DNA of 38,581 nucleotides from an uncultured Erysipelotrichaceae bacterium (GTDB lineage: Bacteria; Bacillota_I; Bacilli_A; Erysipelotrichales; Erysipelotrichaceae): assembly GCA_944327105.1 (NCBI GenBank), contig CALVGN010000041.1, positions 1 through 38,581 on the forward strand. Reading direction: 5' to 3'. The position numbers and the translations under genes are program-made. This document shows positions 1 through 38,581 of this stretch, piece by piece (within the stretch, counting starts at the first letter, position 1; every line of letters begins with the position of its first letter). The notes beneath the pieces were generated by a model, which made no database searches, had not been told where the DNA came from, and was given only the letters and a program-made list of their open reading frames with translations.

Positions 1-17
1 AATGATTTTTCCTGAAA

Positions 18-130
18 TGATCTGGTGACGATAGAGAAGTGGTCACACCTGTTCCCATCCCGAACACAGCAGTTAAGCACTTCTTCGGCGACGATAGCTT
101 ATCGCAAAAATAGCACGTTGCCAGGTCCAT
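18..130 (+). rRNA. rrf: 5S ribosomal RNA
   Basis: The segment carries the conserved 5S rRNA core: GGTCACACCTGTTCCCAT, then CCGAACACAGCAGTTAAGC, then a terminal CGTTGCCAGG that pairs with the 5' CTGGTGACG-type strand to form helix I. The length of about 112 bases is at the short end for bacterial 5S, and the helix IV/loop E part (about 90-115) is reduced. It is followed at once by a terminator, so it should be the last gene of an rRNA operon whose 16S and 23S lie left of the window. The ends are set by helix I pairing and are good to a few bases. Confidence 0.93.
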
Positions 131-132
131 TG

Positions 133-160
133 ATCCCATGGTTCGACCATGGGATTTTTT
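133..160 (+). terminator. intrinsic terminator of the rRNA operon
   Basis: Arms ATCCCATGG and CCATGGGAT flank a TTCGA-type centre and are followed by TTTTTT. The core of this hairpin is itself a copy of the dispersed ATGGT-TCG-ACCAT palindrome. Confidence 0.9.
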
Positions 161-174
161 ATTATGGTTCAACC

Positions 175-205
175 AAAAAAAATACGTCATCCAACTTCGA
201 TGACG
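175..205 (-). terminator. intrinsic terminator of asnA
   Basis: On the minus strand, CGTCATC (185-191) pairs with GATGACG (199-205) and is followed by a run of eight U (175-182). It sits just after the asnA stop codon. Confidence 0.8.
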
Positions 206-217
206 CATTTGAATCGA

Positions 218-1219
218 TCACAGTAAAGGGATATTCAATCGCTTTGCCAGATCCAGAGTTTTTTGATCCCATACACTGGCTTGGACTTCACCAATGTGAA
301 TCTTTTGCAGCAACAGCATGCATAATCGGGATTGACCGATCCCACCACCGATCGAATACGGCAATTGATGATGGAGGATGCTTTGATGATACGGCAATTG
401 CAGCCGTTCATTCACACCAGCGATCTTGCATTGATGGGCAATGCTGTCGGCATTGACGCGAATGCCCATGCTGGACAATTCGATCGCACATTGCAACGGT
501 TCATACCAAATCAAAAGATCACCATTGAGTTGCCAGTCATCATAGTCGGGTGCGCGACCATCATGTGGTTTTCCATTGGATAATGGTGCACCGATACGCA
601 AAATGAAGACAGCACCGTATTGTTTGCAGATCTTATTTTCACGTTGTTTACCATCCAGATCCGGATAGCGATCCAACAGATCCTGGGAATCGATGAAGGT
701 CAATTCATCGGGAATCGGATAAACAGCATGGGGATAGACGTACCACACTTCATGTTCCATGTGTTTGATCACTTTATAGATGGTGTTGACGGTAGCTTTG
801 AGGAATTCAGTGGTTCGATCATTTTCAGAAATGACCTTTTCCCAATCCCATTGATCCACATAGATGCTGTGCAGATTATCTATGGCTTCATCCCGTCGGA
901 TGGCATTCATGTTGGTAAATAAACCTTTATGCATGGTGTAACCATATTTCGCCAATGCATATCGTTTCCATTTGGCCAGAGACTGTACCACTTCCAGATT
1001 CGTCGCTTCGATCGCTTTGGCGTCAAAACTGACTTTGCGTTCAATACCATTCAAATCATCGTTCAATCCACTTCCGGTTGGTAAAAACAAAGGTGCGGAA
1101 ACGCGGGTAAGATTCAATTGTTTCCCCAGTTCTTTTTGAAATTTATCCCGGATGATGCGGATCGCTTCCTGCGTTTCATTGACGGATAATAATGGTTGAT
1201 ATTGTGTTGGATTGATCAT
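218..1219 (-). CDS. asnA: aspartate-ammonia ligase (asparagine synthetase A)
   Basis: AsnA makes asparagine from aspartate, ammonia and ATP (AMP-forming) in the cytoplasm. The 333-residue product matches the usual family length of about 330 and has the class II synthetase-like fold. Recognisable blocks are VSAPLFLPTGSGLNDDLNG near residue 40, the YVDQWDWEK block near 120 and GGGIGQSRLCMLLL near the C-terminus (the motif 3-like ATP site). The ATG at 1219 is preceded by a GAAAGATG-type binding site. It lies 36 bases downstream of proS on the same strand, so the two may be co-transcribed, with a perfect palindrome (1247-1270) between them. It ends in its own terminator. Ammonia-dependent AsnA, rather than glutamine-dependent AsnB, is common in host-associated Bacillota. 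Confidence 0.95.
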   Translation of the reverse strand: MINPTQYQPLLSVNETQEAIRIIRDKFQKELGKQLNLTRVSAPLFLPTGSGLNDDLNGIERKVSFDAKAIEATNLEVVQSLAKWKRYALAKYGYTMHKGLFTNMNAIRRDEAIDNLHSIYVDQWDWEKVISENDRTTEFLKATVNTIYKVIKHMEHEVWYVYPHAVYPIPDELTFIDSQDLLDRYPDLDGKQRENKICKQYGAVFILRIGAPLSNGKPHDGRAPDYDDWQLNGDLLIWYEPLQCAIELSSMGIRVNADSIAHQCKIAGVNERLQLPYHQSILHHQLPYSIGGGIGQSRLCMLLLQKIHIGEVQASVWDQKTLDLAKRLNIPLL

Positions 1220-1246
1220 AAATGCTTCATCTTTCTAAATCATAGC

Positions 1247-1270
1247 AAAAACGAGCTATAGCTCGTTTTT
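1247..1270. terminator. perfect palindromic hairpin overlapping the proS stop codon
   Basis: Arms AAAAACGAGC and GCTCGTTTTT flank TATA. The element is symmetric with A/T runs on both sides, so it can act as an intrinsic terminator in either direction. The proS stop codon (1256-1258) lies inside it, so it could reduce read-through from proS into asnA. Confidence 0.7.
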
Positions 1271-2947
1271 GATGGTTGCAACCACATCATCTAATGCGAT
1301 ATCCATGTGGTCACTTTCATTTCTGCGTTTGAATTCCACCATACCGTTACGAATGCCTTTTCCGATGGTGATGCGATACGGGATACCGATCAGATCCATA
1401 TCCTTGAATTTGACACCAGCACGCTCATTGCGATCATCCAGGATGCAGTCGATTCCATTGGCATATAGGGTATCATAAAGAGCTTTGGCAGCATCGATTG
1501 CCGTTTCATCTTTATTGTTGATCAATACGATGGCTACGGTATAGGGTGCAATGTTTTTGGGCCAAATGATGCCATGTTCATCGTGATTTTGTTCCACGAT
1601 GGCACCCATGCATCGTCCCGGACCGATCCCATAACTGCCCATCCAAACCGGCTGTAATGTATTGTTTTCATCGGTATAATACAGATTCATGGCTTTGGAA
1701 TACTTGGTTCCCAGTTTGAACGTGTTGCCGATCTCGATGCCTTTGGAGAAGGATACTGGTGCTCCGCATTTTGGACATTTATCGCCTTCAACGATGAAAC
1801 GGATATCCGCAACGTGCGTGGGGGTAAAATCCGATAAATTGACATGGATATAATGGTGATCATCCTGGTTGGCACCAACGATAAAGTTGACCATATGGGT
1901 GATTTCATGATCCATAACGATATCGATGGTCAAACCAATGGGTCCGGCAAAGCCGACTTTGGCATGGGTCACATCTTCGACGATAGCAGCAGGGGCCAGT
2001 TCAACGGTGGTCGCACCATATAATTTCTGTAATTTCGTTTCATTGACTTCTCGATCCCCACGAACCATCACAGCCACAGGTTTTTCATCCACTAAATAGA
2101 TCAGTGTTTTCACAAATCGAGTGGATTCTTGATGCAAATAATCACAGACTTCCTCAATGGTTCTGGCATCGGGTGTATAGACCAACTCCTTAGCGAACGG
2201 ATCTTCATTGACAACATGGTCCAGATCATCCACACATGATGCCACTTCCCGATTGGAAGAGAAATCACAATGCGGGCAATAAACCACTGTATCTTCACCG
2301 ATGGGGGTGATGGCCTGGAATTCCTCGGAAAGCAATCCACCCATGATCCCGGTATCGGCTCGAACGATGCGATAATCGATCCCCATACGGTCAAAGGCCT
2401 TCTTATACGCATCAAACATTTTCTGATACGCCACATCCAATCCGGCTTCATCCACATCGAAGGAATATGCATCTTTCATGGTGAATTCACGTACACGGAT
2501 CAAACCAAAGCGTGGTCTGGGCTCATCACGGTATTTCGTCTGGAACTGATACAGATTAAATGGCATGTCTTTGTAGGACTTGATCTTCATCTGTGCTGCC
2601 ATGGCAAATAATTCTTCATGGGTCGGACCAAGGACATAATTCTTATTGTTGCGATCTTTCAATGCGAACATGGAACTGCCAAAGCCTTCCCGTCTTCCGC
2701 TGGCGACGTAGACGTCTTCCGGAATAAGGGAGGGCATGCGCAGTTCCTGGGCACCGGTGGCATCCATTTCTTCACGAATGATCTGGATGATCTTCTCCTG
2801 GACCCGATACCCCAATGGCATCATCATATAGACACCGGCACTGCTTTTTTTGATGAATCCCGCTCTGACCAGAAGATTGCCGGAAACGCTTTCTTCATCT
2901 TTGACATCTTCACGCAGGGTATAAAAGAAACTCTGACTTAATTTCAT
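1256..2947 (-). CDS. proS: prolyl-tRNA synthetase (bacterial type)
   Basis: ProS charges tRNA-Pro with proline. The 563 residues match the bacterial ProRS architecture (about 570): a class II catalytic core split by an inserted editing domain, then an anticodon-binding domain. Visible landmarks are RPRFGLIRVREFTMKDAYSF (motif 2) near residue 150, CPHCDFSS near 225 and CPKCGAPVSFSKGIEIG near 390 bounding the insertion, GSYGIGPGRCMGAIVEQ (motif 3) near 440, and a C-terminal anticodon domain. The ATG at 2947 has a GAAAGG binding site. It diverges from guaB and shares its 108-base upstream region. That region is too short for a T-box leader and I see none, so tRNA-sensing control of this gene is not evident. 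Confidence 0.97.
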   Translation of the reverse strand: MKLSQSFFYTLREDVKDEESVSGNLLVRAGFIKKSSAGVYMMMPLGYRVQEKIIQIIREEMDATGAQELRMPSLIPEDVYVASGRREGFGSSMFALKDRNNKNYVLGPTHEELFAMAAQMKIKSYKDMPFNLYQFQTKYRDEPRPRFGLIRVREFTMKDAYSFDVDEAGLDVAYQKMFDAYKKAFDRMGIDYRIVRADTGIMGGLLSEEFQAITPIGEDTVVYCPHCDFSSNREVASCVDDLDHVVNEDPFAKELVYTPDARTIEEVCDYLHQESTRFVKTLIYLVDEKPVAVMVRGDREVNETKLQKLYGATTVELAPAAIVEDVTHAKVGFAGPIGLTIDIVMDHEITHMVNFIVGANQDDHHYIHVNLSDFTPTHVADIRFIVEGDKCPKCGAPVSFSKGIEIGNTFKLGTKYSKAMNLYYTDENNTLQPVWMGSYGIGPGRCMGAIVEQNHDEHGIIWPKNIAPYTVAIVLINNKDETAIDAAKALYDTLYANGIDCILDDRNERAGVKFKDMDLIGIPYRITIGKGIRNGMVEFKRRNESDHMDIALDDVVATIKNEL

Positions 2948-2988
2948 GGGCTCTCTGCCTTTCTTTATTTTTTTATAAATACCGAATG

Positions 2989-2994
2989 ATTATA
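2989..2994 (-). promoter_or_regulatory. -10 element of the proS promoter
   Basis: The minus strand reads a perfect TATAAT about 40 bases before the proS ATG. The -35 at the expected distance is weak (TTCATT-like). It lies back to back with the guaB promoter. Confidence 0.5.
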
Positions 2995-3005
2995 CCATTT
3001 AGCAT

Positions 3006-3033
3006 TTGACAATGAAGGGTTTTCGAATAGAAT
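3006..3033 (+). promoter_or_regulatory. sigma-A type promoter of guaB
   Basis: TTGACA (3006-3011), a 16-base spacer and TAGAAT (3028-3033) precede the guaB ATG. A strong AAAGGGGGAG binding site follows at 3044-3053. No purine-riboswitch core is visible in the short leader. Confidence 0.75.
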
Positions 3034-3055
3034 AAAACAAATCAAAGGGGGAGTT

Positions 3056-4564
3056 ATGGCAATTTTTTTAAATGAACCGTCGCATACGTTCAGCGAATAT
3101 CTGCTCATTCCGGGTTATACCGATGAATCCTGCATTCCAGATAATGTTTCTTTAAAAACACCATTGGTCAAATTCAAACAGGGTGAACAACCGGCATTGA
3201 GTTTGAATATCCCGATGGTTTCTGCCATCATGCAGGCAGTTTCCGGACCACGTCTGGCTGTGGCATTAGCCAAAGAAGGCGGACTCAGTTTCATTTATGG
3301 TTCTCAATCCATCGAAAGCCAGGCTGCCATGGTACGTCGGGTCAAAAGTGAAAAGGCCGGCTTTGTCGTATCCGATTCCACATTGCGTCCTGATCAGACA
3401 TTGAAAGATGTATTGGATCTTTTGGAAAAAACCGGACATTCCACCATGCCGGTCACTGTGGATGGAGATCCGCATGGGATCTTGGTCGGGATGGTCACCG
3501 GAAGGGATTATCGTGTCTCACGCATGAGTCTGGATGAAAAAGTCGAAAACTTCATGACACCATTCAAAGATCTGATCTATGGCAATCTGGAAGATGATTT
3601 GACCCGTTGCAATGATCTGATCTGGGATCACAAGCTCAATTCATTGCCGGTGGTGGATGACCACAATCATTTGCAGTATCTGGTCTTCCGCAAAGATTAT
3701 GATGCCCATAAAGAATATCCACTGGAATCATTGGATCAAGAAAAACGTTTTTTGGTCGGTGCGGGGATCAATACCCGTGATTATGCGGATCGTGTACCAG
3801 CATTAGTGGATGCCGGCGTGGATTGTTTATGCATCGATTCCTCCGAAGGCTATTCGTGTTGGCAAGCCAATACATTGAAATGGATCCGGGACCACTATGG
3901 TGACGATGTCAAAGTCGGTGCAGGAAATGTGGTCGATGCCAAAGGATTCCGTTTTCTCGCTGAAGCCGGTGCTGACTTTGTCAAAATCGGTATCGGTGGT
4001 GGTTCCATCTGCATCACTCGTGAAACCAAAGGAATCGGCCGTGGTCAAGCCACAGCCGTGATCGAGGTGGCTCAAGCCAGAGACGAATACTTCAAGGAAA
4101 CCGGTATTTATGTTCCGATCTGTTCGGATGGCGGTATCGTTTATGATTATCACATTACCCTGGCGTTAGCCATGGGTGCTGATTTTGTGATGTTAGGCCG
4201 TTATTTCTCCCGTTTTGAAGAAGCTCCGACCAATAAAGTGATGGTCAACGGCACTTTCATGAAGGAATACTGGGGCGAAGGCAGCAATCGCGCCCGCAAC
4301 TGGCAACGTTATGATTTAGGCGGCAAAGGCAAACTGGCGTTTGAAGAAGGCGTGGATTCCTACGTCCCATATGCCGGTAGTTTGAAAGATAATGTCACAC
4401 AGACGTTATATAAAGTCAAAAGCACGATGTGCAACTGTGGGGCGACCTCGATCCAACAATTGCAGCAAAAAGCCGTGCTGACATTGGTCAGTGCCACGTC
4501 CATTGTGGAAGGTGGGGCGCATGATGTGCTGGTCAAGGACAAAACCCCGTCCATCAATCAATAA
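3056..4564 (+). CDS. guaB: IMP dehydrogenase, trichomonad/kinetoplastid-like subtype
   Basis: The enzyme oxidises IMP to XMP with NAD+, the committed step to GMP. The 502 residues contain the TIM barrel with a two-CBS insertion (about residues 100-220). The catalytic loop reads [15 protein letters not shown] with the nucleophile at Cys319. The flap carries NWQRYDLGG, with the Arg-Tyr pair that activates water, and the C-terminus reads STMCNCGA and [10 protein letters not shown]. The typical bacterial loop is GPGSICTT; the [10 protein letters not shown] form, the 502-residue length and the [11 protein letters not shown] flap are those of the Tritrichomonas foetus and kinetoplastid enzymes. Start and strong binding site are clear. 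It is a single-gene unit ending in its own terminator. Confidence 0.96.
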
Positions 4565-4575
4565 GCATCAATTAT

Positions 4576-4603
4576 AAAGTCTCGACACGTCGAGACTTTT
4601 TTT
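4576..4603 (+). terminator. intrinsic terminator of guaB
   Basis: AAAGTCTCG (4576-4584) pairs with CGAGACTTT (4591-4599) and is followed by T residues. Confidence 0.9.
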
Positions 4604-4643
4604 AATCAGCATATGTTAAAATATTGACATAAGGACGATGATA

Positions 4644-5229
4644 ATGAAAAAATTAATTTTGGTTTTATCACTGAGTGTTTTTCTTTGTGGCTGTAGCAGC
4701 GATGATCCATCATCCACAACACTGGTTTTCCGGATATCGCAAGTCTTAGGACAAATGATGGATTCGAGATTTCTTCTATTCCAAAGCAAGGCGGTATCAG
4801 TGAATCCACTATCGGATATATTGACGTTTCAAATTCACAGATCGATTCGATTCTGCTCAACTATGTCACACCAAACAGTGTGGGATGGATCGATGAATCC
4901 ATCAAAGAAGTGATCCGGTATGGGTTGAATGCCCGCAACAATTGGATCGATCATTTATTGCATACGATCAATGAGGGTTAATCCGAGCGGAAGATGAGGC
5001 GGTATTTGAAAACATTGCCGATAATCCGATGATCTCATCCGATGATATTCTGATTTATATCGATGGTCAGGACCATTTAAAAGTAGTGGCTCGGAATGAA
5101 AATGCGGCTTCGCTTGAAGGGATCTTTATCTGTAAAGGGATCAGTACACTGATCGATCGATTTTATGCGGATCAAAAGGTGTTCGTGGATCTGATTTACG
5201 AATTGATCCGAAATACGTCGATGCAATAG
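4644..5229 (+). pseudogene. small lipoprotein gene broken by two frameshifts
   Basis: The gene starts at ATG 4644 (AAGGA site at 4631-4635) and encodes a lipoprotein signal, KKLILVLSLSVFLCGCSSDD, with the lipidated Cys in LCGC. The reading frame is then lost near 4715-4745. Sensible protein (GFPDIASLRTNDGFEISSIP and onward to NNWIDHLLHTINEG) continues in a second frame up to a stop at 4979. Near 4975 it shifts again into a third frame, beginning LIRAEDEAVFENIADNPM and ending at 5229. Joined, the parts would give about 195 residues. I do not recognise the family. An ATG at 4638 also exists but is too close to the binding site. The shifts are either genuine decay or assembly errors; no insertion sequence is visible here. 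This entry accounts for most of the apparent gene gap between guaB and ispG. Confidence 0.7.
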
Positions 5230-5232
5230 CAT

Positions 5233-5255
5233 AAAGGCCGGCTTAGCCGGCCTTT
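5233..5255. terminator. bidirectional hairpin terminator between the lipoprotein remnant and ispG
   Basis: AAAGGCCGGC and GCCGGCCTTT flank TTA. The GC-rich perfect stem sits between two convergent genes. The T tails are short on both sides. Confidence 0.75.
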
Positions 5256-5283
5256 AAGTTTATGTTTTAGATGGTAGATTCGA

Positions 5284-6354
5284 TCAATTCGATTGTTTGG
5301 ATGCAACCAATGCATCGATTTCACTTTTTAAACGCACCACGATTTGATCCTGAGGAATGGTTTCGATGATTTGACCATGTTTGAATAACAATGCACTGTC
5401 TTTGCCACCGGCAACGCCGATATCCGCACGGGATGCTTCTTGCGGTCCATTGACGGGACAACCCATAATGGCTACGGTGATATCCGCATTGATGGTATTG
5501 ACGTAATCTTCGATTTCATTGACGATGGGCAACATATCATACTGGATACGACCACAGGTTGGACAGGCGATCAAATTGACCACACCCGTGTATAAACCAA
5601 ATGCGGATAGCAATGGTTTTGCCACTTTCATTTCTTCTACCGGATCGGCCGATACTGAAACACGGATGGTATCACCAATACCTTCATGGATCAAAGTTCC
5701 CAGTGCAGCACAACTTTTGATGGCGCTGCCAAGCAACGTTCCCGCTTCCGTTACACCCAGATGCAACGGATAGGGGAACGTATTGGCCGCGAGTTCATAA
5801 CTTTCAATGGTCAAACCAACGTCTGAACTTTTAAATGATAAAACGATATCTTCAAAATCACACTGACGCAATATATCCACATGATGCCATGCGGATTCGA
5901 TCATGGCTTGGGCAGTGGGTTTACCATATTTTGCCAGTAAATCTTTTTCCAAAGAACCGGAATTGATGCCGATGCGGATCGGGATATGGCGTTTTTTGGC
6001 TGCATCCGCTATGGTCTGGACGGAATTCAATGGCAAATTTCCCGGATTCAGACGGATCTTATCAATACCATTTTCAATAGCCGTCAAGGCGTTATTGGGG
6101 TTGAAATGAATATCCGCTACCAATGGTAGTGGGGAAGATGCTTTGATTTTGGCGACGGCTTTGGCGTCTTCTTCGTCCAATATGGCCATACGTACCAATT
6201 GACAACCGGCGGCTTTGAGCCGGTTGATCTGCTTTAATGTCGCTTCGACGTCTTTTGTACGGGTGTTGGTCATGGATTGTATGATGATTTGGTCGGCACC
6301 ACCGATGGTCAGATTTCCGACGGTAACGGGACGGGTATGCGTACGAGTGATCAT
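5284..6354 (-). CDS. ispG: 4-hydroxy-3-methylbut-2-enyl diphosphate synthase (IspG/GcpE)
   Basis: IspG is the penultimate iron-sulfur enzyme of the non-mevalonate (MEP) isoprenoid pathway. The start is placed at ATG 6354, which follows an AAAGGAG site at about 6362-6368; the open frame continues upstream to 6438 but without a site. This gives 356 residues beginning MITRTHTRPVTVG, a normal short-form length. An N-terminal TIM barrel is followed by the cluster-binding domain with CPTCGR and GCPVNGPQEA, supplying the three Cys ligands and the conserved Glu. The usual GPGE is GPQE here. It diverges from ade. The other MEP genes are not in the window, but its presence implies the MEP rather than the mevalonate route. 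Confidence 0.95.
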   Translation of the reverse strand: MITRTHTRPVTVGNLTIGGADQIIIQSMTNTRTKDVEATLKQINRLKAAGCQLVRMAILDEEDAKAVAKIKASSPLPLVADIHFNPNNALTAIENGIDKIRLNPGNLPLNSVQTIADAAKKRHIPIRIGINSGSLEKDLLAKYGKPTAQAMIESAWHHVDILRQCDFEDIVLSFKSSDVGLTIESYELAANTFPYPLHLGVTEAGTLLGSAIKSCAALGTLIHEGIGDTIRVSVSADPVEEMKVAKPLLSAFGLYTGVVNLIACPTCGRIQYDMLPIVNEIEDYVNTINADITVAIMGCPVNGPQEASRADIGVAGGKDSALLFKHGQIIETIPQDQIVVRLKSEIDALVASKQSN

Positions 6355-6393
6355 GGTATTCTCCTTTAACAGATGATTATTGAATTCATGGAT

Positions 6394-6399
6394 ATTATA
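6394..6399 (-). promoter_or_regulatory. -10 element of the ispG promoter
   Basis: TATAAT on the minus strand lies about 40 bases before the chosen ispG start. No convincing -35 is seen, so this is a partial promoter call. Confidence 0.4.
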
Positions 6400-6452
6400 A
6401 ACGAGTGGTCCAATCATCGCATGATAAAATAAATCCATAAAAGGGGATAAGT

Positions 6453-8156
6453 ATGTGGGTCATCAATAATGTCAATGTTTTTCGAACGTTTTCAAAACGG
6501 TTCGTTCATGGTGCAGTAGCGATCGAAAATGATCATTTTTTCCGATTTGTCACGGATATCCATCAATTGGAAATCGATGGTTCGACCAAGGTGATCGATG
6601 GTAAAAATCGATATATGGTTCCCGGATTGATCGATATCCATATGCATATCGAATCCAGCATGACACTACCCGGGCCGTTTTCTGCCAAAGTATTGGAATA
6701 TGGTGTGACCACTGTCGTTGCCGATCCCCACGAAATTGCCAATGTATTCGGTTTAGACGGGATCCATTTATATTTGGACATGCCGACTGTCATGGATGTT
6801 TACTATGGGATCCCCAGTTGTGTGCCATCCACTTCATTCGACTATGAAACCAGTGGTGCAGCCATTGATGAAAACGATGTCGCCCAATTGCTCAACCATC
6901 CAAAAATCCGCTGTTTGGGCGAAGTGATGAATTATTTTGATGTCATCGATCCATCCGGTTCGACCACGATCCAAAAAATCATCCATACAGTCAAAACCAT
7001 GCGTCCCGATATGCCATTGGAAGCTCATTGTCCCAGTGTATCCGGCAATGATCTGGCAGCATTTATGGCCAGTGGCATCAACGCCGACCATACGTTGCAG
7101 ACACCGGAATCGATCGTTGAAAAAGTAGAAAACAACATGTTTCTGGAAATTCAGGAAAAAGTGATCACGCCGGAGAATATCCAGACCATTTTATCGCATC
7201 ATTACGAAGAATATGTTGCATTGGTCACGGATGATGTATCCGTGGATCGTTTGCAATGCCATCATCTGGATGGTGTGATATTAAAAGCCGTGCAAGCGGG
7301 AATGCCGATCGAAACCGCGATTTATTGTGCAACATATACCCCGGCCAGACGCATGCATTTTATCGATCGCGGTGCCATTGCATCCGGTTTGAAAGCCGAT
7401 TTCATCCTGTTGGATGATTTAAAAACGTGGAAAGTTCACAGTGTGGTCAAAAACGGAATGCTGATGGTCGAACCATCCAAAGGAATCTATCCAAGGATTC
7501 CCACCGTATCCGTCGACTCCAAATTTCGTCATTCTATCCATCATGATTTGATGGATCCTTCTCAATTTCTACTTCAAGTTGACCCCGGTACGCACCACGT
7601 CAATGCCAATGTCATTGTCATCAATGATTCGACCAATGCCACTCAATGGGAAAAAATACCATTGGATGTCCATGATGGGATCGTCGATTATCAAAGTGCC
7701 GGATTATCGTTGCTCTGTTGTATCGAACGCCATGGCAATGACGGTCATTATGCATTCGGTCTAGTCAAAAATGCATTTAAAACTTCGGGTGCCGTGGCCA
7801 CATCATTGGCCCATGATCATCACAATTTATTGGTATTGGGAACCAATGCAACGGACATGGCTCAGGCCGTCAATACCGTGATCGACATGCAGGGTGGCTT
7901 TGCCGTGATCGCCAATCAAACTTTGATTGCATCCATGCCATTGCCCATTGGCGGCATCGTTTCCGATGCGTCCATCGATACGATCGCAGATCAACTGGCC
8001 AATGTCCGCCAAGCCATGGAACAGTTGGGCTATCATCACCACAACAACATCATGTCGTTGGCGACGCTCGGTTTGCCGGTATCTTATCGCTTACGCTTAA
8101 GCGACAAAGGGTTGATTGATGTGGCCACCCGTCAGTTTGTCGAATTGTTTGAATGA
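6453..8156 (+). CDS. ade: adenine deaminase
   Basis: The enzyme deaminates adenine to hypoxanthine for purine salvage. The 567 residues fit the family (E. coli about 590). The amidohydrolase metal site is seen in PGLIDIHMHIESSMT (His63, His65, Glu67), then VTTVVADPHEIANVFG near residue 90 and LVTDDVS near 260, where the Asp-Asp pair matches the catalytic region. The C-terminal domain (from about 380) is the adenine-deaminase-specific region, with PLPIGGIVSD near 490. ATG 6453 has an AAAGGGGAT site. It diverges from ispG. With guaB nearby the two genes could feed adenine through hypoxanthine and IMP toward GMP, but they are separate units and no purine regulator site was found. Confidence 0.95.
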   Translation: MWVINNVNVFRTFSKRFVHGAVAIENDHFFRFVTDIHQLEIDGSTKVIDGKNRYMVPGLIDIHMHIESSMTLPGPFSAKVLEYGVTTVVADPHEIANVFGLDGIHLYLDMPTVMDVYYGIPSCVPSTSFDYETSGAAIDENDVAQLLNHPKIRCLGEVMNYFDVIDPSGSTTIQKIIHTVKTMRPDMPLEAHCPSVSGNDLAAFMASGINADHTLQTPESIVEKVENNMFLEIQEKVITPENIQTILSHHYEEYVALVTDDVSVDRLQCHHLDGVILKAVQAGMPIETAIYCATYTPARRMHFIDRGAIASGLKADFILLDDLKTWKVHSVVKNGMLMVEPSKGIYPRIPTVSVDSKFRHSIHHDLMDPSQFLLQVDPGTHHVNANVIVINDSTNATQWEKIPLDVHDGIVDYQSAGLSLLCCIERHGNDGHYAFGLVKNAFKTSGAVATSLAHDHHNLLVLGTNATDMAQAVNTVIDMQGGFAVIANQTLIASMPLPIGGIVSDASIDTIADQLANVRQAMEQLGYHHHNNIMSLATLGLPVSYRLRLSDKGLIDVATRQFVELFE

Positions 8157-8237
8157 AAGATCAAACCACGATAATGACCATGCCATCATTGGTCAAATCA
8201 TGTACAATATATCCGATTTAAATAAAGGAGCACCTCT

Positions 8238-9617
8238 ATGAGTCAAGTGGATATGAACACATTGGTCAATCATCTCAAATCCTATGGATTTGTTTACAGC
8301 GGCAGTGAAATCTACGGCGGTTTATCCAACGCCTGGGATTTCGGTCCATTAGGCGCCGCCATGAAGCAGAATATCAAAAATGCCTGGTGGCACCGTTTCA
8401 TTCAGACATCCCCTTATAATGTCGGTCTGGATTCCGCCATTATCATGAATCCCTCTGTCTGGCAGGCGACCGGCCATGTTTCCGGTTTTTCCGATGCCAT
8501 GGTCGATTGCAAAAGCTGCAAATCCCGCTATCGTGCCGATCAGCTGATCGAACAGATCAGCAATGGCAAGATCAATCCCGAAGGCATGAGCCCGGCGGAA
8601 ATGGATGAAATCCTTGCCGATGCGTCCATGGTCTGTCCCAAGTGTGGCAAGCATGAGTGGACCAATGCCCGCAATTTCAACCTGATGTTCAAAACATTCA
8701 TCGGCACGTTGGAAGACAGCAAAAGCGTTGTCTATCTTCGCCCCGAAACCGCACAGGGCATTTTCGTCAACTTCAAAAATGTGCAACGCACATCCCGTAA
8801 AAAAGTTCCTTTCGGTATCGGTCAGATCGGAAAATCATTCCGAAATGAGATCACTCCGGGAAATTTCATATTCAGGACCCGTGAATTCGAGCAGATGGAA
8901 CTGGAATTTTTCTGTGAACCGGGAAAAGATCTGGAATGGTTTGATTACTGGAAAAAGATGTGCATCGACTTCGTCGAACAATTAGGTGTCAAACCCGAAC
9001 ATCTGCGCTACCGCGATCATGATCCCAAAGAACTGGCATTCTATTCCAAAGCCACAACGGATATCGAATATCTGTTCCCGTTTGGATGGGGTGAGGTCTG
9101 GGGCATTGCCGATCGCACCGATTATGATTTGAAACGACACATGGAAGCCAGTGGTGAATCGTTGGAATACCTTGATCCGACCACCAATGAAAAATACATC
9201 CCGTATTGCATCGAACCTTCCGTTGGTGTGGAACGGTTGTTTTTGATGCTTGCCGCTGACGCTTATGAACAGCAGCAGCTGGAAAATGATACCCGGGTGG
9301 TGATGCATCTGCATCCTTTGATCGCACCGATCAAAGCCTGCGTGTGTCCGTTGACCAAAAAATTGAGTGAGCCAGCCACAGCAGTATATGCAAAATTAGC
9401 CGAGCATTTCAATGTGGAATATGATGAAGCCGGCAGTATCGGCAAACGCTATCGCCGTCAGGATGCCATCGGTACGCCGTATTGTGTCACATTTGATTTT
9501 GATTCACTGGATGATCAGTGTGTGACCATTCGTGAACGGGACAGTATGCAACAGCATCGTGTCCCTATTGATGCGTTGGTTGAAACCATCCAAGAAAGCA
9601 TGACATTATCGAAATGA
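8238..9617 (+). CDS. glyQS: glycyl-tRNA synthetase, single-chain dimeric type
   Basis: This is the one-polypeptide class II GlyRS that charges tRNA-Gly, not the alpha/beta GlyQ-GlyS type. The 459 residues show [20 protein letters not shown] near residue 20, a zinc-ribbon insertion with CKSCKS near 94 and CPKCGKHEW near 135, [15 protein letters not shown] near 170, motif 2 near 200 ([20 protein letters not shown]), motif 3 near 330 ([10 protein letters not shown]) and a C-terminal anticodon-binding domain. An AAAGGAG site precedes ATG 8238. It heads the operon and overlaps dnaG by four bases (ATGA). Many Bacillota control this gene with a T-box; only about 80 bases lie upstream here and no T-box core is visible. 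Confidence 0.97.
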
Positions 9618-11410
9618 TCGATCCCAAAACCATTGATGCCATTCGTTCCAAGGCCAACATCGTCGATGTCATCGGCCACTATATTCCCGTTTCAAAAAAG
9701 GGAAAAAATTATGTAGCTGTCTGTCCATTTCATGATGACCATGATCCTTCCATGTCCATCAATGAAGCCAAACAGATCTACAAATGTTTTGTCTGCGGCG
9801 AAGGCGGCAATGTATTCACATTCGTACAACATTATGAAAAAATCGGTTTTGCTGCCGCTGTTGCTAAAGTCGGTGAACTCGTCGGGATCCATGTGGATAC
9901 CACGGATAATGGCAACAAACCACCGGCAGATCCACGGATCGTCAACGCATTATCCGCATTGGATCAAATGAGTGAGTTGTGCAATTTTGAATTACGGCAG
10001 ACCAGAGATCCGTCATTGCTGAGTTATTTGGATAAACGGGATATCAATGCCGATGTGATTTCAACATTTAAGATCGGCTATGATGCCAGTGACGATCAAG
10101 TCAGTACTTTTTTAAGCAAAAAAGGGGTCGAGGAAACCGTGCTGGTGGGGGCCAACATTTCCACGCGCGGTTATGATGGCAAACTCAAGGATGTCTTCAG
10201 TCGACGATTGATTTTCCCGATCGATAATATCCATGGTCAAACCATCGGGTTTACGGCACGGAGTATGGATCCTGACAATGACCGCAAATACATCAATACC
10301 TCGGAAACACCGGTCTTTAAAAAAGGGGAATTGGTTTATAACAGTTCCCGTGCCAAAGATGCCGCGCGCAAACAGGGGGGCATCATCCTGGTCGAAGGCG
10401 TGATGGATGTCATTGCATTTTGGAAGGCTGGGATCGAAAATGTGGTCTGTACTTTGGGTACGGCGTGTACCAAAGATCAGTTGAATATCATCCGTGCATT
10501 ATCCAACCATCTGATTTTGGCATATGATGGGGATAGAGCCGGGCAGAATGCGATCTATAAAGCCGGTAACATGGCCCTTAGTATGGGCATGCGTTTATCG
10601 GTATTGAATAATCCCACTCAATTAGATCCGGATGAGATCTACATGCAAAAGGGCAAAGATGCACTGGCGGCATTGGCGACTTCGACCCAAACATGGTTGG
10701 AATTTGTCTATGGTTATATCAAGGGACAGTATGATTTGAACCAATACAGTGCACGCAAGGATTTCGTCAACGCCATGCTTCCCCATATAAAAGCGTCAAG
10801 CGATCCATTGGATCGACAGGCATTTACCAAACGCTTGGAAAGTGACAGTGGATTTGATCTATCGCAGATGGTTGAAACCACACGCAACGCTTCGATTGCT
10901 TCTAGCGCGATTCAACCTGGTAAGGCTGCAAATGGTTCGAATGCTTCACCGGTGGTTAAAACCATTCCCACCCGGATGGAACGCATCCAATCGGTGATCA
11001 TTTCTCAGATGTTGATGGATCTTAAAGCCCAGGCGCTGTATACTGAAAAATTGAACTTTCTTCCCGATCCGAAATACTCCCGGATCGCGGCATTGATTTT
11101 GAATCAATGCCGCAAAGGAGAACTGGTAAATATCAACCAGATCATGGACCATTGTGAAAATGACACCCAACGTGCGTTATTGAGCCAAATCGCCTTTGAC
11201 GTATCATTGGGTACATCGTATAATAAGCAGGTTCTCGAAGCGGCGTGCGTCCAGTTGGACATCGAAATCAAACGTCAACATATTGCGTCATTGCGACGGG
11301 AATTATCCAATGAGATCGATCCCAATGCGAAAAAAGCGTTGGAAAAGCAGATCTCATCTCTGTATCAGGACATTAATTCAATCAAGGAGGCCAATCGTGA
11401 GCGACACTAA
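9614..11410 (+). CDS. dnaG: DNA primase
   Basis: DnaG makes RNA primers for replication at the fork with the replicative helicase. The 598 residues begin with the CHC2 zinc-binding domain (CPFH and CFVCG; Cys37, His40, Cys58, Cys61). The TOPRIM catalytic core carries the glutamate in [16 protein letters not shown] (about residue 260) and the acidic pair in [12 protein letters not shown] (about 303-305). The last 150 residues form the helical helicase-interaction domain. Start and stop overlap glyQS (four bases) and rpoD (14 bases), so translation of the three genes is probably coupled. This is the conserved primase-sigma factor neighbourhood of Bacillota. Confidence 0.97.
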
Positions 11411-13082
11411 AACCACAAAAACCGAAAAAAAAGCCAAGATTGAAGCCATGAAGCAGAAGAATGCTTCATTGCAGGAGACGTTGATGGAGAAACAGGAACA
11501 GGCACTGGCGCAAAGTAAACCGCAGATGAGCGAACAACCCAAACCGAAAAAGAAAAGCAGCCGTGGCAAGAAAAAAGCAGAAACTGCTGTGGTAGAACCA
11601 ATTGAAGCCGTTGTGGTCGAAACCAAAGCGGAAGCCAAACCGGCAGAAGCAGTGGTCAAACCATCGAAAAAGAAAACCACTGACAAAACGAAAACGAGTG
11701 CAAAAACCAAAAAAGAAACGGAAAGCAAATCGGAAGCGAATAACCGAGATGGTTCAACCACTGAAAAGCCGGGTTCAGCCAAGATCGAATCCTTTGTCAA
11801 AGTTGGCCGTACCAAGCAATACAAGACGTTAGATGAACTCAAAGAAGAGTACAAACGCGTTGCCTCGATCAACGGTCATCTGATGCAAAATGAGATCACC
11901 GATTCGTTGACTCATCTGGATCTGGATGATACAGCCAGTGATGAATTGTACAGCTGGTTTCGTGACAACGACATCGAAGTCGTGGATGATTCACTCGATG
12001 AATTCCTCGATGATGCAGATGAAGACATTGATGTCGAAGTGGGAAGCGATGATGCGTTGGATTTCGATGCTTCCATCGATGATGCGATCGCAACTGATGA
12101 TGGGGATAATGATGACGAAACCAAACCGGTGGTTCAAACCAACGTCGTTGCCACTGAAGTAGATGATAAAGCCAAGGCAGCGAAGTTGCGCGAGTATCAA
12201 AGCAATCGTGAAGAAAGCCAAGAAGCCACAGCAGCACGCGTCAATGATGGCGTGAAGATGTATCTGAAAGAGATCGGTAAAGTCCCCTTATTGAAAGCCA
12301 AGGATGAATTGGAGATCGCCAAGCGGATCGAAGCCGGGGATGAACTGGCTAAGCAGGAATTGATCAGTGCCAATCTTCGTCTGGTCGTATCCATCGCCAA
12401 AAAATATGTTGGCCGTGGCATGCAGTTTTTGGATCTGATCCAAGAAGGAAATATGGGTTTGGTCAAAGCGGTCGATAAATTTGATTACACCAAAGGATTC
12501 AAATTTTCAACTTATGCTACCTGGTGGATCCGTCAGGCCATCACCCGTGCCATTGCCGATCAGGCCAGAACGATCCGTATCCCGGTGCATATGGTCGAAA
12601 CCATCAATAAATTGACCCGTGTTCAACGCCAACTGGTCCAAAAACTCGGACGTGATCCTTCTCCGGCAGAAATTGCTGCCGAAATGGATGGCATCTCTCC
12701 GGAAAAAGTGGTCGAGATCCAACGGATCGCGTTGGAACCGGTCTCATTGGAAACCCCGGTGGGTGAAGAAGACGACAGCCATCTGGGAGATTTCATCGAA
12801 GACAAAGAAGCCGTATCTCCCGAACAATTTGCCAATAATCAATTGTTACGCGATGAGATCAATGAAGTACTTTCCGGTTTGACCGAACGGGAAGAAAAGG
12901 TATTGCGTCTGCGCTTTGGACTCGATGATGGACGCACCCGTACGTTGGAAGAAGTCGGACGGGAGTTCAATGTCACACGTGAGCGCATCCGTCAGATCGA
13001 AGCGAAAGCATTGCGCAAACTGAAACATCCAACGCGCAGTAAACGATTGCGTGATTTTGTGGATAAAGAGAATATCAAATGA
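11397..13082 (+). CDS. rpoD: principal RNA polymerase sigma factor with long basic N-terminal extension
   Basis: This is the housekeeping sigma-70 factor (RpoD/SigA). The start is GTG 11397, which follows a perfect AAGGAGG (11384-11390) inside the end of dnaG; the frame is open further upstream but has no site. The 561-residue product is about 190 residues longer than B. subtilis SigA. Residues 1-135 are Lys/Ala/Glu-rich low-complexity sequence, 140-198 look like region 1.1, and 194-241 are an acidic Asp-rich stretch. Region 1.2 starts near 280 ([16 protein letters not shown]). Region 2 spans about 322-398 ([20 protein letters not shown]) and region 4 about 483-555 ([18 protein letters not shown]). 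It overlaps trmK by four bases. The promoter-binding regions are fully conventional; the extension is the oddity. Confidence 0.97.
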
Positions 13083-13786
13083 TCAAACTGAGCATTCGAC
13101 TGAACATGATCATGGAGATGGTTCGACCATGTTCCATCATGGCGGATGTCGGTGCGGACCATGGTTATCTGGCATGCGCACTTGTGCAATCGCACAAGTG
13201 CGTTTGTGCATATGCCATGGATGTGGCACCGGGACCGCTTAATGCAGCAAAACGCTCCATTGAACAATATGGTTTGAATCATCATGTGTTTACCCGATTA
13301 TCCGATGGTTTGACCCATCTTCCAAACGATGTCGAGACCATCGTCATTGCCGGCATGGGAGCCCATACCATCATCGATATACTGAACGCTTATCCAAAGA
13401 AACTGGATGGTTTGAAGCAGATCATCGTTTCTGCCAATAAAGATCCCTGGACGATACGCAACTGGATCATGGACCATGGTTATACCATCGATGATGAACG
13501 CTGTTGTTATGAAGAGCACGATTATGTCGCGATCTCATTTACGACACAGCCCTGTATATATCCATTGGATCCATCCATTCGCTATTTGGGTCCAAAACTG
13601 ATGCAACGCAATGATGGGACCACGCAACTGTACTATCGCCATTTATACGAAGGAGCACTGGATTTGATCACCAAGGTCAAAGATGAACAGAAAAAGGCAA
13701 GGATACGACAGCAAATGCAATGGTTAGACCATTGGTTTGAAATGATGCATATCGAATCAAAAACAAATGCAAACACAAGAAACTGA
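13079..13786 (+). CDS. trmK: tRNA (adenine(22)-N1)-methyltransferase
   Basis: TrmK (YqfN family) methylates N1 of adenine 22 in tRNA using S-adenosylmethionine. The 235 residues start [12 protein letters not shown] and carry the SAM-binding motif [11 protein letters not shown] (residues 22-32), AMDVAPGPL near 45, [20 protein letters not shown] near 75-95 and the C-terminal helical domain. It is the last gene of the glyQS-dnaG-rpoD-trmK operon, with its ATG overlapping the rpoD stop; trmK directly after rpoD is a common Bacillota order. An 11-bp perfect hairpin (13177-13202) is embedded in the coding sequence. The transcript ends in a bidirectional terminator shared with rpsT. Confidence 0.93.
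13177..13202 (+). other. 11-bp perfect hairpin inside trmK
   Basis: CGCACTTGTGC (13177-13187), loop AATC, GCACAAGTGCG (13192-13202). The stem is perfect and lies about 100 bases after the trmK start. It is followed by TTTGTG, so it is not a clean terminator. Confidence 0.7.
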
Positions 13787-13798
13787 CGGACAATAATA

Positions 13799-13828
13799 AA
13801 AAATGATCGGAAAGATCCGATCATTTTT
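13799..13828. terminator. bidirectional terminator between trmK and rpsT
   Basis: AAAAATGATCGGA and TCCGATCATTTTT form a 13-bp stem with loop AAGA, giving U tails in both directions between convergent genes. Confidence 0.92.
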
Positions 13829-13846
13829 AAGTTTTCTATACACGCA

Positions 13847-14113
13847 TTAAGCTTCGATGCTGTTGACAGCTTTTGCCAGGCGTGATTTCTGACGTGCGAC
13901 ATAGTTTTTATGTTTCACGTGGTCAACCACGGCTTTATCCAGTTTCTGATTGGCGAGATCAAACGCTTTGACAGCAGCTTCCTTGTCTTTTTTATCAACG
14001 GCGTTCAAGACGTTTTTGATTGCGGTCTTGAGTTCACTGCGCTGAGACAGGTGAGCCATGCGGGTCTTTTCGTTGGTCATGGATCTCTTCAAATTGGATT
14101 TGATATTTGCCAT
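13847..14113 (-). CDS. rpsT: 30S ribosomal protein S20
   Basis: S20 binds 16S rRNA during early 30S assembly. The start is placed at ATG 14113 (MANIKSNLKRSMTNEKTRM), which has GGAGGTAAAGCA just before it; an in-frame upstream start exists but would add nine unusual residues and has no site. The 88-residue, strongly basic, all-helical product matches the family in length and in its N-terminal block and HLSQRSELKTAIKNV. It is a single-gene unit, divergent from fmt and convergent with trmK, with which it shares a terminator. Confidence 0.95.
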   Translation of the reverse strand: MANIKSNLKRSMTNEKTRMAHLSQRSELKTAIKNVLNAVDKKDKEAAVKAFDLANQKLDKAVVDHVKHKNYVARQKSRLAKAVNSIEA

Positions 14114-14143
14114 TGCTTTACCTCCACTCACTTTTGCCACGTT

Positions 14144-14172
14144 ATGTTATCAAAAAGTACTGGTCGTTGCAA
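14144..14172 (-). promoter_or_regulatory. promoter of rpsT
   Basis: On the minus strand TTGCAA (14167-14172), a 17-base spacer and TAACAT (14144-14149) precede rpsT. The leader is short. Confidence 0.55.
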
Positions 14173-14186
14173 GTATTTTCTCGTTG

Positions 14187-14215
14187 TTTGAGATTGGACC
14201 AATTTAGTTTAGAAT
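14187..14215 (+). promoter_or_regulatory. promoter of fmt-lepA
   Basis: TTTGAG (14187-14192), a 17-base spacer and TAGAAT (14210-14215) lie about 34 bases before the fmt ATG. The -35 is moderate. Confidence 0.5.
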
Positions 14216-14248
14216 AGGTGTGCATTGAATAAGGAAAGGGTGGATGTT

Positions 14249-15190
14249 ATGGATATCAAGACGATACGGATCGCGTTTATGGGAACACCTGTATTTGCAA
14301 CGGCACCGTTAAGTGCATTGATTGAGGATGGTTATACCATCGTTGCAGTGGTTTCTCAACCGGATAAACCGGTTGGGCGCAAGAAAACACTCCAGCCTAC
14401 ACCAGTCAAGCAAATGGCGTTGGACCATGGGATCCCGGTGGTTCAACCAGAATCGATCATGGAACAGTATGATCAATTGCTGGCGTATGATCCCCAATTG
14501 GTGATCACCTGTGCCTATGGTCAGAAAGTTCCAACGGCGTTGCTTGAATATCCCCAATATGGTTGCATCAACTTGCATGGTTCCTTGTTGCCTAAATATC
14601 GCGGTGGCGCCCCGATCCAGCGGGCGATCATGGATGGTCAAACCATCACCGGTATGACATTGATGGCCATGGTGGATAAAATGGATGCTGGCGCCATGTA
14701 TTCAACGGAAAAAGTCATCATCGATCCCGATGATACCTATGATGATTTATGCGTGAAAATGATGGCAGCCTGCAAGACTATCATCCATCGGGATATCCCT
14801 TTGTACCTTCAAGGTCAATTGGAAGCGATCGCGCAGGATGAAACCAAGAAAACGTTGGCTTTTACCATCAAAAAGGAAACGGAAAATGTCAGTTTCCATG
14901 ATGAACCCATTGATGTGCTATACAACCATATGCGCGCTTTGATCGACAATCCTGCACCCTATACCACTTTTGGTGGTAAGAAAGTCAAATTCCATCGTAT
15001 CGGTAAGGAAGTATGTGACCATGATCATCCCTGTGGTCAGGCCATCAAATGCCATGATCATTTCAAGATCAGTGCCAACGGTGGTTTTATCCATGTCTAC
15101 AGCTGTCAGATGGAAGGTAAATCCCGTCTGGACGGAACCAGTTTCTTCAATGGTATTGCCAATAAAGCCAATACCACGTATTTTGATTAA
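14249..15190 (+). CDS. fmt: methionyl-tRNA formyltransferase
   Basis: Fmt formylates initiator Met-tRNA using 10-formyl-tetrahydrofolate. The start is ATG 14249, eight bases after AAGGAAAGGG; a TTG at 14225 is in frame but lies before the site. The 313 residues match the family. IAFMGTPVFA begins the Rossmann-like domain, SQPDKPVGRKK is the substrate loop near residue 40, and NLHGSLLPKYRGGAPIQ (about 107-123) with the following Asp-containing MVDKMDAG holds the formyl-transfer residues. The C-terminal OB-like domain binds tRNA. lepA follows 11 bases later, probably in the same transcript. The deformylase gene def, often adjacent, is not here. Confidence 0.95.
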   Translation: MDIKTIRIAFMGTPVFATAPLSALIEDGYTIVAVVSQPDKPVGRKKTLQPTPVKQMALDHGIPVVQPESIMEQYDQLLAYDPQLVITCAYGQKVPTALLEYPQYGCINLHGSLLPKYRGGAPIQRAIMDGQTITGMTLMAMVDKMDAGAMYSTEKVIIDPDDTYDDLCVKMMAACKTIIHRDIPLYLQGQLEAIAQDETKKTLAFTIKKETENVSFHDEPIDVLYNHMRALIDNPAPYTTFGGKKVKFHRIGKEVCDHDHPCGQAIKCHDHFKISANGGFIHVYSCQMEGKSRLDGTSFFNGIANKANTTYFD

Positions 15191-15201
15191 AACCATAACC
15201 T

Positions 15202-17007
15202 ATGAACCAATCCCATATTCGTAATTTTTCAATTATTGCCCATATCGACCATGGTAAATCCACGCTAGCCGACCGTATCCTCGAATTGACGGATACGGTT
15301 TCTAAGCGCGAAATGCAGGATCAGATCCTGGATAATATGTCGTTAGAGCGTGAACGTGGTATAACCATCAAACTCAATGCCGTTCAACTGAGTTACCATG
15401 CTAAAAATGGTGAAGATTATATCTTTAATCTGATCGATACCCCGGGTCATGTCGACTTCACTTATGAAGTCTCTCGCTCCTTAGCCGCTTGCGAAGGAGC
15501 CGTCTTGGTCGTCGATGCCACCCAGGGCATCGAAGCCCAGACGTTAGCCAATGTCTATCTGGCATTGGAAAACGATTTAGAAATCATTCCAGTCATCAAT
15601 AAGGTGGATCTGCCCAGTGCCGATGTGGATAAAGTCAAACAAGAGATCGAAGATGTTTTGGGCATCGATTGTTTTGATGCACCCTGCATTTCCGCCAAGA
15701 CCGGTTTAAATGTCGATCAGGTATTGGAAGCGATCGTAGAAAAGATCCCCGCACCTCAAGGCGATCCCAATGCGCCATTGGAAGCGTTGGTATTTGATTC
15801 CTATTACGATGAATATCGAGGCGTCATCTGCAATATCTGTGTCAAACAGGGATCGATCAAGGTCAATGATGCGATCGAATTCATGCAGACCGGTGGCAAA
15901 TATACCGTTTATGAAGTGGGTGTCAAAAACCCACGTGAGGTCAAAAAAAAGATGCTTCAATGCGGCGAGGTCGGCTGGGTAGCGGCTACGATCAAATCCA
16001 TTTCCGATATCCATGTCGGTGATACGATCACGTTGCAAAACAACCCTGCGGCGTCTGCACTTCCGGGCTATCGGCATATGAATCCGATGGTGTATTGCGG
16101 TCTTTATCCAACGGATGCCGATAAATACAATGATTTACGGGAGGCGTTGGAAAAACTGCAGCTCAATGATGCATCGCTGCACTTTGAAGCCGAAAATTCC
16201 CAAGCGTTGGGATTTGGATTTCGATGCGGCTTTTTGGGACTGTTGCATATGGATGTGGTCCAGGAGCGACTGGAACGCGAGTTTGATTTAACATTGATCG
16301 CGACGGCACCCAGTGTCATTTATCATGTCTATAAAACAGATCATACGATGCTTTCGATCGATAATCCGGCGATGCTGCCGCCCAATAATGAGATCGATCA
16401 CATCGAAGAGCCGCTGGTCAGAGCCAGTATCATCGTTCCCAACAATTATATCGGGGCGGTCATGGAACTGGCACAGAGCAAGCGGGGCACTTATATCGAT
16501 TTGAAAGTGGTGGATAATGAACGCAGTGATCTGGTGTATGACATTCCGCTGGCAGAGATCATTTTTGATTTCTTCGATCGGTTGAAAAGTTCGACGAAAG
16601 GGTATGCGTCTTTGGATTATAACTTGAATGGTTATACCAAAAGTGATCTGGTCAAGGTGGATATCTTGCTCAATGGGGAGTTGATCGATGCATTGAGTTT
16701 CATCGTTCATCGTGATTTTGCATATACCCGTGGTAATGCCATCACCCAGAAATTAAAAGAGCTGATTCCCAAACAGCAGTTTGAAATCCCGGTACAGGCA
16801 GCCATCAACAATAAAGTCATTGCGCGAACGAACATCAAATCATTGCGTAAAAACGTATTGGCCAAATGCTATGGTGGAGACATCAGCCGAAAGAAAAAAC
16901 TGCTGGAAAAACAAAAAGAAGGTAAGAAACGGATGAAGGCCGTCGGAAGCGTGGAGATCCCGCAGGAAGCATTCATGGCGATCTTAAGCATGAATGATGA
17001 TCAATGA
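15202..17007 (+). CDS. lepA: elongation factor 4 (LepA)
   Basis: LepA is a ribosome-associated GTPase implicated in back-translocation and ribosome assembly. The 601 residues match the family. The P-loop is [10 protein letters not shown] (residues 12-21), switch II is DTPGHVDF near 79, and NKVDLP is near 132. The EF-G-like domains II, III and V follow, and then the LepA-specific C-terminal domain with [20 protein letters not shown] and [17 protein letters not shown]. The start is set by the conserved [19 protein letters not shown]. No clear Shine-Dalgarno sequence precedes it (the upstream bases are AAAACCATAACCT), so translation may depend on coupling to fmt 11 bases upstream. A hairpin terminator follows. 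Confidence 0.96.
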
Positions 17008-17030
17008 TCCGTGGTCAAAATATACGTAAT

Positions 17031-17060
17031 AGCCGGACGATTGGTAGCAATCGTCCGGCT
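17031..17060. terminator. hairpin terminator between lepA and the minus-strand membrane genes
   Basis: AGCCGGACGATTG and CAATCGTCCGGCT form a 13-bp stem with loop GTAG. The T tail is poor (TGGTTTATT), but the position between convergent genes supports the call. Confidence 0.7.
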
Positions 17061-17064
17061 TGGT

Positions 17065-17379
17065 TTATTCGATTTGAATCGTGGCATCGCAAACGCGATC
17101 AAATTGGATGGTCAGAACCAATGATTGATCATTGGACAAATCATAAATGATCGTATCATCACGTATTTGGTGCGGATCACCCCATATATTGCGCAATGTA
17201 CCTGGCTGATAGCCGATCAAATCATCCAGATCATCGATGGTCAGATTCTCAAGATGGGGTAAATTATCGGCACTTTTGTGCTGGAAATAGAAAAACCGCC
17301 ATCCAAGAATGACAAAAGCGATGATCAAAATCATCGCGATGATTGGTTTAAACCAAGTTTTCTGTTCAGCGCGGATCAT
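17065..17379 (-). CDS. small membrane-anchored protein, function unknown
   Basis: The product has about 104 residues (from ATG 17379). One N-terminal transmembrane segment, IIAMILIIAFVILGWRFFYF, is followed by a soluble domain of about 65 residues reading LDDLIGYQPGTLRNIWGDPH and ending in strand-rich LVLTIQFDRVCDATIQIE. The pattern of a short helix, a Trp-Gly-x-Pro turn and then a beta meander resembles small SmpA/BamE-like or lipoprotein beta domains of Gram-positives, but I cannot assign a family. It overlaps the upstream gene by 14 bases on the same strand. A GTG at 17388 is an alternative start. Confidence 0.6.
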   Translation of the reverse strand: MIRAEQKTWFKPIIAMILIIAFVILGWRFFYFQHKSADNLPHLENLTIDDLDDLIGYQPGTLRNIWGDPHQIRDDTIIYDLSNDQSLVLTIQFDRVCDATIQIE

Positions 17380-17554
17380 TCTTTTCACCAAGATAAAGAT
17401 AAATGCATGCTCCGATCAACGCCACTACTGCCAGCGCATTGGCCATGGTCGGATCCATTGAATTGGGATCAAGTGCATGTAAAATAACTCCCACTGCCCA
17501 TAAAAACGCAGCGATCGCGATCAATGCAATACCGGCACCTCGTCGATTCATCAT
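17366..17554 (-). CDS. small two-helix membrane protein, function unknown
   Basis: The start is ATG 17554 (or 17551), just after AAGGAG. It encodes about 62 residues with two predicted transmembrane helices, GAGIALIAIAAFLWAVGVIL and MANALAVVALIGACIYLYLG, joined by a short loop (HALDPNSMDPT), and a charged tail. It overlaps the next minus-strand gene by 14 bases, so the two are probably one unit. No family is recognised. The good ribosome binding site and clean hydrophobic pattern support a real gene. Confidence 0.6.
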   Translation of the reverse strand: MMNRRGAGIALIAIAAFLWAVGVILHALDPNSMDPTMANALAVVALIGACIYLYLGEKNDPR

Positions 17555-17639
17555 TACGTCTCCTTCTGGTTTCATTCTAACAAACATTGCATGGCTTGTG
17601 GTATGATTTGAGCGAAATCAACATCGAGAGGGACGCGAA

Positions 17640-18389
17640 ATGAAACTGATCTCATGGAATGTCAACGGCATCCGTGCCGCTTTGAACAAAGGGGTGGATG
17701 CCTTGCTGCACAGTGAAGACTTTGACATCATTGCATTGCAGGAAACTAAGGCACAACCGGATCAAATCCCCAGTTTAGGGTATGATCACTACCATTGCTA
17801 TGTGCACAGTGCAGTTAAAAAAGGGTACAGTGGAACGATGGTTTTGACCAAGCAAGCACCGGTATCGGTATACTATGGTCTGACCACGCTCAACGATGAT
17901 GAAGGACGGGTATTAACATTGGAATATCCACAGTTTTATCTGGTCAATGTCTATGTTCCCAACAGTCAGAATGAATTGAAACGGTTGGATTACCGTCAGC
18001 ATTGGGATGCGTGTTTTCTACAATATCTGCAAAAACTGGATCAACAAAAGCCACTGATCGTGTGCGGAGATATGAATGTGGCACATCAAACCATCGATAT
18101 CAAAAATCCGGATACCAATCATCGCAATGCCGGATTCACCGATGAAGAGCGCTATGATTTTACCAAGTTGCTGCAGGGTGGGTTCATCGATACATTCCGT
18201 CATCTATATCCCGATACGATCCGTTATTCCTGGTGGAGCTATCGTTTCAAGGCCAGAGAACGTAATGTTGGATGGCGGATCGATTATTGGTTAGTTTCCA
18301 ACCGTTTGATGGATCAAGTCATCGACAGTCATATCTATGATTCATGGATGGGTAGTGATCATGCACCAGTGGTGTTGGAGGTAAGATAA
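17640..18389 (+). CDS. exoA: exodeoxyribonuclease III / AP endonuclease
   Basis: The enzyme cuts DNA 5' of abasic sites and trims 3' ends in base excision repair. The 249 residues match the ExoIII/Xth family. SWNVNGIRA holds the metal-binding Asn (residue 7-9 region), LQETKAQ holds catalytic Glu35, GDMNVAH lies near 143, RNVGWRIDYWLVS near 215, and the terminal GSDHAPVVLEV holds the Asp-His pair near 239-241. An AGAGGG-type site precedes ATG 17640. The stop codon overlaps the glpK start by one base (TAATG), so the two are translationally linked although functionally unrelated. Confidence 0.95.
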   Translation: MKLISWNVNGIRAALNKGVDALLHSEDFDIIALQETKAQPDQIPSLGYDHYHCYVHSAVKKGYSGTMVLTKQAPVSVYYGLTTLNDDEGRVLTLEYPQFYLVNVYVPNSQNELKRLDYRQHWDACFLQYLQKLDQQKPLIVCGDMNVAHQTIDIKNPDTNHRNAGFTDEERYDFTKLLQGGFIDTFRHLYPDTIRYSWWSYRFKARERNVGWRIDYWLVSNRLMDQVIDSHIYDSWMGSDHAPVVLEVR

Positions 18390-19870
18390 TGGGATATATA
18401 TTGGCGCTTGACAGTGGTACGACCAGCGTACGCGCTGCTTTAGTGGATGAACAGGGTCAAATCAAAGATATCGTAGCGTATCCATTGACGCTTAAAGTCA
18501 CTCATACCGATTGGATCGAACAGGATGCAATGGAAATTTATACCAAACAATGCCAATGCATCGATACACTATTGGGATCCAATGGCTTGACCAGTAAAGA
18601 TATCGTTTCCATGGGGATAACCAATCAACGGGAAACCACGGTGATCTTTGATGATGCGGGCAATCCGCTTCATGATGCCATCGTCTGGCAATCCCGCCAG
18701 TCGGAAGGCATCTGCAACGGATTGATCCGCCAGGGTTATACCAACTGGATCACTAAAAAAACGGGTTTGATCATTGATCCGTATTTTTCTGCCACCAAAT
18801 TGATGTGGTTATTCGATACGTATCCGAATTTACGCAAAATGGCTGATGATGGTCACTTGCATTTTGGAACGGTGGATACATGGTTGATCTATCGGTTTAC
18901 CAAAGGACACGTATTTGCGACGGATCGATCCAATGCATCCCGGACGATGCTATTTAACATCCATACCTGCCAATGGGATGAAGAATTATGCGCATTGTTT
19001 GATATTCCGATGCATATATTGCCCAATGTATTGAAAAGTGGAGATGATTATGGTGTTGCGGATATCCATGGTTCAACCATTCAAATCAATGCGGTACTGG
19101 GGGATCAACAATCCGCTTTATTTGGTGATCGTTGCTTTGACTATGGTTCGGTCAAGGTCACCTATGGGACGGGTGGATTTTTATTGGCCAATACCAAAGA
19201 TAAGATCGTCACTTCCACCCATGGTTTATTGACCAGTATCGGAGTATCCTATGGTTCGACCATGGATTATGTATTGGAAGGTTCCGTTTTTGTTGCCGGG
19301 GCCGCAGTGCAATGGCTAAGGGATGAATTGGGCATCATCGATTCGGCTGCACAAAGTCAATCATTGGCCACGACTGTAACGGACAGTGATGGCGTGGTCG
19401 TGATCCCGGCATTTACCGGTCTGGGTGCTCCCTATTGGCATCCCAATGCCAAAGGGATGATCCTTGGTTTGAACCGTCATTCAAATAAAGCCCATATTGC
19501 CTATGCCACGCTGGAAGCGATCGCTTGCCAGATGCAGGATGTGATTGCCGCCATGCGACTGGATCTGGATCATCCGTTAGATCGCATCATGGTGGATGGT
19601 GGTGCCACCGGCAATGATGTATTGATGCAGATGCAAGCCGATATTTCTCAATCCCGTTTGATCCGTTATGGCAGTGTGGAAAGCACCATCCGCGGTGTGG
19701 CGTTTCTATCTGGCCTTGAAAGTGGGATGTTTGATTCCATTGCATCCTTGGATCAACTGCAACTGGATCCCTTTGTATTCAAACCAAAACGTTCCATGGA
19801 ACAGGCGGATCGGATCATTGCCCGATGGAAAAAAGCCATCGAATGTGTGAAATTGTATGCCGATTCGTAA
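18389..19870 (+). CDS. glpK: glycerol kinase
   Basis: GlpK phosphorylates glycerol to glycerol-3-phosphate. The 493 residues match the FGGY kinase family. LALDSGTTSVRA is the phosphate-binding loop, ITNQRETT is near residue 80, and VWQSRQSEGIC near 103 and AVLGDQQSALFGDRCFDYGS near 235 are also present. FTGLGAPYWHPNAKGMILGL and the C-terminal MVDGGATGNDVLMQMQADI complete the fold. The loop that carries the HPr-phosphorylated His in many Bacillota is shorter here (ADIHGSTIQI), so I cannot confirm that control. It lies between exoA and hemW with overlaps of 1 and 14 bases; glpF, glpD and glpO are absent from the window. Confidence 0.95.
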   Translation: MGYILALDSGTTSVRAALVDEQGQIKDIVAYPLTLKVTHTDWIEQDAMEIYTKQCQCIDTLLGSNGLTSKDIVSMGITNQRETTVIFDDAGNPLHDAIVWQSRQSEGICNGLIRQGYTNWITKKTGLIIDPYFSATKLMWLFDTYPNLRKMADDGHLHFGTVDTWLIYRFTKGHVFATDRSNASRTMLFNIHTCQWDEELCALFDIPMHILPNVLKSGDDYGVADIHGSTIQINAVLGDQQSALFGDRCFDYGSVKVTYGTGGFLLANTKDKIVTSTHGLLTSIGVSYGSTMDYVLEGSVFVAGAAVQWLRDELGIIDSAAQSQSLATTVTDSDGVVVIPAFTGLGAPYWHPNAKGMILGLNRHSNKAHIAYATLEAIACQMQDVIAAMRLDLDHPLDRIMVDGGATGNDVLMQMQADISQSRLIRYGSVESTIRGVAFLSGLESGMFDSIASLDQLQLDPFVFKPKRSMEQADRIIARWKKAIECVKLYADS

Positions 19871-20963
19871 AACAGGACTGTATCTGCATGTCCCATTTTG
19901 CCGCAATATCTGCGCGTATTGTGATTTCAAACGGGTCGTCAATGATGATCGGCTGCGGTTGATGTGGATGGATGCATTAAAACAGGAGATCGACAGTAAA
20001 CAGGATATTCTGGGTCAATGTTACTTTGATACATTGTATTTGGGCGGGGGAACGCCTTCCGTGTTAACGATGGATGAATTGACCATCATCATGGGATGGT
20101 TGAAACCCTATCTTTTCACTGTAAAGGAAGCGACCATCGAAGCGAATAGTGAAGATATTGATGATCAATGGATCGATGGTATCCTTCGATTGGGATTCAA
20201 TCGACTTTCCATCGGCCTGGAAAGTGATGATTTCAATCAATTAATGGCCATGCGACGTAAAAGCAACTATCAAACCGTCAAGCATGGCATAAATCGAGCG
20301 AAAGCGCATGGTTTGACCAATATCAATGTGGATCTGATCTATGGATTACCGGATTCCACCATGGAAAAGTGGCAGGCTACCATGAAGCATGTGATGGATC
20401 TGGATGTACCGCATATTTCGATGTATGCACTCTCCTTGGAAGAAAACTCGATCTGGGGTAAAAACCATGTCAAACCGGTCGATGATGAATTGATGGCGGA
20501 TATGATGAAGCAGGGGATCCAATGGTTGCACCAATGTGGGTATACTCGCTATGAGATCAGTAATTTCACGAAAAACCAACCCAGTCTTCATAATCTGCAC
20601 TACTGGCATTATGATGATTTTATCGGATTAGGTTATGGATCCAGTGGAAAGTGGTTGAACCATCGCTATGATCATTGTGATCATCTGATGCCGTATCTTA
20701 AAGGCAATGTCGAATGGATGATGATCGAAGAAACCCTTGATGATATACGCAATGATTACATCATGATGAATACCCGGTTGAAGCAACGTTTTGATTTTAA
20801 AGTCTACAATGACGTGTTTCATGATGATTTTTATCAACGGTATCACACGCGATTGAAGCAATGCAAAATCAAAGGATACATTGATTATGATCGGGATGGT
20901 TTGACCATGACCGATTATGGTTTGGACTGTCAGTTTTCCTTTTTATCGGATCTATTGGATTGA
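19857..20963 (+). CDS. hemW: HemW-like radical SAM protein
   Basis: The family was named oxygen-independent coproporphyrinogen oxidase-like but HemW members act as haem chaperones. The 368 residues open with YLHVPFCRNICAYCDFKRV, containing the CxxxCxxC iron-sulfur cluster motif. They continue with DTLYLGGGTPSVL near residue 60, EANSEDIDDQWI near 98, RLSIGLESDD near 118, NVDLIYGLPDSTMEKW near 155 and GLGYGSSGKWLNH near 260. The C-terminal HemN-type domain is present. ATG 19857 overlaps the end of glpK by 14 bases. No haem synthesis gene lies nearby, and hemW is widely kept in Bacillota that make no haem. A strong bidirectional terminator follows. Confidence 0.9.
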   Translation: MPIRKTGLYLHVPFCRNICAYCDFKRVVNDDRLRLMWMDALKQEIDSKQDILGQCYFDTLYLGGGTPSVLTMDELTIIMGWLKPYLFTVKEATIEANSEDIDDQWIDGILRLGFNRLSIGLESDDFNQLMAMRRKSNYQTVKHGINRAKAHGLTNINVDLIYGLPDSTMEKWQATMKHVMDLDVPHISMYALSLEENSIWGKNHVKPVDDELMADMMKQGIQWLHQCGYTRYEISNFTKNQPSLHNLHYWHYDDFIGLGYGSSGKWLNHRYDHCDHLMPYLKGNVEWMMIEETLDDIRNDYIMMNTRLKQRFDFKVYNDVFHDDFYQRYHTRLKQCKIKGYIDYDRDGLTMTDYGLDCQFSFLSDLLD

Positions 20964-20967
20964 TCAG

Positions 20968-21003
20968 CCAAACAAAAAGCGGAACCATCCGCTTTTTGTT
21001 TGG
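20968..21003. terminator. bidirectional terminator between hemW and the minus-strand dehydrogenase
   Basis: CCAAACAAAAAGCGGA pairs with TCCGCTTTTTGTTTGG around loop ACCA, a 16-bp perfect stem between convergent genes. Confidence 0.9.
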
Positions 21004-21005
21004 TC

Positions 21006-21860
21006 TTAATGTTTTTGGTCATACCATTGCATCAATGCCTGGGTACCCAGATCCTGTTTGCCCTGGTCTGCCAAATATTCATACATGGTCAATACCTGTT
21101 CCAATATGGGCAATTGGGTTTTGGTATTATCCAAAACGATATGCATATCCTTGATGAAATGCTTGATGTAAAAACCAGGTCGATCATCATGCCTATCGAT
21201 CTTTAAACCATTGTTGGATAACTGCCAGCTGCCTGCGGCACCACCTCCGACAGCCTGCAACATCGTATCAAAGTCGATCTCATGATCTTTGGCATACTTC
21301 ATGGCTTCACAGGTGGCGGCAATATTGCCGGCAACTAAGATCTGATTGATTGCTTTCATGTGTTGACCGCTTCCGCAAGGACCACAATACGTCTTGGCTT
21401 TGCCGAGAATATCGAATAATGGGATCATGGCATCAAAGGTGGTTCGATCACCGCCCACCATGATCGTTAATGTCGCATTTTGGGCTCCGATATCTCCTCC
21501 GGAGACCGGTGCATCCAATACTGAGATACCTTTGCTCGCTCCGCGCGTATACAGGGTTTGAGCTAGATCAGGGGATGAGGTGGTAAAATCAATGGCTACT
21601 TTGGCATTGGTTTGACCATTGAATATTTGAGCATAGACTTCCTGTACATCGGCTGGATATCCCACCATCGTGCAGATCACATCCGCATCCTCGATGCATC
21701 GTGAAATCGATTCACAAACACGGATCGATCCACTTTCGATCGCTTTGGCTTTGGATAGGGTACGGTTATAGACATTGACCGTGTAATGATGGGAGAAATG
21801 TTTGGCCATCGGTGCACCCATGACACCGGTACCGATGAATGCAATTGTATGTATTTCCAT
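21006..21860 (-). CDS. NAD(P)-dependent beta-hydroxyacid dehydrogenase
   Basis: This is a member of the 3-hydroxyisobutyrate dehydrogenase / tartronate semialdehyde reductase family. The 284 residues show the N-terminal dinucleotide motif IAFIGTGVMGAPMAKH, the substrate loop DAPVSGGDIGAQNATLTIMV (about 116-135), the catalytic Lys169 in GSGQHMKAINQILVAGN, and the all-helical C-terminal domain. The substrate cannot be fixed from sequence; hydroxyisobutyrate, tartronate semialdehyde and succinate semialdehyde type substrates are all possible. A GAAGGAAAAAACG site precedes ATG 21860. Its promoter contains an 8-bp inverted repeat (21890-21908) that could be an operator. It is a single-gene unit divergent from hrcA. 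Confidence 0.88.
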   Translation of the reverse strand: MEIHTIAFIGTGVMGAPMAKHFSHHYTVNVYNRTLSKAKAIESGSIRVCESISRCIEDADVICTMVGYPADVQEVYAQIFNGQTNAKVAIDFTTSSPDLAQTLYTRGASKGISVLDAPVSGGDIGAQNATLTIMVGGDRTTFDAMIPLFDILGKAKTYCGPCGSGQHMKAINQILVAGNIAATCEAMKYAKDHEIDFDTMLQAVGGGAAGSWQLSNNGLKIDRHDDRPGFYIKHFIKDMHIVLDNTKTQLPILEQVLTMYEYLADQGKQDLGTQALMQWYDQKH

Positions 21861-21883
21861 CGTTTTTTCCTTCTTTCATCATC

Positions 21884-21911
21884 ATTATAAAGATGGTTGG
21901 ACCATCTTCAA
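21884..21911 (-). promoter_or_regulatory. promoter of the dehydrogenase gene with inverted repeat in the spacer
   Basis: On the minus strand TTGAAG (21906-21911), a 16-base spacer and a perfect TATAAT (21884-21889). The spacer and -35 edge hold an 8-bp inverted repeat, AAGATGGT-TGG-ACCATCTT (21890-21908 on plus), a long copy of the dispersed palindrome placed where a repressor would block RNA polymerase. Confidence 0.6.
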
Positions 21912-21950
21912 TCGATAATCCTTACCATCCTTAAAATTCTGTGAAAAGTT

Positions 21951-21977
21951 TTAGCACTCCACTATTGACAGTGCTAA
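21951..21977 (+). promoter_or_regulatory. CIRCE operator of hrcA-grpE-dnaK-dnaJ
   Basis: TTAGCACTC (21951-21959), a 9-base spacer and CAGTGCTAA (21969-21977). It matches the HrcA operator consensus TTAGCACTC-N9-GAGTGCTAA with one mismatch in the right arm. Confidence 0.95.
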
Positions 21978-21992
21978 CACTGGTGGTATCAT
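21965..21992 (+). promoter_or_regulatory. promoter of the hrcA operon
   Basis: TTGACA (21965-21970) lies in the CIRCE spacer and right-arm edge; after a 16-base gap TATCAT (21987-21992) follows. Because CIRCE covers the -35, HrcA binding would directly block RNA polymerase. Confidence 0.7.
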
Positions 21993-22039
21993 ATTAGCAG
22001 GCCAAAGGGTTAAGTGCCAGAAAGGAGGCGATCAAACGA

Positions 22040-23044
22040 ATGTTGACGAAACGTCAGATCGAAATCTTGAAATCTACGGTTGAAGAATTCATTCAGACCG
22101 CTGAACCAGTCGGCTCCAAAACCCTGATGACCAAATATCATCTGCCATATTCTTCGGCCACCATCCGCAATGACATGCAGGCATTGGAAAATGAAGGTTA
22201 TCTGGAAAAGACGCATACCTCCAGCGGACGGATCCCATCCACCAAAGGCTATCGTTTCTATTGTGAAAATCTGTTAGAAACCAAATTGGATGCCAAGATG
22301 GAACTGATGCTGGACAATATCTTCATCGATCGCACATTGTCTTTTGAAGATGCCATGGATGAAAGTTGCCGCGTGTTGGCCAATATGACTAATCTGACCA
22401 CCGGTTCCCTTGGTCCGGACAGTTCCCGTCAGTGTCTCAGTCACATCCGTCTTTTTCCCATGAGTGATACCACGGCGATCGTGGTGTTCATCACCGATCT
22501 AGGGCATACGGAAAATCGGACATTCACCTTCAATGATTCATTGGATATGGATGATCTGCAGAAATGCTGCGAACTGCTCAATGATCGACTCAAAGGTACA
22601 CCATTGGATGAATTGGTCGAAAAGATGGAAGAGATCAAACCGATCCTGGTGGATCAGTTTGGCAAAGCAGACATGCTTTACAAAGCATTTGTCGCTGCCT
22701 TTATGAAATTCACCACCGATCGCGTCAACTTTACCGGAACCGAGAATCTGATGTATCAGCCTGAATTCAATGATGTCAATCAATTGCGGGAGATCGTTTC
22801 CACATTGAAAGATCAAAGCACATTGAATCGTCTAAAAGCCAACGCCCCTATGGCGTTGAAGACCGGAACCAGTTCCGAATTGATGTGGATGGACAATATG
22901 GCCATCGCTTCGACATCGTTTAAAGTCAACAATGAAGATGCCCGATTGATGGTGGTCGGACCGACCCGCATGAATTATGATGCCATCATTTCCATGCTGG
23001 ACTATATCGCCGAAAAAATGGAACAGTATTTCGGCACCAAATGA
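22040..23044 (+). CDS. hrcA: heat-inducible transcription repressor HrcA
   Basis: HrcA represses class I heat-shock genes by binding CIRCE, and GroEL helps it fold. The 334 residues begin MLTKRQIEILKSTVEEFIQT, with the N-terminal winged helix (SSATIRNDMQALENEGYLEK near residue 45 and HTSSGRIPSTKGYRFY near 62), a GAF-like dimer domain and the C-terminal segment with YDAIISMLDYIAEKM. An AAGGAGG site (22023-22029) precedes ATG 22040. It is the first gene of hrcA-grpE-dnaK-deacetylase-dnaJ and is autoregulated through the CIRCE at 21951. A second CIRCE precedes clpB. groES and groEL are not in the window. Confidence 0.96.
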   Translation: MLTKRQIEILKSTVEEFIQTAEPVGSKTLMTKYHLPYSSATIRNDMQALENEGYLEKTHTSSGRIPSTKGYRFYCENLLETKLDAKMELMLDNIFIDRTLSFEDAMDESCRVLANMTNLTTGSLGPDSSRQCLSHIRLFPMSDTTAIVVFITDLGHTENRTFTFNDSLDMDDLQKCCELLNDRLKGTPLDELVEKMEEIKPILVDQFGKADMLYKAFVAAFMKFTTDRVNFTGTENLMYQPEFNDVNQLREIVSTLKDQSTLNRLKANAPMALKTGTSSELMWMDNMAIASTSFKVNNEDARLMVVGPTRMNYDAIISMLDYIAEKMEQYFGTK

Positions 23045-23058
23045 AAAGGAGTGATCCC

Positions 23059-23694
23059 ATGAACGAAAATGCAAGTGATATCCAAGAAGAAAAGGTCGAT
23101 GCATCCCAAAGTGAAGCGAGCGATGTAAAAACCGCTACCGATGCGACAAAAGAAGATGTATCCCAAGTCGACACATCGCAACAGGAAAACAATGATGGTT
23201 GCGATCCTAAAAAAAACAATGACAGTGATGCACGCATCGAAAAGCTTCAGCAAGCCGTCAATGACCTGCAAGTTCAGCTGGACAGCATGAAAAATGATGT
23301 TGCCCGTGCCTATGCCGATGCGGACAATCTGAAAAAACGACTCAACGCCGAAGCCGCCAATACCCTCAAATATCGTGCCCAGGGTTTTGCTAGCGAAATC
23401 CTGCCGGTATTGGACAATCTGGAACGCGCATTGGCCCAACCGGTGGATGAACATACCCAGGCCATGCACAAAGGCATGGAAATGATTTACAACCAGCTGA
23501 AAAATGCATTATCCAAAGAAGGAGTCGAAGAAATCGACTGCCTGAACAAACCATTCGATCCCAATCACGCCCAATCACTGATGAGCGAAAAGAAAGAAGG
23601 GGTCGAGTCCAATATCGTGATTGAAGTGCTGCAAAAAGGCTATATGCTCAAAGATCGCTTGCTTCGTGCAGCGTTGGTCAAAGTCAGCGAATAA
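23059..23694 (+). CDS. grpE: nucleotide exchange factor GrpE
   Basis: GrpE releases ADP from DnaK. The start is placed at ATG 23059 because AAAGGAG ends seven bases before it; an in-frame ATG at 23041 overlaps the hrcA stop but lacks a site. The 211-residue product has an acidic, polar N-terminus of about 60 residues, a long coiled coil (QQAVNDLQVQLDSMKNDVAR region) and the C-terminal beta domain with FDPNHAQSLMSEK, ending YMLKDRLLRAALVKVSE. The signature DNLKKRLNAEAANTLKYRAQ is clear. Second gene of the CIRCE operon. Confidence 0.95.
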   Translation: MNENASDIQEEKVDASQSEASDVKTATDATKEDVSQVDTSQQENNDGCDPKKNNDSDARIEKLQQAVNDLQVQLDSMKNDVARAYADADNLKKRLNAEAANTLKYRAQGFASEILPVLDNLERALAQPVDEHTQAMHKGMEMIYNQLKNALSKEGVEEIDCLNKPFDPNHAQSLMSEKKEGVESNIVIEVLQKGYMLKDRLLRAALVKVSE

Positions 23695-23733
23695 ATGAAA
23701 TGAACCATATGAAAAAATCAATGAAGGGAGTAA

Positions 23734-26797
<3,064 letters not shown>

Positions 26798-26819
26798 AGG
26801 AAAGGAGCGCGGTCGATCG

Positions 26820-27968
26820 ATGAGCAACAACAAGCGCGACTATTATGAAGTATTGGGACTAAGCAAGTCAGCAAGTGAGCAGGATATCAAAAAAGCCTAC
26901 CGTGCTCTAGCTAAAAAATACCATCCGGATGTCAATAAGGCAGCCGATGCGGAAGAAAAATTCAAGGAAATCAACGAAGCGTATGAAGTGCTTTCCGATC
27001 CGCAGAAAAAAGCCAATTATGACCAATTCGGCTTTGCTGGCGTGGATGGCAATGCCGGTGGGTTCAGCGGGTTTGGCAATGGATTTTCCAGCGATGACCT
27101 CAATGATATTTTCGGTTCGTTTTTTGGCTCAGGCTTTGGTGGCTTTGGTGGGTTTGGCAATCGGCGCAGCTCACGTGGGTATGACGGTCCAAGCCGTGGT
27201 GCCGATCGGGCCATGAGCATGACCATTGATTTCAAGGAAAGCATTTTTGGTTGCACCAAGACCATCAATTTAGATGTGGATCATGTCTGTGAACACTGCC
27301 ATGGTTCCGGTGCCGAAAGTCCTTCCGATATCAAAACCTGTCCCACCTGTGGCGGACGTGGGCGAGTGGTCCGTCAGACCAATACCCCATTTGGCATGAT
27401 GCAAAGCGAAACGGTCTGTCCAACCTGCGGTGGCAAAGGCAAAACCATCGCGCATAACTGCCATGTGTGCCATGGCGCCGGATATACCCGCAAACATGAA
27501 TCTGTGGACCTGAAGATCCCAGCGGGGATCATGAGCGGCCAGCAATTGCGTGTGGCCGGTAAAGGCGAACGTGGAGCCAATGGCGGTGACAACGGCGATC
27601 TTTATATCGAGATCAACGTGCGGGAAGATAAAAATTTCCGTCGCGATGGAAACGACATTTATGTCGAGATCCCCATCAGCGCCTTGGATGCCACATTGGG
27701 AACACGCGTGGAAGTGCCCACCGTATATGGTGATGTGACCATGGATATCCCAAGTGGGACCCAACCCGGTCAGGTGTTGCGACTAAAAGGCAAAGGGGTC
27801 AAATCCATCCGCAATTCGGCCGTTGGCGATCAATATGTCAAAGTCCGCGTGGAAGTCCCCACCAAACTGGGACGCGAAGAAAAGGAACTGTATGAACGCT
27901 TACGGGATCGAGCCAATAAAAAAGCCGATAATCCATTCGAACGCTTCAAACGCAGTTTCAAGGCGTAA
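26820..27968 (+). CDS. dnaJ: chaperone DnaJ (Hsp40)
   Basis: DnaJ delivers substrates to DnaK and stimulates its ATPase. The 382 residues carry the J domain with the essential KKYHPDVNK (HPD), a Gly/Phe-rich linker (about 75-120), the zinc domain with four motifs [24 protein letters not shown] and CHVCHGAG, and the C-terminal beta domains. GGAAAGGAGCG precedes ATG 26820. It is last in the CIRCE operon, separated from dnaK by the deacetylase gene instead of being directly adjacent. A hairpin follows. Confidence 0.97.
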
Positions 27969-27992
27969 ACCCGCCATCGTTTAACCATAGCT

Positions 27993-28024
27993 AAAGATAG
28001 GCCGTATCATGCGGCCTCATCTTT
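27993..28024 (+). terminator. hairpin after dnaJ
   Basis: AAAGAT and GGCCG on the left pair with CGGCC and ATCTTT on the right, with a small internal mismatch. The T tail is only TTT. Confidence 0.6.
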
Positions 28025-28034
28025 GATCAAAATT

Positions 28035-28061
28035 TTAGCACTCTAAACAAAAGAGTGCTAA
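28035..28061 (+). promoter_or_regulatory. perfect CIRCE operator of clpB
   Basis: TTAGCACTC (28035-28043), a 9-base spacer and GAGTGCTAA (28053-28061). It is an exact match to the HrcA operator. TAAAAT (28059-28064) overlapping the right arm is a candidate -10. It places clpB under HrcA; no CtsR-type heptad repeat is seen here. Confidence 0.95.
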
Positions 28062-28094
28062 AATAGATGCAGTGAAGGAAAGGAGATTAAAAAT

Positions 28095-30650
28095 ATGAAT
28101 TTAGAACAATGCACATCTTCATTACAACAGGTATTGGAAAAAGGTGCCCAATGGGCGAACACCAATGGAAACCCCAATATCGAACTGGCACATCTGATGA
28201 CGTATTTGGCGGATGATGCGACCATGACGACATTTTGGGAAAAAGCCAATGTCGATCCTTCACAGATCGCCTCGATCTGCAAGCAGGAAGTCGATCGACT
28301 GCCTAAAGCACCCGGCAGTTCCCTGAATTATTCTCGAAATGTCATTGAAGCCTTGAATAAAGCAGAAACCTACATGAAACGCTTCAATGATCAATATTTG
28401 GGCTGTGTTTTATTTGCGATTGCTGCTTTATCGATCGAATCGGACAATGCGATGAATCACCTTAAAGGGCTCGTCCCGGATACGAAAACACTGCTTTCCA
28501 TTGAAAACCAACGGCGCAATGGCATGAATATCCATGATGCCCAGGGAGAAAATCAAATCGATGCATTAAGCAAATATGGCCGAGATCTGGTCGAAGAAGT
28601 CAAAAGTGGGAAAGTCGATCCGGTCATCGGGCGCGATGAAGAAATCCGCAGAGTGATCGAAATCTTATCCCGTAAGACCAAAAACAACCCGGTGCTGATC
28701 GGTGAACCGGGTGTCGGTAAAACCGCCATTGTCGAAGGATTGGCTTGGCGGATCATGAAGGGAGATGTCCCGTTTAACTTAAAACGCAAGCAGCTTATCG
28801 AATTGGATTTGGGATCATTGATCGCCGGTGCCAAATATCGCGGTGAATTCGAGGAACGGCTCAAAGGGGTGTTGAAACAAGTCGATGCATCCAATGGGAA
28901 TATCATTTTGTTCATCGATGAGATCCATAATCTGATCGGGGCTGGTAAAACCGATGGCGCAATGGATGCCGCCAACTTGCTCAAACCCATGCTGGCGCGA
29001 GGCCAATTGCATTGCATTGGTGCCACCACGTTCAACGAATACATGCAATACATCGAAAAAGATGCGGCATTGGAACGTCGCTTCCAGAAAGTCATGGTCG
29101 AAGAGCCTAGTGTGGAAGATACCATTTCCATTTTGCGAGGACTGAAAGATCGCTTCGAATCGTTCCATGGCGTGCATATCAAAGATGACGCCTTGGTCGC
29201 TGCAGCCACATTAAGCGATCGGTATATCAATGACCGTTATCTGCCGGATAAAGCTATCGATTGTGTCGATGAAGCCTGTGCATCCATCCGTGTGCAACTG
29301 GATTCCATGCCGGTCAGCTTGGATGAACTCAATCGAGAGATCATGCAGCTGCAGATCGAAGAAACTGCACTGAAAAAAGAAGATGATGACAAGAGTGCGC
29401 AGCGTTTAAGTGAGATCCAGCAGAAACTGGCTTCTTTGAAAGAACAGCAGATCGCCCAGATGGATCAATGGAAAAAGGAAAAAGATCATGTTGAACATAT
29501 CAAAAAGCTCAAACATGATCTCGATCAGGCCAATCTGGATTATACCCAGGCCACCAATGCAGCGGATTATGAAAAGGCAGCACGGATCCAGTATTCGATC
29601 ATTCCGCAATTGAAATCTCAGATCGACAGTGAATCCAAAGCTTCCGGTGAAAGCAAGCTGCTCAAGGAAGATGTCGATGCAGAGTTGATCGCCGGTGTGA
29701 TCAGCCGCTGGACCCATATCGAAATCAGCAAGCTGATGGCAAGCGATCGGGAAAAATTGCTGCATTTATCGGATGCGTTAAAGGAAAGGGTCAAAGGCCA
29801 GGATCATGCCGTTGAATTGGTATCGGACGTGATTTTGCGCAGCAAAGCCGGGATCCAGGATGACAATCGGCCATTGGGCAGTTTCCTATTTCTGGGTCCT
29901 ACCGGAGTCGGTAAGACCGAAGTTGCCAAAGCGTTGGCCGAGCAGCTGTTCGATGATGAAAATGCTATGGTGCGTATCGATATGAGCGAGTATATGGAAA
30001 AACATTCCGTCTCTCGTTTGATCGGTGCCCCTCCGGGATACGTCGGCTATGAGCAAGGTGGTCAGCTGACCGAAGCCGTGCGGCGTCATCCGTACAGTAT
30101 CGTATTGCTCGATGAAGTTGAAAAAGCTCATCCCGATGTGTTCAACGTATTGCTTCAGGTGCTTGATGATGGGCGGATCACGGATGGCAAAGGTGTAACG
30201 GTCAACTTTGCCAATACGATCATCATTATGACCAGTAACCTTGGTAGTGAATATGCGTTTGAAAGTGATCCAACCACGCGAGAAGCGCATTATCGCAATG
30301 CGGTACAGAATTATTTCCGTCCTGAGTTTGTCAATCGAATCGATGAGATCGTCGTATTCAATGCGTTAAATGAAACAGTATGCGCTCAAATTGCCGTCAA
30401 ATTCCTGCAGCAGTTGGCCTATCGGATGGCGCGTGCGGATGTGAAACTGGATTGGGACAAAGATGTGACCACGATGATCGGTGCGTGTGGTCAGGATGCC
30501 GTATTTGGGGCACGACCAATGAAACGGTACATCCAGGATCATATCGAAACGCCGATTGCTAAAATGATGATTGCATCGGATTGCAGTGGTCATACCATTA
30601 CCATCCATGTCAATGGCGAGGATGATTATGGTTTTACCATCGATGATTAA
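28095..30650 (+). CDS. clpB: disaggregase ClpB (Hsp100)
   Basis: ClpB rescues aggregated proteins with DnaK-DnaJ-GrpE. The 851 residues have the N-terminal double Clp repeat (1-145), AAA+ domain 1 with Walker A GEPGVGKTAI near residue 202 and Walker B ILFIDEIHNLIGAG, the coiled-coil middle domain (about 390-520) that distinguishes ClpB from ClpA/ClpC, AAA+ domain 2 with GPTGVGKTEVAKALAEQL near 600, VLLDEVEKAHPDVFNVLLQV, and a C-terminal domain. An AAAGGAG site precedes ATG 28095. The perfect CIRCE upstream and the neighbouring hrcA operon put the whole disaggregation machine under one repressor. It ends in a strong terminator. Confidence 0.97.
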   Translation: MNLEQCTSSLQQVLEKGAQWANTNGNPNIELAHLMTYLADDATMTTFWEKANVDPSQIASICKQEVDRLPKAPGSSLNYSRNVIEALNKAETYMKRFNDQYLGCVLFAIAALSIESDNAMNHLKGLVPDTKTLLSIENQRRNGMNIHDAQGENQIDALSKYGRDLVEEVKSGKVDPVIGRDEEIRRVIEILSRKTKNNPVLIGEPGVGKTAIVEGLAWRIMKGDVPFNLKRKQLIELDLGSLIAGAKYRGEFEERLKGVLKQVDASNGNIILFIDEIHNLIGAGKTDGAMDAANLLKPMLARGQLHCIGATTFNEYMQYIEKDAALERRFQKVMVEEPSVEDTISILRGLKDRFESFHGVHIKDDALVAAATLSDRYINDRYLPDKAIDCVDEACASIRVQLDSMPVSLDELNREIMQLQIEETALKKEDDDKSAQRLSEIQQKLASLKEQQIAQMDQWKKEKDHVEHIKKLKHDLDQANLDYTQATNAADYEKAARIQYSIIPQLKSQIDSESKASGESKLLKEDVDAELIAGVISRWTHIEISKLMASDREKLLHLSDALKERVKGQDHAVELVSDVILRSKAGIQDDNRPLGSFLFLGPTGVGKTEVAKALAEQLFDDENAMVRIDMSEYMEKHSVSRLIGAPPGYVGYEQGGQLTEAVRRHPYSIVLLDEVEKAHPDVFNVLLQVLDDGRITDGKGVTVNFANTIIIMTSNLGSEYAFESDPTTREAHYRNAVQNYFRPEFVNRIDEIVVFNALNETVCAQIAVKFLQQLAYRMARADVKLDWDKDVTTMIGACGQDAVFGARPMKRYIQDHIETPIAKMMIASDCSGHTITIHVNGEDDYGFTIDD

Positions 30651-30662
30651 TCGATTCGCTAT

Positions 30663-30693
30663 GAAGTGTGTCAAATCGACACACTTCTTTTTT
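30663..30693 (+). terminator. intrinsic terminator of clpB
   Basis: GAAGTGTGTC and GACACACTTC around loop AAATC, followed by TTTTTT. Confidence 0.93.
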
Positions 30694-30729
30694 ATGGTTC
30701 AAACCATATCATAATCGTGATTATGGGTG

Positions 30730-30757
30730 TTGATTTTTTAATGGTTTGTGTAACAAT
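30730..30757 (+). promoter_or_regulatory. promoter placed for a leaderless transcript of the LUD-domain gene
   Basis: TTGATT (30730-30735) and TAACAAT (30751-30757), 15-16 bases apart. The -10 ends six bases before ATG 30764, so transcription would start at or next to the start codon. Confidence 0.45.
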
Positions 30758-30763
30758 AGCGTC

Positions 30764-31351
30764 ATGCCCATAGAAGAGTTGAGTCAATTGTACCGTTCGC
30801 GTTCATTTGGCTTTTATTATTGTGATTCAAAAGCCGATGCACTGGCTTTGGTCAAAGCGTTGATCCCCAAAGGTTCCACTACATCGATCGGCGGATCCGT
30901 TACCTTGCAGCAATGTGGCATCCAGAATTGGCTGGAAACATGGTTCATGGGAAAATATCTGGATCGCTACGCCCAAAAGGGGGATGAAGTGTTCAAGGCG
31001 GCATTGACGTGCGATACATATCTGACCAGTTGCAATGCATTGACCCGATCCGGTTCCCTTCATTTTATGGATCGTACCGGCAACCGCGTTGCGGCGATAG
31101 CGTATGGTCCCAAACAGGTATTGGTCGTGAGCGGGATCAATAAGCTGGTGGATGATGATACTGCCGCATTGCAACGGATCAAAACCATCGCCGCACCACT
31201 TAACGCCAAACGGCTCAATGTTGTCTGTCCCTGTGTTAAAGGGTGTTGCCAGTATGATCCAAACTGTCTGTGTCAGAAGTATCTGAAGATCGAGCAGGGG
31301 ATGAACCGACGCATCAAAGTGATCCTGATCAATGAATCATTGGGTTATTAA
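30764..31351 (+). CDS. LUD-domain (LutC/YkgG-like) protein
   Basis: The start is placed at ATG 30764 (MPIEELSQLYRSRSFGFYYC). The 195-residue product matches the LUD / DUF162 fold seen in LutC-type lactate-utilisation proteins and in stand-alone proteins: ALALVKALIPKGSTTSIGGS near residue 27-45, ALTCDTYLTSCNALTRSGSL near 80, DRTGNRVAAIAYGPKQVLVV near 105, then NKLVDDDTAALQRIKTIAAP. The C-terminus is Cys-rich (VVCPCVKGCCQYDPNCLC), suggesting metal binding, and is unlike the usual LUD tail. No lutA or lutB is adjacent, so lactate oxidation is not implied. There is no Shine-Dalgarno sequence before the ATG. Confidence 0.8.
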   Translation: MPIEELSQLYRSRSFGFYYCDSKADALALVKALIPKGSTTSIGGSVTLQQCGIQNWLETWFMGKYLDRYAQKGDEVFKAALTCDTYLTSCNALTRSGSLHFMDRTGNRVAAIAYGPKQVLVVSGINKLVDDDTAALQRIKTIAAPLNAKRLNVVCPCVKGCCQYDPNCLCQKYLKIEQGMNRRIKVILINESLGY

Positions 31352-31360
31352 GGAGTTTTC

Positions 31361-31834
31361 ATGGATATATTGTTTATTGTCTATCTGGGTATCGGTATTT
31401 TTATCGCATACCTTTTATACGGTCAGATCCGTTTCGTGAAACTGTATGCCAAATGGAATACGGTATTGCGCATCATCATGTGGATCTTGGCTGGGATATT
31501 GTTTATCTTTAGCTGGTTTGGTCCGACCATCAATGAAACGATCCGAAATTTATCTTGTGCTGTGGTATGTGGATTGTTCGGAGCACTCAACGAAGGCATC
31601 GCACCGGAAGGCATCTATGCCAATTCCACCAAAATCCCATGGAATGCGGTATCGGCGTATGATATCCAATCCAAAGACAAGGAATGTGATTTGGTGCTGT
31701 TATTCAACACGGTGGATAAAAAAGGCAGAGTATCCAATCAGAATGTAACGATCCGTTTTTCAAAGAAAAACGAAGCTTCCATGAAAAACATGGTCGAATC
31801 ACACATCAAGAAGAAATATCGGAGAATGAAGTAG
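31361..31834 (+). CDS. small membrane protein with cytoplasmic PH-like domain, function unknown
   Basis: The 157 residues contain three hydrophobic segments (DILFIVYLGIGIFIAYLLYG, IIMWILAGILFIFSWFG and the SCAVVCGLFGAL region) followed by a soluble domain. EGIYANSTKIPWNAVSAYDI starts a beta-rich domain resembling DUF5673/PH-like membrane-protein modules, where the Trp-containing strand is typical. It ends in a basic coiled tail (SHIKKKYRRMK). AAGGAG precedes ATG 31361, 10 bases after the LUD gene stop, and ktrB begins four bases after its own stop, so it is in the same transcript as both. No specific role can be named; a part in K+ transport control is only a guess from position. Confidence 0.75.
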   Translation: MDILFIVYLGIGIFIAYLLYGQIRFVKLYAKWNTVLRIIMWILAGILFIFSWFGPTINETIRNLSCAVVCGLFGALNEGIAPEGIYANSTKIPWNAVSAYDIQSKDKECDLVLLFNTVDKKGRVSNQNVTIRFSKKNEASMKNMVESHIKKKYRRMK

Positions 31835-31838
31835 AAGT

Positions 31839-33227
31839 ATGCGTAGTCGACGAATTCAAATCATGCGAAAACTCGGTACGACACGTTTGGTCGTACTCAG
31901 TTTCGTTTTTGTGGTATTTACCGGAGCCTGTATGCTCGCTTTACCATGGTCCAACCAAGTTGATGGCGTACGATTCATCGATCATCTGTTCGTGGCCACC
32001 TCCGCAACCTGTGTGACCGGCTTGGTCCCCTATGCCATCGTGGACCACTACACCTTGTTTGGTCAATGTGTGATCATCTGGCTGATGCAGGTCGGTGGAC
32101 TTGGATTGATGACATTGATCGTATTTTTCATGACCATGATGAAGGAGCGATTGTTTCAGGGAGAAAAGAAACTGATGCACGACTCCCTCAATACCCGCTC
32201 ATTGCGTGAGATTCCGAAATATGTCCGTCGGATTTTCAAATATACGTTTATTTTTGAAGGATGTGGGGCATTGCTGTTGATGATCGATTTCATTCCGCGT
32301 TTTGGAGTCCCTCAAGGTATATTCAATAGTATTTTTACGGCAGTCAGTGCTTTCTGTAACGCTGGTTTGGATAATTTTGCGCCCACATCATTGATTGGTT
32401 TTGTCACCAATCCGTTGATCAACATCGTGATCGCCGCATTGATCATCATGGGTGGATTGGGATTCAGCGTCTGGTTTGATTTATGTGATCATTTCTTTGC
32501 CTGTGCCCGTCAGGGCTTTCGTGGCATCAAGCAGATGGTACGAAAACTGTCGATCCATACCAAGATCGTCATTATTGCGACCACCATTTTGATCGTTGGT
32601 GGCACGATCCTTTTCTATATCATTGAATTTGATAACCCAGCCACATTGGGACAATTGAACCCATTTGAAAAAATCTATCCGGCATTCTTTACTTCCGTGA
32701 CATTGCGTACTGCCGGTTTCAGTACCATCGATATGGCATCGACCCATCCATTATCCCAATTGTTGATGTGTCTGTGGATGCTGATCGGTGGCTCACCCGG
32801 CGGTACAGCGGGTGGTATCAAGACCACCAGTGCCGTGGTATTGATTCTGACCATGATCGGTTTGATGCATGATGAAGATGCCGATGTGAACTTGTTTCGT
32901 CGTCGCATTTCCAGAAAAACATTTTTACATGCATTCATGATCCTGGCGTATTATGTGATGTTTCTATTTGTTGGTGTGGCCATCATGCTAGTCAGTGAAC
33001 CATCGTTATCATTGATGGAGATCGTATATGAATGCATCTCGGCGATCGCTACGGTTGGATTGAGTTTGAACGTCTCACCGGGATTAAGTGATGTCGGCAA
33101 GATCGTGATCATCGCGTTGATGTTATTTGGACGTTGTGGTCCGATCACCATCATGTGCAGCATGTTTACCACGAACGGGAAACGAACGGAACGTCATTTC
33201 CCGCAAGCGGACGTATTGATCGGTTGA
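31839..33227 (+). CDS. ktrB: K+ uptake channel subunit, KtrB/TrkH family
   Basis: This is the ion-conducting membrane subunit of a Ktr/Trk potassium uptake system. The 462 residues form four M1-P-M2 repeats whose selectivity loops are visible: ATSATCVTGLVP, VSAFCNAGLDNF, TLRTAGFSTIDM and SAIATVGLSLNV, each with its conserved Gly. The PGGTAGGIKTTSAV motif near residue 325 is diagnostic. The ATG at 31839 has only a weak site (GAGAATGAAGTAGAAG), and an in-frame ATG at 31863 is an alternative. The length is typical of KtrB. The regulatory partner ktrA follows 28 bases later, so the pair is complete. Confidence 0.95.
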   Translation: MRSRRIQIMRKLGTTRLVVLSFVFVVFTGACMLALPWSNQVDGVRFIDHLFVATSATCVTGLVPYAIVDHYTLFGQCVIIWLMQVGGLGLMTLIVFFMTMMKERLFQGEKKLMHDSLNTRSLREIPKYVRRIFKYTFIFEGCGALLLMIDFIPRFGVPQGIFNSIFTAVSAFCNAGLDNFAPTSLIGFVTNPLINIVIAALIIMGGLGFSVWFDLCDHFFACARQGFRGIKQMVRKLSIHTKIVIIATTILIVGGTILFYIIEFDNPATLGQLNPFEKIYPAFFTSVTLRTAGFSTIDMASTHPLSQLLMCLWMLIGGSPGGTAGGIKTTSAVVLILTMIGLMHDEDADVNLFRRRISRKTFLHAFMILAYYVMFLFVGVAIMLVSEPSLSLMEIVYECISAIATVGLSLNVSPGLSDVGKIVIIALMLFGRCGPITIMCSMFTTNGKRTERHFPQADVLIG

Positions 33228-33255
33228 TAGTATTCAACCAAAGAAAGGAAATCTT

Positions 33256-33915
33256 ATGAAACGCGAAAAATTCTGTATTCTTGGTTTAGGCATCTTTGGT
33301 TCGACCATTGCCACCCATTTATCTCAAAGAGGTTGCGATGTCATCGCTGTGGACATGGATGGTTCCTGTGTGGAACGATTGGCGGACATCTGCGAAGCCG
33401 TACAGGCTGATTTTACCGATTTGAGTCAATTGCAGGACTTAGGTATCGAAGATGTGGATTGTGCGGTGGTCGCCACCGGCAGTCATCTGGAACAGTCCAT
33501 CCTCGGTGTGTTGAATTTAAAGGAACTCGGTGTCCCATATATCATTGCCAAGGCTAAAAACCGCAAATATGCGACGGTATTGACCAAATTAGGGGTGGAT
33601 CGAGTCATCCAGCCGGAAAAGGAAAGTGGAAAACGGATCGCCAAATTACTGTCCAGTTCCAATCTGGCCGATATCGTTGAATTAGATCCCAATACATTGC
33701 TGGCTGAACTCGTCGCACCTGCCAGCTGGATCGGCAAATCCATCATCGAACTGGATCTGCGCAATCGCTATGGCGTCAACATCATCGGCATCAAAAAAGG
33801 AGTAGAAGGCCGCCTGTCCATTCTGCTGGATGCGACTACCGTGATCGAAAAGGGCGATAATATCGTCTTTATCGGTACAAACGAAGCTGTTGAACGGCTG
33901 AACAACATTGACTGA
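33256..33915 (+). CDS. ktrA: K+ uptake regulatory subunit, KtrA/TrkA family
   Basis: A peripheral RCK protein that gates KtrB through nucleotide binding. The 219 residues have the Rossmann RCK_N domain (FCILGLGIFGSTIATHLSQR, acidic Asp at the end of beta 2 in VIAVDMD) and the RCK_C domain from about residue 135 (LAELVAPASWIGKSIIELDL, VIEKGDNIVFIGTNEAVERL). RCK_C domains of this type often bind c-di-AMP, but no riboswitch for it was seen upstream. GAAAGGAA precedes ATG 33256. The stop codon is followed by a region with paired ACATTG/CAATGT repeats. Confidence 0.95.
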   Translation: MKREKFCILGLGIFGSTIATHLSQRGCDVIAVDMDGSCVERLADICEAVQADFTDLSQLQDLGIEDVDCAVVATGSHLEQSILGVLNLKELGVPYIIAKAKNRKYATVLTKLGVDRVIQPEKESGKRIAKLLSSSNLADIVELDPNTLLAELVAPASWIGKSIIELDLRNRYGVNIIGIKKGVEGRLSILLDATTVIEKGDNIVFIGTNEAVERLNNID

Positions 33916-33997
33916 TTTTATTCAATGTAAACTCTTACATTTTCTTTCATCATTTTCATGACAACATTGCTTCCCAATGTTAAATTCACGTTATAAT
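33905..33997 (+). promoter_or_regulatory. candidate operator/promoter region of the ankyrin-EF-G operon
   Basis: Two inverted repeats share the half-site ACATTG/CAATGT: ACATTGA (33905-33911) with TCAATGT (33922-33928), and AACATTG (33963-33969) with CAATGTT (33975-33981). A perfect TATAAT (33992-33997) follows. The second repeat covers the weak -35 (TTGCTT). The first overlaps the last codons of ktrA. Confidence 0.5.
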
Positions 33998-34036
33998 GAA
34001 GGCATCAAAAACGTGATACAAAGGAGGAACAACATC

Positions 34037-34705
34037 ATGAATTTGGATGAGAAGATGTTCTGGGACGGTGCCGCACATGGCGAATTGGATACCGTCCAGG
34101 CTGCTGTCAAAAAAGGCGTCGACGTCAACATGACCAATGCGGAAGGTCGCAGCGCGCTTATGCGTACGGCCAAACGCGGTCATCAGGATGTCGTACGCTT
34201 TTTAATTACTAGCGGAGCCAACGTCAATGCCGTAGATAAAAACGGCAAGACCGCATTGATGGGTGCGGCCAAAAAAGGAGAATTGGAAATCTGTCGCATG
34301 CTGCTGGATGCCGGTGCGAACGTCAATGCCCGTGACAACAACGGTCGTACAGCTTTGCTGCGTGCTGCATTTTTAGGCCACGTCAAAGTCGTGGAATTTC
34401 TCATCGAACGCGGTGGTGATGTCAATTGTGCCGATTCACTTGGCCGTACTTGCCTGATGGAGGCTGTGACCACCGTGCGCAAAGATATGGTCGATGTGCT
34501 GATGGCCCATGGTGCCAACATCAATGCCAAAGATTGCCGCGGCTGCACCGCATTGATGCGTGCCGCATATGCGGGTGACCCGGATATGGTCAAGTATCTG
34601 GTCGAAATGGGGGCAGATAAGACCATTGCCGATAATAACGGTGTCACGGCGATCCATTATGCCCGCAGTGAATGTGTGGATCAGTTGAAAGGATGGTTGG
34701 CTTAA
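34037..34705 (+). CDS. ankyrin-repeat protein
   Basis: The start is placed at ATG 34037, nine bases after AAGGAGG (34021-34027); the longer open frame from 33977 has no site. The 222 residues consist almost entirely of six to seven 33-residue ankyrin repeats, each with the pattern GRTALMRAA.GHxxVVxFLIxxGANVNAxDxN (for example KNGKTALMGAAKKGELEICR and NNGRTALLRAAFLGHVKVVE). There is no signal peptide or membrane segment, so it is likely a cytoplasmic binding protein; the partner is unknown. It precedes and overlaps (TAATG) an EF-G-like GTPase, so the two are translationally coupled. Confidence 0.93.
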   Translation: MNLDEKMFWDGAAHGELDTVQAAVKKGVDVNMTNAEGRSALMRTAKRGHQDVVRFLITSGANVNAVDKNGKTALMGAAKKGELEICRMLLDAGANVNARDNNGRTALLRAAFLGHVKVVEFLIERGGDVNCADSLGRTCLMEAVTTVRKDMVDVLMAHGANINAKDCRGCTALMRAAYAGDPDMVKYLVEMGADKTIADNNGVTAIHYARSECVDQLKGWLA

Positions 34706-36768
34706 TGAAAGACTATCATGCAAAAGATATCCGCAATGTCACATTGCTTGGCCACAATGGCGCCGGCAAGACCAGTCTGATCGAATCCATTCTTGCCTAT
34801 ACCCAAACCATTCCATCGATGGGTTCCGTTGCCAAAGGCAATACGGTATGCGATTTTGATACCGATTGCATCGAACGGCAAACCAGCTGCTACTGTTGCC
34901 TGGCACCAGTGGAATGGAAAGGCGTCAAGATCAATTTCATCGACACGCCGGGATATCTGGATTATGCCGCAGATCGTATGGCCGGGTTAAGCGTGGGGGA
35001 TAACGTATTGGTCGTGGTCGATGGCAAAGCGGGGATCCAAAGCGGAACCGAGCGAGCCGTTCGAGATGCGCGCAAACGCGGTTTGCCGACGATCTTCTTT
35101 ATCAACAAAATGGATGATCCCACAGCCAGTTTTGATAAAACATATGCTGCATTGCACGAAACATTCGGAAAAAGCGTGATCCCGTTTGAAATGCCGATCA
35201 TCAATGATCATAAAGTGGTCGGTTCTGTCAATATTCTGCGACGCAAAGCCTGGTATTACGATGATGCCGAAAATGCAAAGGAAGTGCCGGCAGATATGGC
35301 GGATACGGTCGAAGAATATTACAACCAGATCGCCGAAGCGATCGCGATGAGCGATGATGTGCTGATGGAAAAATTCTTCTCCGGTGAAGAATTCAGTGAT
35401 GAAGAACTGGTCCAGGGACTTTCCTTTGGTGTGGCCAATGGTGAGATCGAGCCGGTATTCAGTGGCAGTGCGCTGCAGCAAACCGGAATCTACCGCTTGT
35501 TGGATCTTTTGCGTGAATACTTCCCGGCTTATGAAGAGTTGGGCAGCATCGAAGCATTAGATGATCATGATCAACCAGTGGCATTGAAAACCAGTGAAGA
35601 CGAGATTGTTACAGCACAGATTTTCAAAACCATCATCGACCCGTATGTCGGTCGCATCAGTTATCTGAAAGTCAAAACCGGTGTGTTGGCCAGCGGCAGC
35701 GTCGTTTACAATCCTTTGACCGATACGGAAGAGCCGATCATGCAGGTGTATGCATTACGCGGCAAAGTCCAGATGGCGGTTGGCAAACTGTTTACCGGTG
35801 ATATCGGTGTCGTGGTCAAATTAAACAATACATTTACCAATGACACTCTGTGTGCCAAAGGTAGCAGTGTCCATTATCCACCGGTGGAGTTCCCCAAACC
35901 GATGTTGGCCAAGGCCATTGCACCGAAAACCAAAAGTGATGAAGACAAGATGAGTACCGCATTGAACCGGATGGTTCAGGAAGACATGAGTCTGAAAGTG
36001 GTGCTCAATAAAGAAACCGGACAGCAGTTGCTGTATGGTGTGGGTGAACAGCATATCGATCTGATCTTGAAAAAGCTCAAAAGCAAATTCAAGGTGGAAG
36101 TCACGACCAGCGACCCATTGACGCAATACCGCGAAACGATCACCAAAACCGTCACGGCGCAAGGCAAACATAAAAAACAGACGGGTGGCGCCGGACAGTA
36201 TGGAGATGTCGTGGTGACATTTGAACCATGGGATTGCGAAGACATGGTATTTGAAGAAAAAGTATTCGGTGGTGCCGTTCCAAAACAATACTTCCCAGCT
36301 GTCGAAGCCGGATTGCGTGAGTGCATGAACAAGGGTGTATTGGCTGGATACAAAGTAGTGGGAGTCAAAGCCACATTGATCGATGGTTCTTACCATGAAG
36401 TCGATTCCAAGGACATCGCATTCAAAGCGGCAGCCCGGCTTGCGTATAACAATGCCATGCCGCAAGCCAATCCGATTTTGCTTGAACCGATCGGAAATGT
36501 TGAAGTCCAGGTTCCGGAAAGTTATACCGGAGACATCATTGCCGATTTGAATAAAAAACGCGGCATGATCGTCGATATGGGAACCAATACGGACGGCTTG
36601 ACCGTGATCCATGCTCAAGTTCCAATGGCAGAAATGAACAATTATGCCATCGAATTACGCTCGATCGCTCAAGGTCGTGGGGATTATACGATCGAATTCG
36701 ATCGTTATGAACCGGTACCGGCATTCTTGCAGGAAAAATTGGTCGAAAAAGTCAAACGCAACGATTGA
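34705..36768 (+). CDS. EF-G-like translational GTPase (EF-G2 subfamily)
   Basis: The start is ATG 34705 (MKDYHAKDIRNVTLLGHNGA), overlapping the ankyrin stop by one base; the frame is open upstream within the ankyrin gene but has no site. The 687 residues have the EF-G five-domain layout. The P-loop is GHNGAGKTS (from residue 16), the switch II motif is DTPGYLDY near 79-86, and NKMD lies near 133. Domains IV-V follow (GGAGQYGDVVVTFEPW, LLEPIGNVEVQVPESY). The canonical EF-G has DTPGHVDF; here the His that positions the attacking water is Tyr, as in the EF-G2-like branch, so it is not the main translocase. Its role is unknown; ribosome binding without classical translocation is likely. Confidence 0.9.
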   Translation: MKDYHAKDIRNVTLLGHNGAGKTSLIESILAYTQTIPSMGSVAKGNTVCDFDTDCIERQTSCYCCLAPVEWKGVKINFIDTPGYLDYAADRMAGLSVGDNVLVVVDGKAGIQSGTERAVRDARKRGLPTIFFINKMDDPTASFDKTYAALHETFGKSVIPFEMPIINDHKVVGSVNILRRKAWYYDDAENAKEVPADMADTVEEYYNQIAEAIAMSDDVLMEKFFSGEEFSDEELVQGLSFGVANGEIEPVFSGSALQQTGIYRLLDLLREYFPAYEELGSIEALDDHDQPVALKTSEDEIVTAQIFKTIIDPYVGRISYLKVKTGVLASGSVVYNPLTDTEEPIMQVYALRGKVQMAVGKLFTGDIGVVVKLNNTFTNDTLCAKGSSVHYPPVEFPKPMLAKAIAPKTKSDEDKMSTALNRMVQEDMSLKVVLNKETGQQLLYGVGEQHIDLILKKLKSKFKVEVTTSDPLTQYRETITKTVTAQGKHKKQTGGAGQYGDVVVTFEPWDCEDMVFEEKVFGGAVPKQYFPAVEAGLRECMNKGVLAGYKVVGVKATLIDGSYHEVDSKDIAFKAAARLAYNNAMPQANPILLEPIGNVEVQVPESYTGDIIADLNKKRGMIVDMGTNTDGLTVIHAQVPMAEMNNYAIELRSIAQGRGDYTIEFDRYEPVPAFLQEKLVEKVKRND

Positions 36769-36787
36769 TCCTTGTGTATTCGACAAG

Positions 36788-36815
36788 CAAAGCGGGGTGG
36801 AACCATCCCGCTTTG
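36788..36815 (+). terminator. hairpin terminator after the EF-G-like gene
   Basis: CAAAGCGGGGTGG and CCATCCCGCTTTG around AA, with one G-T pair. The T tail is short. Confidence 0.65.
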
Positions 36816-36885
36816 TTCACGATTTTTATTGCATTTGCATCGTGAATTGCGTATGATTTATGGGCATTGAAATTGGAGGTGGATT

Positions 36886-37038
36886 ATGCCTAGAGATAAT
36901 ATCACGTTGAAGTGCTCGGTTTGCGGTGAAGAAAATTACATTTCCACCCGCAACAAGAAAAAGCATACCGAAAAGCTGGAAACCCAGAAATATTGCCCGG
37001 TGTGCCGCAAGAAAACGTTGCATAAAGAAAAGAAATAA
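36886..37038 (+). CDS. rpmG: 50S ribosomal protein L33
   Basis: A 50-residue basic protein, [20 protein letters not shown] then [20 protein letters not shown], of the zinc-binding (CxxC...CxxC) L33 type. GGAGGT lies just before ATG 36886. It is often found upstream of secE-nusG; here it is alone and ends in its own terminator. It is small enough to be missed by an ORF length cutoff. Confidence 0.95.
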
Positions 37039-37043
37039 GAATC

Positions 37044-37070
37044 AAGACGACAGTGGTCGTCTTTTCTTTT
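37044..37070 (+). terminator. intrinsic terminator of rpmG
   Basis: AAGACGAC and GTCGTCTT around AGTG, followed by TTCTTTT. Confidence 0.9.
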
Positions 37071-37141
37071 GTTTGCGTTAGGTCTGATTCGATTCGCTTT
37101 GCTTTTTACGTTAAAATGGAAACATCAAAAGGAAAAAGATT

Positions 37142-37756
37142 ATGGAAGTCAAATGTATCAATAATGCCGCGAGTGACAACAACACCTATATCATTACGCA
37201 AAACCAACATGCGTTGATCATCGATCCCTCATGTACGGATGGTCGTATCCAATCGACTTTATCGCCGTTGAGCGTGGATATGATTTTTCTGACCCATGGT
37301 CATTACGATCACTTTACGGGATTGATGCCATTGCATCGCAAATATGCGGATGTGCCGATTTATCTTAATGCGGCTGATCATGGTCTGGCTGCGGGGGATC
37401 CGCCGTTATTTGGTAATCATAATCAAATTCGCATCGATCCCTTGATTTTAACGGATCTATCGGAAGGGACGATCCATTGGCAAGGGATGGATATCGATAT
37501 TTATCATATGCCCGGACACTCCCCGGGGTCTTTGGTTTATCATATCGGACAGTATCTGTTTACCGGGGATGTTTTATTTGATGATTCCATCGGGCGAGAT
37601 GATTTGCCCCTTGGCAATGGGATGGATCTGCGCAATTCGTTGAAACGATTCGCAATGTTTGATGGTTCGACCATCATCTGCCCGGGGCATGGCCCTGATT
37701 CAACCATGGACCAACAGTGGAAAACCAATCCCTATCTGATGCATATTCACCATTAA
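37142..37756 (+). CDS. metallo-beta-lactamase-fold hydrolase (glyoxalase II-like)
   Basis: The 204 residues have the MBL metal site: THGHYDH (His52, His54, Asp56, His57), MPGHSPGSLVYH near residue 125, LFTGDVLFDDSIGRDDLP near 140-155 and IICPGHGPDSTMDQQ near 178-190. The short single-domain form is that of the YcbL/glyoxalase II-like group, which hydrolyses thioesters such as S-lactoylglutathione; the true substrate cannot be set from sequence. AAAGGAAAAAG precedes ATG 37142. It stands alone after rpmG, with a 207-base gap to the antiporter gene. Confidence 0.88.
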   Translation: MEVKCINNAASDNNTYIITQNQHALIIDPSCTDGRIQSTLSPLSVDMIFLTHGHYDHFTGLMPLHRKYADVPIYLNAADHGLAAGDPPLFGNHNQIRIDPLILTDLSEGTIHWQGMDIDIYHMPGHSPGSLVYHIGQYLFTGDVLFDDSIGRDDLPLGNGMDLRNSLKRFAMFDGSTIICPGHGPDSTMDQQWKTNPYLMHIHH

Positions 37757-37963
37757 AATTTGTATTGATCAGAAATAATTGTTGCGGCAACGTGATTTGA
37801 TCATCGATGAGTGATCACTTCCATGTTCCGATCATGCATTTATTTGCTGTTTTGATGGTTCGATCTTGTTGATTGGCAAATCGGCTCAATCGCGATCATT
37901 GCCACAAACTGTCTTTTGTTGGTAGGCGACATTTGGATATCCTGGCAATAGAAAAGAGGTTTT
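37757..37963 (+). other. 207-base leader region of the antiporter gene, no gene seen
   Basis: No open frame or known RNA motif is recognised. It contains a short inverted repeat, TGATCA around 37799-37818, and one incomplete copy of the dispersed palindrome (ATGGTTCGATC near 37856). I looked for a c-di-AMP or fluoride riboswitch because an ion antiporter follows and saw neither. Confidence 0.4.
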
Positions 37964-38386
37964 GTGACACAAGTTATCTTATTTGTTGCCATCGTCTTAC
38001 TGGCATGCTCACTTTTGAAGAAATTATCGAGTCGATTGGGTGTACCGTCACTTTTGCTTTTTATTGTCCTGGGGATGCTGATGGGGAGTGATGGTATCTT
38101 TAAGATCCAATTCGATAATTATTACTTTGCCCAGACGATCAGTTCGATTGCGCTTATCGTGATCATGTTCACGGGTGGTTTCGAGACGAGTTTTGAGATG
38201 GCGAAACCAGTCGCTTTCAGAGCCATAATCCTGAGCAGCTTAGGTACCATCTTGACGGCTTTTATGGTCGGCGTGTTTTGTTATTTCATTTTGCAGATGA
38301 GTTTGCTTGAAGGAATGCTTTGCGGCGCTGTTTTGGCTTCGACTGACGCTGCCAGTGTTTTTTCGATCTTACCAAATTCGCCGTAA
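37964..38386 (+). pseudogene. NhaP2/CvrA-type K+(Na+)/H+ antiporter, interrupted by an IS608-like element
   Basis: A GTG start at 37964 follows AAGAGGT. The N-terminal 136 residues have four to five transmembrane segments and match the cation:proton antiporter-1 family: SSRLGVPSLLLFIVLGMLMG, then SDGIFKIQFDNY, ALIVIMFTGGFETSF and CGAVLASTDAASVFSIL. Family members run to about 480-580 residues. The frame then reads straight into insertion-sequence DNA and stops at 38386 after only four foreign residues. The break falls right after a TTAC (38369-38372), the target of IS608-like elements. A K+/H+ antiporter near ktrB-ktrA fits K+ homeostasis. The rest of the gene, if it survives, is beyond the window. 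Confidence 0.8.
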
Positions 38387-38581
38387 AGCCCCTTGCTTTA
38401 GCAATGGGGATATAAGGCGATTTTCAAAGTTTTTCAATAAATTGCTCTTAGAACAATCCAATATATTGATATTTATTATATAATGTTGGTATGAAATACA
38501 AATCAAATCATAATGTTGTCTATTCCTGTAAATACCATGTAGTGTGGTGCCCTAAGTATCGCCGTTCTGTTTTGATAAATG
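38373..38581 (+). mobile_element. IS200/IS605-family element (IS608-like), left end, truncated by the window
   Basis: The left end follows target TTAC (38369-38372). Inside it are the guide AAAG (38385-38388), a subterminal hairpin CCCCTTGC-TTTA-GCAA-T-GGGG (38389-38409) with a single unpaired T, and an outer CGCC/GGCG pair (38379-38382, 38416-38419). This is the known IS608 layout of cleavage site, guide and hairpin with extrahelical T. A tnpA start follows at 38491. The DNA from 38420 to 38490 is much more A+T-rich than the chromosome to its left. Confidence 0.88.
38491..38581 (+). CDS. tnpA: IS200/IS605-family transposase TnpA, N-terminal fragment
   Basis: This is the start of the small Y1 HUH transposase that cuts and joins single-stranded ends. 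The 30 visible residues begin MKYKSNHNVVYSCKYHVVWC and continue PKYRRSVLIN, which is the family signature of TnpA (hydrophobic strand, Cys-x-x-Tyr-Arg-Arg). The catalytic His-x-His and Tyr lie beyond the window. ATG 38491 is preceded by TATATAATGTTGGT. Whether a tnpB follows is unknown. Confidence 0.9.
   Translation, partial: MKYKSNHNVVYSCKYHVVWCPKYRRSVLIN

What the first reader, a model, noticed from the sequence alone, without database searches (positions are those of the whole stretch)
34037..36768. Coupled ankyrin-repeat protein and EF-G-like GTPase lacking the switch II histidine
A bacterial cytoplasmic ankyrin protein overlaps by one base a translation-type GTPase with DTPGYLDY in place of DTPGHVDF. 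The His to Tyr change is known for the EF-G2 branch and predicts altered GTP hydrolysis. Coupling suggests the ankyrin protein may be a partner or regulator of the GTPase, a pairing I do not know to be described.
Basis: partly seen in the sequence, partly recalled or inferred. Interest (0 to 1): 0.55.

Follow-up and report, generated by a model that had tools for sequence, protein, structure and literature searches.

The report
Ankyrin protein paired with alternative EF-G
In one family of gut-type bacteria a small ankyrin-repeat protein gene sits almost without exception directly in front of the gene for a second, unusual copy of the translation factor EF-G, which points to a so far undescribed partner of an alternative protein-synthesis factor.

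Summary
A 222-residue ankyrin-repeat protein (34037-34705) overlaps by one base a 687-residue EF-G paralogue (34705-36768) with DTPGYLDY for DTPGHVDF. The paralogue belongs to the EFG II subfamily (12 of 13 published positions met); a canonical EF-G sits elsewhere, in the str operon. The pairing is not local: of 115 genomes of the window's family, 107 carry either gene; in 105 the pair is adjacent, in 2 a contig end hides the answer. In a named collection 79 of 80 ankyrin orthologues lie directly before EF-G2; the other is cut by a contig end. The sister family has EF-G2 without the ankyrin gene. Eight family genomes keep canonical EF-G but lack both genes (three closed, one genus). The ankyrin target-binding face is nearly invariant and basic while the back varies, and the two proteins' rates covary beyond canonical EF-G. 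So the ankyrin protein is very probably a dedicated functional partner of EF-G2. Direct binding is likely but not shown: two fused AlphaFold models gave no confident docking. The one-base overlap itself is not conserved. My literature searches found no description of the pair.

The parts
34016..34036 (+). ribosome-binding site region (AAAGGAGG) of the ankyrin gene; a TATAAT hexamer lies further upstream at 33992-33997
   Evidence: sequence read; the scan tool's promoter model did not list the TATAAT site
34037..34705 (+). ankyrin-repeat protein, 222 aa (N-cap, five 33-residue repeats from residue 35, C-terminal cap), no other domain
   Evidence: orthologues next to EF-G2 in 105 of 107 family genomes that hold either gene
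34705..36768 (+). EF-G paralogue of the EFG II subfamily (EF-G2), 687 aa, switch II DTPGYLDY
34703..34707 (+). TAATG stop/start overlap of one base between the two genes
36786..36817 (+). strong hairpin after EF-G2, probable intrinsic terminator closing the unit
   Evidence: 14-pair stem; -24.4 kcal/mol, z -4.15, 0 of 200 shuffles as stable

Best explanation
The two genes form a minimal conserved unit of the family Erysipelotrichaceae. The second gene makes an EFG II-type alternative elongation factor G that has lost the switch II histidine and so probably hydrolyses GTP slowly or not at all on the ribosome. The first gene makes a dedicated partner: an ankyrin solenoid whose basic, nearly invariant finger and concave face most likely binds EF-G2 (an acidic protein) or the EF-G2/ribosome assembly, and controls when EF-G2 is held, delivered to, or taken off ribosomes, probably under nutrient limitation. 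Shown: the unit, its conservation, its joint inheritance and apparent joint loss, the EFG II membership, the conserved binding face. Inferred: direct contact, the control function, the condition.
For: Adjacency in 105 of 107 family genomes that hold either gene, the 2 others cut by contig ends; 79 of 80 in a named collection. The wider surroundings vary while the pair stays: the commonest other neighbour, a YgjP-like gene, is found in 50 of the 79 loci and is not beside the pair in the window. Joint absence: 8 genomes with canonical EF-G and neither gene, 3 of them single-contig, while other members of the same genus g58 have both. Ankyrin positions 5, 10, 13, 14 of five repeats: mean entropy 0.43 bits against 2.05 for the back, p 8e-8; R38, R47, R109, R137, R175 invariant in 128 sequences. 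Rates covary: partial r 0.61 given canonical EF-G, Mantel p 0.0002, 16 genomes. EF-G2 is one clade (support 99), sister to the ankyrin-less EF-G2 of the sister family. Median pI: EF-G2 5.1, ankyrin 6.2. Related EF-G2s are solved on ribosomes (8dmf, 9k0z; titles).
Against: No docking in two fused AlphaFold models (pTM 0.67 and 0.68, linker pLDDT under 50); covariation by mutual information was dominated by lineage signal and named no interface. The sister family has EF-G2 without the ankyrin gene (20 of 20 loci read), so the partner is not needed for every EFG II. The conserved face could bind something other than EF-G2. The positions 5, 10, 13, 14 were chosen after seeing the alignment; with the six classical DARPin positions the contrast is smaller (1.20 against 2.05 bits, p 0.0009). 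Joint absence of adjacent genes is partly expected from assembly gaps, and the closed cases are all in one genus.
Confidence: 0.6

Rival explanations
1. The two proteins work in the same process but do not touch: the ankyrin protein binds another partner (a ribosomal protein, another factor or RNA) and the pair is an operon for co-expression.
For: Docking is not predicted; the most conserved ankyrin positions are basic, which would also suit a ribosomal or RNA partner; operons often join non-contacting proteins (established knowledge).
Against: The tie is to EF-G2 alone while other neighbours change; rates covary with EF-G2 beyond canonical EF-G.
Confidence: 0.25
2. Antidote arrangement: the ankyrin protein mainly neutralises EF-G2, whose unpaired activity would harm elongation by blocking ribosomes.
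For: The possible inhibitor is encoded first and no genome in the family clearly has EF-G2 alone; the EF-G2 without the ankyrin gene in the sister family has lost the G4 lysine in 20 of 20.
Against: Class EFG II proteins keep the G4 lysine in 17 of 17 and no ankyrin orthologue was found in their genomes, so unpaired EFG II is tolerated elsewhere.
Confidence: 0.1
3. Neutral inheritance: the ankyrin gene was inserted once in front of EF-G2 in the family's ancestor and persists by translational coupling or chance, without a functional tie.
For: A single origin fits the tree and vertical inheritance would keep gene order for some time; short gaps in all pairs.
Against: Ankyrin orthologues fall to 44-59% identity and the surroundings are reshuffled, yet the pair stays; the binding face is under strong purifying selection; no free-standing ankyrin orthologue in 115 genomes.
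Confidence: 0.05

Closest known systems
EFG II subfamily of elongation factor G (Margus et al. 2011, PMC3150367), including Thermus thermophilus EF-G-2 (1WDT)
   Same: All 6 type I and 6 of 7 type II positions; relaxed G2 motif with Ser; canonical EF-G present besides; domain IV conserved more than the rest
   Different: Tyr for switch II His in 124 of 125, and an ankyrin partner gene; the paper's text does not contain the word ankyrin
Bacteroides EF-G2 (FusA2; NF058620, structure 8dmf)
   Same: Second EF-G with altered G domain; induced in carbon limitation and needed for gut colonisation there (PMC6989115, passages read); lack of GTPase activity is the title of Han et al. 2023, seen only as a citation
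   Different: 550 bits against a family cut-off of 1000; no ankyrin gene known to me there (recalled, not tested)
FusB, which binds EF-G on the ribosome (9ghc, listed)
   Same: Idea only: a small protein partner that acts on an EF-G
   Different: The fold differs: this is a protein of ankyrin repeats alone, FusB is a zinc-binding two-domain protein (recalled)
Tetracycline ribosomal protection proteins
   Same: EF-G-like proteins acting on the ribosome
   Different: 288.8 bits against a cut-off of 775

Membership tests
EFG II subfamily | Type I positions Gly16, Leu25, Ser61, Thr291, Gly333, Lys352 (1WDT numbering) | tested here: met
   6 of 6 in the window protein (positions mapped by hand through the alignment). 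In the family as a whole position 25 is Val in 79 of 125.
EFG II subfamily | Type II positions Asp216, Val250, Leu264, Lys471, Lys472, Glu513, Gly603 | tested here: inconclusive
   6 of 7; the position of Gly603 is Asp624 in the window; the paper's own figures are 84-96%, not 100%
EFG II subfamily | Canonical EFG I present in the str operon; this copy elsewhere | tested here: met
   Canonical EF-G at G000:C39:31827-33878 behind S12- and S7-like ORFs; EF-G2 on C41
EFG II subfamily | Groups with other EFG II in a tree | tested here: met
   One clade of 55 EFG II rows against 4 canonical, support 100
NCBIfam NF009381 (PRK12740.1-5) | Curated score cut-off 583 bits | tested here: met
   839.8 bits
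Bacteroides EF-G2 (NF058620) | Curated score cut-off 1000 bits | tested here: not met
   550.1 bits
Translational GTPase with normal hydrolysis | His in switch II (DTPGH) | tested here: not met
   Tyr84
Translational GTPase with normal hydrolysis | Ribosome-stimulated GTP hydrolysis | not testable with these tools
   needs a biochemical assay
Ankyrin repeat proteins | Pfam Ank gathering scores | tested here: met
   PF00023 156.4 bits (cut-off 21.1), PF12796 156.0 (27.3)
Type IV secretion ankyrin effectors (AnkY, AnkH and others) | Curated cut-offs 450-1400 bits | tested here: not met
   at most 107.3 bits, generic repeat similarity
Dedicated binding partner of EF-G2 | Physical complex | tested here: inconclusive
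   fused AlphaFold models pTM 0.67 and 0.68; mutual information uninformative

The most novel reading that the evidence does not exclude
The ankyrin protein replaces the missing chemistry: because this EF-G lacks the catalytic histidine and cannot leave the ribosome by hydrolysing GTP, the ankyrin protein binds it there and releases or recycles it, making translocation by this factor controlled by a protein partner instead of by GTP hydrolysis.
Probability: 0.13. Interest if true: 0.85.

Novelty: new variant of a known kind. Interest (0 to 1): 0.52.

Why it matters
EFG II proteins are widespread and their function is largely open (PMC3150367); the Bacteroides one is needed for gut colonisation (PMC6989115). 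A conserved, dedicated protein partner in a whole family that includes Holdemania, Bulleidia and Solobacterium (names) gives a direct handle: the partner can be deleted, used as bait, or solved with EF-G2 on the ribosome. It also offers a natural comparison, a sister family with EF-G2 but no partner and a damaged G4 motif.

Tried and rejected
Rejected: pair found only here. Rejected: ankyrin protein as a secretion effector (only generic repeat similarity). Rejected: EF-G2 as a tetracycline protection protein or as Bacteroides-type EF-G2 (below cut-offs). Rejected: genomes G016 and G054 as evidence of joint loss; no EF-G candidate of any kind was found in them, so they are uninformative.

Led nowhere: two AlphaFold runs on read-through fusions of neighbouring ankyrin and EF-G2 frames, first row L029, 61 and 47 rows; mutual information on 118 pairs, about 59 effective; family-specific acidic positions of EF-G2, scattered with a surplus in the G and G' region but no clear patch; the second structure search, meant to show the switch II of 1WDT, did not print that alignment, so Tyr in Thermus EF-G-2 is not claimed from a call. 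The promoter scan was no better than shuffled sequence (5 found, 5.3 expected). Literature: searches gave no paper on an ankyrin/EF-G pair; Han et al. 2023 was not held.

Dropped or set aside before counts: in the class sample 3 of 20 fetched loci (L089, L092, L093) proved canonical EF-G and were moved to the canonical group; of 25 in-frame loci, 19 went into the first AlphaFold alignment and 24 into the second; of 27 in-frame named loci, 23 went into the second. In one search named loci with a best match spanning less than 500 residues were skipped. The tree used 28 of 125 family EF-G2s, 10 of 20 of the sister family, all 17 class EFG II and 4 canonical. The rate test used the 16 genomes for which all three genes were at hand. 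One search was cut in display; the absence of ankyrin hits for all 20 sister-family loci rests.

Full report
What is there. The window holds an ankyrin-repeat gene at 34037-34705 (222 residues) and, overlapping its stop codon by one base, an EF-G paralogue at 34705-36768 (687 residues). The ankyrin protein is an N-terminal cap, five 33-residue repeats and a C-terminal cap and nothing else. The EF-G paralogue has all five EF-G domains, its best curated model is PRK12740.1-5 (839.8 bits, cut-off 583), and DTPGYLDY stands at residues 80-87 where canonical EF-G has DTPGHVDF. A hairpin follows the gene at 36786-36817 (z -4.15) and a TATAAT lies at 33992-33997 before the ankyrin gene; the promoter scan of the stretch is no better than chance. 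The pair therefore looks like a two-gene transcript, which is inference.

What the GTPase is. The genome has a second, canonical EF-G at C39:31827-33878, 35% identical, behind S12- and S7-like ORFs. Against the published list of EFG II positions (Margus et al. 2011, PMC3150367; passages read), the window protein meets 6 of 6 type I and 6 of 7 type II positions. A tree of 59 rows places 28 family EF-G2s in one clade (support 99), sister to the EF-G2 of the other family of the order (99), inside a clade of all 55 EFG II rows (100) apart from 4 canonical EF-Gs. The switch II histidine is missing from all 162 EFG II proteins read (125 of the family, 20 sister family, 17 class): Tyr in 124 and Phe in 1 of the family; Ser, Ala, Thr, Asn or others elsewhere. 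The G4 lysine is kept in 121 of 125 of the family and 17 of 17 of the class, but in 0 of 20 of the sister family. Domain IV is better conserved (0.71 mean pairwise identity) than domains I, II, III and V (0.55-0.57), a contrast that canonical EF-G of the same 16 genomes does not show (0.74-0.83). This is the published EFG II pattern. That the histidine is catalytic is established knowledge of translational GTPases, recalled here. For other EF-G2s, ribosome-dependent GTPase was seen in Thermus and not in Mycobacterium smegmatis (PMC3832671, passages), so hydrolysis in this one cannot be predicted safely.

Is the pairing conserved? In 115 genomes of the same family, the EF-G2 search and the ankyrin search give 102 genomes with both genes, 2 with EF-G2 only, 3 with the ankyrin gene only and 8 with neither; in 101 of the 102 the genes are adjacent on one strand. 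The exceptions were read: in the 3 ankyrin-only genomes and in the non-adjacent one an EF-G2 start follows the ankyrin gene and runs into the contig end; in the 2 EF-G2-only genomes the contig begins at EF-G2 residue 8 or 19. So 105 of 107 show the pair and 2 cannot tell. In the collection of named genomes 232 stretches encode a relative; of the 80 kept, 79 have EF-G2 beginning from 4 nt inside to 24 nt after the ankyrin stop and one is cut by a contig end. The named ones include Bulleidia extructa, Solobacterium sp., Holdemania filiformis and H. massiliensis, Lactimicrobium massiliense and Anaerorhabdus furcosa; the rest are uncultured Erysipelotrichaceae, Erysipelotrichia or unclassified Bacillota by title. 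That the window's family is Erysipelotrichaceae is inferred from these titles.

Where does it stop? In the order sample (148 genomes: 105 family, 43 sister family) no sister-family genome has the ankyrin gene; 20 sister-family EF-G2 loci read have none beside EF-G2. In the class sample of 296 genomes 25 have a strong ankyrin match, all in the family; 11 others reach at most 83.5 bits. In the phylum sample of 392 genomes 35 family members score 316 bits or more and the 6 outsiders at most 122. So the ankyrin gene most simply joined EF-G2 once, at the base of this family.

Are they lost together? Of the 8 family genomes with neither gene, G016 and G054 are uninformative (no EF-G candidate at all), three (G004, G027, G050) are only 81-87% complete, and G033, G086 and G107 remain. 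The order sample adds G149, G153, G164, G173 and G176, all of genus g58 like G107. All eight have canonical EF-G (33-37% identity to the query), no EF-G2 and no ankyrin orthologue; weak generic ankyrin matches occur in G173 and G176. Three are single-contig. Four other members of g58 have both genes. Adjacent genes can go missing together in gaps, so only the closed g58 genomes are firm.

What the ankyrin protein shows. Over 128 orthologues, repeat positions 5, 10, 13 and 14 (fingertip and concave helix, the face that binds targets in ankyrin proteins; DARPin numbering recalled) have a mean entropy of 0.43 bits, the outer positions 17, 18, 21, 22, 25 and 26 have 2.05 (p 8e-8). These four positions were chosen after seeing the alignment; the six positions randomised in DARPins give 1.20 against 2.05 (p 0.0009). 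The conserved face is basic: R38, R47, R109, R137 and R175 do not vary in 128, and R43, K46, K79 and others hardly do. EF-G2 of the family has a median pI of 5.1. In 16 genomes the ankyrin and EF-G2 distances correlate at 0.86 and, with canonical EF-G distance taken out, at 0.61 (Mantel p 0.0002).

What did not support it. Two AlphaFold models of an ankyrin/EF-G2 read-through fusion (61 and 47 rows) fold both halves well (mean pLDDT 90.1 and 89.5) but leave the linker disordered and give pTM 0.67 and 0.68, which is about what two undocked parts would give (the last clause is my estimate). Mutual information over 118 pairs was dominated by lineage signal. Family-specific acidic positions of EF-G2 are scattered.

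How it most likely works. The safest statement is that the ankyrin protein is a dedicated functional partner of an EFG II factor. The likeliest mechanism is direct binding that holds, delivers or removes EF-G2 at the ribosome, used when canonical translation is cut back. For the condition there is only analogy: Bacteroides EF-G2 rises in carbon limitation while EF-G falls (PMC6989115, passages). Structures of related EF-G2s on ribosomes exist (8dmf, 9k0z) and a small protein acting on EF-G on the ribosome has a precedent in FusB (9ghc) (titles).

Novelty. Searches for ankyrin with EF-G, operon or Erysipelotrichaceae, for ankyrin proteins with translation factors and for EF-G2 paralogues found no report of the pair; Margus 2011 and PMC4342817 contain no 'ankyrin'. 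The library holds open-licence papers only. I rate it a new variant of a known kind: a known EF-G subfamily with an undescribed, family-wide protein partner.

Noticed in passing
L097-L176, upstream of the ankyrin gene: A YgjP-like metallopeptidase gene (PF01863, tested on one member) lies among the three nearest upstream genes on the same strand in 50 of 79 loci; it is not near the pair in the window.
   Followed up: partly
L037-L056 (sister family EF-G2): These EFG II proteins have lost the G4 lysine (0 of 20; NGLD, SGLD and similar) besides the switch II histidine, so GTP binding itself may be altered.
   Followed up: partly
L071-L076 (genus g3): EF-G2 lacks about 20 residues (179-198, window numbering; read in four of the six loci) in the G' region yet keeps the ankyrin partner.
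   Followed up: no
L062-L064: EF-G2 with TRCD/TRVD in place of NKxD (G4), with the ankyrin gene still adjacent.
   Followed up: no
genomes G016 and G054: No EF-G candidate of any kind was found although completeness is given as 98-99%; the data of these entries may be unusual.
   Followed up: no
window 36886-37038: A small ORF resembling ribosomal protein L33 lies just after the EF-G2 terminator (name recalled).
   Followed up: no
window 28095-30650: ClpB-like ATPase scoring below the curated ClpB cut-off (1164 against 1232 bits).
   Followed up: no
window 31839-33915: TrkH-like and short TrkA-like potassium uptake genes directly upstream of the pair.
   Followed up: no
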